Shown in pieces: positions 1-64,000 of a stretch of 64,000 bases of DNA. Source of the DNA: Desulfitobacterium dichloroeliminans LMG P-21439 (lineage in GTDB: Bacteria; Bacillota; Desulfitobacteriia; Desulfitobacteriales; Desulfitobacteriaceae); assembly GCF_000243135.2 (NCBI RefSeq), contig NC_019903.1, forward strand, positions 1,650,001-1,714,000. The letters are read 5' to 3'. The position numbers and the translations under genes were made by a program. The notes beneath the pieces are model-generated. The model had not been told where the DNA came from, did no database searches, and saw nothing but the letters and a program-made list of their open reading frames with translations. Within the stretch, counting starts at the first letter, position 1, and the number at the start of each line of letters is the position of its first letter.

Positions 1-72
1 GGAAATTGGCAGCAAACTGAATTACAATTGAGGAAGGAAATGGAAAGAATAATTATAGACCATGGTCTATAG
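1..72 (+). CDS. C-terminal end of an upstream gene (possibly dephospho-CoA kinase)
   Basis: Frame 1 is open from the first base to a TAG at 70-72 and gives 23 residues beginning GNWQQTELQLRKEMERIIID. The amphipathic, charged tail resembles the last helix of CoaE, which often precedes a lytic transglycosylase gene in related clostridia. That identity is inference from context only, because too little sequence is present. The stop overlaps an 18-bp palindrome. Confidence 0.35.
   Translation, partial: GNWQQTELQLRKEMERIIIDHGL
54..71. promoter_or_regulatory. 18-bp perfect palindrome
   Basis: TATAGACCATGGTCTATA is a perfect palindrome ending in the stop codon of the upstream frame, 80 bp before the transglycosylase start. 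It could be an operator or a short RNA hairpin. No protein family is recognised for it. Confidence 0.3.
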
Positions 73-151
73 AATTAAATAATAACTTTAAAATAAGACG
101 CGTATTACACTTAAAGAATGCGTAAATACTGATGAAATTCAAGGAGTCCCT

Positions 152-745
152 ATGAAGAAAAAAGGGTTCAAAGTAAAACGTAAGAGAAGACGATCAGGAT
201 TTTCCTTTATCCTGATTCTCTTGGTGGCTGCAATTGCCTTATCTCAGACCCCAACCCTGAAAAAGGTGCTTTACCCCTATCCCTATCGAACTCTAATTGA
301 GGAATATGCAGTGCAATATGAGGTTGATCCTTTGCTTGTCATTTCCGTAATTCGCGCCGAGAGCACATTTCTCCCCTATTCCGAGTCTCACAAAGGGGCC
401 ATGGGCCTGATGCAGCTTATGCCGGATACTGCTAAATGGATTGCTGAAACCCTTGGCGATCAAAGCTTCAGCCAAAGCCAATTAAAAAAGCCGGGAAAGA
501 ATATACAGTATGGAACCTGGTACATAGCCGATTTGCAAAAGGAATTCCAAGATACTGAGCTCGTCTTGGCGGCTTACAATGGTGGGCGTGGGCATGTCAA
601 CGAGTGGCTAAAAACAGAACAGCTTAAGGTAGATGATTTAAAAATTGAGGATATCCCTTTTGGAGAAACCAGGGAATATGTGCAACGGGTCTTAGAGAAC
701 TATTCTAATTATCAGGAACTCTATGGGTTAAAGAAAACACGCTGA
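152..745 (+). CDS. membrane-anchored lytic transglycosylase (SLT domain)
   Basis: Predicted murein lytic transglycosylase, cleaving the MurNAc-GlcNAc bond outside the membrane. A very basic N-terminus (residues 2-15) precedes one hydrophobic segment (about 17-31), a signal anchor. The SLT domain follows: VIRAES carries the likely catalytic Glu70, GAMGLMQLMP (about 82-91) is the conserved Gly-Leu-Met-Gln motif, and AAYNGG lies further on. At 197 aa it is a typical minimal SLT protein with no LysM or other wall-binding module. The start follows AAGGAG at 140-145. It stands alone downstream of the partial gene. The exact substrate and role (growth, sporulation or secretion) cannot be read from sequence. 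Confidence 0.9.
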   Translation: MKKKGFKVKRKRRRSGFSFILILLVAAIALSQTPTLKKVLYPYPYRTLIEEYAVQYEVDPLLVISVIRAESTFLPYSESHKGAMGLMQLMPDTAKWIAETLGDQSFSQSQLKKPGKNIQYGTWYIADLQKEFQDTELVLAAYNGGRGHVNEWLKTEQLKVDDLKIEDIPFGETREYVQRVLENYSNYQELYGLKKTR

Positions 746-913
746 AAATTGAGCGTGTTTCTATATTGAGTGCTTTATTTCGCTGTTCTTTGTCGATACT
801 AAGACTATCTGAAGGTAACACATCTACTACTACGCACTATTTGATTTGTAAGAGAGGGATTCCAAGATCTTTTGGAGAATATGAAGAATATTGAACTAAG
901 GAGGTTGAGTTGT

Positions 914-1795
914 ATGAGTGAAGAGTTGAAACTAAAATCCCATTATCAGCTTGCTATTGTTGGGTGTGGGCCAGCTGGGATGTCGGCTGCTTTGAATGCC
1001 AAGATTAGAAATAAAGACTTTATTCTTTTAGGGAGTGATTTTTGCAGCCCAAAATTAGCTAAGGCACCACAGATTGATAACTACTTGGGCTTTCCGGAAA
1101 TTAAAGGGGAAGAGTTACGGCAACACTATCTGAATCACTTAAAATCCATGGGAATTGAAGTCACGACCTGGAAGGTCCTCAATATTTATCCCGGACCGCC
1201 TTTTACCTTAGTGGGTAATAATGAATCCTTTGAAGCTGATGCTGTGATTCTGGCCACAGGGGTATCACCGACCAAGCTTCTTCCTGGAGAGACAGAGCTT
1301 CTGGGTCGTGGGGTAGGCTATTGTGCGACCTGCGATGGTCCTTTGTACAAAGGAAAAAAAGTCGCCATTATTTCCTACAGTCATGAGGGTGAAGCGGAAG
1401 CTAATTTCATGGCTGAGCTTTGTTCGGAAGTATATTACATACCTTTCTATAAAGAAGTGGGTCAACTCGATTCAAGAATCATCCAAAAGAAGGCCAAGAT
1501 CAAAGAGATTTACGGGACTCAGCAAGTGGAGAAGCTGGTCTTGGATAGTGAGGAAATCATCGTAGATGGAGTCTTTGTCCTCCGAGAAAGCTTGCCGGCA
1601 GAGCAGATTGTTCCGGGGCTAGAAATGGACAAAGGAGCGATTAAGGTTAACCGGGATTTGGGGACCAATGTGCCGGGACTCTTCGCTGCAGGAGATTGCT
1701 CTGGGCAACCCTATCAGCTGAACAAAGCTGTTGGGGAAGGGGGCACTGCCGCCCTGAGTGCCATCAAGTATTTGGATGAGATGAAAAAAGGCTAG
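914..1795 (+). CDS. thioredoxin-reductase-like flavoprotein without the NADPH motif (FFTR/DDOR-like)
   Basis: 293 aa starting at ATG 914, nine bases after AAGGAGG at 898-904; an upstream in-frame ATG at 872 lacks such a site. The FAD-binding Rossmann motif VGCGPAGMSAA is at about 16-26. The redox pair is Cys137/Cys140 in YCATCDGPLYKGK, and the C-terminal FAD motif GLFAAGDCSG is present. In ordinary TrxB the CxxC segment is followed by a second nucleotide motif of type GGGxSA and a basic HRR motif. Here that stretch reads VAIISYSHEGEAEA, with neither. This resembles the ferredoxin-dependent flavin thioredoxin reductases and related disulfide oxidoreductases known from clostridia. The fold is certain; the electron donor is inferred. 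Confidence 0.8.
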   Translation: MSEELKLKSHYQLAIVGCGPAGMSAALNAKIRNKDFILLGSDFCSPKLAKAPQIDNYLGFPEIKGEELRQHYLNHLKSMGIEVTTWKVLNIYPGPPFTLVGNNESFEADAVILATGVSPTKLLPGETELLGRGVGYCATCDGPLYKGKKVAIISYSHEGEAEANFMAELCSEVYYIPFYKEVGQLDSRIIQKKAKIKEIYGTQQVEKLVLDSEEIIVDGVFVLRESLPAEQIVPGLEMDKGAIKVNRDLGTNVPGLFAAGDCSGQPYQLNKAVGEGGTAALSAIKYLDEMKKG

Positions 1796-1850
1796 ACTAA
1801 TCTTACACATCTTCTTCAAATTCCCAACCTTTGGGGATTTGCCCTATAAG

Positions 1851-1902
1851 AAAAGGCCATGGCTTAAGGAACCTTACAGTTCTTTGAGCAATGGCCTTTT
1901 TA
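1851..1902. terminator. bidirectional intrinsic terminator
   Basis: AAAAGGCCAT and ATGGCCTTTT form an inverted repeat with A-rich and T-rich outer ends. It lies between the convergent flavoprotein and thrB genes, so it can terminate both. Confidence 0.75.
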
Positions 1903-1914
1903 AATTATAACCTC

Positions 1915-2808
1915 TTAAATAACCGTCGCTCCCTCTGAGTCAACGGAGAGGAGGTAGGCCTTGGCTGTCAAGCCATGACTTGCTAAGTTGTCCAACATGG
2001 CTTGGGACACTTTTTCAGCCCTATCAGAAGAGACCAGAGCAAGGATGGTCGGCCCAGAGCCGCTAAGAGCAGAACCGTAGGCCCCAAAATCCAGTGCCAC
2101 TTGCAAAGTTTCCCCAAGACCGGGTACGAGGGCTGCTCGCTGGTTTTGGTGCAGCCGATCCTGCATGCCCTCCATGAGAAACTCATAGTTCCCGTGGATG
2201 AGGGCTTCTACCAATAGAGCTGTCCGGGAAAGATTAAAGACCGCATCGGAGCGAGATATTGATGTGGGCAGCACCTTGCGACTTTTTTCAGTGGACAGGT
2301 GGAAGTCGGGTACAATGGCTAAGGCAGTAAATAGAGGATTGGCTTGCAAGACTCTGGCGATTACCGAGGTCTCTGTGGATACGGCCAGAGTGATTCCCCC
2401 TAGAAGGGCAGGCGCCACATTATCGGGGTGCCCCTCGATACGATTGGCTAACTGAAGGATTTCCTGCTTGCTTAAGACGTCTCCGGCATATTCATTAGCC
2501 GCTACAAGTCCCCCCACGATGGCCGCTGAGCTACTGCCTAAACCACGTGTGGGAGGGACATTGTTCTCCAAAATCAGAGATACGGTGGGAATTTTAAACC
2601 CGATTTCAGTCCACAAGGTGCACATGCTTCGCCAGACGAGATTGGTATCATCTGTAGCAATGCCTGCGGAGTAGTCTCCTGTTAAGGTAATCTGAAAAGA
2701 ATCACTATTATTAATCTGGACAAAATTATATAAAGAAAGGGCCATGCCGAGGCAATCAAAACCTGGCCCCAAGTTGGCTGAAGTTGCGGGTATTCTGACA
2801 AAAACCAT
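1915..2808 (-). CDS. thrB: homoserine kinase
   Basis: ATP-dependent phosphorylation of homoserine to O-phosphohomoserine in the threonine pathway. 297 aa, the usual length. The N-terminus (residues 5-23) and the GHMP-kinase phosphate loop [12 protein letters not shown] (about 85-96) are typical of ThrB, and a C-terminal Gly-rich [10 protein letters not shown] motif matches GHMP motif 3. ATG at 2808 follows AAGGAGG with a 6-base gap. The gene lies 11 bp downstream of hom and is surely cotranscribed with it. No threonine synthase gene is seen in the window. Confidence 0.95.
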
Positions 2809-2819
2809 GATGAGCCTCC

Positions 2820-4118
2820 TTATTCGTCGTTGAGTTCCCCCGATTCAAAGCGAATGACATTTTGAATGCTAAGGACTTTGCCATAAGCTCTGACGGAATC
2901 CAAAGCCTCGCGAAGCTGGGATTCTTGGCTAGGATGGGTCACAAGAACAATTTCAGCTTCATGGCGTTTCTTCTGCTTTTGAATAATCGAGGCAAAGCTA
3001 ACACTAGCTTCAGCAAAGAGTAAGGCCAAAGTAGCTAAAACTCTAGGTTCATCCTTGACTCGCAAGCGAATATAGAAAGCACTTTTGAAATCTTGCTCGC
3101 TCTTGATGGGTAATTCGTTATAGCAAGTACAATTGATGTTAGCAGTAGAATGAGTATTGAGGTTGCGAACCACCTGAATGATATCGGATACAACAGCGCT
3201 TCCGGTGGGAAGTGAACCGGCACCGCGACCATAGAACATGGTTTCGCCCACCGCATCTCCCACCAAATAGATGGCATTAAAGACCCCATTGACTGAAGCT
3301 AAAGGGTGAGTATTAGGTAAGATTGCTGGATGGACACGAACTTCTATACCATCTGCTTGAGATTTGGCCACAGCCAAAAGCTTAATTGTTGAATCTAATT
3401 CTCGAGCATAGGCAATATCCTCGGCAGTGATTTTGGAGATTCCTTCTACATAAACATCATTGACTGTAACTCGAGAGTTGAAGGCGATGGAAGAAAGTAT
3501 GGCTAGTTTGCGCGCCGCATCTAAGCCATCCACGTCCGCCGAAGGATCGGCTTCGGCATAGCCCAGCATTTGAGCTTCTTCTAACACCTCTTGATAGTCT
3601 CGGCCCTGTTCGGTCATAGCAGTCAAGATGTAGTTGGTGGTGCCATTGATAATCCCCAAAACCTCTGTGATTTTGTTGCCGGCTAGGGACTGCTTTAGAG
3701 CAGCGATAATGGGAATCCCGCCGGCCACACTGGCTTCAAATAAAAGGTCTTTACCGGCTTCTTTGGCGGCATCTAAGAGTTCATGGCCATGGATGGCTAG
3801 TAGATCCTTATTTGCGGTAACGACGTTTTTGCCGTTTTTAAAGGCTTCTAAGATATAGGTTCGAGCCGGTTCTATCCCACCCATGGCTTCGACCACCACA
3901 TGGATTTGGGGGTCGGCGAGAATATCCTCGACTTGATCTGTAAGTGTAAAATCCCCTTGTATATTGCGAGGGGCATTCAGGTTCCGCACCAGCACTTTGG
4001 AAACCTTAATTCGAGTTTGGCAACGGTTCTGTATATCACTAGCATTCTGCTGGAGTATCTGAATTACGCCACTACCGACGGTTCCGAGACCCAAAAGTCC
4101 GATTGAAACTTCCTGCAT
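2820..4118 (-). CDS. hom: homoserine dehydrogenase with C-terminal ACT domain
   Basis: NAD(P)H-dependent reduction of aspartate semialdehyde to homoserine, the branch point to Thr and Met. 432 aa. The N-terminal Rossmann motif [12 protein letters not shown] is at about residues 7-18, [10 protein letters not shown] and [10 protein letters not shown] follow, and the catalytic region contains TNYILT. The last 80 or so residues (from about [17 protein letters not shown]) form an ACT domain, which in this family mediates threonine feedback inhibition. The RBS is GGAGG upstream of ATG 4118. It heads a two-gene hom-thrB operon divergent from ilvE. Confidence 0.95.
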
Positions 4119-4169
4119 TGAACTTCCTCCAATCCGTTTCCAGAAAACAAATGTATTCGCATTGTGGAC

Positions 4170-4198
4170 ATTATAATATGGTTTTTTTTCTTTGACAA
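4170..4198 (-). promoter_or_regulatory. sigma-A promoter for hom-thrB
   Basis: On the minus strand, TTGTCA (4193-4198), a 17-bp spacer and TATAAT (4170-4175) form a near-consensus promoter pointing at hom, 52 bp before its start. Confidence 0.75.
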
Positions 4199-4215
4199 GA
4201 GTTTTTCAAAATAGG

Positions 4216-4244
4216 TTGACACTGTTAGTTGTGTATTATAAACT
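4216..4244 (+). promoter_or_regulatory. sigma-A promoter for the ilvE riboswitch transcript
   Basis: TTGACA at 4216-4221 is a consensus -35. TATAAA (4237-4242, spacer 15) or TAAACT (4239-4244, spacer 17) can act as the -10. Transcription would begin just ahead of the riboswitch. Confidence 0.6.
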
Positions 4245-4274
4245 TATTTATAAATGAATGAATGTATTATAACA

Positions 4275-4413
4275 GAAGGAAGTGTACCTAGGGTTCCGGG
4301 AAATTCTCCGACTGGTCCGAGCGGTACAAGATCCAGAGTATGGATTTACACCGTGGGCAGAAAAAACCCGAGCGGAAAGTTCCTCCAAAGTGCAAGGAAC
4401 ACCGCTCGGTTTT
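4275..4413 (+). promoter_or_regulatory. ykkC-family riboswitch (subtype 2a, ppGpp-sensing) with expression-platform terminator
   Basis: The ykkC landmarks appear in order: CTAGGGTTCCG (about 4288-4298), ACTGGTCCGAG (4311-4321), then ACACCGTGGG and AACCCGAGCGG (4350-4375). The gene downstream is ilvE of a branched-chain amino acid operon. ykkC RNAs of subtype 1 sense guanidine, 2b PRPP and 2a ppGpp. The 2a class is the one reported ahead of ilv genes, and Desulfitobacterium ilvE is, as I recall, a model example. The ligand assignment is therefore from context plus known family behaviour. The last aptamer strand (CCGAGCGG, 4368-4375) is also the left arm of the terminator, so ligand binding should prevent termination. 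Confidence 0.85.
4368..4413 (+). terminator. riboswitch-controlled intrinsic terminator
   Basis: CCGAGCGG (4368-4375) pairs with CCGCTCGG (4402-4409), with an inner GTTCCT/AGGAAC stem, followed by TTTT at 4410-4413. Its left arm is shared with the aptamer, the expected ON-switch arrangement. Confidence 0.85.
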
Positions 4414-4564
4414 CTATTTAGATAGCTACCATCAGTATTATTTTCGTTTTATTGAGTGATATCTTATTGAGAATCTTGACGTAAGCCAAGTTCTATAATT
4501 TCATAGTGGGGTGTAGAGAAGAACCATTTGCTTTCTTAACTTATGAATAGAAGGGGAGATTTTT

Positions 4565-5443
4565 ATGGAAAAGCTTATTTATCTTAATGGGGAGTATCTA
4601 ACAACAGAAGAGGCCAAGATATCAGTTTTTGATCATGGTTTTCTCTATGGGGATGGAATCTTTGAAGGCATTCGGGCTTATCATGGCAGAGTATTCAAAT
4701 GTCAGGAGCATCTAGATCGCCTCTACGAATCAGCTAAAACGATTATGTTAAATATCGGCATCTCTAAGTCTGAGATGGAAGAGGTTCTTTGCGGTACCTT
4801 GAGAAAAAACAACTTGGACAATGCCTATATTCGTTTAGTAGTTACCCGTGGAGTGGGAGACTTAGGTTTGGATCCTAACAACTGCAAAGCGGCAAGTATT
4901 ATCTGTATTGCAGACCAAATTAAAATATATCCTCAACACATGTACGAGAATGGGCTCGAAGTCAAAACAGTTGCCGTCCGTCGGACAAATCCGGATTCCC
5001 TTAGCCCACGAGTAAAATCCTTAAACTACTTGAATAATATTATGGCCAAGATCGAATCCACTCAAGCAGGTGTGGTCGAAGCCATCATGTTGACCCAAGA
5101 AGGTTATGTGGTGGAAGGAACTGCGGATAATATTTTCATCATGCGCCGGGGCGCCTTGCTGACACCGCCTTTATCCGCTGGATGTCTTGAAGGGGTCACC
5201 CGTAATGCTGTCATTGCCTTAGCTAAGAAGGCAGGTCTTGAAGTTCGAGAAGAGCTGTTTAACCGCCATGATGTTTACAATGCTGAGGAGTGTTTCTTGA
5301 CCGGAACCGCTGCTGAATTGATCCCCGTAGTTCAAGCAGATGGTCGGGTCATCGGCGATGGAAAACCGGGAAACGTGTTTAAAGATCTCTTGCAGGATTT
5401 CCGTGCTTTGACTCTGGTCGACGGGGTTCTTATTAATAAGTAG
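4565..5443 (+). CDS. ilvE: branched-chain amino acid aminotransferase
   Basis: PLP enzyme that makes Leu, Ile and Val from their 2-keto acids with glutamate. 292 aa, fold-type IV. FDHGFLYGDGIFEGIRAY (about 22-39) is the class signature, Lys151 in RVKSLNYLNN is the likely Schiff-base lysine, and GYVVEGTADNIF and TGTAAEL are conserved cofactor-binding segments. ATG 4565 follows AGGGGAG. It is the first gene after the riboswitch. D-amino-acid transaminase is a structural relative, but the ilv context favours IlvE. Confidence 0.93.
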   Translation: MEKLIYLNGEYLTTEEAKISVFDHGFLYGDGIFEGIRAYHGRVFKCQEHLDRLYESAKTIMLNIGISKSEMEEVLCGTLRKNNLDNAYIRLVVTRGVGDLGLDPNNCKAASIICIADQIKIYPQHMYENGLEVKTVAVRRTNPDSLSPRVKSLNYLNNIMAKIESTQAGVVEAIMLTQEGYVVEGTADNIFIMRRGALLTPPLSAGCLEGVTRNAVIALAKKAGLEVREELFNRHDVYNAEECFLTGTAAELIPVVQADGRVIGDGKPGNVFKDLLQDFRALTLVDGVLINK

Positions 5444-5633
5444 GTAATAATTAGGAATGACGCATTGGGTAAGTTCGGAAGTAATGTTACAATATGCTTA
5501 GGACCTGCAGTCCAAAATGTACCAAGGAAAGCTGCAGGAAAAGTAATATATAATTTTAAAGGCATTTGAAAAGACAGTTTGCAAAATAATCAATAGATTT
5601 TTTATATCTATGTTAAAGGAGTGGAGAGGAAGA

Positions 5634-7328
5634 ATGAACAGCAATACAGTAAAAGCAGGTATTGACCGAGCGCCCCATCGTTCTCTTCTGAAAGCATTAG
5701 GACTTACCGATCGTGAGATTGAAAAACCTTTTATTGGGGTCGTAAATTCTTTTACAGAGCTAGTTCCAGGTCATATGCATCTTCGTCAAGTTGCCGAAGC
5801 AGTGAAAGCTGGCATTCGTGAAAACGGTGGAACACCTTTTGAGTTCTCCACGATAGCTGTCTGTGACGGGCTTGCTATGGGTCATGAAGGTATGCATTAT
5901 TCCCTAGCGAGTCGTGAAATAGTAGCTGATGCAATTGAAGTTGTGGCTAAGGGTCACCAATTGGATGCTTTGGTTTTAATCCCAAGTTGTGACAAAGTCG
6001 TTCCAGGAATGTTGATGGCGGCCATGCGCTTAAATATACCTGCCATTGTGGTCAGTGGCGGTCCCATGTTACCGGGACGATTTGAGGGTGCTCCCGTCAC
6101 CCTGAGCACCGTATTTGAAGGGGTCGGTCAGGTACACGCCGGTAAAAAAGATGAAGCTTGGCTCCATGAGTTAGAGTCCAAGGCTTGCCCCACTTGCGGT
6201 TCATGCGCGGGGATGTTTACTGCCAACTCTATGAATTGTTTAACTGAAGCCCTCGGTTTGGCTTTACCTGGTAATGGCACGATTCCCGCAGTCTATTCGG
6301 AGCGGTTAATTCTTGCCAAGGAAACCGGTTATCAAGTTATGGAGCTGTATCGCCAAAATATTAGACCTCGGGACATCGTTACCCAAACTACCTTGAAAAA
6401 CGGGGTGGCTCTCGATATGGCCCTAGGTTGCTCCACCAATACCATTTTGCATCTACCGGCTATTGCCAATGAAGGGGACATAGTCTGGGAGTTGAGCAAA
6501 GTGAATGAAGTCAGTGAAAAAACTCCCCAAATCTGCAAATTAGCACCCGCCTCAGAGACACCCTTAGCAGCACTTCATGAAGCGGGCGGCGTCAGTGCCG
6601 TACTCAAACAATTGCTTGATGCTGGTTTAATCGACGGATCGACTCTGACTGCCTCCGGGGTAACTATGGCTGAACGACTAAAGCAGGCTAGAGTTGTGGA
6701 TAGGGATATTATTCGCCCGCAATCCGAACCCTTCTCTCAAAGAGGGGGATTGCGTATCCTCTATGGAAACTTAGCTCCTGAAGGTGCGGTGATTAAGCAG
6801 GGGGCACTAAAGAGCCAGGATTTTGTCTTCGAGGGTAAGGCCAAGGTGTTCAATGGTGAAGATCCTGCAGCTGAAGCTATTCGCAACCTAGAGATTAAAG
6901 CCGGTGATGTAGTTGTTATTCGTTATGAAGGGCCTAAGGGCGGACCGGGCATGAGAGAAATGCTAGGGCCTACAGCTACTCTGGCAGGCATGGGTCTTGA
7001 CGCTGAGGTGGCGTTAATCACCGATGGGCGTTTCTCCGGTGCCAGCCGTGGGCTCTCTATCGGCCATGTATCACCGGAAGCAGCCATCGGAGGCGATATT
7101 GCTCTTTTAGAGGATGGAGATACTATTCGTATCGATATCGGCAAAGGCCAGCTGGAATGGGTTGTTTCAGAGGAAGAAAGAAGTCAACGCAGAAAAGAAT
7201 TTGATGCAAAAGCAATGCAAAGCGACCATCTCAAGCCCGAATTAAGCAAGGGCTACCTGGGACGGTATGCCTACTTTGTGCAATCTGCTTCAAAAGGAGC
7301 GGCCTTACGACGATTGAAGGGGGAATAA
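5634..7328 (+). CDS. ilvD: dihydroxy-acid dehydratase
   Basis: Fe-S dehydratase converting 2,3-dihydroxy-isovalerate/methylvalerate to the keto acids. The start chosen is ATG 5634 ([18 protein letters not shown]), the conserved N-terminus, giving 564 aa. The track-style upstream ATG at 5610 adds eight residues not expected in the family. Cluster ligands lie in [10 protein letters not shown] and [16 protein letters not shown]; the C-terminal [19 protein letters not shown] motif is intact. About 190 bp separate it from ilvE, with only a weak hairpin (CCTGCAG/CTGCAGG, 5504-5538) between. Three bases separate it from ilvB. Confidence 0.95.
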
Positions 7329-7331
7329 AGT

Positions 7332-9020
7332 ATGGGGAAAGATAAGGAGTGTACCACATATGCGACAGGGGCAGCACTCTTGCTGGATTCTTTAGTTCAA
7401 GAAGGGGTAGAAGTCCTTTTTGGGTATCCCGGCGGTGCAGTTTTACCCATTTATGATGCCCTAATCAACTGCTCCATTAAGCATATATTGCCACGTCATG
7501 AGCAAACAGCAGTCCATGCGGCTGATGCCTTTGCCCGTGTCAGCGGAAAAGTGGGGGTCTGTCTCGCCACTTCCGGTCCAGGGGCGACCAATCTGGTTAC
7601 AGGTATTGCCAATGCTTATATGGATTCTATACCCATTGTGGTATTAACGGGCCAAGTGCCCACCAACCTCTTGGGAACGGATTCTTTCCAAGAGGTAGAT
7701 ATCGCCGGGATCACTCTTCCAATCACAAAACACTCCTATATTGTCAAAGATCCACGGCAGATTCCACGGATAGTCAAGGAAGCCTTTCATATTGCCAGCA
7801 CAGGACGACCCGGCCCCGTCTTAATTGATTTGCCGAAAGACGTTCTATCAGCAACGGATGTGGTTCCTGACTCGTCAGAACTGCATTTGAAGAGTTATAA
7901 GTACTTTAGCAAAGGAAACGCTGGACAGATCGAGGAAGCGGCTCGTGTCATTGCCCAATCCCAACGCCCTGTTCTTTATGCGGGGGGTGGAGTCGTTACA
8001 GCTGGAGCCAGTGAAATTCTCCAAGAAGTGGCTGAAGGTGCCAATCTTCCGGTGGTCACCACCTTGATGGGAATTGGTAGCATGCCCACAAGCCATCCTA
8101 ACGTCCTTGGCATGGTAGGCATGCACGGAACGATAACCGCAAATTACGCGGTGGATGATTGTGATCTTCTTATCGCTGTAGGGGTACGGTTTGATGATCG
8201 CGTCACCAGTGGCTTGGGTCATCGATTTGCTACAAAAGCCAAAATCATTCATATTGACATCGATCCCGCTGAGATAAGCAAAGTCGTGCGGACCAATGTC
8301 CCCATCGTCGGAAATGCTAAATTAGTTTTAGAAGAACTTCTGCCACGCTTAACTCCACCTACTATCTCAACTTGGTGGGATCAAATCCACCTCTGGCAAG
8401 AAGAAAAACCTAAAGTCACTGATCCCACTGTGTTAAATCCTCAGGTTATTATCGAGACCCTTGGGGAAGTGGCTGGGAAAGATGACATCGTGGCCACGGA
8501 TGTAGGACAGCATCAAATGTGGGCAGCGCAAAGTTTTCCTGTCCCGGGAGCTCGCCAGTTTATTACCAGTGGTGGACTGGGAACTATGGGCTTTGGCTTG
8601 CCGGCAGCGATCGGATCACAAGTAGCAGCCCCCAATGCAACAGTTTTTCTGGTGACCGGGGACGGTTCTTTCCAAATGAGTATCCAGGAGCTTGCCACTG
8701 CCGTTCAATATAAGCTCCCCGTGAAAATCATTCTGATGAATAATGGAGTTTTGGGAATGGTTCGCCAGTTACAAAAAGTCTTCTGTGATGAACGCTATAA
8801 TCAAATCCAACTTTCCGCCAATCCAGACTTCATTAAGATTGCCGATGCTTATGGTATTCACGGAATCCGCGTCACTGAGGTTTCGCAAGTACGGGATGCC
8901 CTATTAGAAGCCATCCATCATCCCGGCCCAGTTCTGATGGACTTTGTAATTTCCGAAGATGAAGTGGTGTACCCCATGGTTCCCCCGGGGAAGGCACTCA
9001 CAGAAATGCTGGGGAGGTAA
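7332..9020 (+). CDS. ilvB: acetolactate synthase, large (catalytic) subunit
   Basis: ThDP- and FAD-dependent condensation of pyruvate to acetolactate or 2-aceto-2-hydroxybutyrate. 562 aa. VLFGYPGGAVLPIYDAL and PRHEQTAVHAADAFAR with the ThDP-activating Glu57 lie in the N-terminal domain; the C-terminal ThDP motif GDGSFQMS...NNGVLGMV is present. The ATG lies 3 bp after the ilvD stop. The anabolic form is indicated by the partner ilvN immediately downstream, distinguishing it from catabolic AlsS. Confidence 0.95.
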   Translation: MGKDKECTTYATGAALLLDSLVQEGVEVLFGYPGGAVLPIYDALINCSIKHILPRHEQTAVHAADAFARVSGKVGVCLATSGPGATNLVTGIANAYMDSIPIVVLTGQVPTNLLGTDSFQEVDIAGITLPITKHSYIVKDPRQIPRIVKEAFHIASTGRPGPVLIDLPKDVLSATDVVPDSSELHLKSYKYFSKGNAGQIEEAARVIAQSQRPVLYAGGGVVTAGASEILQEVAEGANLPVVTTLMGIGSMPTSHPNVLGMVGMHGTITANYAVDDCDLLIAVGVRFDDRVTSGLGHRFATKAKIIHIDIDPAEISKVVRTNVPIVGNAKLVLEELLPRLTPPTISTWWDQIHLWQEEKPKVTDPTVLNPQVIIETLGEVAGKDDIVATDVGQHQMWAAQSFPVPGARQFITSGGLGTMGFGLPAAIGSQVAAPNATVFLVTGDGSFQMSIQELATAVQYKLPVKIILMNNGVLGMVRQLQKVFCDERYNQIQLSANPDFIKIADAYGIHGIRVTEVSQVRDALLEAIHHPGPVLMDFVISEDEVVYPMVPPGKALTEMLGR

Positions 9021-9024
9021 AGAT

Positions 9025-9504
9025 ATGTTGCATACTTTAGCTGTTCTTGTGGAAAATAACCCAGGAGTACTAACCCGGGTGGCCGGTTTATTCGCCCGCC
9101 GGGCATACAATATCAATAGCCTTTCCGTCTGCCAAACAGAGAATCCCGGTATTTCTCGGATGACCATTGTCGTTGATGGGGATGAAACAGTCATAGAACA
9201 GGTCTCCAAGCAGCTTCATAAGCTGGTGGTGGTTCATAAGGTAGTGGATTTGACCAAAGAAACTGTCGTAGATCGGGAACTGGCCTTAGTTCGCATTAAG
9301 GTAAAAGCGGATACTCGTTTGGAAATTCTACAGATAGTGGATGTCTTCCGGGGTAGAGTAGTGGACATGGGTCGCAGCAATCTTACCGTAGAACTCACCG
9401 GAGATGAAGAAAAGATTGACGCCTTCGTGCGGACCATTCGTCCTTTTGGATTAATGGAATTGGTTCGAACAGGTAAAATCGCCATTACCCGCTTAGATAG
9501 TTAA
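9025..9504 (+). CDS. ilvN: acetolactate synthase, small (regulatory) subunit
   Basis: 159 aa from ATG 9025, behind GGGGAGG at 9011-9017. An upstream in-frame start at 8959 would overlap ilvB and is not needed. The ACT domain is at residues 1-75 (MLHTLAVLVENNPGVLTRVA is the usual start), followed by the C-terminal ALS_ss_C domain. It activates IlvB and confers valine feedback inhibition. Cotranscribed with ilvB (4-bp gap). Confidence 0.95.
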   Translation: MLHTLAVLVENNPGVLTRVAGLFARRAYNINSLSVCQTENPGISRMTIVVDGDETVIEQVSKQLHKLVVVHKVVDLTKETVVDRELALVRIKVKADTRLEILQIVDVFRGRVVDMGRSNLTVELTGDEEKIDAFVRTIRPFGLMELVRTGKIAITRLDS

Positions 9505-9566
9505 GATGTATCCCACAAGGGTAAGAATCATATTGTTATAAAAACACTTTATTAGTTCTCTTCCTG

Positions 9567-9595
9567 TTGTAGAACAGTGAATAATATGTTATTAT
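9567..9595 (+). promoter_or_regulatory. possible internal promoter before ilvC
   Basis: TTGTAG (9567-9572), 17-bp spacer, TATTAT (9590-9595), in the 167-bp ilvN-ilvC gap. It could allow ilvC-leuCDB expression independent of the upstream riboswitch. Confidence 0.4.
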
Positions 9596-9671
9596 TAGAA
9601 CTATAAAATAAGTTGCTTATCATAAAAAAACTAAGATAATCCACTAGGATTCAAGAAGGAGCGTTTTATCA

Positions 9672-10673
9672 ATGGCAAAGATGTATTATGATTCCGATGC
9701 AAGTTTAGAGTTACTTCAAGGTAAAAAAATTGCAGTAATGGGTTACGGGAGCCAAGGTCATGCTCAAGCCCAGAACTTAAAAGATTCCGGTCTTGACGTC
9801 GTCGTGGGTCTACGCACTGATTCCCGTCGCTGGAAACAAGCTGAAGCGGCTGGATTGAAAGTAGCTACTGTAGCCGATGCGGCTGCTCAAGCAGATGTTA
9901 TCCAAATCCTTCTGCCTGATGAGCGCCAAGCGGCTGTCTATGAAAAGGATATCAAACCGAACCTAACAGCAGGCAAATGCTTGATCTTCTCCCATGGCTT
10001 TAACATCCACTATGGACAAATCGTACCTCCTGCTGATGTGGATGTATTCATGGTTGCTCCGAAGAGCCCCGGCCACTTGGTACGCAGAACCTATGAAGAA
10101 GGGGCAGGGGTCCCTGGCTTAATCGCAGTTCATCAAGATGCTAGCGGTCGTGCCCATGATCTCGCTCTGGCTTATGCAAAGGGTATCGGTTGTACTCGTG
10201 CAGGAGTTCTAGAGACCACCTTCAAGGAAGAAACTGAAACCGACCTCTTCGGAGAACAAGCCGTTCTTTGCGGTGGGGTATCCGAATTGATCAAAGCTGG
10301 ATTTGATACATTAGTTGAAGCAGGTTATCAACCGGAGAGCGCTTATTTCGAGTGCTTGCATGAAATGAAGCTCATCGTTGATCTGATCTATGAAGGCGGT
10401 ATGAGCTGGATGCGTTACTCAATCTCTGATACCGCAGAGTATGGCGATATGGTCGTAGGAAAGCGGATCATCACCGATGAAACCCGTAAAGAAATGAAAA
10501 AGGTTCTTGCGGAAATCCAAGACGGTACCTTTGCTAAGAACTGGCTCTTAGAAAACCAAACCAATCGTCCTTTCTTTAATGCCACCGAACGTAAAGACGC
10601 CGATCATCAAATTGAAAAAGTCGGAGCTGAACTTCGTGGTATGATGCCCTTTATCAAAAAACGCGGCATCTAG
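9672..10673 (+). CDS. ilvC: ketol-acid reductoisomerase (class I)
   Basis: Isomerises and reduces acetolactate to 2,3-dihydroxyisovalerate. 333 aa, the class I length. The nucleotide motif [17 protein letters not shown] is near residues 25-41. The following loop [13 protein letters not shown] carries Arg/Ser residues typical of NADPH preference. The C-terminal metal-binding segment has [28 protein letters not shown] precedes ATG 9672. It is the fifth ilv gene of the locus. Confidence 0.96.
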
Positions 10674-10775
10674 TTTATCCCCCATAGGATATAGAGTCTC
10701 CCGCACCAGTTACCTTGTCATTTGTCTCGATGGAATGATGGTTCATCCCACCAAGAGATCGTTAATAAAGTCGTT

Positions 10776-10821
10776 TATAATTACACATGTGTGCGCTTTG
10801 TTCGAGATAAACAAAGCGCAC
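10776..10821 (+). promoter_or_regulatory. -10 box followed by an 11-bp perfect stem-loop ahead of leuC
   Basis: TATAAT at 10776-10781 (no convincing -35) is followed about ten bases later by GTGCGCTTTGT (10791-10801), a 9-base loop and ACAAAGCGCAC (10811-10821). No U-run follows, so it is not a standard terminator. If the -10 is real, the stem sits at the 5' end of a leuC transcript and could stabilise it; otherwise it may be an intercistronic processing stem. Confidence 0.5.
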
Positions 10822-10853
10822 CGTTCTATTGAGAGGAAAGGAATTGAGATAGT

Positions 10854-12119
10854 ATGGCAATGACGATCACTGAGAAGATTCTTGCCGAGCATGCAGGGCT
10901 GGATCGGGTTGTGCCCGGTCAGCTGATCACAGCGAAGCTTGATTTGACCTTAGCTAACGATATCACCGGTCCTGTCGCCATCCGGGAATTCGAGAAATTC
11001 GGGGTGGAAAACGTTTGGGACAAGAATAAGGTGGCCCTAGTTCCGGACCACTTTACCCCTAATAAGGATATTGCTTCCGCTGAGTTAAGCAAAGTCATGC
11101 GTGAATTTGCTAAAAAGCAAGAAATCGTTCATTACTGGGAACAAGGACGAGTCGGAGTAGAGCACTGTCTCCTTCCCGAACAAGGGGTCACCTTACCCGG
11201 TGACGTAATCATCGGTGCTGATTCCCATACCTGTACTTATGGTGCCTTAGGAGCTTTTGCAACGGGTGTCGGAAGTACGGACCTAGCCGCTGGAATGGCA
11301 ACGGGAGAAGCCTGGTTCAGAATTCCCGAGTCCATTAAATTTGTTTTCAAGGGCACAAACTTTCAACCTTGGGTGAGCGGTAAAGACCTGATTCTCTATA
11401 CTATTGGTAAAATCGGGGTGGATGGCGCTCGCTATCAGGCTATGGAATTTACCGGAGAGGGCATTGCTGCCTTATCCATGGATAGTCGTTTCACCATGTG
11501 CAATATGGCAGTGGAGGCTGGCGCTAAAAATGGCATTATCGCACCAGACCAAAAGACCTTGGACTATCTCCAAGCAAGAGCTAAACGTCCATATAAAGTC
11601 TATCATAGTGATCCTGATGCCGAATATGTGAAGGTTTACGAATGGGATGTTGCGGATATCCCTCTACAGGTGGCATTCCCGCACCTACCGGAGAACGCTA
11701 AGCCTGTTAGTGAAGGAAAAGGCATCAAAATTGATCAAGTGGTGATCGGTTCCTGTACGAATGGACGTTTAGAGGACCTTCGGGTAGCCGCTCAAATCAT
11801 GAGGGGTAAAAAGGTTTATTCCGATGTGCGCTTAATCGTGATTCCCGGCACTCAGGATATTTATAAGCAAGCTATGAAAGAAGGATTGCTGGATATCTTT
11901 ATCGATGCGGGGGCTGTGGTCAGCACTCCGACCTGTGGACCTTGTTTAGGTGGCTTTATGGGAATTCTCGCCAAAGGGGAAAGAGCCCTTTCAACAACGA
12001 ACCGTAATTTTGTAGGGCGTATGGGGCATCCGGAAAGTGAGGTTTATTTGGCAGGACCGGCAGTGGCGGCAGCTACTGCAATCGCCGGAGAAATCTCTCA
12101 TCCAGAGGAGGTGTTATAA
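10854..12119 (+). CDS. leuC: 3-isopropylmalate dehydratase, large subunit
   Basis: Aconitase-family [4Fe-4S] enzyme isomerising 2- to 3-isopropylmalate. 421 aa, matching the short archaeal/clostridial type. Cluster cysteines are in VIGSCTNGR and [32 protein letters not shown] is the conserved core. It works as a heteromer with LeuD, whose ATG overlaps the leuC TAA by one base, indicating translational coupling. Homoaconitase belongs to the same family; the leuD-leuB context favours leucine synthesis. Confidence 0.93.
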
Positions 12120-12607
12120 TGGCAAGAGCATGGAAATTTGGGGATGATATCGATACAGATGCTATTATACCGGCACGCCATATGAATCAATTCAGTCCTG
12201 AGCATTTAGCAGCCCACTGTATGGAAGATGCGGATGTTAATTTTGCCAAGGAAGTGAGGATTGGTGATGTCATCGTCGGCGGTAAAAACTTTGGCTGTGG
12301 ATCCTCGCGCGAACATGCCCCGGTAGCCATTAAGGCCGCAGGGGTGAAGGCCGTTATCGCAGAATCCTATGCTCGAATTTTTTATCGTAACTCATTAAAT
12401 ATTGGTATGCCTATTTTAGAGAGCCCTGAGGCTGTCCAAGGCATTGAAACAGGGGATGAAGTCAGCGTGGATTTAGAGTCGGGTAAGATCATTAATCTAA
12501 CAAAGAACACCGAATTCGAAGCACGACCTTTCCCTCCTTTTATGCAGGACTTGATTAAAACTGGGGGACTCATTCCATATGTGAAGGGGAGACGTGAAAA
12601 TGCCTAA
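12119..12607 (+). CDS. leuD: 3-isopropylmalate dehydratase, small subunit
   Basis: 162 aa swivelling-domain subunit, the short form that pairs with the 421-aa LeuC type. [17 protein letters not shown] (8-24) and [17 protein letters not shown] are the family signatures. It overlaps leuC by one base and its end overlaps the leuB start by 8 bases, so all three genes are coupled. Confidence 0.95.
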
Positions 12608-13658
12608 AATTGCTGTGTTGCCTGGGGATGGGATCGGTCAAGAGATTATTCCTCAAGCGGTGAGGGTGATCAAAGCCGTCTTAGGAACTAAAGAAGCAGA
12701 ATTTGAATTCAAGGAGTATCTTGTCGGTGGAGTAGCCATCGAATCGGTGGGAAAAGCTTTGCCGGATGAGACCTTGAGGGCCTGTCAAGAAGCTGATGCC
12801 GTCCTCTTAGGAGCAGTTGGAGGACCCAAATGGGATCATCTGCCATCCCCTGAACGACCAGAAACTGCAGCCCTTCTGGGTCTGCGCAAAGGTCTTAACT
12901 TCTATGCCAATATTCGCCCGGTGCGCATGCTTCCCAGCTTGATTTCCACCTCTACTCTCAAGGAAGAGGTCTTGGATGGGGTCGATATGGTGGTCATTCG
13001 GGAATTAACCGGAGGCGTTTATTTCGGGGAAAAGGGTCGCTCGGATAACCCTCGCGCCGCCTATGATACGATGTCCTATTCGGAAGAGGAGATTCGGCGC
13101 ATTCTCATAAAAGGCTTTGAAACGGCACAGATCCGTGGCAAAAAACTCTGCTCAGTAGATAAGGCTAATGTTTTAGAAACCTCACGTCTCTGGCGGGAGA
13201 TTGCAATTGAGCTCGCGAAAGACTATCCGGAAGTGGAGCTCACCCATCTTTTAGTGGATAATGCAGCTATGCAATTGGTGCGCAACCCCAAACAATTTGA
13301 TGTTATCGTTACGGAGAATATGTTCGGGGATATTCTCACGGACTTAGCTTCTATGTTGGGCGGCTCCATCGGTATGCTGTCTTCCGCAAGCCTTAATGGG
13401 ACGAAAGGGATGTATGAACCTGCCCACGGTTCTGCCCCGGATATTGCGGGTAAGAACTTGGCAAATCCTTTAGCTACTATTCTCTCGGCTGCCCTGATGC
13501 TGCGCTACACCTTCGCAATGGATGAGGAAGCTGCTCGCATCGAGGCTGCAGTGGAAAAAGTACTGGAACAAGGATATCGGACCGGAGATCTAGCACGACC
13601 TGGCGATAAAGTTCTAGGAACAGTGGAAATGACTGACGCAGTGTTGGCGGTATTGTAA
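12600..13658 (+). CDS. leuB: 3-isopropylmalate dehydrogenase
   Basis: NAD-dependent oxidative decarboxylation of 3-isopropylmalate. 352 aa from ATG 12600, eight bases after AAGGGGAG (12584-12591). An in-frame GTG at 12594 would sit only two bases from that site and is rejected. Core motifs: [10 protein letters not shown] at the N-terminus, [14 protein letters not shown], and the C-terminal [18 protein letters not shown]. It is the last gene of the locus and is followed by a strong terminator. leuA is not present before or after it. Confidence 0.95.
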
Positions 13659-13684
13659 GAACATTGGATTGAAACTAGAACATA

Positions 13685-13735
13685 ACAGGGAGGTTTATTC
13701 GCTACTATGAGTAGTGAATAAACCTCCCTGTTTTT
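13685..13735 (+). terminator. intrinsic terminator of the ilv-leu operon
   Basis: ACAGGGAGGTTTATTC pairs with GAATAAACCTCCCTGT, followed by TTTTT. The stem is perfect over 16 bp, 26 bp after leuB. Confidence 0.9.
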
Positions 13736-14023
13736 AGTTTGTTAGCTTCTTAATTGGTCAAATAGAGCGTTAGTATTTGACTGGAGCATCAACGGAGTAT
13801 CTTATGAGTACTCATGGAGCACCTATTATTAATTCTATATCCCGTATAAGCAAACGGTATGTTACATATTTAACAAATGCAATTATAATGATGACAACAG
13901 GATAGATACATGTTTTGGATAAGAGAAATTAAGACATATAAGCTAAAGGAAAGATAGTTAAAAGGAATAAGAGATTAAATAGGACACCGCATGTGCGATT
14001 TTTCATTATGGTAGGAAAGAGGA

Positions 14024-14232
14024 ATGACCTTCATGGAGTACTTTGGAGAAGAGGCATTAGGCCTCATTGAAACTAGAGGAATGGTACCGGCCAAGGTGCA
14101 AGTGGAACATCAGATATCGCAAATCGAGCAACAGAGGTTAATTTCAAGGCCAATGAGGTTAGAGAACAGACTCTGAAGACCAGAGAAAGTGCTAATAGGT
14201 TAGAAGCAGAAATTATGAGTTTTAAAATATAA
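14024..14232 (+). pseudogene. chimeric remnant: BMC shell protein start joined to a chemoreceptor tail
   Basis: ATG 14024 follows AGGAAAGAGG. Residues 8-23 read GEEALGLIETRGMVPA, the N-terminal hallmark of bacterial microcompartment (BMC) shell proteins. After about base 14092 the frame loses BMC similarity and stops at 14176. From 14095 another frame runs to TAA 14232 with GTSDIANRATEVNFKANEVR, ending SANRLEAEIMSFKI; this is the coiled-coil C-terminus typical of methyl-accepting chemotaxis proteins. So two unrelated gene fragments meet at a deletion-like junction. No other BMC or chemotaxis gene lies in the window. The BMC assignment rests on about 16 residues and the MCP assignment on about 45. 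Confidence 0.6.
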
Positions 14233-14316
14233 TTTAGTCGCCAACTCAATAATCATTGAATGAATGAATACTTATTTAGGAATACTGATTGTAAACTCAA
14301 ATGGAGGGGATCAAGT

Positions 14317-14388
14317 ATGACTGAAAAAAGTAAGAAAACTAAAAAGAATGCTAAGCAATCGGAAAAGCAGAACAATTCAGGAGAATAA
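14317..14388 (+). CDS. 23-aa Lys-rich small protein
   Basis: ATG 14317 follows GGAGGGG (14303-14309) at ideal spacing, and the product MTEKSKKTKKNAKQSEKQNN plus three residues has 8 Lys. A hairpin follows at 14413-14442. The strong RBS plus terminator suggests a real small gene; the family is unknown. It could also be the fossil start of a longer gene. Confidence 0.45.
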   Translation: MTEKSKKTKKNAKQSEKQNNSGE

Positions 14389-14412
14389 TCTGGGGGAGTA
14401 GCCACAGAACTT

Positions 14413-14442
14413 GACACCAATCATTTACTAATGGTTGGTGTC
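14413..14442 (+). terminator. stem-loop after the 23-aa ORF
   Basis: GACACCAA (14413-14420) pairs with TTGGTGTC (14435-14442), followed by a short ATTTGTT. A weak intrinsic terminator. Confidence 0.5.
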
Positions 14443-14588
14443 ATTTGTTAATGAAAGTAAACATTATCCCAATTGTCAAGTTTCATTGACACAAAAAAGA
14501 TTCAATGCTACCATTATTATAAATATTAAAATTATAGAAAATTCTCTCTATTATTAACGTGAGAGAAGCAGAGAAAGGGGTGCTTTAC

Positions 14589-15539
14589 ATGAGAGGTTGG
14601 GTATTCACGGAAACGCACGTTCCATTAAAAATGGTTGAAAAACAAGACCCGGTAGTTGTACCCGGAGAAGTCATCATCGATGTTAAAGCAACCGGATTAT
14701 GTCACTCAGATGTGGCTGCGCTAGAAGATCCGGGCTGGATGAATCTGATTACTGCGGCCCCGCTGTATATGGGTCATGAGTGTGCCGGTGTCATCACCGA
14801 GGTCGGCGAAGGTGTGACCGGATTTAAAGTAGGTGACAGAGTTGGCGTTTGCCCGATTGCGAAAAGCACAGGGGAAGCGATTGGCTATCAAAGGGATGGC
14901 GGCTACGCTACTAAATGCTTAGTTCCAGCTGAATGCTTGGTTCCTATTCCGGATAATGTTAGTTTTGAGCAAGGGGCCGCGGCTACTGATGCCGGAATGA
15001 CTGCATATCACGCCATGTTTAGGATAGGCGGTGCCAAGAAAGGTATGAAGGTCGGCGTTATCGGGATCGGAGGACTAGGTCAATTTGCGGCACGGATGGC
15101 TGTTCTAAGAGGCTGTGAGGTTTACGCAGCTGAAATAAATCCCCAAGCGCGCGAACTCGGTAAAGAACTTGGCATTAAGGAAGTTTATGAGAATGTCTCG
15201 GATCTAGCTGAAGTTGGCTGTGAGCTCATCGTTGATTATGCCGGATTCGGCAGTACCACTGCTCAGGCACTTGAAGCTGTCGCTAAATTTGGACGGGTTG
15301 TCGTCGTCGGTATGGGTAAGCTTGAAGCGACAATTAGTACCTACACGTTGATTCTTAAGCAAGCCCAAGTATTAGGTAGCAATGGTGGCGACACTGAGGA
15401 TATCAAGGAAGTCTATGATTTCTTTGCCACGGGTATGCTCAATCTACAGCTTTCTACAATCCCATTTGATGAAATCAAAGATGGTCTTGATCGTCTCAAG
15501 CGTGGTGAAGTTAAAGGTCGGTTAGTTGCTGTGCTCTAA
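14589..15539 (+). CDS. zinc-type medium-chain alcohol dehydrogenase
   Basis: 316 aa from ATG 14589, eight bases after AAAGGGG. An upstream ATG at 14559 lacks an RBS. The GroES-like domain has the catalytic-zinc cysteine in GLCHSDVAAL and GHECAGVITEVGEGV; the Rossmann motif VIGIGGLGQFAARMA is in the middle. The four-cysteine structural-zinc lobe of classical ADH is missing (the segment reads CPIAKSTGEAIGYQRDGGYA), which explains the short length. Substrate cannot be inferred. It stands alone among gene debris and is followed by a terminator. Confidence 0.85.
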   Translation: MRGWVFTETHVPLKMVEKQDPVVVPGEVIIDVKATGLCHSDVAALEDPGWMNLITAAPLYMGHECAGVITEVGEGVTGFKVGDRVGVCPIAKSTGEAIGYQRDGGYATKCLVPAECLVPIPDNVSFEQGAAATDAGMTAYHAMFRIGGAKKGMKVGVIGIGGLGQFAARMAVLRGCEVYAAEINPQARELGKELGIKEVYENVSDLAEVGCELIVDYAGFGSTTAQALEAVAKFGRVVVVGMGKLEATISTYTLILKQAQVLGSNGGDTEDIKEVYDFFATGMLNLQLSTIPFDEIKDGLDRLKRGEVKGRLVAVL

Positions 15540-15591
15540 AAGAGTGTTAGCTATATTTTAAAACGTCGTTGTATGGAGATAGCATATTTTT

Positions 15592-15635
15592 ACATAAACC
15601 TCCCAGGCCTTATGATTAAGCCCGGGAGGTTTATG
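15592..15635 (+). terminator. intrinsic terminator after the dehydrogenase
   Basis: CATAAACCTCCC (15592-15603) pairs with GGGAGGTTTATG, followed by TTATT. The stem sequence resembles the terminator after leuB (AGGGAGGTTTAT shared). Confidence 0.7.
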
Positions 15636-15847
15636 TTATTAATTGAAATATTCCTAAAGCAGAAGCTAAAGCAACATTTTGGAATCTAATTTGAGAAAAC
15701 AAGTGCATACGCTCAGTTTTCTGGTTTGGCTTAAGACATAAACTACTTTATAATGTAATTGTGGGGACATTCACATGGGAAACATGCCTAAACTAGGACT
15801 ATATTTCACAAGGCGATTAATCTATTTTTTAGAAAGAAGTGATAATC

Positions 15848-16015
15848 ATGTTAAAAGGAAGATGGTGTTGCTTCAAAGGATTACCGTCAACCATCCCTGC
15901 TACTAGAGAAAAGAATAATGAATCGCTACAATGGAATGATCCCGTTGAAAGGGCAAAAGCAACAGATGGTCAATTCAAAGCGTATTTAGAATGCAATTGT
16001 AAAGGAAAAAGATAA
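15848..16015 (+). CDS. 55-aa hypothetical protein
   Basis: ATG 15848 follows AGAAAGAAGTG. The product starts MLKGRWCCFKGLPSTIPATR and ends YLECNCKGKR, with a Cys pair at 7-8 and a CNC near the end. A good terminator follows 25 bp later. No family is recognised. The paired cysteines could bind metal, which is speculation. Confidence 0.45.
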   Translation: MLKGRWCCFKGLPSTIPATREKNNESLQWNDPVERAKATDGQFKAYLECNCKGKR

Positions 16016-16276
16016 TGCCGAAATCGTTAGATGATCAAAAGGGCTTGCCGCCAAACGTTTGAAAATAAACGTAGGCGGTAGGCCCTTTTTTTGAAGTTGT
16101 CCATGCAAATTCTGATTCTTGTCCGATTTTGCCATTCTGCCGAAATTCTCTTTTTCGGTGCCGATGATTTGCTTGTTATCACCTTTGACATAAATACTTA
16201 CCACATCAGCAAGCTTCAATCGCGAATTATCCAGCTTAAATTCCTTACGAATACTTGCTACATCGTTTTTATTCAT
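15986..16276 (-). pseudogene. truncated DUF4317 gene
   Basis: From ATG 16276 (RBS AGGAGGAG) the product begins MNKNDVASIRKEFKLDNSRL and continues ADVVSIYVKGDNKQIIGTE, matching the start of DUF4317 proteins, which are normally near 400 aa. Similarity fades after about 60 residues; the frame then runs through the terminator of the facing 55-aa ORF. This is a 5' stub left by a deletion. The frame stays open to 15986, but the last third is probably not ancestral coding sequence. Confidence 0.55.
16041..16092. terminator. intrinsic terminator between the 55-aa ORF and the DUF4317 stub
   Basis: GGGCTTGCCGCC and GGCGGTAGGCCC pair (one wobble/mismatch region) with inner AAACGTTT/AAACG, followed by TTTTTTT on the + strand and preceded by AAAA. 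Confidence 0.75.
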
Positions 16277-16283
16277 TATGTAT

Positions 16284-16329
16284 CTCCTCCTGCCTTGTTG
16301 CCTTAATAAAGGTAACAAGGCAGGAGGAG
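16284..16329. repeat. 16-bp perfect inverted repeat containing the DUF4317 RBS
   Basis: CTCCTCCTGCCTTGTT (16284-16299) and AACAAGGCAGGAGGAG (16314-16329) are exact reverse complements around a 14-base loop that itself can pair (CCTT/AAGG). On the minus strand one arm carries AGGAGGAG, the Shine-Dalgarno of the DUF4317 stub. In RNA the site would be fully masked. Confidence 0.7.
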
Positions 16330-16405
16330 CATAGTCAATAAAAAAATGTCCATACAAGAAAAGAGATCAGATTACATTAGGTAATGAGATCTCAAAAAAG
16401 TAAGT

Positions 16406-16702
16406 CTACCAGGCCTTGCAAGTGGTACCAAAATACTTTACACATAACCGACAGTTCCAATCCGAACCCATTCTTGTTCGCGAGCAGGTGGGCTTTTCGT
16501 TTTGGATAGCGAAAAGTGGCCCGTTATTAATTACATAATCGTCTAGGTTATCATTCTCTAGGTTAGCATTCTTTAGCTTATCGTGTCCCTTTGAAAGGAA
16601 GGCAGAGGCTTGTTCCTCTGTCATGTCGTCACGACTTCCGCAATAGACTATTTCGCGAGTTTTATCGACGTATTTACTTTCAATTACCGGTCTTTTGAGC
16701 AT
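16406..16702 (-). CDS. 98-aa hypothetical protein
   Basis: ATG 16702, 20 bp downstream of the SNF2 stop, with GGAAGAAG upstream. The product begins MLKRPVIESKYVDKTREIVY and contains MTEEQASAFLSKGHDKL; the C-terminus has four Cys (PTCSRTR, CRLCVKYFGTTC). It is probably cotranscribed with the helicase gene. No family recognised; the Cys cluster suggests metal binding or disulfides. Confidence 0.5.
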   Translation of the reverse strand: MLKRPVIESKYVDKTREIVYCGSRDDMTEEQASAFLSKGHDKLKNANLENDNLDDYVINNGPLFAIQNEKPTCSRTRMGSDWNCRLCVKYFGTTCKAW

Positions 16703-16722
16703 GGAGATTCTTCTTCCGTTGT

Positions 16723-19125
16723 CTAATTTGAGGAGGTACTATCCCAAGAATCGTCGATCTGTCCTTGGGTCAAATCAAAAAGTTCCCTCAACTCCTGCTC
16801 AGTTAACTTCGATAACATGGTCTCACCAGGTTGGATAACGGCATCGATAAGTTTTTTCTTTTTGGCTTGCATGGCATTGACCTTTTCTTCAATGGTCCCT
16901 TGGGTAAGAAGCTTAATCACTTGGACAGAACTGTTCTGGCCGATGCGATGAGCTCGGTCTGTAGCTTGATCCTCAACAGCCGGATTCCACCAAGGGTCAA
17001 AATGAATCACCGTATCGGCACCGATCAGGTTTAGACCTGTCCCTCCGGCTTTTAAAGAAATTAGAAAGACTTGGCCTTGGCCATTATTGAAGGAAGCTGC
17101 CATTTGGGAGCGAGCGAAGGCTTCTGTGGAACCCTTGAGGTAAAAGTACTCTATGTTTTCAGAGCTTAAATAGTCACGAATAATATCTAGCATGGTAGTG
17201 AACTGCGAAAAGACCAGAACTCGGTGGCCACTGCTTAAGGTATCGGCAAGAATCTCCTGGAAGAGGAGCATTTTTCCGCTTCCGCCGCTATAGTTGTCGA
17301 TAAACATAGCTGGGTGGGAACAGATCTGGCGAAGTCGAGTCAGCGCAGCCAAAATCTTAATCTGGCTCTTCGCAAATCCGGAGGTAGCGAGATCTTGGGC
17401 GATCTGACGTTTGGTTTGCTGTAGGTAGGCAAGATAGATTTTCCGCTGCTCGTCGGTTAAGGACGCTTTGATTTCTGTCTCAATTTTGGGTGGAAGTTCT
17501 TTTAAGACATCCTTTTTAAGTCTGCGCAAAATAAAGGGCCTAATGTGCCGACTCAATTCATATAGAGCCTGAGGGTCTTCCCCTTTAATAATGGGCAGGG
17601 TATATTTGCGCTGAAACTCTTGGCTGGAGAGCAAATAGCCAGGCATAATAAAGTTAAATAAGGACCAAAGCTCCGCAAGTGAATTTTCAATGGGTGTTCC
17701 GGTTAAGGCAAAGTAGCTCTTGGCTTTAATTCTTTGGACAGACTTTGCATTAAGGGTCTGAGGATTCTTGATGTTTTGGGCTTCATCGAGGAAGCAATAA
17801 GAGAAATTAAATTCGGAAAAAAACTCGATATCTCGTCTTAATAAAGCATATGAGGTAATTACCAAATCCGCTTGGTCTATGGTCTTTAACTGTTCCTGAC
17901 GTTCTTGCGGTGTACCATCGAGGACCAGTATTTTCAAGTCGGGAGTAAATTTCTCTGCTTCCGCCTGCCAGTTATAGGTCAGAGAGGTTGGGGCGATGAC
18001 AAGAGCGGGAGAGACAGTTGCATTATCTTTAATAGAAGTAGCATTGGCAGAGGTCTTTTCCTTCTCTGCTAAGATAAAGGCGAGAACCTGTAAGGTCTTG
18101 CCTAGCCCCATATCATCCGCTAGGATACCGCCGAGGCCATAAGAAGTCAGGGTCTTAAGCCAGCGGAACCCCGTCTTCTGATAGTCCCGTAGCACATCTT
18201 TAAGTGAGGTAGGGGGTTCATATTCTCCGTCCTGTGGCTCGAGGATGCTTTGGACGAGCTGCTTAAAGGCTCTATTGCGTTGAATCCCAGGTAAGTTAGC
18301 TTGACGAAGAAAACTATCGATATACATGGCTCTGAATTTAGGTAACTGGAGGGTCTCACCATTGAGATCGCCTTCCTTGAGGTTTAGATAATCGAGAAGC
18401 TGGGCCATAGATTCTAGCTCAGGTTGCTTCAGATCGAGAAAGGATCCGTCCCGCAGGCGGTAGTATTTTCTCTTCAAATGCAAGGACTGAAAGATCTGAG
18501 CCAGTTCACCCTGATCAATATCGCTATATTGAAAGGATATTTCTAGTAGATCTAAGGATTCATCTAAACGTACCCGGCCTGAAAAGCTGGTGGAGGTTCT
18601 AATTCTGAGCTTGAAGTCGTCAGAATAGAAGGCCTCAACCAGTTCTTGTAATTGAGGTAGCCACTCCACGATAAAGGCGAAGATCTTCTCATCATCTTCC
18701 AAACTGATGGTGCCTTGGGAAACGGTGAATTCAGCATGCTCAAAGATCCCTAAGATTTTTCTTTCTTGCTCAATGTCGCGGATGAGAATTTGCGAATGGG
18801 CTGTGTCGGCCTGTTTTGATTTTTTTTGCGAAGCAAAGGGATTGACCATATGTTCTCCGTAATGGAATTCCAGACGAGCGCGGATACCGTTTTCGCCAAT
18901 CCTATCGAAGAAAATCTGAGGATGAAGCTTTTCCCGTACAAACTGCTCTGCGAGCTCAGGTTCGATAGAAACCGATCCTAGTTTTTCCATGAGAGGGATG
19001 GCTTCCGAAGCAAAGTGATCTTTCTGATTCGCGGGAAAGGTGAGGATTTGGTGGGATTTACCTGACAGGGTTTTAATCAGGTTAGGGAGGAACGCCTTCT
19101 GTTCCGGAGATACCTGGTAAATCAT
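16723..19125 (-). CDS. SNF2-family helicase part of a split SWIM-SNF2 gene
   Basis: 800 aa open frame with an uncharacterised N-terminal region (about 1-300) and the two SNF2 ATPase lobes: Walker A ADDMGLGKTLQVLAF, Walker B-type DEAQNIKNP, TGTPIEN, then lobe 2 with LVFSQFTTMLD, SLKAGGTGLNL and DRAHRIGQ. ATP-driven DNA translocase; the bacterial members are of uncertain role. There is no Shine-Dalgarno before Met 19125, and the same frame continues upstream through two TAA codons into the SWIM gene. The usual family architecture is a single protein of about 1,100 aa, so this is most likely the 3' part of a disrupted gene, or one restored by readthrough. Confidence 0.85.
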   Translation of the reverse strand: MIYQVSPEQKAFLPNLIKTLSGKSHQILTFPANQKDHFASEAIPLMEKLGSVSIEPELAEQFVREKLHPQIFFDRIGENGIRARLEFHYGEHMVNPFASQKKSKQADTAHSQILIRDIEQERKILGIFEHAEFTVSQGTISLEDDEKIFAFIVEWLPQLQELVEAFYSDDFKLRIRTSTSFSGRVRLDESLDLLEISFQYSDIDQGELAQIFQSLHLKRKYYRLRDGSFLDLKQPELESMAQLLDYLNLKEGDLNGETLQLPKFRAMYIDSFLRQANLPGIQRNRAFKQLVQSILEPQDGEYEPPTSLKDVLRDYQKTGFRWLKTLTSYGLGGILADDMGLGKTLQVLAFILAEKEKTSANATSIKDNATVSPALVIAPTSLTYNWQAEAEKFTPDLKILVLDGTPQERQEQLKTIDQADLVITSYALLRRDIEFFSEFNFSYCFLDEAQNIKNPQTLNAKSVQRIKAKSYFALTGTPIENSLAELWSLFNFIMPGYLLSSQEFQRKYTLPIIKGEDPQALYELSRHIRPFILRRLKKDVLKELPPKIETEIKASLTDEQRKIYLAYLQQTKRQIAQDLATSGFAKSQIKILAALTRLRQICSHPAMFIDNYSGGSGKMLLFQEILADTLSSGHRVLVFSQFTTMLDIIRDYLSSENIEYFYLKGSTEAFARSQMAASFNNGQGQVFLISLKAGGTGLNLIGADTVIHFDPWWNPAVEDQATDRAHRIGQNSSVQVIKLLTQGTIEEKVNAMQAKKKKLIDAVIQPGETMLSKLTEQELRELFDLTQGQIDDSWDSTSSN

Positions 19126-19239
19126 CTGATCATAAATATAATAACGTCCATCATTTGTAAGTTACAGAGGGAGTTTACTTTTTAAAGCCAGAGCAAGATC
19201 GTCCTCTTTTGACAAGACAGCAAAATCCAAGGGGATGTC
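19126..19239 (-). other. in-frame coding segment between the SWIM and SNF2 frames
   Basis: In the frame shared by both neighbours this segment reads, after TAA (19240-19242), DIPLDFAVLSKEDDLALALK SKLPL in two stretches, then TAA (19162-19164), then LTNDGRYYIYDQ leading straight into the SNF2 start. It looks like normal protein sequence, so only the two stop codons separate the parts. Confidence 0.75.
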
Positions 19240-20061
19240 TTAGCGGACGATATAGCCAGAATGGGGATGGCAATTAATATTTTCGTGGGAAGATGTCAGT
19301 GTTAAGGTAAAAGCCCTATCACCCAAGGCATCAAGAAATACACCTAAGTAATACTTGCTTAAGATAAAAGGTTTTTGGCTGAAGGGGGAGGTATAAGATG
19401 AAGGGTAAATACTGCGAAGATCATTGACCGCCTCATATTGCTTGAGCATTTCCTGAAGCATATCGATAATTTGTTGATCTTCTTCACTAAAAAAGTGCTG
19501 ATGAGGATCATAAGTAAATTTCATTCCGAATTCCAGTGGGCGACGGTCGTGGATTGCCGATAAGAATTCTGTTAAATTCTTAACCACATAAAGACGCTTT
19601 AGCCCTACTTTCAGTTGTAGATAACCATAAATCTGGCGATTACAAACGATTTCCACTTCGAGCTCAAGGTTTAATTGATCTTGAGTACTTTTTTGCTCTG
19701 GTTTCGCAAATAAGGCGACAAAATCAGATACTGACTGACGCAAACCAGCATCTTCTAATGGCGAAGCAATCTGCTTCTGAACCGCTTTAAGGGTAGCAAT
19801 TACATGCTTACAAGCACCGGAGTATTCATCAAATGCCGGGCAAGTACAATTATAAGAATAGACGGAACCGTTGTTGCGCATCTTGATATAAACATCATAA
19901 AGCCAATTGCCAGTGACGACGGCTGAAATCAATTGCTTTTCAGGATTCAGGGATAAATGACTTACCCTGTCATCAAGTGCGTAGGCTACGCCATGATCAT
20001 AGACCCTTCTATTAGAAGCAAGAGTGCGAATTTCTTGCTCAGTGATATGAATAAATGACAT
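19240..20061 (-). CDS. SWIM zinc-finger part of a split SWIM-SNF2 gene
   Basis: 273 aa from ATG 20061, with TTGGAGGAATC upstream; a 9-residue longer form from 20088 has no RBS. The SWIM zinc finger is YNCTCPAFDEYSGACKHVIA (CxC...CxH), near residues 70-90. Such domains bind nucleic acid or protein and are found at the N-terminus of bacterial SNF2 proteins. The frame ends at TAA 19240-19242 after HSGYIVR, but the downstream codons continue in the same frame to the SNF2 part. Combined length with stops ignored is 1,112 codons. Confidence 0.8.
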   Translation of the reverse strand: MSFIHITEQEIRTLASNRRVYDHGVAYALDDRVSHLSLNPEKQLISAVVTGNWLYDVYIKMRNNGSVYSYNCTCPAFDEYSGACKHVIATLKAVQKQIASPLEDAGLRQSVSDFVALFAKPEQKSTQDQLNLELEVEIVCNRQIYGYLQLKVGLKRLYVVKNLTEFLSAIHDRRPLEFGMKFTYDPHQHFFSEEDQQIIDMLQEMLKQYEAVNDLRSIYPSSYTSPFSQKPFILSKYYLGVFLDALGDRAFTLTLTSSHENINCHPHSGYIVR

Positions 20062-20299
20062 TGAACAGATTCCTCCAAAAACGAACAAAGTGCTACTAGC
20101 ATAGCATACTCCAGCATTCTTCCTCGAGTCAATTCAATCTATCCTCCTGAGCGCCAAAAGTCAATAAAGTCTGCGAATTTTTGGTTGAGCCATTGAATAA
20201 TTTACCTTCACCTTATAAAAAAGATTTTTGGATGAACCTAGGAAAATCCCTAGTAAATCATAGAGGTATTATGGTAAAATGTATAAAACATTCACTAGA

Positions 20300-20542
20300 C
20301 CTTAGAGGCTTAGTTGTGTATTGAATATATCGCCGAGGAACGATCTAGTAAGTAACTCGTTCTATAAGAGAGGGAAGGGTTGGTGCAACTTCCTGAAGAT
20401 GAGTGACTGAACCCAATCGTGAGGCTTTGATGATGAATCAAACGGTTCCTGCCGTTATCGGGCTTAAGTGGCGTATTGCAATTAAGGTGGTACCGCGGAA
20501 GGCTTCTTTCGTCCTTGTTTAAGGAATGTAAGGGCCTTTTTT
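20300..20542 (+). promoter_or_regulatory. proline T-box riboswitch
   Basis: Leader of proCBA. The T-box sequence AAGGTGGTACCGCGG is at 20484-20498; GGTTGGTGCAA (about 20378-20388) is the conserved Stem I loop element. In GACTGAACCCAATCG the probable specifier is CCC (20412-20414) followed by A, a proline codon, consistent with the genes it controls. Uncharged tRNA-Pro pairing with UGGU should form the antiterminator. A terminator follows at 20499-20542. A weak -10 (TAAAAT, 20275-20280) lies just upstream. The remaining part of the gap from 20062 shows nothing else. Confidence 0.9.
20499..20542 (+). terminator. T-box terminator
   Basis: AAGGCTTC...GTCCTT and AAGGAATG...GGGCCTT form an imperfect stem followed by TTTTTT at 20537-20542; it is mutually exclusive with the T-box antiterminator. 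Confidence 0.75.
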
Positions 20543-20659
20543 GCATATCATCCATTTATCCGATGACTACCAGCCGTAAGACGGCAAACTCCACCTGAAG
20601 CTAAGAATCACTTAATGGGTTTTTAATAATACTTAATCAAGAGAGAAGAGGAAGCTATC

Positions 20660-21463
20660 ATGCAAAAGATTGGTTTTATCGGGGCAGGAAATATGGCTGA
20701 AGCCATTATTAAGGGACTAGCCACTACAGGTCGATATGAGATTCGAGTGACCAATCGTTCCAATCAGGTTAAGTTAGAGAAGATGAGGGAACAGTATGGG
20801 GTAATCCCGGCTTCCTTTACGGAAACGATTAAGGATTCCGAAATTATCCTATTAGCGGTGAAGCCTAAGGATGTTAATGAGGTTATGTCAAAAATCAGCG
20901 AGGTCATATCGGATAATCAGTTGTTTATTAGTGTGGCGGCAGGAATTCCTTTGGCATTACTGGAAAGACATTTGCCCCGGAATCCCCTTGTTAGAGCTAT
21001 GCCCAATACCTCTAGTGCAGTTATGCATTCCATGACGGGGTTAGTAAAGGGGCAAGGGGTCGGTGAAAAAGATACAAAAGATGCGGAAAATATATTTGGA
21101 GCGGTAGGGAGGTTTGTCTGGGTTGCCGAGGAACAGATGAATCCACTGATTGCTATGAGCGGAAGCGGGCCGGCCTATTTTTATCTCTTTACAGAGGCTT
21201 TGGTTAAAGCTGGGGTGGAGATGGGCGTTAGTCTGGAGGTAGCAGAGATACTTGCCAAAGAAACCATCATAGGGGCTGCGAAAATGTTGGACACGAGCGA
21301 CAAATCACCGAGCGAGCTGCGAGTGGCGGTTACTTCTCCCAAAGGAACAACCCAGGAAGCCTTGAACGTGTTTTGGGAAAACGGGTTGGAGGAGTTGGTG
21401 GCGCGGGCAGCCAAAGCGTGCAAAGCACGTGCTGAAGAGATGGAAAGGGTGTATCTAGAGTGA
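20660..21463 (+). CDS. proC: pyrroline-5-carboxylate reductase
   Basis: NAD(P)H-dependent last step of proline synthesis. 267 aa. IGFIGAGNMAEAIIKGL (4-20) is the Rossmann motif; the C-terminal signature SGSGPAYFYLFTEAL and LRVAVTSPKGTTQEALNVF are intact. The start follows AGAAGAGGAAGC. Its TGA overlaps the GTG start of proB by 4 bases, so translation is coupled. Confidence 0.96.
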   Translation: MQKIGFIGAGNMAEAIIKGLATTGRYEIRVTNRSNQVKLEKMREQYGVIPASFTETIKDSEIILLAVKPKDVNEVMSKISEVISDNQLFISVAAGIPLALLERHLPRNPLVRAMPNTSSAVMHSMTGLVKGQGVGEKDTKDAENIFGAVGRFVWVAEEQMNPLIAMSGSGPAYFYLFTEALVKAGVEMGVSLEVAEILAKETIIGAAKMLDTSDKSPSELRVAVTSPKGTTQEALNVFWENGLEELVARAAKACKARAEEMERVYLE

Positions 21464-22572
21464 GTGATTTTCGGCGGATTGTCATAAAAATTGGAAGTAG
21501 TAGCTTAAACCACCCTGAAGGTGGCCTTGATGATCAAGCAATTGATAGAATTGCTCAATTGGTTGCTGAGATTCGTAAGTTCGGAGTGGAATGCGTCCTA
21601 GTCAGCTCGGGTGCAGTGGCTGCCGGTGTCGGGAAACTGAATTTAAAGTCTAGACCTAAGAACGTAGCAGGTAAACAGGCTGTGGCTGCTGTTGGTCAAG
21701 GGGTTCTCATCGAGAAATACGCTCTTGCTCTAGAAGCCCATGGTCTAGTCTGTGCTCAGGTTTTACTTTCACGAATCGACCTGGCTGAAGCTTCACGCTA
21801 TCGGAATGCACAGAATACCTTGGAACAATTGCTCCGCTTTCACGTCGTTCCGATTATCAATGAAAATGATACGGTTGCTGTTGAGGAACTTTGTTTTGGG
21901 GATAATGACCGCCTTTCGGCACTTGTGGCAGGGCTGGTTCACGGAGATTTGCTGGTAATACTCACGGATGTGGAGGGTCTTTATTCTGCCAACCCTAAAC
22001 TGGATCCTGAGGCCAAGCTCATTACGGAAGTTAAAGATCTTTCCGAAGTTGTGGGGGTGGCTGGTGGACCGGGTAGCTCCTTAGGAACCGGTGGAATGCT
22101 TACGAAGATTAAAGCTGCGGAGATCGCTACCCGTTTTGGTATCGGTATGTTCCTTCTTCACTCCAGACATATGGAGGATATTACTAAGCTTATTCAGGGA
22201 GAACGTCCCCTTGGTACTTATTTTCTACCAGCTGAGCATCGCATTATGGGAAGAAAACGTTGGATTGCCTATGGAGGGCTTTCAGAAGGAAGCATTTTTA
22301 TTGACCAAGGGGCAGTCAATGCTTTGCTTACAGGAAAGAGTTTACTAGCTTCCGGTATCACGGGACTAGAAGGAACCTGGGAGCGCAAGGAGCTAGTTCG
22401 TATCAATAGTCCAGAGGGGATTGAAGTCGCCCGAGGACTCGTGGAGCTAAACAGTGATGAACTAGAAAAAGTACGGGGGAAACATTCAGATGTGATGTTA
22501 GACTTAATCCCGAATTTGGAGGGTAAAGAGGTCGTGCATCGTGACAATATGACGATGATGCTGGAATGTTAG
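21460..22572 (+). CDS. proB: glutamate 5-kinase with PUA domain
   Basis: ATP-dependent phosphorylation of glutamate, first step of proline synthesis and the usual feedback point. 370 aa: amino-acid kinase domain (IVIKIGSSSL, SSGAVAAG, NENDTVAVEELCFGDND, SLGTGGMLTKIKAA) plus C-terminal PUA domain (about 275-360). It starts with GTG inside the end of proC (GTGA overlap). Confidence 0.95.
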   Translation: MSDFRRIVIKIGSSSLNHPEGGLDDQAIDRIAQLVAEIRKFGVECVLVSSGAVAAGVGKLNLKSRPKNVAGKQAVAAVGQGVLIEKYALALEAHGLVCAQVLLSRIDLAEASRYRNAQNTLEQLLRFHVVPIINENDTVAVEELCFGDNDRLSALVAGLVHGDLLVILTDVEGLYSANPKLDPEAKLITEVKDLSEVVGVAGGPGSSLGTGGMLTKIKAAEIATRFGIGMFLLHSRHMEDITKLIQGERPLGTYFLPAEHRIMGRKRWIAYGGLSEGSIFIDQGAVNALLTGKSLLASGITGLEGTWERKELVRINSPEGIEVARGLVELNSDELEKVRGKHSDVMLDLIPNLEGKEVVHRDNMTMMLEC

Positions 22573-22590
22573 AAAGGAGAGATTATTAGG

Positions 22591-23844
22591 ATGGATTTTT
22601 CACCGGAACTAATAGCTATAGGCCAAAAAGCTAAGGATGCTGCCCGTAAATTGGCTTACTCAAGCACAGCGAATAAGAATAAAGCTCTTTTGGCCATGGC
22701 CGATGCGCTTCTTGCCCATGAGCAGGAGATCCTAGTCGCTAATCAAAAGGATGTAGAGGCTGCTATTCAAAAAGGAATTAAAAAATCCTTGGTTAATCGC
22801 CTGACCTTGACTTCAGAAGGCATTCATCAGATGAGTGATTCCTTAAGGGAAGTCGTAAATTTAGCCGATCCGGTGGGAGAAGGGGAGTTTTGGACTCGTC
22901 CCAATGGACTGCGCATTCAGCGTACCCGTGTTCCCTTAGGAGTCGTAGCCATGGTCTATGAAGCTCGTCCCAACGTGACCGTGGACGCAGCAGCCCTCTG
23001 TCTTAAATCCGGAAATGCCGTGATTTTGCGGGGAGGCTCAGAAGCAATAGAAAGTAATAAAGTCTTAAGCAGGGTGATCTCGGAAGCTTCTGAAAGGCAA
23101 GGAATGCCAACAGCCTCTATTCAACTACTTGAAAATACCGACCGGCAATGGGTCCAACAATTGATGAAGATGAATGGTTATGTAGATGTCATTATTCCTC
23201 GTGGGGGAGCAGGACTCATTCAAACGGTTGTCAAGGAATCCACAGTCCCAGTTATCGAGACAGGTACCGGGGTCTGCCATGCTTTCGTGGATCAGGAGGG
23301 GAATTTTGACAAAGGTGTCAGCATCGTTTTTAACTCGAAAACCCATAGACCGGGAGTGTGCAACGCCTTAGAAACTGTGCTTATTCATGAAGCGGTTGCT
23401 TCCGAATTCTTGCCCTTGCTGGGAGAAAAGCTCTGGGATTACGGGGTGGAAATTCGCGGATGTGAAAAAACCTGCGCCATTTTGCCCTATGCATCTAAAG
23501 CTAGGTCAGAGGATTGGGGAACTGAGTATCTGGATCTCATCATCAGCGCCAAAGTTGTGAAGGATGTGGATGAGGCCATGGATCATATCTACCAGTACGG
23601 AACTAAGCATTCGGAGACGATTATTACTGAGAATTACACGACAGCTCAACGCTTCTTAAATGAAGTAGACGCAGCGGCTGTTTATGTCAATGCTTCCACA
23701 CGCTTCACAGATGGAGGTCGATTCGGCTTCGGTGCAGAGATCGGTATCAGCACCCAAAAGCTTCACGCTCGTGGACCTATGGGACTAAGAGAGCTTACAA
23801 CTATGAAGTATATGATTTATGGAGAAGATCATATTGTAACCTGA
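22591..23844 (+). CDS. proA: glutamate-5-semialdehyde dehydrogenase
   Basis: NADPH-dependent reduction of glutamyl-5-phosphate. 417 aa, usual length. VPLGVVAMVYEARPNVTVDA and GNAVILRGGSEA bind cofactor; the catalytic Cys lies in HRPGVCNALETVLIH. AAAGGAG precedes ATG 22591, 18 bp after proB. It is the last gene of the T-box-controlled operon. Confidence 0.96.
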   Translation: MDFSPELIAIGQKAKDAARKLAYSSTANKNKALLAMADALLAHEQEILVANQKDVEAAIQKGIKKSLVNRLTLTSEGIHQMSDSLREVVNLADPVGEGEFWTRPNGLRIQRTRVPLGVVAMVYEARPNVTVDAAALCLKSGNAVILRGGSEAIESNKVLSRVISEASERQGMPTASIQLLENTDRQWVQQLMKMNGYVDVIIPRGGAGLIQTVVKESTVPVIETGTGVCHAFVDQEGNFDKGVSIVFNSKTHRPGVCNALETVLIHEAVASEFLPLLGEKLWDYGVEIRGCEKTCAILPYASKARSEDWGTEYLDLIISAKVVKDVDEAMDHIYQYGTKHSETIITENYTTAQRFLNEVDAAAVYVNASTRFTDGGRFGFGAEIGISTQKLHARGPMGLRELTTMKYMIYGEDHIVT

Positions 23845-23988
23845 TATGAATAGCATGGGATTTGAAATACAATTATAAATAAGCGAATATTTCCATGGTT
23901 CCAATTGCCATTATAATTAGATTCCGACTCAAGCATACTAAATTCAAGTTCGATGTATAGCTTGTCGTTGTACGAGGAGGAATAAATA

Positions 23989-24126
23989 ATGGATAAGAGA
24001 ATACTGGAAAGCGTCAAGGAATTTTATCGAAACGTTAAAAATCAAGAATTTGCCTCGGACCTGTTTTCCTACCAAGGTAACTCAGACGATGATCAAGAGC
24101 GCAAGCCTAATTATTATGAAATCTAA
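23989..24126 (+). CDS. 45-aa acidic/aromatic small protein
   Basis: ATG 23989 eight bases after GAGGAGG (23974-23980). The product starts MDKRILESVKEFYRNVKNQE and ends KPNYYEI. A GC-rich terminator hairpin originally followed the stop, now split by the IS3-family element. A strong RBS plus dedicated terminator supports a real gene. Family unknown. Confidence 0.55.
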   Translation: MDKRILESVKEFYRNVKNQEFASDLFSYQGNSDDDQERKPNYYEI

Positions 24127-24128
24127 GG

Positions 24129-24147
24129 CAAAGACCTCCTCAAACTC
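24129..24147 (+). terminator. left half of a terminator split by an IS
   Basis: CAAAGACCTCCTCAAACTC immediately precedes the IS left end at 24148. Joined to GAGGAGGTCTTTT at 25869, it makes a 12-bp perfect stem with a T-run. CTC (24145-24147) is the left target-site copy. Confidence 0.75.
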
Positions 24148-24193
24148 TGAACTGCTCCCCGTCAAGTAGACAGGTAAAAAAGAAAAATTGTGG

Positions 24194-24227
24194 AACTGGA
24201 CTCCTAATAATGGGGGTCCAGTTTTTT
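24194..24227 (+). terminator. IS-borne terminator facing inward from the left end
   Basis: AACTGGAC (24194-24201) pairs with GTCCAGTT (24216-24223) and runs into TTTTTT. It would stop transcripts entering the IS from the 45-aa gene, antisense to the transposase. Confidence 0.7.
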
Positions 24228-25127
24228 ATGACGCTTTCTCAAGTAATTGGCGATATGTCATCGGAGGCATTTTGTTAAGCCTCTTTTGTCGGCGTTCGTA
24301 GTTATAGAAGTATATGTATCTCTCAATAGCTGCTACCAGGCTGTCGTAATCTTTAAATTTTCTAAGGTAGTACATTTCGCATTTAAGAATGCCCCAAAAG
24401 CTTCCATAGGGCCGTTATCGATGCAGCGACCGACCCGCGACATACTTTGTGTCATTTCTGCTTTGTCCAATCTGGTCTTAAATTGCTTATTTGTGTATTG
24501 ATAGCCTCTATCACTATGAAACAGTGGGTGTGCATCAGGGTATTTGGAAACTGCCAAATCAAAAGTGTCAAATACAAGCGGATTATTGTTGTTGCGGCTG
24601 AGGGCGAAAGAGACAATACTTTTATCCTTGAGATCGAGGATTGCGCTCAAATAGAGCTTTGAATTATCTCCATACTTGAACTCTGTGACATCAGTAAGCC
24701 ACTTCTCGTTAAGATTCTCAGCCGTGAAATCACGGTTTAAAATGTTCTCCGCTGTAATTTCCGGGGTAGACCGCTGGTATTGCGGACGCTTTCTGCGAAT
24801 AACGGCTCTTAAGCCCACCAGATGGGTAAGCCGGTATATTCGTTTGTAATTGTAACCAGTTTTGTATCTTTCGTTTAGTTCGTCTGTCAATCGCCTATAT
24901 CCATATATCCCATTAAATTCAGCGTAGAGATAACCGAGCTTGTGAACAATATCTTCGTTTTCATGTTCGTGGGTACTCTTGTCGCGGTGTAGCCACTTGT
25001 AATAGGATGACCTGTTTAGCTTTAATATTCTACAGATGTTCTTTACTGGGTATCCTTCATTTTCATGGAGCTCCTTAACAGCTATATAAAGCCTTTCTTG
25101 ACGGACGCCGCTTAGCCCCGCCTCCTT
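24226..25127 (-). pseudogene. IS3 transposase OrfB with a frameshift
   Basis: DDE integrase. The open frame begins near 25127, in the -1 frame relative to the orfA end, and reads through LSGVRQERLYIAVKELHENE (HTH_21), WLTDVTEFKYGD (first Asp), FHSDRGYQYT (second Asp), then DNGPMEAF. There the frame breaks. In the next frame FWGILKCEMYYLRKF continues to PPMTYRQLLEKAS and a stop at 24226. The expected TTTTTGGGG run has only four T (24396-24399 on the + strand shows AAAA), so one T appears deleted just before the third acidic residue region. Confidence 0.85.
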
Positions 25128-25795
25128 TCAATTTCTTGAACTTTTTTTAACACAGAAATCTCCATTTCTTTTTGTTTGTTCTCGGCTTTTAGTATTTTAT
25201 TCTCTGCTCGAAGGCGCTCGACTTCAGTCATCTCATCTAACAGCTTACGTTTCCCGCGCTTGTCTATGAGTCCGTCTATGCCTTTTAACTCATATTTGCG
25301 TACCCAACTAAATAGCTGTTGGTAGGATACGCCATACTTCTCGATTGTTGCACTATAATCCTTACCTTTGGCTATGCAGTAACTGACAATTTCAATCCGT
25401 TCGTCTAATGTGGTTGTCCGTCCTCTGGTCATATAGATTCCTCTCCTTTGGGCCCCGGTCGCCCGAAGTTCCTTATGACCATTATACAACGCTACCCAAT
25501 CTAAGAGTTGCGTCTTACTGCGGATGTTATATATCTTACATATCTCCATAAAGCTTCCTTCGCCTCGAAGGTACGCCTCTACTGCTGCGGTTTTTAGTTC
25601 CTCGCTGTATTTACTATTCTTATTTAAAACTGCTAGCCCTGATGCACCCATAGCCTCGTAATTCGCAATCCATTGCTGAAAGCTGGTTCTATCTACTCCG
25701 TATTCATGCGCTATACTGTCTTGGCTTCCTTCTCCGCGCTTGTATCTTTCTACTGCTTCCAATTTCTTTTCATAACAGATGCCTCTTCTTCCCAT
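25112..25795 (-). CDS. IS3 transposase OrfA
   Basis: 227 aa with three tandem helix-turn-helix-like blocks (around 1-45, 60-100 and 130-175: SIAHEYGVDRTSFQQWI, EICKIYNIRSKTQLLDWV, TIEKYGVSYQQLFSWVRKY). A C-terminal coiled coil follows (about 188-225, EVERLRAENKILKAENKQ). OrfA binds the IS ends and is fused to OrfB by -1 frameshifting near its end (GAAAGGAGG). It is intact. Confidence 0.88.
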   Translation of the reverse strand: MGRRGICYEKKLEAVERYKRGEGSQDSIAHEYGVDRTSFQQWIANYEAMGASGLAVLNKNSKYSEELKTAAVEAYLRGEGSFMEICKIYNIRSKTQLLDWVALYNGHKELRATGAQRRGIYMTRGRTTTLDERIEIVSYCIAKGKDYSATIEKYGVSYQQLFSWVRKYELKGIDGLIDKRGKRKLLDEMTEVERLRAENKILKAENKQKEMEISVLKKVQEIERRRG

Positions 25796-25865
25796 AAAAA
25801 AACTCCCCTTCGTGTAGTCCTGAATTTTTGTTATTTCAGGTGTCTACCCAAAAGGGAGCATATCA

Positions 25866-25884
25866 CTCGAGGAGGTCTTTTGCT
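25866..25884 (+). terminator. right half of the IS-split terminator
   Basis: CTC target copy followed by GAGGAGGTCTTTTGC, the complement of the left half at 24129-24140. Confidence 0.75.
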
Positions 25885-26661
25885 GAATAATTTTCTAGTT
25901 AAATTGATAAGTGAACTGCCGCTTATTGGATGAATATTTACTCGCTATATACACATTATAATGTAGAAGGGTACGTAATGGTTGAGCCAAGATTTATATA
26001 TGCTTTGTCAAAGAGGTATAGATAAGTCGGTCAAAGATGATTTATAGGCGTTCGTTTATAAGTTGTCGGAGAGAAGATTCTTTTGGGTAAGGAAAAGCTT
26101 TTAGATAGTCGACTAACCTTGATTATCTGAGGGTTCCAACTTATCTACAAGGGTCGAGCTAAGATCATACTGGGTTTTGGAACATCTTTTGTATATAGAC
26201 ATACACCCCAAAGGTGCGTAGCTATATATAAATTTTTCGGTCTTGTTTAGCCGCAAGGTTAAATTAGGTCGGGTAGATATCTAGTATGGTCGACCGAACC
26301 ATCATTTGAGGTGGCGATTATGCTTGGTTGTAGTCGAAAGATTATTACTAGGTAATAAGTTATCTCACTTGGTGTAAGATAGATCATTACGTGCTCTTCT
26401 TTATGATATTTCGAAGTAACAAAGGGTTTTGGCGGCACCTGGCCGTCATAAAGACTAGATATCCTTTTTCTTTTAGAGAAGGTCATCTAGTCTTAATTTT
26501 TTACCTGCGCCTAAAGGGTATTCTAAAAAAGATTTGAAGATTAAAGAATTGTTATATAAAAGATAGACTTTCTTCTTGCGAATTTTATATAATATATCTA
26601 TACTTGTAATAATAAATATCTTTCAATGGTTTCCACCAAGAGATTAGGAGTGTATGTATAG
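25885..26661 (+). promoter_or_regulatory. long non-coding leader region ahead of DAHP synthase
   Basis: About 780 bp without a convincing gene. A TATAAT at 25957-25962 could start a leader transcript. An 11-codon ORF (MLGCSRKIITR, ATG at 26320, RBS GAGGTGG) lies inside. A strong terminator sits at 26451-26502 and a second promoter candidate, TAGACT-18-TATAAT (26564-26593), lies after it. The segment GGCGGCACCTGG near 26430 is vaguely T-box-like, but the required pairing partners are not seen. The class of leader is not recognised. Confidence 0.4.
26451..26502 (+). terminator. leader terminator upstream of DAHP synthase
   Basis: AAGACTAGAT...CCTT pairs with AAGG...ATCTAGTCTT, followed by AATTTTTT. 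Stem of about 14 bp. Confidence 0.8.
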
Positions 26662-27690
26662 ATGAGTATGAAATTTGTAAAGAGAATACCCCCTGCCGAA
26701 GAGATTATTGAAAACTTATCTTTGAGTAAAGAAGTTAGAGAAATTCGCGATCGACGGGTTGATGAGATTAAAAAGATTTTAGCTAATGAGGACCGACGTT
26801 TCTTATTGATTGTCGGCCCGTGCTCAGCTGATCATGAAGACCCTGTCTGTGAATATATTGAACGACTGGCCAAGGTTCAGGAGAAAGTCAAAGAAACGCT
26901 GCTAATCGTCCCGAGAATCTATACCAATAAACCCCGAACCACAGGAGAGGGATATAAAGGAATGGTTCACCAGCCGGACCCAGAAAAGGCTCCTGATATG
27001 GTAGAGGGGATTAAAGCCATTCGTCGTCTGCACATTCGCGCTATTTCCGAATTTGGCATGCCCGCAGCTGATGAGATGCTCTATCCGGAAAACTATAGTT
27101 ATCTAGCAGATGTCCTAGGGTATATTGCCATCGGAGCCCGTTCGGTAGAAAACCAACAGCACCGCTTGACAGTCAGTGGAATTGATTTGCCCGTGGGTAT
27201 GAAGAACCCGACCAGTGGCGACATTACAGTCATGCTTAACTCCTTGATTGCCGCTCAAAGTGACCATTCCTTCATTTATAATGGTTGGGAAGTTGAAACC
27301 ACCGGTAATCCTTATGCTCATGCCGTTTTAAGGGGAGCGGTCAATGCCAATGGCGAAAATATCCCTAATTACCATTTCGAAAATCTTATCCAGACAGCTC
27401 AGGAATATGAAAAGCTTGAGTTGGCCAATCCTGCTATCGTAGTCGATGTGAACCATGCTAACTCCATGAAGCGCTATTATGAACAACCCCGTATTGCCGG
27501 GGAAGTTTTGCACAGCAGGAAGTACGATTCCGTGCTTAAGAAGATGATCAAAGGGCTCATGATCGAGAGCTATATAGAAGAGGGTAGACAGGGCATCGGG
27601 GAGAACATCTATGGCAAATCGATTACGGATGCCTGCTTAGGTTGGGAAAGCACGGAAAAATTGATTTGCTTTATTGCTGAGAATGTCTAA
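26662..27690 (+). CDS. aroF: 3-deoxy-7-phosphoheptulonate (DAHP) synthase, type I
   Basis: First step of the shikimate pathway: phosphoenolpyruvate plus erythrose 4-phosphate. 342 aa, like the E. coli AroF/G/H class. LIVGPCSADHEDP, PRIYTNKPRTTGEGYKG, GARSVENQQHR and VVDVNHANSMK carry the substrate and metal ligands. Start ATG 26662, with AGGAG at 26646-26650; the alternatives 26654 (stops at once) and 26668 fit less well. The class is typically feedback-inhibited by Phe, Tyr or Trp; which one is not readable here. No other aro gene is adjacent. Confidence 0.93.
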   Translation: MSMKFVKRIPPAEEIIENLSLSKEVREIRDRRVDEIKKILANEDRRFLLIVGPCSADHEDPVCEYIERLAKVQEKVKETLLIVPRIYTNKPRTTGEGYKGMVHQPDPEKAPDMVEGIKAIRRLHIRAISEFGMPAADEMLYPENYSYLADVLGYIAIGARSVENQQHRLTVSGIDLPVGMKNPTSGDITVMLNSLIAAQSDHSFIYNGWEVETTGNPYAHAVLRGAVNANGENIPNYHFENLIQTAQEYEKLELANPAIVVDVNHANSMKRYYEQPRIAGEVLHSRKYDSVLKKMIKGLMIESYIEEGRQGIGENIYGKSITDACLGWESTEKLICFIAENV

Positions 27691-27712
27691 TCGAATAAAA
27701 AGCGATAGAAGA

Positions 27713-27755
27713 GTCCACTATTCTCATAATCGAAGAGAATAGTGGACTTATTATT
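27713..27755 (+). terminator. intrinsic terminator after aroF
   Basis: GTCCACTATTCTC pairs perfectly with GAGAATAGTGGAC, followed by TTATTATTT. Confidence 0.8.
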
Positions 27756-27904
27756 TCAAAAGCGATGAACATCTGATATGGGAAATAGCAAATTAAAACG
27801 TTCTTATTCATAGGATACTAAAAAAGGATATCGTAATTGTTTATAGAATTTCTAAATTAATACAATTCTTCTTTGAACCATGGTAGGCGAAAGGATGAGG
27901 CGCT

Positions 27905-30900
27905 ATGAATAAAGGGACTTTTAAAGACAGGAAGTTTTCCATAGGATTGGGATTCGTCATCTTGTTATTAGCCGGCATCTTTTGGGGCGTGAGCCAGCTG
28001 GAGATTACCCCTGAGAAAGTCAGTGCTTCTGAAGTTACCTTCGAGGCTCTGAGTTCTGATAAATTAGGAGTTGATCCAGAGAGCGCTTTTTTGTTGACAA
28101 GCAAGGAACCCTTGAACACAAAGACTATCGAAAAAGCCTTAAGGACAAATCCGGAATTTCCCTACACCTTGGCTGAGCAGGCCGGGGGCTTGACCTATAA
28201 GATTATCCCCAAGGAACCGCTCCAGGCAAATACCATCTACACTCTGTCTTTTGACCCCCAAGGGTTGGGTCGTGAAAATCTAAGCTGGGCTTTCCAAACA
28301 AAAGGACAATTTCGAGTTCTAAGTTCTTTGCCACGCAATGAGAGTACCCATATTCCTATTAATACGGGAATTGAGATTGCTTTTTCTTACGAAAATTTTG
28401 ATATCGATCAGATAAAGCAGTATTTTAGCATATCGCCTGTTATAGAGGGGTCATTTGAACGACATAAAAAGACTTTGGTTTTTGTTCCCGATACATTACA
28501 ACCGTCCACAGTTTATACAATTACGATAAAGAAGGGGTTCACTTTACCCGAAACCACACAAACTTTGTCAGAGGATTATGTCTTTAGTTTTGAAACAGAG
28601 CCGGCGAAGCAAACTAGCCCTTCTTTTCGTTATGATTTAGATGCAGAGTTAACAGAATTTAGCACCAGTGATATCCCTGCCTTTACAGCATACTTCAATA
28701 ATCAAGCATTACGCCAAAACGGAACGGCGACGACTATTCCACCTCTTCATATTGATCTCTACCGCTATTCTGATCACCAGACTTTTCAGACTTCCCTTGC
28801 TCAACGAGATCAAATTCCCCGTTGGTCTTATTATACTTGGAATGGCTATAGGGAGGAGCTGGATCCCCAATTAGTAGTGGCAAAATACGATACTGAGTTT
28901 TTGCAAGTCAATGATTATGTGAATTACATCGTTTTTCCAGAGAAATTAGAAGCCGGTTACTATGCTGCAGAATTTAAAGCGGGAGATACAACAAGACAAG
29001 TATGGTTTCAGGTCACTGATTTAGCAGTATATCTTGCTCAAGGGGAGGGGAGTACCCTTTTCTGGGCTAATGATTTGCAAAGCAGAGCTCCGGCAGCCAA
29101 TGCTGAAATCTATATTGAGAGTAAGCAATTATCTGTAACAGCAGATGATTCGGGAACGGCTTTAATCGATCAAAATCTAACGGGAAATGACCGAGACTAC
29201 GCTCTCGTGAAAAGTGAAAACAAAGAAATATTAGTTCTGCTAGAGTCTTGGCCCCAGTGGTACAGCCAAGATAGTAAGGCGATGGATTACTGGAAGTACC
29301 TCTATCTCGATCGAGAGTTGTACCAGCCTGAAGATACCGTTCATTTTTGGGGAGTATTGGCTCCTCGGGGCAAGACAGATATTCAAGGCAAGAGCGTCGA
29401 TCAAGTCAAGGAAATAACCTTAGAGCTTATGGGGGGAGACTATCCTTTTTATTATGAAACTGAGGTCAGCCCAATCCTTAAGCAGACCATCTCAATCGAA
29501 GACAAAACCTATCATGGGAAATTAAAACTGCCGGTGTTGAAACCTGGATACTATACATTGCAACTGAAGTTGGATGATACGATCCTGCTTTCCCGAGGTC
29601 TTGAAGTAGAGACTTACCGAAAACCTGCTTACCAATTGACTGTATCTCAAGATAAAAAGGCCATATATGCCGGAGAGACCATGAATTTTGCTGCGAGCGC
29701 GACCTTCTTTGAAGGGACACCTGTGCCAGGTTTATCCTTAAATTATTATGTTCATGGTAAAAGCAATTCTGTAATCACCGATGAACAAGGAGAAGCGCAG
29801 ATTACTTATACTGCCACGGTGGATAAGGAAGCTTATCATTCCTATGATTATGTATCCTTAGGGGTGAATGCTTTATTGCCGGAAATCGGTGAAATCTACA
29901 ACTCAGCAGAGTTATATGTATTTAAAAGCAAAGTTTACTTGACTGGAGAAGCTAAGCGCCAAAATGGTGGCTATACCCTGAACGCCAAGCTTTCTACAGT
30001 GGATCTAACGGGTATTAATAATGGAGAATATGTAGCCGAAGAGAATTTCCTAAAAGAACCTGTGGCAAATAGCCCCGTTAGGGCGAGTCTCTATCAAGAG
30101 ATTTGGACACCGGTAGAATCAGGCAAACGCTACGACTTCATTAGCAAAGAAGTAGTCAATACCTACTATTATGAATACTCAACGAAGCACTTAGGTGATC
30201 TAGATTTAGTGACGGATGCCACGGGGCAGATTAATTATACAGGCGGTTCCTTGGAACGCCAGAATTCTTATTATCTCGATTTAGTTGTCGAAGATAAAGA
30301 AGGTCGTCCGTTTAAGAAGCGCCTCCATATTGGTCAGGATAACGGCAATCAGCAGTACCAATATTATTATCTTTTAAATGAAACAAAGAAGGAAGGCTAT
30401 GAGCCTGAGGAGCAGGTTCAAGTGACTTTTATGGCTAACGACGGGGAGTTGACTGCGACAGAAGGGAAAATTCTCTACTTTGGTGGTCAAAAACAGATTG
30501 AGCAGTATCAGGTTAGCAAAGAGCCACATCATAGCTTTCTATTTAAACAGGAGCATATTCCCAATATAAATGTGGCAGGCGTCTATTTTGATGGCTACAA
30601 TTATCGCGAAACTGATATCCTAAGTATTCCGTTTGCTCACCAGACCAAGGCCCTTCAGGTAAGAATAGAGACGGATCAAGCTGAGTATCGGCCGGGTGGT
30701 AAGGTGGAATTGAATCTTCAGGTCACAAATTCGAATGAGCAACCCGTGCCAGGAGCTCAAGTGAACCTTAATCTGGTCGATGAGGCGGTATTTAGTTTGC
30801 GTCAACAAAATGCCAGCTTTTTAACTACTCTTTATGGTGATCGGATTAACCTGAATCTCCTCACTAGGAAGACCCACTATCACCCTGAGATGGTTGGAGG

Positions 30901-32800
30901 GGCTGAGCAGGGTGGTGAAGGCGGTTCGGAAAGAAAGGATTTCCGGGATACGGTACTATTTACTACTTTACAAACTGACAATAATGGTCGAGCAAAGGTT
31001 GAATTTGAATTGCCGGATAATTTAACTTCTTGGCGAGTGACTTATCACGCGTTTGCTCAAGACCTGCAAGCCGGCAGTGGTACGGCTCAGATTCCTGTTC
31101 GGTTACCCTTCTTCGTGGAGATGAATTTGAATAAAACCTATCACGAAGGTGATTCTCCGGTAGTTATCCTCCGTGCCTATGGAGATCAATTAAAGGACAA
31201 TCAAGAAGTAGCCTATGATATGAGACTAGTGAATAAGGAAGGCGAAGAGCAAACTTGGCATGTGACCGCTGATTCCTATACAGCGCTGGATTGGAAGCTG
31301 CCGGATCTGAATAAAGGCAAGTATACCCTTACAGTTGCGGCAGAAAGCGGTGGCTTACAAGACGTGCTCACAAAAGAATTCCAAGTAGTCGAGTCTTACC
31401 AAGCCAGAACGATTACCAGTCAGGAGCTTCTGACGGAAGGTATGGTGGTTAAAGGCTCTCAGCAGGAGCCTACAACCGTGGTTTTCAGTGATTATGAAAA
31501 AAGCCAATATTTACATGGTTTGTACCAACTGGCTTGGAATAACGGCAGTCGCCTAGAGCAAAAGCTGGCGGGGTTAGAAGCTAGAAAACTATTGAACGAG
31601 TATTTTCCTGAAGAAAAGCTATTTGAGGAAGAAGAGGAAGACGAAGATCCTCTACTAAACTATCAACAAGCGGATGGTGGTATCAGCATTCTGCCTTATG
31701 CAGAAAGTGATTTAGCACTATCGGCCATGGTTGCTTCCAGTACATCAGGAATAGTTGACGAAAGAGCTTTAAAAGGATACTTCTATCGGATGATGGAGGG
31801 AGAACAAGAAGTCGATCAAAGCTTGGTTTTATTAGGATTAGCCGCCCTTAAAGAACCGGTGCTGCTCCAAATTGAAGATTATCTTCAGCAAGGGAATCTG
31901 GCACCGGAGGTTAAAATTCACCTTGCACTTGCTTTGCTGGAATTAGGGGATGGGGCTTTCGCCGAAAAAGTAGTTCAGGAATTACTAGGCTTATTTAGTC
32001 AAGATTTGGGTAGCTCAATAAGGATTAATGTGGGACGTGATCAGGATGAGATGATCCAGGCTACAACCCAGATGACTTTGCTGGCCGCTCGTTTGAATCA
32101 ACCGGAAAAGAATAAACTGTATCAATATCTCTTGGAAAACCAAGGGAAGGACGTTCTTAATCTGGTCGAACAAATCCAAATTCTCAAGTACAATCTCAAA
32201 TACATGGAGGCTTCACCAGTGAGCTTCAGTTACGAGCTGGGCGGTGAAAGGATTACCAAAAGTCTGCAAGGCAGGGAAATCGCCAAATTGACTCTACTGC
32301 CGAAAAACTTGCAACAAATAAAGTTTGGTCAAGTGAATGGTCAAGTTGGAATCGTGAGCACTTATAACCAACCGATTAAAGCCGGAGAAACAGGCGATGG
32401 TACAGATCTAAGCATCGGTCGCAGCTATCTCGTCAATGGTAGTGAACGCACTTCGCTAAACAGCTCTGATTTGGTTCAGATTGTTATTGATGTCAACATT
32501 GGTGATAAAGCACCTGATGGGCACTATGAGGTTATCGACATTCTGCCTGCCGGACTGGCCCCTATTTCCCGCCCCAATAATTATCAGGATAATAATAGGC
32601 CATGGAATTACCCGGTTGAAGTGAATGGTCAACGACTTGTCTTCCAATTAGGCAAAGGCCAAGAGCAAATTAAGTATCTAGCCCGTGTGACCTCTCCCGG
32701 TGAGTTTATCTGTGAAGCTCCGGTTCTAAGTAATATTACGAACAGCGAGATTTTTACCAGCGGAGCCGCAGCAAAGCTTACTATTAACACGGATCAATAA
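27905..32800 (+). CDS. alpha-2-macroglobulin-like surface protein without thioester motif
   Basis: 1,631 aa. A signal anchor at about residues 12-29 suggests display outside the membrane. Ig-like repeats of the Big_5 type (about 40-245: THIPINTGIEIAFSY and similar) are followed by MG domains (YLDRELYQPEDTVHFWGVL is the MG2-like bait-side motif) and the central A2M domain (NLTSWRVTYHAFAQDLQAGSG). The thioester CxEQ of protease-trapping members is absent; the aligned place reads NNGSRLEQKLAGLEA. So covalent trapping is not expected. Bacterial A2M homologues usually pair with pbpC; here the neighbour is a Memo-like lipoprotein, 31 bp downstream. Start ATG 27905, RBS AGGATGAGG. Confidence 0.85.
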   Translation: MNKGTFKDRKFSIGLGFVILLLAGIFWGVSQLEITPEKVSASEVTFEALSSDKLGVDPESAFLLTSKEPLNTKTIEKALRTNPEFPYTLAEQAGGLTYKIIPKEPLQANTIYTLSFDPQGLGRENLSWAFQTKGQFRVLSSLPRNESTHIPINTGIEIAFSYENFDIDQIKQYFSISPVIEGSFERHKKTLVFVPDTLQPSTVYTITIKKGFTLPETTQTLSEDYVFSFETEPAKQTSPSFRYDLDAELTEFSTSDIPAFTAYFNNQALRQNGTATTIPPLHIDLYRYSDHQTFQTSLAQRDQIPRWSYYTWNGYREELDPQLVVAKYDTEFLQVNDYVNYIVFPEKLEAGYYAAEFKAGDTTRQVWFQVTDLAVYLAQGEGSTLFWANDLQSRAPAANAEIYIESKQLSVTADDSGTALIDQNLTGNDRDYALVKSENKEILVLLESWPQWYSQDSKAMDYWKYLYLDRELYQPEDTVHFWGVLAPRGKTDIQGKSVDQVKEITLELMGGDYPFYYETEVSPILKQTISIEDKTYHGKLKLPVLKPGYYTLQLKLDDTILLSRGLEVETYRKPAYQLTVSQDKKAIYAGETMNFAASATFFEGTPVPGLSLNYYVHGKSNSVITDEQGEAQITYTATVDKEAYHSYDYVSLGVNALLPEIGEIYNSAELYVFKSKVYLTGEAKRQNGGYTLNAKLSTVDLTGINNGEYVAEENFLKEPVANSPVRASLYQEIWTPVESGKRYDFISKEVVNTYYYEYSTKHLGDLDLVTDATGQINYTGGSLERQNSYYLDLVVEDKEGRPFKKRLHIGQDNGNQQYQYYYLLNETKKEGYEPEEQVQVTFMANDGELTATEGKILYFGGQKQIEQYQVSKEPHHSFLFKQEHIPNINVAGVYFDGYNYRETDILSIPFAHQTKALQVRIETDQAEYRPGGKVELNLQVTNSNEQPVPGAQVNLNLVDEAVFSLRQQNASFLTTLYGDRINLNLLTRKTHYHPEMVGGAEQGGEGGSERKDFRDTVLFTTLQTDNNGRAKVEFELPDNLTSWRVTYHAFAQDLQAGSGTAQIPVRLPFFVEMNLNKTYHEGDSPVVILRAYGDQLKDNQEVAYDMRLVNKEGEEQTWHVTADSYTALDWKLPDLNKGKYTLTVAAESGGLQDVLTKEFQVVESYQARTITSQELLTEGMVVKGSQQEPTTVVFSDYEKSQYLHGLYQLAWNNGSRLEQKLAGLEARKLLNEYFPEEKLFEEEEEDEDPLLNYQQADGGISILPYAESDLALSAMVASSTSGIVDERALKGYFYRMMEGEQEVDQSLVLLGLAALKEPVLLQIEDYLQQGNLAPEVKIHLALALLELGDGAFAEKVVQELLGLFSQDLGSSIRINVGRDQDEMIQATTQMTLLAARLNQPEKNKLYQYLLENQGKDVLNLVEQIQILKYNLKYMEASPVSFSYELGGERITKSLQGREIAKLTLLPKNLQQIKFGQVNGQVGIVSTYNQPIKAGETGDGTDLSIGRSYLVNGSERTSLNSSDLVQIVIDVNIGDKAPDGHYEVIDILPAGLAPISRPNNYQDNNRPWNYPVEVNGQRLVFQLGKGQEQIKYLARVTSPGEFICEAPVLSNITNSEIFTSGAAAKLTINTDQ

Positions 32801-32831
32801 TCCATGCCTTACAAACGAGGATTGTAATATC

Positions 32832-33731
32832 ATGAAATATTTTATTATTTTAATAACTAAGCCTTCATTGCTTAGGAACAGCTTGATTTTATGTTGTTTT
32901 CTCCTGCTTTTGCTAACAGGATGTAGCCCAAGAGCCCAAAATGCCCCGACAGTCGCTATTCACCCAAGCTTTGTGACGCAACAGGAATTAACCACGATTT
33001 TGGCAAGTGGTTCAGGAAAACCTAAAATTACCGAAAGAAGGGCAGTAAGTGCTGTCCTTCCTCATCATTTGCTGGCGGGTCGTCTGTTAGTGGATGCTAT
33101 CGAAGCTTTGGCCCTACAGGAACCTAATTTGGTGATTTTAGTAGGACCTAACCATTTTAATCATGGAGGAAGAATAATTAGCGGGTTTTCCGGTTGGCAG
33201 ACTCCGGAAGGAGTTATGGAGGTTGATGCTGAGGTCGTCGATCATCTTTTGGCGAAAGGTCTGGTTGTAACGGACGAAGAAGTCCTCGCCAAAGAGCACT
33301 CTATCGGAGCTCTCGCGCCAATGCTGAAGCATTTTCTGCCGGAAGCGGATATTGTCCCCCTTATCTTGCATCATGATATTAGTCTTAAGGAAGTCGATGC
33401 GCTATTAGAGGGACTGGAAGTTTTTGTGGATGATAAGGCGATATTAATCGCATCAGTGGATTTTTCGCATTATCTAACCAGAAGTGAGGCCCAGTTCAAA
33501 GATCAAGAGACACTAGAATATATGAAAGATTTCGATTATCCGGCCTTATTTGGTTTGGGTAATGATTACTTAGATTCGCCCGCCTCCTTGGTAGCAGCTA
33601 TTCGCTTGGCAGAACAAAAAGGTATCAGGGCGTTCAAGGTGCTCGACAATACCAATTCCGGCATCATCCTGCGCAATGATTTCATCGAAACCACCAGTTA
33701 TTTTACATTGGTGTTTACGGAAAATCTGTAG
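32832..33731 (+). CDS. Memo-family (AmmeMemoRadiSam protein B-like) lipoprotein
   Basis: 299 aa. A long hydrophobic leader ends in LLTGC (lipobox, Cys31), predicting a lipid-anchored extracytoplasmic protein. The Memo domain is recognised from LPHHLLAGRL, LVGPNHFNHGG, EHSIGALAPML and SVDFSHYLT, which carry the conserved His residues of the putative metal site. Memo proteins in AmmeMemoRadiSam loci are usually cytoplasmic and next to a radical SAM gene; here there is neither. Function unknown. Probably cotranscribed with the A2M gene. Confidence 0.8.
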   Translation: MKYFIILITKPSLLRNSLILCCFLLLLLTGCSPRAQNAPTVAIHPSFVTQQELTTILASGSGKPKITERRAVSAVLPHHLLAGRLLVDAIEALALQEPNLVILVGPNHFNHGGRIISGFSGWQTPEGVMEVDAEVVDHLLAKGLVVTDEEVLAKEHSIGALAPMLKHFLPEADIVPLILHHDISLKEVDALLEGLEVFVDDKAILIASVDFSHYLTRSEAQFKDQETLEYMKDFDYPALFGLGNDYLDSPASLVAAIRLAEQKGIRAFKVLDNTNSGIILRNDFIETTSYFTLVFTENL

Positions 33732-33779
33732 GAAGCGCTGCTGTAGAACAAACAGGCAATTGACTGCTCTATTTAGATA

Positions 33780-33808
33780 TTGATATGTACTTTTCCTAAT
33801 GGTATAAT
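33780..33808 (+). promoter_or_regulatory. strong promoter for the MFS leader
   Basis: TTGATA (33780-33785), 17-bp spacer, TATAAT (33803-33808). Transcription would start near 33815, just before an AAAGGAGG at 33825-33832. Confidence 0.85.
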
Positions 33809-33843
33809 TTAAATAATTTTCATTAAAGGAGGACATCTAAACC

Positions 33844-33870
33844 ATGTTGCATTCCGTTCGTATTCGGTAA
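33844..33870 (+). CDS. 8-aa leader peptide MLHSVRIR (macrolide-type arrest peptide candidate)
   Basis: ATG 33844 lies eleven bases after AAAGGAGG and is followed by eight codons and TAA. The peptide MLHSVRIR ends in Arg-Ile-Arg. Leader peptides of macrolide-inducible genes such as ermD and mef/msr are of the form MTxSMRLR, with a +X+ (Arg-X-Arg) motif that stalls macrolide-bound ribosomes. This one matches in length, in the Ser-x-Arg-x-Arg pattern and in lying upstream of terminators and a Mef-like gene. Stalling itself is inferred. Confidence 0.75.
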   Translation: MLHSVRIR

Positions 33871-33891
33871 GTAACCAGCAAAAGGCATTAT

Positions 33892-33915
33892 CCCATTCCG
33901 AAGTGGGGCTTTTTT
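33892..33915 (+). terminator. short attenuator terminator
   Basis: CCCATT (33892-33897), loop CCGA, AGTGGG (33902-33907), then GCTTTTTT. It lies 22 bp after the leader peptide stop. Confidence 0.6.
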
Positions 33916-34011
33916 GTTGTGCTTATCGGCGGATGAAGACATGGTAAGGAAAGGGAAGCTCAAGGGAGTTTTCCCAATTTCTGTTGGTGTCTTTATATCA
34001 CGTTGAAGCCT

Positions 34012-34050
34012 ACAGGCTAAAGTCAAATTTTGGACTTTAGCCTGTTTTTT
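34012..34050 (+). terminator. strong attenuator terminator before the MFS gene
   Basis: ACAGGCTAAAGTC (34012-34024) pairs perfectly with GACTTTAGCCTGT (34033-34045), followed by TTTTTT. It stands 111 bp before the transporter start, in the same transcript as the leader peptide. Confidence 0.85.
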
Positions 34051-34160
34051 GTTGGTATTGGTAACTAAAATCGATAAGTCAATTGAGCTGAATAAAATAA
34101 AACTGAACTAATTTCAAGAAGAAATACAATACAAGCTATGTTATTCAAAGGAGAAATACT

Positions 34161-35378
34161 ATGACTATAAAAACTGAACATTGGAAGCGTAGCTTCTATA
34201 CCCTATGGGCGGGTCAGGCCGTTTCCCTCATCACCAGCGCAGTCTTGCAAATGGCAATCATTTGGTATCTTACCGAAAAGACCGGTTCAGCTATGGTTCT
34301 GTCCATAGCGACTTTGGTAGGTTTTTTACCTCAGGCGATTTTAGGACCTGTTATTGGAGTATTGGTGGACCGTTATCATCGTAAATACGTCATGATCGGT
34401 GCTGATCTTTTGATTGCGGCTGTAGGGTTGATTCTAGCCTTGGCCTCCTTGACCATGGAACTGCCTGTTTGGCTAATTATGATTGTTTTATTCCTGCGCA
34501 GTGTGGGTACAGCATTCCATTCTCCGGCTTTGAATGCAGCCACACCGCTATTGGTGCCAGAGGATCAACTGACAAAATGTGCAGGATATACTCAGTCCAT
34601 TCAGTCTGCTAGCTATATTCTTGGCCCTGCTGTGGCTGCTCTACTCTATGTTATCTGGGATCTTAATGCCATCATCCTTTTGGATGTAGGAGGAGCAATT
34701 TTTGCCAGTATTCTTACGGCTTTTGTGTATATTCCCAAGTTGGAGGCTAGCCAAACCACAGTTCAGGGGGATTTTATCCTAGAGATGAAAGAGGGCTATT
34801 TAGCGCTCAGATCGAATAAGGGCTTGTTTGGCCTTCTCTGGGTGGGGGCACTATATATGCTCTTCTTTATGCCCATCAATGCCTTATTCCCACTAATGAG
34901 TATAAAATACTTTGGTGGAACCACCTTCCAAGCATCCATCGTTGAGATCAGCTTCGCCGTAGGAATGCTGGTGGGAGGACTTGTCCTAGGAGTCTGGGGA
35001 GGCTTCAAAAACCGTGTGATGAGTCTTACGGCTTCCATCGTGCTCATGGGTGCTAGTCTCGCCGTATCAGGGTTATTGCCGGTGAAGGGGTATGGATTTT
35101 TTGTTCTATGCTCAACCCTTATGGGCTTTTCTGCGCCCTTTTATAGCGGAGTGCAGACGGCTTTATTCCAAGAAAAGATTACCCCAGAATATCTAGGTCG
35201 TGTCTTTGCCTTATTAGGTAGCGTTGTTTCTGTGGCGATGCCTCTTGGTTTGGTGTTATCCGCTTTGTTTGCGGATACAATAGGAGTGAATCGTTGGTTT
35301 CTTATTTCGGGAATACTGATCATGGGAATCGCTGTGCTTCCTGGCATAATCCCTACCCTGCGAAACTTAGATCGATGA
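34161..35378 (+). CDS. MFS efflux transporter, Mef-like
   Basis: 405 aa with 12 predicted membrane segments. The N-terminal half (SFYTLWAGQAVSLITSAVLQ, MAIIWYLTEKTGSAMVLS) and the loop VLVDRYHRKYVMIGAD resemble macrolide/drug exporters of the Mef group (MFS_3). Proton-driven drug efflux is the usual role. RBS AAAGGAG before ATG 34161. The attenuator with an Arg-Ile-Arg leader peptide upstream strongly suggests antibiotic-induced expression. The substrate is inferred, not shown. Confidence 0.85.
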   Translation: MTIKTEHWKRSFYTLWAGQAVSLITSAVLQMAIIWYLTEKTGSAMVLSIATLVGFLPQAILGPVIGVLVDRYHRKYVMIGADLLIAAVGLILALASLTMELPVWLIMIVLFLRSVGTAFHSPALNAATPLLVPEDQLTKCAGYTQSIQSASYILGPAVAALLYVIWDLNAIILLDVGGAIFASILTAFVYIPKLEASQTTVQGDFILEMKEGYLALRSNKGLFGLLWVGALYMLFFMPINALFPLMSIKYFGGTTFQASIVEISFAVGMLVGGLVLGVWGGFKNRVMSLTASIVLMGASLAVSGLLPVKGYGFFVLCSTLMGFSAPFYSGVQTALFQEKITPEYLGRVFALLGSVVSVAMPLGLVLSALFADTIGVNRWFLISGILIMGIAVLPGIIPTLRNLDR

Positions 35379-35507
35379 AGAAAACCCTACTTCGCCACGA
35401 AAGCACTGTTTTCGCACTTGTTGCTTTAAACCGTACATCCAGTACAAAAAGATAAGGCAGCTTAATCCTTACTATAGCTGACCCTATCAAGACAGTGAGG
35501 TAAGCCA

Positions 35508-36302
35508 ATGCCTTTTGCAACCCTCGCCAATGGAAAACTACATTTCTTGGATCGTGGAACTGGTAAGCCCTTGGTCTTTATTCATGGACTAGGGGCTAAC
35601 TTGAGTTTCTATGACCCTCAGATTAACTTTTTTAGCAAGACTCATCGGGTTATTTGCCCCGAATTACGGGGAAATGCTCGGTCTAGCAAACTTAACGTTC
35701 CTATTTCTAAAATTCTGGACACCCAGTGCAGCGATGTTGCGGCCTTAATAGAGAAGCTGGGAATTGATCAAGTGGTTTTGGCGGGGACATCCTATGGTGG
35801 TGCCTTTTGTTTTAACTTTGTCCTTCGTTATCCTGAAAAGGTGTCAGGGTTAGTTGTTGCAGATACCCTTGGAGATACTAAGATCAGCAGTGCTCGGGAA
35901 GCCTTTTTGGTGTTACTACACTATTGTGGGCTTTGGGGTCTCTATCTCCCCAAGCCCTTACTGACCTTCCTGATTAAACGAGAATATAAACAATGGCCCT
36001 TGACTCAAAGACATATGGTCGATTTCGTCCAAGGTATGCGTCGAACGGAATTCTTACTCCAGCTTTTGGCTATGAATCGGATTAATTTTACTCCCTATCT
36101 TAAGCAAGTGAACTGCCCTGTCTTAGGGATTGTAGGAGATCAGAATAAAGTGGGGGTACGCTGGATGAAAAGTGCTATGAAGGAGATTCCACAGTCCTCT
36201 TTAGAAATCGTTTCTCATTCCTTTGATCCGACGAATCTGTGTCAGCCCAAACAATACAACCACCTGGTGAAGGAATTCTTGGAAAAACTGGACCACATAT
36301 AA
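35508..36302 (+). CDS. alpha/beta hydrolase
   Basis: 264 aa. LVFIHGLGANLSFYD carries the oxyanion-hole HG motif; GTSYGG contains the nucleophile Ser95. The acid lies near LGIVGDQNK, and the usual C-terminal His is plausible in KQYNHLVKEFL. Esterase, C-C hydrolase or haloperoxidase activities are all possible in this fold. RBS GTGAGG before ATG 35508. Not clearly in an operon. Confidence 0.8.
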   Translation: MPFATLANGKLHFLDRGTGKPLVFIHGLGANLSFYDPQINFFSKTHRVICPELRGNARSSKLNVPISKILDTQCSDVAALIEKLGIDQVVLAGTSYGGAFCFNFVLRYPEKVSGLVVADTLGDTKISSAREAFLVLLHYCGLWGLYLPKPLLTFLIKREYKQWPLTQRHMVDFVQGMRRTEFLLQLLAMNRINFTPYLKQVNCPVLGIVGDQNKVGVRWMKSAMKEIPQSSLEIVSHSFDPTNLCQPKQYNHLVKEFLEKLDHI

Positions 36303-36481
36303 GTGAGGGAAAGTTCTTTGGTTTTCCCCTTGGAAGGATAGAGTATTTTTTTTGTGAGCTGATAGGAGAAATAATAAATGAAAACTTGTCTCGTTGGTTA
36401 TTGGACATTTTTGTGCTAGGATAATTATGCCAACATTTTTCAAGATACGACGACTATTAGTAGAAAGAGTGGAGATACCAA

Positions 36482-38221
36482 GTGAGTATTTTTAAGCGCT
36501 TTATCAGTTATTATAAGCCCTATCGATTGCTTTTTTACACGGATATGCTGTGTGCGATTATCGTGTCTATCATTGATCTATCCTTTCCGATGATTCTCAG
36601 TTACTTAATCAACAGTGTATTTACTAAAGGTAGGGAAGCCATTCTGGACACTATCCTTGTGGTAGGAATAGGCCTCTTGGCAATGTACATCATCAAATAT
36701 TTTTGCCAATATTTCATTGTTTCCTACGGACATATCATGGGCGCGCGCATGGAAACGGATATGCGGCGGGATCTGTTCAGCCATTTACAGAAACTATCCT
36801 TTTCATATTACGACAAACGCAATACGGGTGAGCTCATGTCCCGGTTGGTTGCTGACTTATTCGATATCTCGGAGTTAGCTCATCACGGACCAGAGAACCT
36901 TTTCATATCTATTTTGAAGATCGTCGGTTCTTTTGTTATCTTACTGACTCTAAATGTTCAGATGACCCTCTCACTCTCGATTGTTACTCTTATAATCATT
37001 CTATTCAGCCTTTATAAAAATAAAGTAATGCAGCCCATTTTCAGTGATAATCGTGTCAAAATAGCTAAGGTGAATTCCAGTGTTCAAGATAGTCTGGCGG
37101 GAATTCGGGTAGTGCAATCCTTTGCCAATGAGACCATCGAGAAAAAGAAATTTGCTCAAAGCAATGGAGCTTTCCTAAAATCGAAAACAGGAGCCTATAA
37201 GATCATGGGAGGTTTCCATGCTTGGAACTCTTTCTTTGAAGGGCTACTTTACATTGTGGTGGTCGTTACAGGTGGGATTAATATTGCTAATGGGAACTTA
37301 AGGGCAACTGACTTAGCGGTGTATATCCTTTATATCAATATTTTCATTAATCCGATTGACGTTTTGATTAACTTTACCGAGCAATTCCAAAAGGGTTATG
37401 CGGGCTTTAAGCGCTTCGTCGAAGTGCTGGAGACTCACCCGGATATTAAAGATGAGCCTAATGCCAGACCCTTAACCCAGGTCAAAGGGGATATTGAGTA
37501 TCAGAATGTCACCTTCGGCTACGATGAGGAGGAATCCCATGTTCTCAATCAGGTCAGTTTGAAGATCAAAGCTGGCGAAACCATTGCCTTGGTCGGTCCT
37601 TCCGGCGGCGGGAAAACCACTCTATGTTCCTTGTTGCCAAGATTCTACGAAGTGACTTCGGGAACCATAACCATTGACGGTCAGGATATTCGCAAGGTGA
37701 CCCTTGATTCACTACGCAATGCCATCGGGGTAGTGCAGCAGGATGTCTATCTGTTTGATGGAACCATCAAGCAAAATATCGCCTATGGTAAAGCGGGAGC
37801 CACCGATGAAGAAATCATAGAGGCAGCGAAAAAGGCCAATATTCATGATTTTATTACATCTCTGGAAGAAGGGTATGACACCTATGTCGGTGAGCGAGGG
37901 GTAAGACTTTCCGGCGGGCAAAAACAGCGTTTGTCTATTGCCCGAGTCTTTTTAAAGAATCCGCCCATATTGATATTGGATGAAGCCACCTCAGCTCTAG
38001 ATAACGAGAGTGAGCGTTATATTCAAAAGTCTTTAGAGGAGCTGGCCCAGAACCGGACGACCATTGTCATTGCTCATCGACTAAGTACGATACGCAATGC
38101 CGACGAAATTATTGTGATTACGGATGAGGGAATTAAAGAAAGAGGAAATCACCAGGAACTCCTCTTATTAGATGGGATATATGCTCATTATTATACGATG
38201 CAATTCGAGGGACTGGATTGA
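36482..38221 (+). CDS. ABC exporter half-transporter (fused permease and ATPase)
   Basis: 579 aa. Six membrane segments (about 1-300) with the coupling segment SFSYYDKRNTGELMSRL; then the ATPase domain with GPSGGGKTTL (Walker A), LSGGQKQRLSIARV (signature), LILDEATSALD (Walker B) and AHRLSTI (H-loop). MsbA/LmrA-like; works as a homodimer or a heterodimer with an unlinked partner. The start is GTG 36482. It is 28 bp upstream of the phosphofructokinase gene. Confidence 0.9.
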   Translation: MSIFKRFISYYKPYRLLFYTDMLCAIIVSIIDLSFPMILSYLINSVFTKGREAILDTILVVGIGLLAMYIIKYFCQYFIVSYGHIMGARMETDMRRDLFSHLQKLSFSYYDKRNTGELMSRLVADLFDISELAHHGPENLFISILKIVGSFVILLTLNVQMTLSLSIVTLIIILFSLYKNKVMQPIFSDNRVKIAKVNSSVQDSLAGIRVVQSFANETIEKKKFAQSNGAFLKSKTGAYKIMGGFHAWNSFFEGLLYIVVVVTGGINIANGNLRATDLAVYILYINIFINPIDVLINFTEQFQKGYAGFKRFVEVLETHPDIKDEPNARPLTQVKGDIEYQNVTFGYDEEESHVLNQVSLKIKAGETIALVGPSGGGKTTLCSLLPRFYEVTSGTITIDGQDIRKVTLDSLRNAIGVVQQDVYLFDGTIKQNIAYGKAGATDEEIIEAAKKANIHDFITSLEEGYDTYVGERGVRLSGGQKQRLSIARVFLKNPPILILDEATSALDNESERYIQKSLEELAQNRTTIVIAHRLSTIRNADEIIVITDEGIKERGNHQELLLLDGIYAHYYTMQFEGLD

Positions 38222-38249
38222 AACTTAAAACGAGAGTGAGGAATATACC

Positions 38250-39377
38250 ATGGAGAACCTGAGTGGGGAACAACAGAAAAAGAGAAAGAGCAGTGCTATA
38301 AAAAAGCTGGCTATTTTGACAGGAGGCGGGGATTGCCCCGGACTGAATGCGGTGATTCGTGCTGCTGTAAAAACAGCCTGCTACCGTGGAATTGAAGTTG
38401 TTGGAATTCAGGATGGCTTCCGTGGAGCGGTGGAGGGAGATTTTCGCACCTTGGGGTTTAAGGATGTCTCGGGCATTCTTCCTCGAGGAGGAACCATTCT
38501 GGGAACGACCAATAGAGATAATCCTTTTGCGTATTCGGTTCAAGTTGAGGGAACGCGGCAGATTCAAGACCGCTCCGATGAAGTTATGGACAGGTTTAAA
38601 GCAGAAGGAATTGACGCACTCATCACCATCGGTGGAGATGGAAGCTTAAGTATTGCCCAGGAGTTCGCCAAAAAGGGGCTTAACGTTGTAGGTGTCCCCA
38701 AAACTATAGACAATGATCTCATGGCCACGGATCTAACCTTTGGTTTCCAGACCGCTGTGGCTACGGCTCAAGATGCCTTGGATAGACTTCACACCACAGC
38801 CGAGTCTCATCACCGCATTATGATTTTGGAAGTTATGGGGCGTTATGCCGGATGGATTGCCCTTTATGCAGGGGTTGCAGGTGGAGCCGATGTAATTTTG
38901 ATTCCTGAGGTTCCTTATCAACTCGAAAGTATTGCGAAAGCAGTCAAAAGAAGAGCAGATCAAGGAAAGCACTTCAGCATCATTGTGGTGGCTGAAGGAG
39001 CTAAACCTTTAGGTGGGGAAATGGTTGTGGAGAGAACAGTGCCAGGGAGAACAGATCCTATTAAGTTAGGTGGAATCGGGGCCAAGCTGGCAGCAGATTT
39101 GGAGAAGTTAACAGCTATAGAGAGCCGGGTCACAGTGCTGGGGCATTTGCAACGGGGAGGTTCACCTATCGCCGTGGATCGGGTGCTCTCTACTCGGTAT
39201 GGAGTTGCCGCAGTAGAAGCTGTGTTAGATAAGGATTACGGCATGATGGTCGCTTTGCAGGGGCAAGATATAGTCAGAGTGCCTATAAAAGAGGCTGTTC
39301 ATCAATTGAAAAAGATAAAATCTGATGATCCCGTTTTACTTGCTGCACGCAGTATGGGAATTGAGTTCGGAGACTAA
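38250..39377 (+). CDS. pfkA: 6-phosphofructokinase
   Basis: 375 aa. ILTGGGDCPGLNAVIRA, IGGDGSLSIAQ and PKTIDNDL are the substrate and nucleotide loops. Gly in GGDGS (E. coli position 104) points to ATP; Lys in PKTIDND (position 124) is more common in PPi-type enzymes and in the long ATP-dependent group. ATP is the better guess, but PPi use cannot be excluded. A charged 19-residue N-terminal extension precedes the core. It follows an ABC exporter and is likely cotranscribed. Confidence 0.9.
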   Translation: MENLSGEQQKKRKSSAIKKLAILTGGGDCPGLNAVIRAAVKTACYRGIEVVGIQDGFRGAVEGDFRTLGFKDVSGILPRGGTILGTTNRDNPFAYSVQVEGTRQIQDRSDEVMDRFKAEGIDALITIGGDGSLSIAQEFAKKGLNVVGVPKTIDNDLMATDLTFGFQTAVATAQDALDRLHTTAESHHRIMILEVMGRYAGWIALYAGVAGGADVILIPEVPYQLESIAKAVKRRADQGKHFSIIVVAEGAKPLGGEMVVERTVPGRTDPIKLGGIGAKLAADLEKLTAIESRVTVLGHLQRGGSPIAVDRVLSTRYGVAAVEAVLDKDYGMMVALQGQDIVRVPIKEAVHQLKKIKSDDPVLLAARSMGIEFGD

Positions 39378-39465
39378 GAGCATTAAGAGATGAGGACCTA
39401 GAAGAATAAAATCAAAGGGTCTGCGAAGCAAGGATTGACGACAGACATAGTTTGGAGGGATAAGC

Positions 39466-39939
39466 TTGGCTACTGGGGCATTAATTATCGCTATTATCCT
39501 CTTTATCGTGGGCCTGCTGGGCACGGTACTCCCTATTTTACCGGGGGCCATTCTCATATATGTTGGGATGCTAATTTATGGTCTAATGACAGGCTTTACA
39601 ACCTTGGACTTTACCTTCTATCTCATTCAAGGCCTTGTTTTCGCTTTTATCCTTCTAGTCGATTACTGGGCTACTGTAGAGGGAACACGTCGCTTTGGCG
39701 GAAGCAAGCAGGCTGGCTGGGGTGCAGCAATCGGCTTGATTGTGGGTCTATTCTTTGTACCCCTAGGAATCGTCGTAGGCCCTTTCATAGGAGCGGTGGT
39801 CGCAGAATTGCTACGGAAGGCGGATCTCAGTCAGGCCATCCGCGTGGGCTTTGGCACCTTGGTAGGACTCCTTGGGGGGACTATCATCAAGCTCGGAGTG
39901 GAAATTCTAATGATCATATATTTCTTTGTAAGAATATAA
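39466..39939 (+). CDS. DUF456 family membrane protein
   Basis: 157 aa with about five hydrophobic helices. TVLPILPGAILIYVGML, DYWATVEGTRRFGGSKQAGWG and PLGIVVGPFIGAVVAELL are DUF456 landmarks. TTG start at 39466 after TTTGGAGGG. Function unknown; the family is common in Firmicutes and Actinobacteria. Not obviously linked to pfkA. Confidence 0.8.
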   Translation: MATGALIIAIILFIVGLLGTVLPILPGAILIYVGMLIYGLMTGFTTLDFTFYLIQGLVFAFILLVDYWATVEGTRRFGGSKQAGWGAAIGLIVGLFFVPLGIVVGPFIGAVVAELLRKADLSQAIRVGFGTLVGLLGGTIIKLGVEILMIIYFFVRI

Positions 39940-39961
39940 CGTTTTTTTCAAGTATTGAGCT

Positions 39962-41671
39962 TTAATTAATGTATTTTATCGGTGTATTTTCCTTGATTCC
40001 ATAGCACTGTTTCATAAAGTAGGGCATGCTATTCCAATTCCCTAGATTGTAGCCATAGTAGCTTGGAGGCACTTTCTTCAGGAGCAGATCTCCTTCTTTT
40101 CCTAGATTATGGTATTGCTTAATAGCTCGTAGATTATAGTTTTGGGGAATAGATGCCAGGTAATAGCCATGCAACGTAACTGCGAAGACCATAAGAGGGA
40201 TAAGGCAAAAAAGTGCGACTAAGCTGTACCGCAGGAACTTGCCTTTTCTTTCAGATTCTCCGATTTGGGACCAGGTAAAGAGATAATGCCCAAGGGTCAG
40301 TAAAAGGATTACACCCGCTGCCAAGGCAAGAGACCTTTCTTGTAGGCTTAGGATAACCATGAAGAAAGCTAAGGACAAGTATAGGGTGTTTTTCCGGAAA
40401 GCAAAAACTGAATAGATGATAAAAATGCTTAATAAAAGCAGCGAAGGAAACATGATCTTATAAGCTGCCGCAAAGCGTGAGTCCACCACAACCAACATAA
40501 TCTGAGCACCGATAGCGTTGATGCTATTGAACAGCAGAAAGGGATAGTTCTTTTTTACAAGCAGGATAGCCGATGTGTAGACTAAGGAGAAAAGATAAAG
40601 GAAAGCAAAACCAAGGATACTTAGCCCGTAAAAAGAGAACAGATTTTCTTGGGTTAGCTCTATAGGAACCTCTTTATAAAGAAGAAAGTAGATATACCCC
40701 ATTAAGGCTAGGCTTAAACCAATGCTCAGAAAGCCATGAAAGACAAGTTTGAAATTGTGAATAGGTTTTCTATAGGTCGTTTGAGTTGAAAAAGTTACTA
40801 GCCAAAAGATACAACTTAAGCCGATAAATAAAACAAAGGGTGCTGCAGGTGAAGAATATAGATTTGTCTTGAGAAGTTCAGTAATTACTTCTAAAAGAAC
40901 AACATCATTACCAGCGGTCCTTTCCCAAAAGAGACGCCTCAAGGAACCATAGGTAACGATTCCATAGCCCAAGAAGATAGTTCCATAAAAGGGGAGAAAC
41001 AATCTCAAAGATGTTTTTTTGCGAAACAAGGATAGATAGATGGAGATCATAACAGTATAGCCGATCCCTATCATCCCTACCTGCTGAGTAGAAGAGCCGA
41101 CAAAAAAGCCTAGGAGTGCGAGCCATCCCTTTTTGCGTTTACTATAGGAACTGATGCGGGTATAGAGTAGGTAAGCATAAAGAAGAGCAAGGGCCATGGG
41201 ATAAAGATAATTAAAGGCACAGGCAGCATAGTAAATTGTAGTATGGGCAATTCTTAGAGGCAAAAATAAGAAGAATAAAGAACTGCAAAGTAGGGCAATC
41301 CAGAGAGAAGGATTGCCCTTTTTAACATCCCATGAGTATTCTGAGAGTGTCGCCATCTTGGCTAGAATATAGACGACTAGCATTAGTATAAGGGGATTGA
41401 GAAGGCGGAAAAGCTCGATTTGTGGTTTAAGTATTAGGATCATAGCTCCACCAATCCAAGCTCGTCCATTCATGTTCAGTTCATCGAGTATGGCTTCCGG
41501 CAGGTAGCTTAGCCCATATTGGGCATCACGATTGTAGTATAAATCATCCGCATAAAGGAAAATGTAACGATGAATCCAGAGCATAGCCAAGAGAAAGAGG
41601 ACTAGGATTAATCCTTCTCTCATAGTTAATTTGGAGGTATGCCGCATCTTAGCAAAGGTATTTTTAAGCAA
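39962..41671 (-). CDS. polytopic membrane protein, DUF6056-like
   Basis: 569 aa with 12 or more membrane segments. The first extracytoplasmic loop carries FLYADDLYYNRDAQYG, a DD motif of the kind used by GT-C glycosyltransferases; this and NMNGRAWIGG are typical of DUF6056 proteins. A role in surface glycan or teichoic acid decoration fits with the divergent GT2-GtrA pair, but is inference. The C-terminal 60 residues are soluble. RBS not strong. Confidence 0.65.
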   Translation of the reverse strand: MLKNTFAKMRHTSKLTMREGLILVLFLLAMLWIHRYIFLYADDLYYNRDAQYGLSYLPEAILDELNMNGRAWIGGAMILILKPQIELFRLLNPLILMLVVYILAKMATLSEYSWDVKKGNPSLWIALLCSSLFFLFLPLRIAHTTIYYAACAFNYLYPMALALLYAYLLYTRISSYSKRKKGWLALLGFFVGSSTQQVGMIGIGYTVMISIYLSLFRKKTSLRLFLPFYGTIFLGYGIVTYGSLRRLFWERTAGNDVVLLEVITELLKTNLYSSPAAPFVLFIGLSCIFWLVTFSTQTTYRKPIHNFKLVFHGFLSIGLSLALMGYIYFLLYKEVPIELTQENLFSFYGLSILGFAFLYLFSLVYTSAILLVKKNYPFLLFNSINAIGAQIMLVVVDSRFAAAYKIMFPSLLLLSIFIIYSVFAFRKNTLYLSLAFFMVILSLQERSLALAAGVILLLTLGHYLFTWSQIGESERKGKFLRYSLVALFCLIPLMVFAVTLHGYYLASIPQNYNLRAIKQYHNLGKEGDLLLKKVPPSYYGYNLGNWNSMPYFMKQCYGIKENTPIKYIN

Positions 41672-41871
41672 GAGATCACTCCATTGGTTTTGTTTGCACT
41701 ATCTAGGAACCAAATTTATCGGCAGATAGTATAACGCAACTAAGGCAGCTTCCTCCGTCACCTGCCAAGTTTTGTTTAAAAGTAGGGGGATTGCGTCAAT
41801 AATTTAGAAAGATCGAGTCATTAAAGGGTTTGATAATCTAAGCTCTAGATTCTATAGTTGGGGGAAGTCCT

Positions 41872-42819
41872 TTGATTTCAATCATTTTGCCTGTATATAA
41901 CGAAGAAAATCAAATATACGCTAGTGTACAGAAAATAAGAACTATTCTATTGAGTGAAAAGCTTAAGAACCAGATTATCCTGATAGACGATGGATCAACG
42001 GATGAATCATGGTCAGAGATGCAGCGACTGACTGGAGACTTTAATAATGTATTCCTTCTCAAATTAAGCAGAAATTTAGGTAAGGAGGCGGCTTTGTGTG
42101 CAGGACTGGAAGCCGCAGATGGTGATGCATGCTTAATCCTTGATGCGGATCTTCAGCATCCACCTGAACTCATTCCCGAGATGGTTCGTCTCTGGCGTGA
42201 AGAAGGATATGAAGTGGTCGAGGGGGTCAAAGCCACCAGGGGTAATGAAACCCTTGGAGGGAAAATCGCAGCAATGACTTATTATCGATTGTTCAATAAA
42301 GCCACTGGGATTAATCTAACCAATGCATCGGATTTTAAACTCTTGGACCGTAAAGTCGTAGAAGCATGGAAGAGTCTAAAAGAAGCAGACACCTTTTTCC
42401 GAGGAATGTCGGCTTGGCTAGGGTACAAACGCATTCAGATTCCTTTCGAGGTGCAAGAGCGAAGGGAAGGGATATCCAAGTGGTCTGTACAGAGCTTAGT
42501 CAAGTTGGCTATCGATTCTATTACATCCTTTAGCACCATGCCCCTACATATCATTACAGGCCTAGGGATTGGACTTCTGCTTTTTGATGTGGTCTTAGTT
42601 GGTCAGACTCTTTATATGAAGTTTAGCGGTCAAGCCTTTACAGGTTTTACGACAGTCATCATCTTAACCCTGGGGATCGGTAGCTGTATCATGATTAGTC
42701 TAGGGATTATTGGCATCTACATCTCGAAAATTTATGACGAAGTCAAAGGAAGACCTCGCTATATCATCACTGAACAGAGAAAAAGCGAGGTCAAAAGTAT
42801 CCGTCGAAGAATCCAGTAA
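41872..42819 (+). CDS. GT2 family glycosyltransferase (GtrB/dolichol-phosphate type)
   Basis: 315 aa. GT-A domain: SIILPVYNEENQIYASV, LIDDGSTDESW, ILDADLQHPPEL (DxD-type). C-terminal region has two membrane helices (about 225-245 and 260-290). Such enzymes transfer a sugar from a nucleotide donor to undecaprenyl phosphate at the inner face. The start is TTG 41872 behind GGGGGAAG. The next gene, GtrA, overlaps it and is the usual flippase partner. Confidence 0.9.
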   Translation: MISIILPVYNEENQIYASVQKIRTILLSEKLKNQIILIDDGSTDESWSEMQRLTGDFNNVFLLKLSRNLGKEAALCAGLEAADGDACLILDADLQHPPELIPEMVRLWREEGYEVVEGVKATRGNETLGGKIAAMTYYRLFNKATGINLTNASDFKLLDRKVVEAWKSLKEADTFFRGMSAWLGYKRIQIPFEVQERREGISKWSVQSLVKLAIDSITSFSTMPLHIITGLGIGLLLFDVVLVGQTLYMKFSGQAFTGFTTVIILTLGIGSCIMISLGIIGIYISKIYDEVKGRPRYIITEQRKSEVKSIRRRIQ

Positions 42820-43210
42820 TGATTATTCAATCGTCCCAAGGGGAGGGGATTGTATCTTTTTCAAATACCTTATTGTGGGTGGATCCACGGCACTTCTGGA
42901 ACTTCTTATCTTCCTCGGATTGCGGAGGGAAATGGGATTTGATGTGGTCTCAGCTAATGTTATTGCCATTGGAATTGCCACAGGAGTTAACTTTTTAATG
43001 AATCGCAATTGGTCCTTTAGCAGTAGTGCAAGGGTTAGTCGCAGTTTATGCTTATATCTTTCGCTCATTCTGTTCAACATGGTCTTTACGACCTGGATGA
43101 TTACACTCCTTGTAGGCTGGGGAGTAATGGATTTTTGGGCTAAATTTTACATGATGGGGGCAGCAACTGTGTGGAATTTTCTGCTGTATAGGAAAGTTAT
43201 TTTTGTGTGA
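42734..43210 (+). CDS. GtrA family membrane protein (putative lipid-linked sugar flippase)
   Basis: Four membrane segments from FFKYLIVGGSTALLELLIFL to the end; GVNFLMNRNWSF is the GtrA signature. The only ATG in frame before the domain is 42734 (158 aa), 86 bases inside the GT2 gene and without an RBS. A very good SD (AAGGGGAGGGG, 42838-42848) sits five bases before an in-frame ATC at 42854, just ahead of the domain. The true start is therefore unclear. Partner of the preceding GT2 enzyme. Confidence 0.8.
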   Translation: MTKSKEDLAISSLNREKARSKVSVEESSNDYSIVPRGGDCIFFKYLIVGGSTALLELLIFLGLRREMGFDVVSANVIAIGIATGVNFLMNRNWSFSSSARVSRSLCLYLSLILFNMVFTTWMITLLVGWGVMDFWAKFYMMGAATVWNFLLYRKVIFV

Positions 43211-43212
43211 TA

Positions 43213-43256
43213 GAAAAAATCATCGGAGAATCATTGACTCTCCGATGATTTTTTCT
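43213..43256. terminator. bidirectional terminator between gtrA and the TetR gene
   Basis: AAAAAATCATCGGAGA pairs perfectly with TCTCCGATGATTTTTT around a 9-base loop. Confidence 0.9.
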
Positions 43257-43265
43257 ATTTAGCCT

Positions 43266-43850
43266 TCAAAGGGATAATGGGTCGGCTTGCTTATGAAAGC
43301 AAATACCTCGTTCGAAAACATCCTTCAATTCCTCAGGAAGCACACTATCAACTAATATTGCAAGCTCCTTTGGGGACTCTTCCATACCTCTTTGCCCCCA
43401 TCGGAAAGTAAGTTCAGAGGCAATTAATGCTGCAGCATCAATCTGAAAGAGTAAGGTGGTAGTGGGTTGAATCTTTTTATAGTCAATCAGTGTTTTGGTA
43501 TAGATGTCTATTGAATGACGATATGCATATCTCCGAACAGCGTTGTAATCCTCAGAATCGGAAACATGAGCATAGATCGCTCTTTCTTTATAAAGTTCAG
43601 TAAATAATTTGATATGTGCTTCTAACCAGGTAAGTGTGCGCCCGACTTCATGGAGAGTATCCTTAGCCAAAAAATCAAAATGCCAAGTGACAACCGCATA
43701 TTTATCCGAAAAATATCGATAGAAAGTCTGACGCGAAACGTGGCTCGCTTCGCAAAGTTGTTTGATACTAATATGTTCAAGATTACTTTTTTCTAATAGG
43801 TAACCTAGGGTGTGAAATATACGCCATTGCACTTCATGATATTCTTTCAT
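43266..43850 (-). CDS. TetR family transcriptional regulator
   Basis: 194 aa. HTH at about 20-50: HISIKQLCEASHVSRQTFYRYFSDK is the TetR DNA-binding core. The C-terminal ligand domain is variable and gives no ligand. It is divergent from the flavoprotein-cytochrome module, with 446 bp between, so it is the likely regulator of that module. Confidence 0.88.
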   Translation of the reverse strand: MKEYHEVQWRIFHTLGYLLEKSNLEHISIKQLCEASHVSRQTFYRYFSDKYAVVTWHFDFLAKDTLHEVGRTLTWLEAHIKLFTELYKERAIYAHVSDSEDYNAVRRYAYRHSIDIYTKTLIDYKKIQPTTTLLFQIDAAALIASELTFRWGQRGMEESPKELAILVDSVLPEELKDVFERGICFHKQADPLSL

Positions 43851-44106
43851 TTTGCTGACTCCTTAATATAGAATTCCTGTTTACAGAACCTCTTACATTA
43901 AGTTGAACTAAACTCTCGATTATGCACAAGAGCTGCGAAGATTATCCTCACGAATGGCAAATAATAAATATTACGTAATTACATGAATATATACCTATAT
44001 TGTCACTTAGAAACAATTTAAGCCGATGATATGAATTAAATGTAAAATAACTAGCTTGCAAGTTTACACTTAACTCAATCTGTAACTGTAATAAGATTTA
44101 TATGTT

Positions 44107-44122
44107 TGTTACAATTATAACA
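44107..44122. promoter_or_regulatory. candidate TetR operator
   Basis: TGTTACAATTATAACA is a 16-bp sequence with perfect TGTTA/TAACA arms, in the divergent gap 43851-44296. It contains TTATAAC, which may be a -10. The rest of this AT-rich gap shows no gene. Confidence 0.35.
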
Positions 44123-44296
44123 TGGATTGCATTATTTGGAGTATACATACATTAAATAACTTTTGTGTCCAATTGTTTAAGAATACGTGACTGTTTTCAC
44201 AACCCGTATGCAAGAGTAAGAGTGGAGGTGAAAGCTTAGAAGGGTTAAGTTCAGGGTATGAAAGAAAAAAATTTAAGGAAAAAGGAGAGGTAAACA

Positions 44297-46087
44297 ATGT
44301 CAGAAAAAAAGACAGACTCTGAAAGAAAGCAACTATCTCGGAGAGACTTTTTGAGGAATACCGGTATCTTAGCTGGAGGTGCAGTACTTGGTACGGGTCT
44401 CATGGCTGGTTGTTCAACTGGCGCAGCAAAGGAAACTCCTGCACCAGCTTCGGCTGAGGTGTGGGACCATGAAGCAGATGTCGTTATCATTGGTTTAGGT
44501 GGCGCGGGTGCTTCAGCTGCCATTGAAGCTCATGACGCCGGAGCTAAAGTACTTGTTGTTGAAAAACAAGATGAGAAGACGCATTACCCCAATACAAGAA
44601 TGAGTGGCGGCGTATGGCACAATCCTGATCCCACCGGTGATCGAGCAGCTCGAGTAGAATATATCAAAGCGATGATGAGCGGCGAGAATATTCCTTGGAA
44701 AAACGAAGGCGAGCAAGAACACGTATCCGCCGATATGGCAGAAATGTTTGCTGATGGAATCATGGAAGTTGAGAAATTCTTAATGACTCAAGCTCCTGAT
44801 TTAGATCCAGCTGGTATGGCCCCTGGCGGAGAGGCGTCTTTCCCAATGTTCCCTAAATTTAAGGAAGCTAAATATGGTAAGACCATTAGTACTCGATATA
44901 AAGATTTTCAAAATGCAAACAGTGAAGTTCCGTCCTATGAACAACCCAAAGAGCAAAAGTCTTCTGGGGAAGCTTTTTATTGGGCACTTGTGGAAGAAGG
45001 GATCAAAACAAAACGTCCAGAAATTAAACTTTTGTTCAGCACTCCTGCCAAAAAGCTGATTCAAGGTGAGAACGGAGAAATCCAGGGTGTTATCGCTATA
45101 CAAGAGGGTAAAGAAATTAAAATTAAAGCCAAAAAGGGTGTTGTGCTTACAAGCGGTGGGTATGAATATAATATGCCCATGCGCAAAGCTTTCCTGGAAG
45201 GGCCTGGAGTAACGGGTTGGGGATTCTATGGTACGACATCTAATACGGGTGATGGTATCGAGATGGCAATCCTTGTTGGTGCTGGGCTAGTCAAAGTTGC
45301 AAAAGCAGCCTCCCGTATTGAGTCCGCTTTCCCCCATGGTGAGCACTTTGAGAAAAGTGGTCTAAAGATGGGATCTAACACCAGTGTAACCTCTTCTAAA
45401 AATAGCGTTATTGTCGATAACTACGGCAAGAGATATACCGATGAACACATTATCACAGATTCCAAGCGGCCTTACCGTTATCAATTCTACAAGGAAGCTG
45501 TACACTACGATCTTCTAACCATGAATTATCCTCGCATTCCAAGTTGGATTATTTTTGATGAAACTCGAAGAACCTCAAGTTCTGTTGTTAATATGAAGAT
45601 CTCCACAGTGGGATATGGATACTTGCCATGGACCAAAGATAATATGGATGCCATTCAAAGAGGGTGGATTCTCAAGGCAGATACTATTGAAGAATTAGCA
45701 GAGAAGATCAAGGCTGATCCTGAGAATCGTGAGCTTATTGATACTAAAACTCTAGTAGATAACGTAAAGAGGTTTAACGAATTATGTGCTACTGGCGAAG
45801 ATAAAGATTTTGGCAGAACTCCTGCTACAATGGGTCCTGTTGAGAAACCTCCTTTCTATGCTATGAAGCTTTATCCAGGAGGACCTAATACCAAGGGTGG
45901 AATTGATGCCAATGCCAAGAGAGAAGCTCTTGACTGGAACGCCAATCCGATACCAAGACTTTATACCGCCGGTGAAATATCCTCAGTATATAAATTCACC
46001 TATCAAGCGGGAGGTAACCTTACCGAATGTATCGTATGCGGACGTGTTGCAGGTAAGAACGTTGCAGCTCTAACTTCCTGGTCATAA
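44297..46087 (+). CDS. Tat-exported FAD-dependent reductase (fumarate reductase/flavocytochrome c-like)
   Basis: 596 aa. The twin-arginine signal SRRDFLRNTGILAGG is at about 14-28, followed by a hydrophobic stretch ending GLMAGC (possible lipobox, Cys39). FAD motif DVVIIGLGGAGASAAIEAHD. The C-terminus GGPNTKGGIDANAK, LYTAGEISSVYKFTYQAGGN and CIVCGRVAG matches the FAD_binding_2 reductases that reduce activated C=C bonds (fumarate, urocanate, cinnamates). It lacks haem motifs; the cytochrome is encoded separately downstream. Substrate unknown. AAAGGAGAGG before ATG 44297. Confidence 0.88.
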   Translation: MSEKKTDSERKQLSRRDFLRNTGILAGGAVLGTGLMAGCSTGAAKETPAPASAEVWDHEADVVIIGLGGAGASAAIEAHDAGAKVLVVEKQDEKTHYPNTRMSGGVWHNPDPTGDRAARVEYIKAMMSGENIPWKNEGEQEHVSADMAEMFADGIMEVEKFLMTQAPDLDPAGMAPGGEASFPMFPKFKEAKYGKTISTRYKDFQNANSEVPSYEQPKEQKSSGEAFYWALVEEGIKTKRPEIKLLFSTPAKKLIQGENGEIQGVIAIQEGKEIKIKAKKGVVLTSGGYEYNMPMRKAFLEGPGVTGWGFYGTTSNTGDGIEMAILVGAGLVKVAKAASRIESAFPHGEHFEKSGLKMGSNTSVTSSKNSVIVDNYGKRYTDEHIITDSKRPYRYQFYKEAVHYDLLTMNYPRIPSWIIFDETRRTSSSVVNMKISTVGYGYLPWTKDNMDAIQRGWILKADTIEELAEKIKADPENRELIDTKTLVDNVKRFNELCATGEDKDFGRTPATMGPVEKPPFYAMKLYPGGPNTKGGIDANAKREALDWNANPIPRLYTAGEISSVYKFTYQAGGNLTECIVCGRVAGKNVAALTSWS

Positions 46088-46092
46088 AGATA

Positions 46093-46122
46093 AAGAGGGC
46101 CAAGAAATGTCTAGGCCCTCTT
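46093..46122 (+). promoter_or_regulatory. intercistronic hairpin
   Basis: AAGAGGGCC (46093-46101) pairs with GGCCCTCTT (46114-46122); no U-run. It may attenuate or stabilise, giving more flavoprotein than downstream products. Confidence 0.5.
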
Positions 46123-46158
46123 ACTAACTCAATAAATATCACCAAGGAGAAGACTGCT

Positions 46159-47085
46159 ATGGAGAAATTAATACATGAACCAGAGCATAAAACCACAATC
46201 GAGCTGTTAAATCCTGTTCCAATGGAAGTCGATGCAGGTAGAGACTTATTGCTCCGATTCAGGGTCAAAAGTTTATGGGGTAGCGACCTTTTGGGTTGTA
46301 AGATAATAATTATGGATGCTCTAAATGAAGTAGTAAAAGAAGCTGAGCTGGCACTACTTGACGGAGAAAGCAATGAGACCCATGAATTATGGGTCAAAGC
46401 TCCAGATAGACCTGATGAATACCTTTGGACAGTACTTTTCCCCGCTCAGCAAAAGGAAGGGCTCTTTTTCGAGGAAAGTTCGCTGCCGATTCCATTTGTG
46501 ATTAAGCCCCATGTAATTTCGCTTAGTGTTTGGGGTGTGCCATATCCTGTGAGCCAAGGAGAAAAATTTAAGCTTAATATCGGAGCCAAGTGTTCAGCTG
46601 GCTGTTCTCTTGCTGGTCTTCCTATAATTATCGAGGATGACAACCATCAGCAGGTAACTGTTAGTCAATTAGGAGAAGAAGTATTACCCCAGACTAATGG
46701 AACTTACTGGACAGAGCAAGAAATCGACGCACCAGAAGACGAAATCATCCACAGTTGGGCTGTCCAATGTCATACTCTAGACCTAAAACAACAGCACCAA
46801 ATCAATGCAGAGACCTTTTTGTTCCGTACTGTAAAGCCACCGGAATATACGGTAACGATTGAAGTGATAGACAAGTACAACAATACACCTATAGAAGGTG
46901 CATACGTCATGTTGGGTTTATACAAAGCAACAACGGATGAATACGGTATTGCCAGTCTCGAAGTGGCAGGAGGAATGCAGGAGTTGTATGTTACCAAAGA
47001 TAATTTTCTATCATCTCAGGCGACTGTTGAGATTATAGAGAAAACCAAAAGAAGGGTTGAATTGGAGTATTATCCTGTATTTTAG
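46159..47085 (+). CDS. beta-sandwich protein with carboxypeptidase-regulatory-like C-terminus
   Basis: 308 aa, no signal peptide. It seems to hold two Ig-like modules (about 10-115, TIELLNPVPMEVDAGRDLLL; and 120-215, VISLSVWGVPYPVSQGEKFK). The C-terminal module (about 225-305) has YTVTIEVIDKYNNTPIEGAY and YGIASLEVAGGMQELYV, as in carboxypeptidase-regulatory/PEGA folds. Similar modules occur as domains of some molybdenum hydroxytransferase subunits. Set between an exported flavoprotein and an exported cytochrome, it is likely an accessory subunit; export by hitchhiking on the Tat partner is possible. Specific function unknown. Confidence 0.6.
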   Translation: MEKLIHEPEHKTTIELLNPVPMEVDAGRDLLLRFRVKSLWGSDLLGCKIIIMDALNEVVKEAELALLDGESNETHELWVKAPDRPDEYLWTVLFPAQQKEGLFFEESSLPIPFVIKPHVISLSVWGVPYPVSQGEKFKLNIGAKCSAGCSLAGLPIIIEDDNHQQVTVSQLGEEVLPQTNGTYWTEQEIDAPEDEIIHSWAVQCHTLDLKQQHQINAETFLFRTVKPPEYTVTIEVIDKYNNTPIEGAYVMLGLYKATTDEYGIASLEVAGGMQELYVTKDNFLSSQATVEIIEKTKRRVELEYYPVF

Positions 47086-47158
47086 AGTGTAAATTGAAAA
47101 GTTGAAGAGGAAATAATGAATCGGTATATATGACGCAAGAAAATGTTTAATCCAAGGA

Positions 47159-47749
47159 GTGATCAACCTGAAGAGACAGAATGTAATGCGACTAGTATTC
47201 CTTTTATTCTTATCACTCGTGATGGTGGGAGCTATTGTCGGTTGCTCAGGCACAGCAAAAGTGTCAACTCCACCGGCAACAGGGGAGACCACTCCACCGA
47301 GTTCAGTGGCAGAGGCTTGGTGGTCACCGGACATGGATTGCAGTGTATGCCATTCTAAGAATGTGGAATCTATGGGTAACAGCACACTAACTATCTCGCA
47401 ACATGCCCAAGCAGGTCAAAAATGTGTGGACTGCCATGGACTAGAAACCCTTCAAGAAGCACACAAAGGTGGTTCTAAAGTCCCAGGGGTAATCAATGTC
47501 AGAATGCCTAAGGAAATGTGCTTTGAGTGCCATGGATCTTATGAAGAGATAGCAACCCGTACAGCAGATAGCACAGTGTTAGAGAAAAAAGAAGGCGGCT
47601 ATGTCAATCCCCATGTTCGTCCTAATGAAAATCATGAGGATAATGTAGAATGCTATGAATGTCATAAAATGCATATGGATTATAATAACAAAGCAAATTG
47701 CTTAAGTTGCCACCACACAGGGGAACTAACCTGTTATACATGCCACTAA
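47159..47749 (+). CDS. six-haem cytochrome c lipoprotein
   Basis: Hydrophobic leader with LSLVMVGAIVGC (lipobox), a Pro/Thr/Ser linker, then six CxxCH haem motifs: CSVCH, CVDCH, CFECH, CYECH, CLSCH and the terminal CYTCH, whose His is the last residue. Electron carrier on the outer face of the membrane, presumably donating to the Tat flavoprotein two genes upstream. The annotated GTG 47159 overlaps its own SD (AAGGAG 47154-47159); an in-frame CTG at 47168 or ATG at 47186 may be the true start. Confidence 0.85.
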   Translation: MINLKRQNVMRLVFLLFLSLVMVGAIVGCSGTAKVSTPPATGETTPPSSVAEAWWSPDMDCSVCHSKNVESMGNSTLTISQHAQAGQKCVDCHGLETLQEAHKGGSKVPGVINVRMPKEMCFECHGSYEEIATRTADSTVLEKKEGGYVNPHVRPNENHEDNVECYECHKMHMDYNNKANCLSCHHTGELTCYTCH

Positions 47750-47887
47750 TATCACGCGAATTATCCCTAAACATGATTTCGTCGTGGTGCTTCTCATCCT
47801 TTTCATTAATCAGGAACAGTGGGTAAAAGAGACCGCCATGTCCCTTGGAATGTACTTAATGAGGTAAAAGAGGGCCTGACAAAAATC

Positions 47888-47932
47888 AGGGCGCTGTATC
47901 ATGAACAACCAATTCATGATACAGCGCCCTTT
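47888..47932. terminator. bidirectional terminator after the cytochrome
   Basis: GGGCGCTGTATCATGAA (47888-47904) pairs perfectly with TTCATGATACAGCGCCC (47912-47928), followed by TTTA. Confidence 0.85.
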
Positions 47933-47985
47933 ACTAATTATCTTGACTCAATAAACTACAATAATGTCTAGCATCCCGGCGCAAT

Positions 47986-48396
47986 TTATCTTAAGGGATA
48001 ATTCCATCCCCTAAGACCGCGTCTAAGATGATAAATTTGAGTGAAATTTCGCTTCAGTAAAATTTTCACGGCTCTAACACTTCTGGCACCAGTGGCACAG
48101 TAGACGATCAAGGGCCGCTCTTTATACTTTCCTAGTTCACTGATTCTGAACTCCAATGCATCAAGTGGAATATTTTTTGCTTTTCCAATATGACCGTTCA
48201 AATATTCTTCTTTATAGCGAACATCGATGACCACACTATCGCGATTATTTTTTATTAACTCATAGGCTTCATCGGCACCGATATTTTTAACCTTCTTGTT
48301 AAATAGGCAGTAGTAAGTGTTAAATAGGTATCCTACAAATACAGCGGGGATGAAAATCAATACATATGAAAAAAGATTGTTGCTAAATAAGTCCAA
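47986..48396 (-). CDS. membrane-anchored rhodanese-domain protein
   Basis: 136 aa. One N-terminal membrane helix (about 8-30), then a single rhodanese domain with VVIDVRYKEEYLNGHIGKA and the active-site loop VYCATGARS (catalytic Cys). Sulfur transfer or sulfur binding on the cytoplasmic side. It faces the cytochrome operon and shares a terminator with it. The upstream gap to the IS110 element (48397-48702) holds its promoter region (TATAAT-like at about 48533) and no gene. Confidence 0.85.
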   Translation of the reverse strand: MDLFSNNLFSYVLIFIPAVFVGYLFNTYYCLFNKKVKNIGADEAYELIKNNRDSVVIDVRYKEEYLNGHIGKAKNIPLDALEFRISELGKYKERPLIVYCATGARSVRAVKILLKRNFTQIYHLRRGLRGWNYPLR

Positions 48397-48702
48397 AATA
48401 TTTACTCCTCCTTGTAAGATAGATATTGGGTTAAGGTTATAAAACCTACCCGAACGTTCTTTGAAACCATAATCCTTATTGTTCAGATGAATGAGCTGAC
48501 ACTCTACGTAACCAATATCGCTAAACCTCTGGTATAATCATTTTTGGTCAGAGAGATAGATGTGCGTTCCTCCTGGATCCCTCTTTTGAGGCTTATCCGT
48601 GAAAAAGCGTGTCACTCCACAAGAATGGTTCGATGTTTAGCTGGTTGGGTCACGTTCTCGTGTTACCCGTTTCAAATGCAAGGTTGTTGACATTCTTTTT
48701 TA

Positions 48703-50043
48703 GTGGATGCTCTGATTCATCTGTTGAAAGGTTGTGTTAATTTGTCCCAGTTTCTTCATGATTTTGTTGTTGGAATCGATGTTTCTTCTGAATTCTCAAT
48801 CGTTGCAATGCTCGCTCCCTCCGGGGAACTAATCCGCAAACCTTTTCGGATTGATCATAATCCTGCTGGCTTTCATAAACTGCTCGATATCCTAAAAAAA
48901 GAAGAAGAGCGGTTAGAACGAAAGCCCATCTACTTCGTAGAATCTACGGGTATCTTTCATTTACCACTCTTCTTCTTCTTGAGGTCGAATGACCTCCAAG
49001 GTTTTGTGCTCAACCCCTTGAGTGTTCATTCTATCAAAAACTTTGACTTAAGAAAAGTGAAAAATGATCAAAAAGATGCTGAAGCGATTGCTAGGCTTGC
49101 TAAATACCAAGATGTTAAGTTTTCTCTGGTTCCTGAGCCTCAAATTCTGGCTCTACGCATGATGACCCGAGAATATTATGCTTTGTCGGATACCCTCACT
49201 GAGATGAAGAATAGGCTATGCACCGATCTCTATCTTCTTTTCCCAGGATTCCTTGATGTGTTCTCTAATATCTTTGGCAAAACAGCTTTAACCGTTCTGA
49301 AAAAGTTCCCTTCACCGCGAGCCATTCAGGCGGCTGATACAGAATCGCTAACTTCGCTTATTTCGAAAATCAGTCGTAAGGGTACGGATTGGGCCGAAAA
49401 GAAGGTGAACTTACTCAAGGACTGCGCGCAGCTTGCCTCATCCATGCCTCATGAGTTCTCTTTGCTGGATGCTAAGATCAAAGTCCATATCGATGGGATC
49501 GAAAGCATGCAGGCCAGTTTAGACGGAATTGTAAAGCAAATTCATGCGATGATAGACTCTGAACTCTTTCCTGCTGATGCCAAGCGGAATATTGAGCTTC
49601 TTGATGGTATACCCGGTATTGGCTTTCTAACAGCAGCTACGCTCATTGCGGAGATTGGAGACTTCAGTCTTTTCAAGTCTGCTAAGGCCTTTACAGCCTT
49701 CTTTGGGATTGATCCATCTGTCAATCAGTCTGGAAAATTCCAAGGTGACAGAAACAAAATCTCTAAGCGCGGCACACGGATAGGGAGAAGAATTCTGTTT
49801 ACCATCGCTATGGCTTCCATTCGTACAACGCGCAAAGGTGATGAGATTAATCCGGTTCTGCGAGAATTCTACGCGGCAAAATGCGTTAACAAGAAGAAAA
49901 AGGTAGCTCTCGTAGCCGTAATGCATAAACTTCTCCACTACATCTTTGCAGTTCTTCGTGACCAGAAACCCTTTGAGATCAGGCAACCTAAGGATCATCA
50001 ATCCTGGAGAAATACTAAGCTCGGACAAGCACCTGCGGCTTAA
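48703..50043 (+). CDS. IS110-family DEDD transposase (recombinase)
   Basis: 446 aa. RuvC-like N-terminal domain with VVGIDVSSEFSIVAML (Asp), YFVESTGIFHL (Glu) and VKNDQKDAEAIARLA (Asp-Asp). Middle coiled-coil region. C-terminal Transposase_20 domain with LLDGIPGIGFLTAATLIAEI, FFGIDPSVNQSGKF (probable catalytic Ser) and ISKRGTRIGRRIL. No truncation or frameshift is visible, so the copy may be active. It targets sites by RNA guidance in characterised relatives. Confidence 0.92.
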   Translation: MDALIHLLKGCVNLSQFLHDFVVGIDVSSEFSIVAMLAPSGELIRKPFRIDHNPAGFHKLLDILKKEEERLERKPIYFVESTGIFHLPLFFFLRSNDLQGFVLNPLSVHSIKNFDLRKVKNDQKDAEAIARLAKYQDVKFSLVPEPQILALRMMTREYYALSDTLTEMKNRLCTDLYLLFPGFLDVFSNIFGKTALTVLKKFPSPRAIQAADTESLTSLISKISRKGTDWAEKKVNLLKDCAQLASSMPHEFSLLDAKIKVHIDGIESMQASLDGIVKQIHAMIDSELFPADAKRNIELLDGIPGIGFLTAATLIAEIGDFSLFKSAKAFTAFFGIDPSVNQSGKFQGDRNKISKRGTRIGRRILFTIAMASIRTTRKGDEINPVLREFYAAKCVNKKKKVALVAVMHKLLHYIFAVLRDQKPFEIRQPKDHQSWRNTKLGQAPAA

Positions 50044-50074
50044 ACATCTCTTTGTTACATGATTGTAAGTTTGC

Positions 50075-50150
50075 CCGTGTCAAGGGTGATGCGAGGGATA
50101 CCGGAGGCCCTCGGGCCGAGGATATGCTCGACATCATCCCATTGACACGG
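50075..50150. ncRNA. large stem-loop in the 3' flank of the IS110 element
   Basis: The outer stem CCGTGTCAA/TTGACACGG continues as GGTGATG/CATCATCC with an inner GC-rich hairpin GGCCCTCGGGCC. No U-run follows, so it is not a plain terminator. The remaining bases to 50569 contain no supported gene. Confidence 0.35.
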
Positions 50151-50569
50151 AACAACACCAGAAGCTTGAAGACGGCAAAGTCTCTTAAGCCCCAAAGTAT
50201 TACCCCATATTAAAGAGAGTTTGCCTGGCAAGCGCCGAGCGTTTCGTTCCCTCATACATCGATTTGGTCATTGTTCGGATTTTTCAATGGCTTGGTTTCC
50301 TGTACCCATTTTTTCTTGGACCTTGAAACTAATCTTTTTTACATTACACCTTGACTTTAATTAGCTGGTCTTTAATTATGACTCGGGTGCCTTAGGCAAG
50401 GGCTGTAACTAATATTTTAATAAAGATAGTACTTCGAGATACTCATAAATAACTCCTTCAAACAACGTAAATAATCACAAGAAAGTGATTTATTCCAGTC
50501 GGGATGATAAACTATCCATAGAATACCCCGCTATTGGAAATCGCTATGAAGCGCAAAGGAGAATTCAAA

Positions 50570-51211
50570 ATGAACATGGAATTTCAAGAAATAGAGTTAA
50601 AGCTTAAACTTCACGACCCCCAACTTATGGAGAGCATTTTGAAAGACTCCCTAATTCTAAAGTTAAGCCAAGATTCCATGACCTTAGTCAAAGAAAATGT
50701 GACGACCTACTATGACACATCCGATTATCGTTTGCTTCACAATCAAGTATGCTATAGAATCCGAAATTCGGCAGGGGAGTACACCGCAACCATTAAGGGC
50801 TTTGGTTCTTCTCAAGGGGGATTATCTATTCGCAAGGAATGGAATCGCAAATTGAGCGATAATAATGCAACCTTGGATTCTTTCATGGATTTGGACATTG
50901 GGCAAGTACTGAAAAGTAGAATAGGAGACAGCGATTTATTACCGATTTTTACGACTCGTTTTAAACGCACTTCCCTTGATCTCATTTGTGAAGATGGCAG
51001 TATCATTGAATTGGCCCTTGATTTTGGAGAGATTGAAGCAGAAGGAAAGAAGGACCCTATCTCAGAGCTTGAGCTTGAACTAAAAAGTGGTCAAATGGAG
51101 AATGTGCTAAAATTGGGAGATGTGCTTAGGGAAAGGTATTTACTGATACCTGAAGAACAGAGTAAATATCAACGCGGGCTGATACTTACTGGGCTAATAA
51201 AGTCTATTTAG
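50570..51211 (+). CDS. CYTH-domain phosphatase/cyclase-like protein
   Basis: 213 aa from ATG 50570, eight bases after AAAGGAG; upstream ATGs (50534) lack an RBS. EIELKLKL is the ExExK motif of the CYTH tunnel, followed by TYYDTSDYRL, YRIRNSAGEYTATIKGFG, IRKEWNR and FTTRFKRTSL with the basic triphosphate-binding residues; ISELELELKSG provides late acidic metal ligands. Family members hydrolyse inorganic triphosphate or thiamine triphosphate, or make cAMP. The substrate cannot be told. Confidence 0.88.
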   Translation: MNMEFQEIELKLKLHDPQLMESILKDSLILKLSQDSMTLVKENVTTYYDTSDYRLLHNQVCYRIRNSAGEYTATIKGFGSSQGGLSIRKEWNRKLSDNNATLDSFMDLDIGQVLKSRIGDSDLLPIFTTRFKRTSLDLICEDGSIIELALDFGEIEAEGKKDPISELELELKSGQMENVLKLGDVLRERYLLIPEEQSKYQRGLILTGLIKSI

Positions 51212-51335
51212 AGATTTCTTCCAGAAACAGATTTCTCATGATACATACGTCTAACTATATGAAAATCAGGATAATCGTAATAGGAGCCATTTGTTCAAGG
51301 ATTATACTGAATTAGTTATTTCTAGGGAGGGCATT

Positions 51336-52478
51336 ATGAGGAAATTATCAATAACACTAGGAGCACTACTGCTTAGCATGGCTTTAATGGTTACAGGCTG
51401 TTCTACTCTGCCGGGTTCGAATAATGAACCGAAACCACCCGAATCAACGAACAATTTGCAGGAAGCAACCAAAGATAAGATCGATTCAGCCTTAGTGGCC
51501 AATAAAGATATCTTTAAAATCACATGGTCACCGGACAATACACAAGTTCTATATATTCAAACCGGCAATGCCGAGAAGAAAGGTCTTGACGAAGCCTATC
51601 TATGGCAGGTAGGGGAAGAAAAAGCTCAATTTGTCAGGGATGTTCAACCCACGACACGTAGCTTATCCTGGTCACCCGATAGTAATTACTTTATTATCAG
51701 TGAGAAGCTAGGAGATGGCTCCATCAATAGCATCATAAATGCTGAAACCTTAAATGAAGGTGCTTTTAAGCCTAAAAGTATGCAGACACCAGTTTGGAGT
51801 TCCGATAGCAAAGCTATCGCTTACGGCAGTGAGTTCCATGGGTATGGCGATATTTGGGGCTCCTTAGAGATTTATACCCTCGGTGAAGAAGAGAGTGAAT
51901 ATTTCTGGAGGGCTCAAGACACCTACTACAAAGTAGAGTCATGGGATCAAGAGGGAAACATCAATTACACTGAAGAGGATATCCTCGGAAAAGAAACCAA
52001 GAAGAAGAGCACCCAAACTATTCGGCCGAGTATCTCCGGAGTGCATCTCGGAGATACTCGTGAACAAGTGATTGCAGCCTTAGGGAAAAATTATAAAGAG
52101 ACTGCACCGAGCGGAGAAACAGGTCACTTCCCTGAACAAGTCTATCGTTGGGATTATGATGGCTATAAAGTGTTTATCGGGGAAAAGTCAGGTGAAGTAT
52201 TGGAGATCACTGCATCCTCCCCAGAAGCGATCACGAATCTAGGGGTGAAGATGGGGGATAGTGCAGATAAATTGTTCGCAGCCTATCGCTCGAATTATAT
52301 TGAACCGGAAAGCATTCATGGTGGAACACTGTACGGAATCTTCAAGGTTGAAGGTGCTGCTGCCCTGGCCTTTAACTTTGATACCGATCCAGCTCAATAT
52401 CCGAGAGAGATCAAACCAAACAATAAGGTCACAGGAATGACGTTGACCTATCCCGAGATTATGGATGATTCCTTTTAA
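51336..52478 (+). CDS. lipoprotein with beta-propeller-like repeats and a DUF4309-like tail
   Basis: 380 aa from ATG 51336, behind AGGGAGG. The signal peptide ends in LMVTGC (lipobox). Residues about 60-215 hold WD40/TolB-like strands (ITWSPDNTQVLYIQ, LSWSPDSNYFIIS, VWSSDSKAIAYG). The C-terminal part (about 235-375) has ISGVHLGDTREQVIAALGKN and LGVKMGDSADKLFAAY, two repeats of a DUF4309-like stability motif. Function unknown. Confidence 0.75.
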   Translation: MRKLSITLGALLLSMALMVTGCSTLPGSNNEPKPPESTNNLQEATKDKIDSALVANKDIFKITWSPDNTQVLYIQTGNAEKKGLDEAYLWQVGEEKAQFVRDVQPTTRSLSWSPDSNYFIISEKLGDGSINSIINAETLNEGAFKPKSMQTPVWSSDSKAIAYGSEFHGYGDIWGSLEIYTLGEEESEYFWRAQDTYYKVESWDQEGNINYTEEDILGKETKKKSTQTIRPSISGVHLGDTREQVIAALGKNYKETAPSGETGHFPEQVYRWDYDGYKVFIGEKSGEVLEITASSPEAITNLGVKMGDSADKLFAAYRSNYIEPESIHGGTLYGIFKVEGAAALAFNFDTDPAQYPREIKPNNKVTGMTLTYPEIMDDSF

Positions 52479-52507
52479 AGTAGATGAGGTCGGTAGTGTT
52501 TTTAGGT

Positions 52508-52551
52508 AAAGTGATCCTGCAGGTTGATAAGAGTGCAGGATCACTTTTTTA
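52508..52551 (+). terminator. intrinsic terminator after the lipoprotein
   Basis: AAAGTGATCCTGCA pairs with TGCAGGATCACTTT, followed by TTT. Confidence 0.85.
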
Positions 52552-52693
52552 CGAGCAGACTGCCATGCTGTTTTACGGAACCACTGAGGGCAGAAAATAT
52601 AACTTCGTTGCAGATTGTGGCATAACCTTCCTACTTTGGGTACACTATAAATCAGTTATGAATAGATTAAACTCTGTGAGGAGAAATAATGTC

Positions 52694-53332
52694 ATGCCAA
52701 GCCTTACTTTTCAAGAAATGGACAATCACCTTATAAATGATAATAAACCCTCAGACTACATAATAGAATTAAGCAAGACAGGAATATTTGAGTCCGAATA
52801 CCCCTTTACCCTGCTCGGAGCGTTGAAGAATACACCCCAATCGCCGAAGCACCATCCTGAAGGGAGTGTCTGGAATCATACCCTCATGGTTCTTGACCAT
52901 GCTGCTGAAAGAAAGCACATCAGCAAAAATCCCCAGATATTCATGTGGGCGGCCTTGCTCCACGACCTGGGCAAAGCTCCTACGACCCGCATGCGCAAAG
53001 GACGAATCACTTCCTATGACCATGATTCAGAAGGCGAGAAGTTGACTATCCAATTCCTTAGAGAATTGACCCAGGACGAAGTATTCATTCAGCAAGTAGC
53101 TAAAATGGTTCGCTGGCATATGCAAATCCTCTTTGTGGTCAAGGGATTGCCCTTCGCCAATGTCAAGAAAATGGCTGCAGAAGTATCCGTTGAAGAAATC
53201 GCCCTGTTAGGTTTTTGTGACCGATTAGGTAGAGGGGAAATGACCCAAGAGAAAAAGCAGGAAGAAGAGCGGACTATAGAGAAGTTCCTGATGAAGTGCA
53301 TGGAGATTCTTAAGGGAAACTCAGTTCGTTAA
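52694..53332 (+). CDS. HD-domain phosphohydrolase
   Basis: 212 aa from ATG 52694, nine bases after GAGGAGA (52678-52684). A longer frame from 52484 would cross the preceding terminator and is rejected. HD metal ligands: VWNHTLMVLDHA, ALLHDLGKAPT and YDHDSEGEKL. It resembles the HD domain of tRNA nucleotidyltransferases (multi-domain Cca) but lacks the nucleotidyltransferase part. Phosphohydrolase on a nucleotide or RNA end is likely. Confidence 0.85.
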   Translation: MPSLTFQEMDNHLINDNKPSDYIIELSKTGIFESEYPFTLLGALKNTPQSPKHHPEGSVWNHTLMVLDHAAERKHISKNPQIFMWAALLHDLGKAPTTRMRKGRITSYDHDSEGEKLTIQFLRELTQDEVFIQQVAKMVRWHMQILFVVKGLPFANVKKMAAEVSVEEIALLGFCDRLGRGEMTQEKKQEEERTIEKFLMKCMEILKGNSVR

Positions 53333-53355
53333 ATTTATTTAAAGGAGAATCAGTT

Positions 53356-53868
53356 ATGCGTACATTCAAGGAAATTACCCCGGAACAATTTATACATAGT
53401 CCTTTCCAACTCTTAGATAAAGAGTGGATGCTAATCACCGCAGGCAATGAGGTCAAAGTCAACACTATGACAGCCTCCTGGGGGGGCTTAGGTGTACTAT
53501 GGAATAAGAATGTCGCCTATGTTTTTATTCGCCCCACGCGCTACACGAAGGAGTTTGTCGATGCTTCGGCTACCCTATCGCTATCATTCTTTGACTCCGC
53601 ACACAAAAAGCAAATGGGCTATCTAGGCCGAGTATCAGGCAGAGATGTAGATAAGATTAAAGAATCCGGTTTAACTGTTTTGAAGGCTGAAGATGGGACA
53701 CCCTATTTTGAAGAAGCGAAAATTACCCTTTTTTGTAAAAAGCTCTATGCTCAAGAACTAAAACCCGAGTGCTTTACTGAAGCGGGAATCGATGAAAAGA
53801 ATTATCCTCTGAAGGATTACCACACAATGTATGTGGTAGAAATTGAACAAATTCTCGTAGAGAAATAA
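53356..53868 (+). CDS. flavin reductase-like domain protein
   Basis: 170 aa. EWMLITAGNEVKVNTMTASW and the flavin-binding segment GVLWNKNVAYVFIRPTRYT are typical of the FMN-binding split-barrel flavoredoxin group. RBS AAAGGAG before ATG 53356, 23 bp after the HD gene. Probably an FMN-binding electron carrier or flavin reductase. Confidence 0.82.
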   Translation: MRTFKEITPEQFIHSPFQLLDKEWMLITAGNEVKVNTMTASWGGLGVLWNKNVAYVFIRPTRYTKEFVDASATLSLSFFDSAHKKQMGYLGRVSGRDVDKIKESGLTVLKAEDGTPYFEEAKITLFCKKLYAQELKPECFTEAGIDEKNYPLKDYHTMYVVEIEQILVEK

Positions 53869-53922
53869 TAGGAAAATTGCGTTTGCATCAGCTTAAATGA
53901 AGATAAGCCATCTAAAGACAAG

Positions 53923-53969
53923 CCATGACAGGGAGAGTAGATTTAGTCTCCAGTCATGGCCTTTTTTTG
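53923..53969 (+). terminator. intrinsic terminator after the flavin reductase-like gene
   Basis: AGCCATGAC...GAGA and TCTC...GTCATGGC form a stem followed by CTTTTTTT. Confidence 0.85.
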
Positions 53970-53993
53970 CTAAGAAAATAGTTTATTTCCATC

Positions 53994-54050
53994 TTGACTT
54001 CTCTAACGAATGATGTATTATTGTATTAAGGACTTAATACAATAATACAT
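53994..54050 (+). promoter_or_regulatory. promoter fused to a 38-bp perfect inverted-repeat operator
   Basis: TTGACT (53994-53999), 16-bp spacer and TATTAT (54016-54021) form the promoter of the GntR gene. The -10 lies inside ATGTATTATTGTATTAAG (54013-54030), which after GA is repeated exactly in reverse complement at 54033-54050. This is the expected autoregulatory operator of a YtrA-type repressor. Confidence 0.85.
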
Positions 54051-54069
54051 TGATATAAGAGGTGAGATC

Positions 54070-54438
54070 ATGTCATGGGAACTAAAAAATGACAGACCCA
54101 TATACACCCAGCTCATTGAACAGATTCAGTTAAACATTTTCTCTGGAGTGTACCCCTTAGGATCGAAGCTCCCATCAGTACGGGATATGGCCCAAGAAGC
54201 GGCCGTTAATCCCAACACCATGCAGAGAGCTTTAGCCAAATTAGAAGAAGATGGATTGATTATCACCTACCGCACGAGCGGTCGGTCGGTAACGGAGGAT
54301 GCACGAATGGTAGAGATGATAAAAACTAAAGTTGCCCGAGAGCAGATTCTTGAATTTCTTGAGAAAATGAACATGATGGGATTTGAACGGAAAGAGGTTT
54401 TAACCATCATAAATAAGTTAGCGGAGGAGATGAAGTGA
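54070..54438 (+). CDS. GntR-family regulator, YtrA subfamily
   Basis: 122 aa: winged HTH (PIYTQLIEQIQLNIFSGVYP, LGSKLPSVRDMAQEAAVNPNTMQRAL) plus a short dimerisation tail (about 75-120). The small C-terminal domain is typical of the YtrA subfamily, which represses linked ABC transporters. GAGGTGAG before ATG 54070, with a perfect operator 20 bp upstream. The stop overlaps the next ATG (TGATG). Confidence 0.92.
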   Translation: MSWELKNDRPIYTQLIEQIQLNIFSGVYPLGSKLPSVRDMAQEAAVNPNTMQRALAKLEEDGLIITYRTSGRSVTEDARMVEMIKTKVAREQILEFLEKMNMMGFERKEVLTIINKLAEEMK

Positions 54439-55136
54439 TGAGTCCGATCCTAGAATGCAAGGGGTTGACAAAAAAGTATGGCACCAAGGTCGCTCTGAAC
54501 GATTTCAATTTAACATTAGAGCAGGGTCAGATCGTGGGCCTATTAGGGCCAAATGGTAGTGGCAAAAGTACCCTTATCAAGCTAGCCAATGAGCTATTAA
54601 CTCCTACGAGTGGTGAGATCCTTATTGGGGGTAAGAAACCTGGGATCGAATCCAAGAAGCTTATCTCCTATCTCCCAGAAAAAACCTATCTTAACGATTG
54701 GATGAAGGTTCATCAAATCATTGAGTTGTTTCAGGATTTTTACAAGGATTTTAAACCGGAAAAGGCTTATGATATGCTGAACAGCCTCAATATAAATCCT
54801 AATGATCGACTAAAAACTATGTCTAAGGGAACCAAGGAGAAAGTCCAATTGATCCTGGTCATGAGCCGTGAAGCGGATCTTTATCTTTTGGATGAGCCCA
54901 TTGGGGGAGTGGACCCGGCAGCTCGTGACTATATTTTGAAAACTATTTTAAGCAATTATAACGAAAAGGCAACCGTTCTTATCTCCACGCACCTTATTTC
55001 AGAAATCGAAAATATCCTTGACTTTGTAGTATTCATCAATCAAGGGAAAGTTGCCTTGACCTCAACAGTGGATGAAATTCGTAGTGAGAAGGGTAAATCA
55101 GTAGATGCCTTATTCCGGGAGGTGTTCAAATGTTAA
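54438..55136 (+). CDS. ABC transporter ATP-binding protein
   Basis: 232 aa from ATG 54438 (a GTG at 54435 is also in frame). GLLGPNGSGKSTLIKL (Walker A), LKTMSKGTKEKVQLILVM (signature, atypical MSKGTKEK), LYLLDEPIGGVDPAARD (Walker B), ISTHLISEIE (H-loop). Member of the regulator-ATPase-permease trio; overlaps the permease gene by 7 bases. Drug/peptide efflux or envelope stress response is typical. Confidence 0.92.
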   Translation: MSPILECKGLTKKYGTKVALNDFNLTLEQGQIVGLLGPNGSGKSTLIKLANELLTPTSGEILIGGKKPGIESKKLISYLPEKTYLNDWMKVHQIIELFQDFYKDFKPEKAYDMLNSLNINPNDRLKTMSKGTKEKVQLILVMSREADLYLLDEPIGGVDPAARDYILKTILSNYNEKATVLISTHLISEIENILDFVVFINQGKVALTSTVDEIRSEKGKSVDALFREVFKC

Positions 55137-55933
55137 GTAAACTCATGAAATACGAACTTAAAGCCACAGGGCGTGTGTTCCTGCCCCTATTTCTAGCTGC
55201 CTTAGCCTTTGCCCTAATTGCACGCTTTACGGGCGCTTTCAGCGCGGGGCAACAGTGGGAAACCCCAGTAATTATAAGTACGATCATGTATATATCGGTT
55301 ATGGTCGGTATGTTTGTTATGACCTTGATTATGACCATTCAACGCTTCTATAAGAATCTTCTCTCCGAAGAAGGCTATCTTATGTTTACCTTACCTGTTA
55401 AGCCCTGGCAGCACATCGTATGTAAGATGTTAGTTTCTATGTTTTGGGTTGTGCTCAGCTTTCTTATTGCCCTGTGTTCCATACTGATGATTGCCTATAA
55501 AGCGGGAGACTGGGGACGTTTCATGGGAGAAGCAGGACCGGTCTGGCAAGAAATATCTGATTTTCTGGGTTCTTCCCTATATCTGTATTCCTTCGAGGGT
55601 ATCCTCGGAGTCATCTTTACTCTAGCCTCGGCGATTTTGATTCTTTATGCTTCTATTGCCATCGGACACTTGTTCAACCAATATCGCGTCCTTGCGTCCT
55701 TTGCAGCCTTTATCGGCCTCAATGTCTTAACCCAAATTATCACCATGGCAATCACAAAAATCCTTGGCTTCAACTTAGATCAGCATATTGAGATTAACTT
55801 AGCCAATTTTCACTCTATGCAGACTGAACTGCACACCATCATCGTCCTTACCCTTATGATAGCTGCTCTAGAAGCTACAGCTTACTTTTTCATTACTGAG
55901 AGAATATTAAGCAAGCGGTTGAATTTAGAATAG
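55130..55933 (+). CDS. ABC transporter permease
   Basis: 267 aa with about six membrane segments; ABC-2 type. It begins inside the ATPase gene (7-base overlap). Its last 52 bases overlap the end of the convergent gene at 55882, so both share sequence antisense to each other. Confidence 0.85.
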   Translation: MLSKLMKYELKATGRVFLPLFLAALAFALIARFTGAFSAGQQWETPVIISTIMYISVMVGMFVMTLIMTIQRFYKNLLSEEGYLMFTLPVKPWQHIVCKMLVSMFWVVLSFLIALCSILMIAYKAGDWGRFMGEAGPVWQEISDFLGSSLYLYSFEGILGVIFTLASAILILYASIAIGHLFNQYRVLASFAAFIGLNVLTQIITMAITKILGFNLDQHIEINLANFHSMQTELHTIIVLTLMIAALEATAYFFITERILSKRLNLE

Positions 55934-56496
55934 GGAACAAAGTATAGAACAAAGGCGAAAACCAATGAACCCAGAGCGTCCAAGATAATATCTAGCATTG
56001 TATCATCGATTTCTACCCCTTGGTAGAAGGTGCCAAAGATACTATCCATTGTGTATTCATAGATTTCCCACACTCCACCGGCAGCTACTGAGAATGAAAA
56101 AGCAAATAAAGCGGCAAGGATACGGCTGTGTTGAGTGTCTTCCTTGAGGTTAGGACAGAGGTATATCATTAATAAAAAACCCATATGAGCAAAGATAAAT
56201 CCAGAAGACCCGTGGAGCATTTTATCCCACCACCAAAACCAGATATAGAAGTGGTTGGCAGTACCGAGAAACATCGAAGCATAGAAAAAGAGTATCAGGA
56301 CCGTAAGAAACCCCTGGGGAATGACCAGCTTGTATTTTCTCTCCAAAAGAAAAGGAATAGACATGAAAAAGATGGTGAGTAGGCACATCCCTGTAGATAA
56401 CCAGTTAGAACTCATAAGATGGATAATGAACAAGGGGATAATTGAGATGCATAGTAGGATATAAAGGCGAAAGATGAAAGAGGTTTTTCTGTTCAT
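55882..56496 (-). CDS. DUF2238/YjdF-like membrane protein
   Basis: 204 aa, six predicted helices. HFYIWFWWWDKMLHGSSGF and AAGGVWEIYEYTMDSIFGT, then DDTMLDIILDALGS are the conserved motifs. Function unknown. ATG 56496 with a GAGGAG-type site upstream. Converges on the ABC permease. Confidence 0.8.
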   Translation of the reverse strand: MNRKTSFIFRLYILLCISIIPLFIIHLMSSNWLSTGMCLLTIFFMSIPFLLERKYKLVIPQGFLTVLILFFYASMFLGTANHFYIWFWWWDKMLHGSSGFIFAHMGFLLMIYLCPNLKEDTQHSRILAALFAFSFSVAAGGVWEIYEYTMDSIFGTFYQGVEIDDTMLDIILDALGSLVFAFVLYFVPYSKFNRLLNILSVMKK

Positions 56497-56583
56497 TTTA
56501 TACTCCTCAAGTTTGAAGTTCTTGATAATACACCCTATGTTGTCTATAATTTCCTTAGAAGAGGATTTTAATTCTAAACTAGA

Positions 56584-56615
56584 AGCAGGAGTATGAATTC
56601 CTGCTTTTGCTTTTT
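56584..56615 (+). terminator. terminator-like hairpin in the divergent gap
   Basis: AGCAGGA (56584-56590) pairs with TCCTGCT (56599-56605), followed by TTTGCTTTTT. It lies ahead of the ABC ATPase gene and no gene is seen for it to terminate; possibly a short leader or small transcript. Confidence 0.4.
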
Positions 56616-56700
56616 ATGAGTACAGCTTATTTTGGTGATTAGAATATCTTTTTGAGTTCAAACTAATGTTATAGGAGAATCCGCAGAAGGGAGCTAATCT

Positions 56701-57480
56701 ATGGATCAGGTTTTAATCAAGACCCATCAATTAACTAAGCGCTATGGGGATGTCCCCGTGGTTAACAGCCTTAATCTCGAGGTTAAGGGAGGAGAAATAT
56801 TTGGCTTTCTTGGCCCGAACGGCGCAGGAAAAACCACGACTATCAAAATGCTGACCGGTCTGATGGAGCCCAGTGCGGGAGAAGCCTTTATCTGTGGTTA
56901 TGATCTCAGCAAGCAGTCAACTCAAGCAAAAGCCATGATGGCCTATGTCCCAGATCAACCTAAACTCTATGGCAAGCTCTCCGCGTGGGAATTTCTACAA
57001 TTGATGGGCGCCCTTTATCGAATACCAAAAGACGTTACTCGGAAAAGAGCTGAACAACTCATGGAGATGTTTGGCCTGTATCAACGAGCGGACGAACTCT
57101 TAGAAGGATACTCACATGGTATGCGCCAGAAAGTCGTACTGGCTTCGGCCCTTATTCACCAACCTAAGGTAATACTCATGGATGAACCGACGGTGGGGCT
57201 TGATCCAGCGAGCGCAAGACTTCTAAAGGATGTCTTACAAGAACTCGCCAAGCAAGGAGTAGCAATCTTTATCTCCACACATATCCTGGAAATCGCAGAA
57301 CGAATGTGCCATCGGGTAGGTATTCTTAAAGCGGGACAACTTATTGCCCAAGGAAGCCCTGAGGAATTGCGCCAAAAGGTCGGCCACGGTGGCGAGAGCC
57401 TCGAAGATATTTTCCTGGAACTCACAGGTGGCCAAGAAAATGACGAACTACTCAAAAGCTTGGAGGGGGATCGCCAGTGA
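56701..57480 (+). CDS. ABC transporter ATP-binding protein
   Basis: 259 aa. FLGPNGAGKTTTIKML (Walker A), GYSHGMRQKVVLASALI (signature), ILMDEPTVGLDPAS (Walker B), ISTHILEIAERMC. The last four bases overlap the GTG of the permease gene, so both are coupled. Exporter of unknown substrate, distinct from the YtrA-linked system. Confidence 0.92.
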   Translation: MDQVLIKTHQLTKRYGDVPVVNSLNLEVKGGEIFGFLGPNGAGKTTTIKMLTGLMEPSAGEAFICGYDLSKQSTQAKAMMAYVPDQPKLYGKLSAWEFLQLMGALYRIPKDVTRKRAEQLMEMFGLYQRADELLEGYSHGMRQKVVLASALIHQPKVILMDEPTVGLDPASARLLKDVLQELAKQGVAIFISTHILEIAERMCHRVGILKAGQLIAQGSPEELRQKVGHGGESLEDIFLELTGGQENDELLKSLEGDRQ

Positions 57481-59351
57481 GAATTATTTTACCCCCGCCC
57501 TTAGAAACACAGCCTGCTGAGCAATCCTTCGGTCAAGATTTTATGCTCCTCTTAAAAAACCAGCTTCGCGTGTCCTGGAACAAATTTCGGCACCGTGCCA
57601 AGACCACCCTCCTTGTGGGACTGTTGATTGGTCTGGGTATAGTTATCTTTATTTCTTCTTTAGGTTACCTTGCTTACGGGGCTTTGGACTCAATGTCTTA
57701 TGATTCCCTTCAGGGTTTTCTTTCCTTGCTCTTTATGGGAGGATTAGTAACCCAGATCTTCTTTGGGATTACAGCAGCCTTTGCGGCACTCTATATGTCG
57801 GAGGATCTCGAACTGCTTTTTATGGCACCCGTTTCCCTCAAAGCTGTTTTTGCGGTAAAGTCTCTGACCGTCATCGGTAGCAATTTTGTTGCGGCTGCTT
57901 TCTTCGTGTTTTTACCGGGAGTGTTTTATGGTCTTTTTTTTCAGGCTGGGATTGCCTTTTATGTCCTAGTTCTACTGGTGACTCTGGGACTATTAGCATT
58001 GGGAACAGCTATTGCTCAGCTTCTCAATATGCTGGTCATGCGCCTTGTCCCGCCCCATCGCAGTAGGGAAGCCGTTGGCTTCATTGGTGCTCTAGCGGGA
58101 ATTGTCATTGCTCTATTTTTTCAGATTCCTAATATGCTCATGAATCAGGATGAAAAAGTCGATATGTCGGTTTGGATTACAGGCAATCAAGAGCTCTTGG
58201 AGGTTATGAATTTCTTTCCTTGGGGTTGGGGGGCCCAAGCTTTAGTGGCAGGGATTTCCGGAGAATTTTTAAGTGGTTTAGGGTGGAGTTTTTTGATTTT
58301 CTTTGTGGGAGTCTTCCTCTACATGCTAGCCTTTAACTTTGTGGAACGGGGTTTCCGTAGAGGATTCATCTCCCTCAGTCAAGGAGAGGGAGGACGACGA
58401 AGGACTAAGCGTCGAAAAATGAGCTCGATTACCACGGCCTCAGACTCATCTGAATCAAAGCATTCCCCTCTTGAAAGCTTTTTGACTCGTGATGAAGTAA
58501 CGACGAGGAAGGCCTCCTTATGGAACGGGGCTTGGTCTGTCGCCAAGAAAGACTTGCTTTACTTAAAACGGGATACTCGAGAGTGGTTTGGTTATCTGAC
58601 CCCTTTGATTATTATGGCCTTCTTCATCGGACAGTACCTCTTTGCAGCCACTCCTGGCTCGGAGGGCTCTCTGATTACAATCTTCATCATGTATACCATT
58701 ATGTTTAGCGGAAACATGGCCCTCCAATCCTTTGGCCGAGAAGGGGAATCCGATTGGCTTTTGAACAGCGTCCCTTTGGGGGGGTGGCCTGTGGTTTGGG
58801 GGAAATTGCTGGCGGCAGTTCTGCCCACGTTAGTTCTGATGGAAGCCTTATTGGTCGGAACAGCAGTGGCTATCAATCTAAGTACCACTATGATTCTAGC
58901 CTTGGCTATCGGGGCAATCTTCCTCTCCTTTGGTTCCAGCTCCATCGGGCTGTTTTACTCCATCAATAACTGCCGATTTAATCCGGATAGTCCGCAGCAG
59001 CGGATTTCACCCGGTGGTTCGTTGTTTATGTATCTGGTGAACACTTTGTTTGTTCTCTTATTGTCCATAGGACTTCTCTATTTGTTCCGTCCTGATGAGC
59101 TGGTGGTGATCCTCCAAGGACTTCCTCCATTTACCTATGAAGGGGGATTCTGGTCAGCCCTCCTTTACGGCCTTTACCTTCTCAGTCGCCCCTTGCTTTG
59201 GGACACTTGGGCTCGGGTGCTCATAGGGGCTCCGGTTACCTTAATAGTATGGGCAACCGTATTTTTTGGATTTATGGCTGCAACCGTGGGACAAAGCCGC
59301 AAAGGCTTCCGAGTAGAGATTATTACAAGTAAGAAGAAAAAGAAAAAGTAG
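57477..59351 (+). CDS. ABC exporter permease, large
   Basis: 624 aa starting GTG 57477. Two blocks of membrane segments (about 35-300 and 370-610) separated by a charged cytoplasmic linker (about 300-350; GGRRRTKRRKMSSITT). MAPVSLKAVFAVKS is typical of putative ABC exporter permeases. A Lys-rich tail ends the protein (SKKKKKK). Function unknown. Confidence 0.82.
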   Translation: MRIILPPPLETQPAEQSFGQDFMLLLKNQLRVSWNKFRHRAKTTLLVGLLIGLGIVIFISSLGYLAYGALDSMSYDSLQGFLSLLFMGGLVTQIFFGITAAFAALYMSEDLELLFMAPVSLKAVFAVKSLTVIGSNFVAAAFFVFLPGVFYGLFFQAGIAFYVLVLLVTLGLLALGTAIAQLLNMLVMRLVPPHRSREAVGFIGALAGIVIALFFQIPNMLMNQDEKVDMSVWITGNQELLEVMNFFPWGWGAQALVAGISGEFLSGLGWSFLIFFVGVFLYMLAFNFVERGFRRGFISLSQGEGGRRRTKRRKMSSITTASDSSESKHSPLESFLTRDEVTTRKASLWNGAWSVAKKDLLYLKRDTREWFGYLTPLIIMAFFIGQYLFAATPGSEGSLITIFIMYTIMFSGNMALQSFGREGESDWLLNSVPLGGWPVVWGKLLAAVLPTLVLMEALLVGTAVAINLSTTMILALAIGAIFLSFGSSSIGLFYSINNCRFNPDSPQQRISPGGSLFMYLVNTLFVLLLSIGLLYLFRPDELVVILQGLPPFTYEGGFWSALLYGLYLLSRPLLWDTWARVLIGAPVTLIVWATVFFGFMAATVGQSRKGFRVEIITSKKKKKK

Positions 59352-59402
59352 AGGCGTTGCGTTAAGGCATCTCTTTTTCAGATTGAAGGGTAGGAGATAA
59401 GA

Positions 59403-59729
59403 GTGACCTATGAACCCCATCACATTCTTCAGAATCAAGAACATCTGGAGCAATTACTGAAGCTAGAGAAACTTAACCTTCTCTACTTCAGCTCTTCTAG
59501 TTGCAACGTATGCCATGTCTTTATATCTAAGGTGTTGAAATTAGCTAAGGAATATAATATACCTGTGGTAGAAATCGATATTCAGAAACATAGGGAAGTG
59601 GCCGGACAAACCTTGGTCTTTACTGTGCCTACTCTCCTGGTTATGCACGAGGGAAAGGAAGTGCTCAGAGAGAGTCGTTTTATCGACCTCCAAAATGTCG
59701 CCCGCTTGATTGAACAAGTCATAGCGTAA
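59403..59729 (+). CDS. thioredoxin-like protein
   Basis: 108 aa from GTG 59403, behind GGTAGGAG. Thioredoxin fold with LYFSSSSCNVCHVFISKVL: CxxC (Cys34/Cys37) with CNVC in place of CGPC; the cis-Pro is in VFTVPTLLV. Reducing partner or adaptor; the reductase at 914 is too distant to link directly. Confidence 0.85.
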   Translation: MTYEPHHILQNQEHLEQLLKLEKLNLLYFSSSSCNVCHVFISKVLKLAKEYNIPVVEIDIQKHREVAGQTLVFTVPTLLVMHEGKEVLRESRFIDLQNVARLIEQVIA

Positions 59730-59881
59730 TGGAAATCCTTGAGTATAGATTGAGAGGAAATGGAGGCAAAGTATTTTGACTAAAAATGAAGGGTTTTTAA
59801 AAGTAATATAGAATAGTAAATAATATAAACTAGGTCATCCTATCAAAAATATAATTGAATAAATTTGAAGGAGGGTCACTA

Positions 59882-60217
59882 ATGAAAAAATTATTTAAGT
59901 GTACAGTCTGCGGTTTTATCGGCGAAGGTGAATCAGCACCAGAGAAATGTCCTAAATGCGGTGCTCCCGCTGAGAAGTTTGAAGAACTTTCTAGCGAAGC
60001 AGCTGCGAAGGTTTACCGTTCTGACAAGACTAACGTGATCCACATGGAAGTTATCGCGTTAGCTGATAAGATTATTAAGCTTAGCCTAGAAGGAATCGAG
60101 GATGACTTGGATCCTAACTGTGTCATAACCTTCGAGAAAGCTATCGATGAAGCTTGGACTATGAAACAAAGATGTAAAGCCGAGTTAGCTGGACATATGA
60201 AAGTGGGTAAATGGTAA
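59882..60217 (+). CDS. rubredoxin-like (rubrerythrin-type) protein
   Basis: 111 aa from ATG 59882, behind AAGGAGGG. The N-terminal domain FKCTVCGFIGEGESAPEKC PKCGAP has two CxxC pairs (CTVC, CPKC), as in the iron-binding rubredoxin-like domain of rubrerythrin. The rest is helical and acidic (VIALADKIIKLSLEGIEDD). No di-iron motif is obvious. Electron transfer or metal binding. Confidence 0.8.
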   Translation: MKKLFKCTVCGFIGEGESAPEKCPKCGAPAEKFEELSSEAAAKVYRSDKTNVIHMEVIALADKIIKLSLEGIEDDLDPNCVITFEKAIDEAWTMKQRCKAELAGHMKVGKW

Positions 60218-60238
60218 TCTGTTGAATTAAAGCTACAG

Positions 60239-60278
60239 GGCTTAGACGTGAAGCTATAAACTCACGGCTAAGCCTTTT
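60239..60278 (+). terminator. intrinsic terminator after the rubredoxin-like gene
   Basis: GGCTTAG and CGTGA pair with TCACG and GCTAAGCC, followed by TTTT (60275-60278). Confidence 0.75.
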
Positions 60279-60456
60279 ATTATGTTTAGTTTTATTATGA
60301 TCAGATAATATAATCTCTGTCAGTCTGAGTGTGTTCATTAGATTCTAGCATTTAATGGGTGACTGCTATATAATGAAGACAAGATTATTTGAAATTTGGG
60401 AAAGATAGAATTGCTTGAACGTTCTTGATAGACTAAAGAAATAGAGGTGAAGGATA

Positions 60457-60666
60457 ATGATAACCTTTGGAATGATTACCCCAGTGGTAGCGGTTATTGT
60501 TCTGATTATTGCTCTCCTTATTTTTGGCCCAGGAAAGCTTCCCGAAGTCGGAAAGTCGTTGAGTAAGGGTGTTAAGAATTTTAAAAGGGAAATGAATACT
60601 GTTGATGCCGAGATTATCAGTGAGGAAAAGAATGTAAACCCGAAGGAAGAAAAGAAAGAAGATTAG
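60457..60666 (+). CDS. tatA: Sec-independent protein translocase TatA/TatE
   Basis: 69 aa: one N-terminal membrane helix (about 7-22), the hinge FGPGKLPEVGKSLSKGVK, an amphipathic helix and an acidic tail. Forms the export pore with TatC, which is not present in the window. GAGGTGAAGG before ATG 60457. It precedes a molybdoenzyme gene, although that enzyme itself shows no Tat signal; the flavoprotein at 44297 is a Tat client. Confidence 0.93.
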   Translation: MITFGMITPVVAVIVLIIALLIFGPGKLPEVGKSLSKGVKNFKREMNTVDAEIISEEKNVNPKEEKKED

Positions 60667-60711
60667 ACCTGAAGGTGGAGGCTCCTGCAGGGGGTATGTC
60701 ATGAGAAAGTA

Positions 60712-60754
60712 AAGGCTTGCGAATTTATAAGTGGATTCGTAAGCCTTTTTGGCT
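60712..60754 (+). terminator. intrinsic terminator after tatA
   Basis: AAGGCTTGCGAAT pairs with ATTCGTAAGCCTT, followed by TTT. Confidence 0.85.
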
Positions 60755-60897
60755 TGTTAACTGATCATTCGTTGTCCAATTCTTGACTTGATGAGTTGCA
60801 GGAGTTTAAAGAGTTGATTTCTATAGACCTATGTATTATCGTTATAAGAAAATAATTTTGAATATTTGACGGAAATCTCATTAAGTAATGGAAGTCC

Positions 60898-62971
60898 ATG
60901 GGGGTGCGTATGGAGTCTATATACAATAACGTCTGTTCATCGGATTGCCGAGCTTCATGTCGGATCAAGACTAAGGTCCAAAATGGCCGAATTGTTAGCA
61001 TTCAGGGAGATCCTATTGATGAATATACCTTAGGCTCTTTATGTGCTAAAGGGTACGCTCATTTACAACGGATCTATACCCCGGACAGAATCACTTACCC
61101 GATGAAACAAGTGGGTAAAGGTACCGGAAACGCGAATTTCCTGGGATCAAGCACTGCATGAAATAGCCGAGAAGCTAATTGACATTCAGAACAAGTATAA
61201 CTCTATGCTTCCTGTTTGCCTTAATAAATACCTAGGGACTATGGGCTTGCTCTCCAGAAGCATCGAAGGCTTTTTTAACAGTATCGGTTATATTACCTTG
61301 ATGACGGGTTCTCCCTGCGTAGCTACTGGGATAGATGCGTTGGATTTGAGCTTCGGATCATGTAAAAAGCCAGTTCCTGAAGATATGATTGAGGCTCGCT
61401 TAATTCTTGTCTGGGGGGGGAATCCAGCCTGGACAACCCATCATCAGATGCGCCTAGTTTTTGAGGCTAGGGAAAAAGGCGCTATTTTAGTGGTCATTGA
61501 TCCGATTTTATCGGCTACGGCGGCAAGGAGTGATCTATACGTTCAAATCAAACCAGGGACCAATTTGGACCTGGCTCTAGGTATCGCCAAGGTTTTATAT
61601 GAAGAAAATTTAGTGGATGCAGATTTTCTGAGTCATTATACGAAGGGTTGGCCTGAATTTCAAGCCACATTAGAAAAGGTAAATTTAGCAGATGTTGCTG
61701 TAGCGACAGAAATCCCCGTACATGAGATTAGGAATCTAGCCCACTTGATTGGTAACACTAAGCCAATGACCATTTGGTTAGGAGCCGGAGTACAGCATAC
61801 CGCTATGGGGGGACAAAGTTTCCGAGTAATTTCTGCTTTAGTAGCTATGACTGGAAATATTGGTATACCCGGTGGAAATATTCATTATGCTACTTTTGAT
61901 TCCTGGGATTTCGCTGGGGAATTTACGTCGCTTAAGCCCCCTGAAGATAGATGTGGTATTCCAGATGCTCAAGGGCAGCATCAACATCGCTATGTAGGAA
62001 CAGGAAGATTTGCAGAACTTATGTCAATGGATCCCCCAATCGACCTGCTTTGGGTGGCTTCTCACAATCCGGTTGCCCAAGCTCCCGATTCAGGAGCCGT
62101 TAAGAGAGCATTAAAGTCCATACAGACTGTTGTCGTTGCTGACAAGTTTCTTACCCCTACGGCTCAATACGCTGATTACTTCTTACCGGTGGCATCCCAT
62201 TATGAATACGAGGATGTTGTTATATCATACTGGCATTATGGTGCTGCCATTAATCAAAGAGCGATTGCTCCCTTGGGTGAAAGTAAATCTGACTTCGAGA
62301 TTATGCGTGAACTAGCGATTGTATTAAACAAGCTTGCGCCGGGATTCAGTACCTTTCCCGTGGAACGGGAGGCTGTAGAATGGCTTGATATGGAGATGAA
62401 GCCTCAATATCCTAAATTAGGGATATCCGACTATCGCGACTTGATGGAACAATACCGGCGGGTTGATTTGCCCAAAGTACCTTGGCAAGACAAGGTTTTT
62501 TTGACTCGGTCCGGGAAATATGAATTCCTTACGGAACCCGCCTTAACCCATGAGATCTCTTCCTTTGCTCAGGATATCGAGGAAGGTCAAGAAGGTAAAG
62601 ACTACCCTTTTCGGTTATTGCGCATTCGTAGTTACGCGACCCTTAACTCGCAGTTCAGGAATCTTGTGGGTATGGAGGGAGTCTCCGAAAAGACAAAGGT
62701 TTTGCTTAATCCAGAGACGGCTCTATTGAAGGATATCGAGGAAGGGGTAAAGGTTAGGGTGTATAACCAGTTAGGTCAAATCGTATTACCTGTGAGTCTG
62801 TCTGAGAGTATTCCACCCGATGTTGTATCGGTATATATCGGTTGTGACTCAAAGCATGATATTGAATTAAATAACATTATTGCTTTAATTGATACCGATT
62901 TGGGAGAGAGCTGTTCTGATGCTAAAGGGTTAGCCTTTAACAATACGTATGTGAATTTAGCGAGGGTGTGA
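60898..62971 (+). pseudogene. molybdopterin oxidoreductase (DMSO reductase family), frameshifted
   Basis: Two frames: 60898-61161 has the [4Fe-4S] site (CSSDCRASC ... LCAKGY) and ends ANFLGSSTA; 61205-62971 carries the Mo-bisMGD domain (LVWGGNPAWTTHH, VVIDPILSATAARSD, TGNIGIPGGN, ADYFLPVASHYE) and the C-terminal cofactor domain. The second frame is open upstream to about 61124 and reads RISWDQALHEIAEKLID, the expected continuation. So a small indel between about 61124 and 61142 breaks one gene; total span 2,074 bp is one base over a codon multiple. There is no Tat signal. Its ferredoxin partner follows 5 bp later. Confidence 0.85.
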
Positions 62972-62975
62972 GAAA

Positions 62976-63590
62976 ATGGCTCGAACACAAAGAGGATTCC
63001 TTTTTGATCCCAATCGCTGCTTAGGGTGCCGGACCTGTGTCATGGCCTGCGCTACTGGGAACAATTTGCCACCTGGTATCTATTTGCGCAACGTTGAGCT
63101 GCAAGAATTTCAAAAAGGGGCTCAGGTTATAAAATACTACCTTTCTACTTCGTGCAATCATTGCGCCAATCCGGAGTGTTTCCGCCTTTGTCCGGAGCAA
63201 GCCTACCGAAAACGACATGATGGCGTAGTGTTATTTGACCAAACAAAATGTACAGGTTGTGGAACTTGCACACGAGGCTGTCCGTTTGAAGCACCAGTCG
63301 TCAATCCAGCCACGGGAAGAGTAATCAAATGTGATTTGTGTTATGAAAAATTGGACGAAGGAGAAACGCCTTTTTGTGTATCCTCGTGTCCAGTACAGGC
63401 ATTAACCCTAATAGATTTAAGCGATACCAATTCAAAGACTGCGGATATCGTGCGGAGGTTGCCAGGGGTTGTAAAGATCCAACTCACGCGACCCTCGATT
63501 CGCTACGTTGCACTGAAGATAGGAAAGCAGATCTTGCGACATCCAAGAAGGAAAGGGGATGGGTATGGAAACGAGGATGAATTACAGTGA
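62976..63590 (+). CDS. four-[4Fe-4S] ferredoxin subunit (DmsB/NrfC-like)
   Basis: 204 aa with sixteen clustered cysteines in four sets: CLGCRTCVMAC, CNHCANPECFRLC, CTGCGTCTRGC and CDLCYEKL...CVSSC. This is the electron-transfer subunit of DMSO-reductase-type enzymes. It lies 5 bp after the molybdoenzyme stop and overlaps the next gene by 25 bases. Intact, so it may be an orphan subunit if the catalytic gene is truly broken. No membrane anchor subunit is visible within the window. Confidence 0.93.
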   Translation: MARTQRGFLFDPNRCLGCRTCVMACATGNNLPPGIYLRNVELQEFQKGAQVIKYYLSTSCNHCANPECFRLCPEQAYRKRHDGVVLFDQTKCTGCGTCTRGCPFEAPVVNPATGRVIKCDLCYEKLDEGETPFCVSSCPVQALTLIDLSDTNSKTADIVRRLPGVVKIQLTRPSIRYVALKIGKQILRHPRRKGDGYGNEDELQ

Positions 63591-64000
63591 GCTCTTTGTC
63601 CGCTCAATGAAGGATTTGGCCCAAGGCCAAGATATTCCTCACATTGCGGCGAGGCTTGCTCAAGAGATAGGCAAAGCCATCATTATTACTGATTCTGTTA
63701 ATCGTGTCTTGGTACTTCACGATCCACGAGGAACCGGGGTGAGTGTTGGGGAATTCTTCCCACTTCGCCTTGGAAATGGCGATGATATAGAAGCTGATTT
63801 CTTTACTGAAGTGAACCAGTTTAACGAGGGTCTATGGGAAACACAAAAGGGAGTACTCCATTATGTCTATTATGCGATTAAAGTGCCCGGTAAACTTTTT
63901 GGCCATTGTATCGTTCTCTGTGCGAACCAGGATTTACAGCCTGGCCAAAGGGTTCTTATCCAGCAAGTGTCGTTGACACTGCTACTGGCTTTAAAAGAGG
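63566..64000 (+). CDS. N-terminal part of a PucR/CdaR-like transcriptional regulator (runs off the window)
   Basis: Open frame from ATG 63566 (GGAAAGGGG upstream) to the window end, 145 codons. It reads METRMNYSELFVRSMKDLAQ, then RLAQEIGKAIIITDSVNRVL and a PAS/GAF-like module (VGEFFPLRLGNGDD, VYYAIKVPGKLFGH). The layout matches the sensor part of PucR/CdaR-type regulators, whose HTH would lie beyond the end. In relatives these sit beside molybdoenzyme genes and regulate them. Partial; classification is tentative. Confidence 0.55.

Follow-up and report, generated by a model that had tools for sequence, protein, structure and literature searches.

What is known of inducible macrolide efflux comes mostly from transposons and phages of streptococci. 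In the mef(E) attenuator, a leader encoding the peptide MTASMRLR is accompanied by the hairpins R1/R2 and R3/R4, a terminator (R5/R6) and an antiterminator (dIR1/dIR2), and the mechanism has been demonstrated by mutation and RNA-seq (Chancey 2015; PMC4335068). The leader of ermD and ermK, MTHSMRLR (followed by FPTLNQ), governs a 23S rRNA methylase, and no homology can be discerned between the leader RNAs of mef and erm(K) (PMC4335068). For the ErmD leader peptide (ErmDL), Ser4 is the residue most critical for erythromycin arrest, and every exchange of it other than to Ala or Gly weakens this arrest; for telithromycin arrest, positions 6 and 8 must be Arg (or Lys), and Val is not among the position-5 residues named as harmful to it (PMC8298421). 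In this study, we describe a locus in the window, i.e., the whole stretch of 64,000 nucleotides of Desulfitobacterium dichloroeliminans that was analysed, which is very probably a transcription attenuator like that of mef(A)/mef(E), operated by the ribosome and placed in control of a native Mef-like exporter of macrolides. Computational support comes from the parts themselves, from an RNA homologous to the mef leader, from both pairings and the peptide being conserved, and from a syntenic locus in a second species; ribosome arrest on the leader, 14- and 15-membered macrolides as inducers, and their export by the pump are what we infer.

The window locus shares with mef(E)/mel (Mega) and mef(A) (PMC4335068) the order of the parts, R1/R2, the middle stem-loop, the U-tailed terminator and dIR1/dIR2, as well as an 8-codon leader ending in R-x-R, a Mef pump and covariance-model homology of the RNA. 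Unlike these systems, its leader reads MLHSVRIR, and its dIR1 and dIR2 are shorter and partly changed together. With the ermD/ermK leader it has in common the length to the arrest site, His3, Ser4, Arg6 and Arg8, and erm(K), like the switch proposed here, uses transcription attenuation, whereas the gene controlled in the window is a pump and not a methylase. The closest leaders among the matches listed, MLHSMRIR of gut bacteria, are identical to that of the window at seven of eight residues; their elements share the R1/R2 core and are likewise matched by RF02862, but precede a Cfr/RlmN-like methylase gene and lie near mobile-element relaxase or replication genes.

All parts of the locus lie on the forward strand. 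The sigma-70-type promoter (33780-33808; TTGATA-17-TATAAT with an extended TG) has 11 of 12 consensus matches, in agreement with the strong promoter claimed in an earlier note on this DNA, and the promoter at the same place in the syntenic relative reads TTGAGC-17-TATAAT. The Shine-Dalgarno sequence AAAGGAGG (33825-33832), retained in intact relatives, and the 8-codon ORF with its Arg-Ile-Arg end (33844-33870; ATG TTG CAT TCC GTT CGT ATT CGG TAA), for which relatives have homologous leaders, are both present as that note had described them. By analogy with ErmDL (PMC8298421), the ribosome is predicted to stall once Ile7 (33862-33864) occupies the P site and Arg8 (33865-33867) the A site. The predicted R1/R2 hairpin (33865-33928; family helix 5, with 90.6% of cells paired in an alignment of 26 elements) would hide the antiterminator strand as long as no ribosome is stalled; this strand, dIR1 (CCAGCAAAAGGC, 33875-33886), aligns to GGCAAUAAAAAA of the relatives and, when a stalled ribosome is modelled, pairs with the U-tract. 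A middle stem-loop predicted at 33953-33974 (family helix 7), with changes on both sides in 7 of 7 pairs, is likely the counterpart of mef(E) R3/R4. The perfect 13-bp terminator that had been claimed is found at 34012-34050 (stem 34012-34045, U-tract 34045-34050), and is a strong Rho-independent terminator of -19.2 kcal/mol with a U6 tail, with 87.5% of cells paired in family helix 11, and the apparent counterpart of R5/R6. Its 3' arm and U-tract are overlapped by dIR2 (34040-34055), the putative alternative partner of dIR1, and the Shine-Dalgarno sequence of the MFS gene follows at 34147-34153. A pattern combining ribosome-binding site, R-x-R, TAAG and U-tract has a single match in the window and no match in 100 dinucleotide shuffles, and the leader folds with -86 kcal/mol (z = -6.4), with none of 200 shuffles being equally good. 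A 'short terminator' at 33891-33908, taken previously for a second, early terminator, was rejected: it is weak (-6.9 kcal/mol, equalled by about 11% of shuffles), its median rank over relatives is 0.19, in most of them it is no better than shuffles, and the segment amounts mostly to the apical part of the larger R1/R2 hairpin.

The gene behind the leader (34161-35378) encodes an intact MFS protein of 405 amino acids. It scores 622.3 bits against the NCBIfam Mef(A) model NF000245, whose curated cut-off (675) it does not reach, and shares about 67% identity with the mobile Mef(A) of plasmids and phages; on these comparisons, it is classified here as Mef-like and outside Mef(A) proper, and the Mef-like exporter expected from the first reading stands, its export function being a prediction. 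Downstream of the pump lie an alpha/beta hydrolase gene and then an ABC exporter. Unlike Mega and mef(A), the locus is without msr(D), which in mef-msr(D) mobile elements comes next in a mobile setting, and is chromosomal and syntenic in the genus, not carried on a transposon or phage. In a tree of Mef proteins, the sequences of the window and its congener are placed next to the group containing the MTASMRLR clade. This tree is uncertainly rooted and sampled with a bias towards genes that have a leader, so any direction of transfer read from it would be tentative. A search at the Mef-like and ABC-F paralogues in the genome of the window found no leader of the MLHSVRIR/mef type.

The RNA itself can be placed through Rfam. 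RF02862 ("Enterococcus sRNA 1300", sRNA_1300) matches the window at 33851-34052 with 53.7 bits against a gathering score of 48.8, which makes the locus a member, although the threshold is exceeded by just 5 bits. On mobile mef(A) leaders with MTASMRLR, the same model scores 277 bits (L006) and 275 bits (L034, Streptococcus infantis), and in L006 and L007, where a Mef(A)-type protein is encoded downstream, its match starts within the uORF for MTASMRLR. Judged by these matches, RF02862 is the leader of mobile mef(A), namely the mef attenuator, and because it covers this leader, the window RNA is a full-length homologue of the mef(A)/mef(E) attenuator and not just similar to it. The reading for which the earlier note had argued from likeness to macrolide leader peptides is thereby supported at the level of the RNA. 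Among the papers searched, none names RF02862 or the peptide MLHSMRIR, and the three in which Desulfitobacterium occurs with macrolide and mef do not, by title and abstract, deal with this locus.

Conservation of the peptide was assessed in 34 elements, in which the codon at position 4 is TCC, TCT, TCA, TCG or AGC, all encoding Ser, with a single Phe as the exception; Ser4 is thus preserved through synonymous changes. Positions 5 and 7 vary (V/I/M and L/I, respectively), the window having Val5 and Ile7 versus Met5 and Leu7 in the proven leaders. A column-shuffling result on R-x-R carries no weight, because the scan pattern itself required R-x-R; this motif in scan hits was therefore set aside, and we relied instead on Ser4, which the pattern left unconstrained, and on elements found by other routes. 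Among the latter (RF02862 hits L002-L016 and congener G003), R-x-R occurs in 13 of 16, the leaders of L013 and L014 being broken and L004 being without a recognisable leader. The ORF and its Arg-x-Arg end are accordingly conserved both at the congeneric syntenic locus and in RF02862 hits found without requiring a uORF.

The alternative structures were tested on the alignment of 26 elements, with slid pairings and 500 shuffles as controls. In an OFF structure derived from L041, 75.8% of cells are paired, compared with 39.7-46.7% after sliding, and its covariation score beats all 500 shuffles; for the ON helix dIR1:dIR2, the values are 90.0% versus 51.8-64.9% in the 26 sequences. The OFF fold derived from the window is less supported across the family (62.5% of cells), its outer helices being largely window-specific. 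Antiterminator and terminator pairs are thus retained across relatives, in line with the attenuator that had been proposed. In a model of the stalled state, in which the RNA was blocked up to 7 nt beyond the stop codon to mimic a ribosome arrested at codon 7, pairing of the U-tract with dIR1 rises from 0.00 to 0.45 in the window RNA, and reaches about 0.9 or more in many relatives. The terminator 3' arm of the blocked window RNA is still 0.92 paired, the terminator being shortened and about half of the U-tract engaged, so the modelled dIR1:dIR2 switch of the window is incomplete at equilibrium. In several relatives, including congener G003, the ON state is already the favoured one at equilibrium with no ribosome stalled, and hence the order of co-transcriptional folding must matter.

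From these elements, a course of events can be proposed. With no drug, ribosomes would complete MLHSVRIR and depart, the R1/R2 hairpin (33865-33928) would capture dIR1 (33875-33886), and the terminator at 34012-34050 would form, leaving only a leader RNA of about 240 nt. A macrolide-bound ribosome would arrest on the leader with Ile7 and Arg8 in the P and A sites, its footprint extending to about 33877 and blocking R1/R2; the freed dIR1 could then pair with the terminator 3' arm and U-tract (dIR2, 34040-34055), so that RNA polymerase would read through and the pump would be produced.

Relatives of the element were sought by a pattern scan over the genomes of 84,980 species, which gave at least 118 stretches, plus 9 viral stretches. 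The leaders among the 127 matches listed are MTASMRLR (at least 73), MLHSMRIR (at least 39), MTASIRLR (at least 8) and seven others. Among these matches, MTASxRLR leaders precede Mef(A) types, some of them truncated, wherever the downstream sequence sufficed, and MLHSMRIR is followed by the gene for a radical-SAM methylase from the RlmN/Cfr superfamily. RF02862 hits obtained independently of a uORF stand before Mef-like genes (L002, L016), Msr-like ABC-F genes (L003, L005, L008, L009, L014) and more distant MFS genes (L010, L011), and the core model R1 matched 14 of 398 sampled genomes of the phylum and 5 of 46 in the family. At the MLHSMRIR loci (L037, L058, L105 and at least 36 others), the methylase has 327 amino acids and is near-identical in Lachnospiraceae, Megasphaera and Slackia; a relaxase near L058 and a rolling-circle replication gene near L105 make this unit look mobile. 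Distant Mef-like genes of the same bacterial family (about 34-36% identical; L026, L027, L028) have upstream uORFs of other macrolide types (VTSSIRLRLQTLNR, MSAFWRLR and MTAAIRLR), and a variant leader, MSGRRAR, precedes an Msr-like ABC-F gene at L197 (G331:C2:15580-15684).

Within the genus, two congeners are informative. G003 has a syntenic locus with the leader MLYSVRIR and a Mef protein 89% identical, sharing most neighbours with the window over about 20 kb and retaining the promoter, leader codons 4-8, the hairpins and the pump. At the same place, G004 has a terminator (78% identical over 58 nt) directly before a stretch matching the mef 3' end, and the flanking genes are mostly syntenic in the two congeners. 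The scar in G004 (L166:12636-12740; G004:C1, about 2046635-2046740) thus joins the attenuator terminator to a mef 3' stump, from which it follows that the module was once present there and then lost, and that it is old in the genus. Attenuator and pump appear to have long belonged to the chromosomes of the genus; a recent import with a mobile element is ruled out by the synteny and the G004 remnant.

The same remnant, together with the broken leaders L013 and L014, raises the question of whether the window itself holds a decayed element, a relic leader and terminator with a silent or constitutive pump. We consider this quite improbable, as every part is intact in the window, and the syntenic congener has kept its promoter, codons 4-8 of the leader, its hairpins and its pump. 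Still less credible is a trans-acting small RNA with the pump gene downstream by chance. The typing of RF02862 as sRNA and a 230-nt RNA observed in E. faecium (PMC5593968) speak for it, but a short RNA is equally expected from a terminated attenuator, and the E. faecium RNA would fit the appearance of a terminated leader. Moreover, the RF02862 model begins within the MTASMRLR ORF, and intact family members with sufficient downstream sequence nearly always have a uORF and stand before a resistance-type gene on the same strand. On this genomic context, the trans-acting reading under the Rfam name was rejected, and the evidence points to a cis-acting attenuator. Despite their filing under Enterococcus sRNA, RF02862 members (window 33851-34052; L006, L034, L037, L041) resemble cis-acting macrolide-resistance leaders.

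A subtler question concerns the drug. The same attenuator could be tuned to other tunnel- or PTC-binding drugs (ketolide-like, lincosamide, streptogramin or phenicol) and not chiefly to erythromycin-type macrolides, since this leader and the one proven for ErmD have different residues at positions 2, 5 and 7, and the closest listed leader, MLHSMRIR, precedes a Cfr/RlmN-like methylase. Known Cfr resistance members protect against other drug classes. Against such tuning, Ser4 and R-x-R, which are key for erythromycin and telithromycin arrest, are retained, and a macrolide exporter is the nearest match of the pump; we regard such tuning as unlikely, and prefer a mef(A)/mef(E)-type attenuator that responds to macrolides.

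While the attenuation mechanism is already known, what appears to be new here is a chromosomal member of this kind of antibiotic-responsive leader. Its vertically kept, syntenic copy in an anaerobe genus points to an environmental reservoir of switch and pump as a unit, and predicts an intrinsic, drug-inducible macrolide tolerance in these anaerobes. We also advance, tentatively and at somewhat less than an even chance, that the attenuator-pump module is ancestral in environmental anaerobic Firmicutes and was the stock for mobile mef(A), the switch being reused as a general plug-in sensor before ABC-F factors, Cfr/RlmN-like methylases and perhaps an acetyltransferase, with sRNA_1300 as one case. 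The results further suggest a new description of the RF02862 'sRNA' family, as a leader acting in cis and responding to antibiotics; this would aid the annotation of resistance genes in many genomes.

Several other features were observed in these genomes. Directly upstream of the locus (27905-33731), the window contains Alpha-2-macroglobulin-like and Memo-like genes that are absent at this site in two congeners, which carry thi-type genes in their place; those of G003 come with a TPP riboswitch. In G004, the element has a diverged copy, with the uORF MSSIR, upstream of a GNAT acetyltransferase gene (L185; G004:C1:2797517-2797619, minus strand). An ABC-F gene in the same genome as the window (L180; G000:C1:900256-901563), 39% identical to Msr-like proteins, has a terminator-like hairpin and a U-tract just before its start, which suggests attenuation of another type. 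Finally, a T-box leader is present in the window at 20327-20519 (RF00230, 105 bits).
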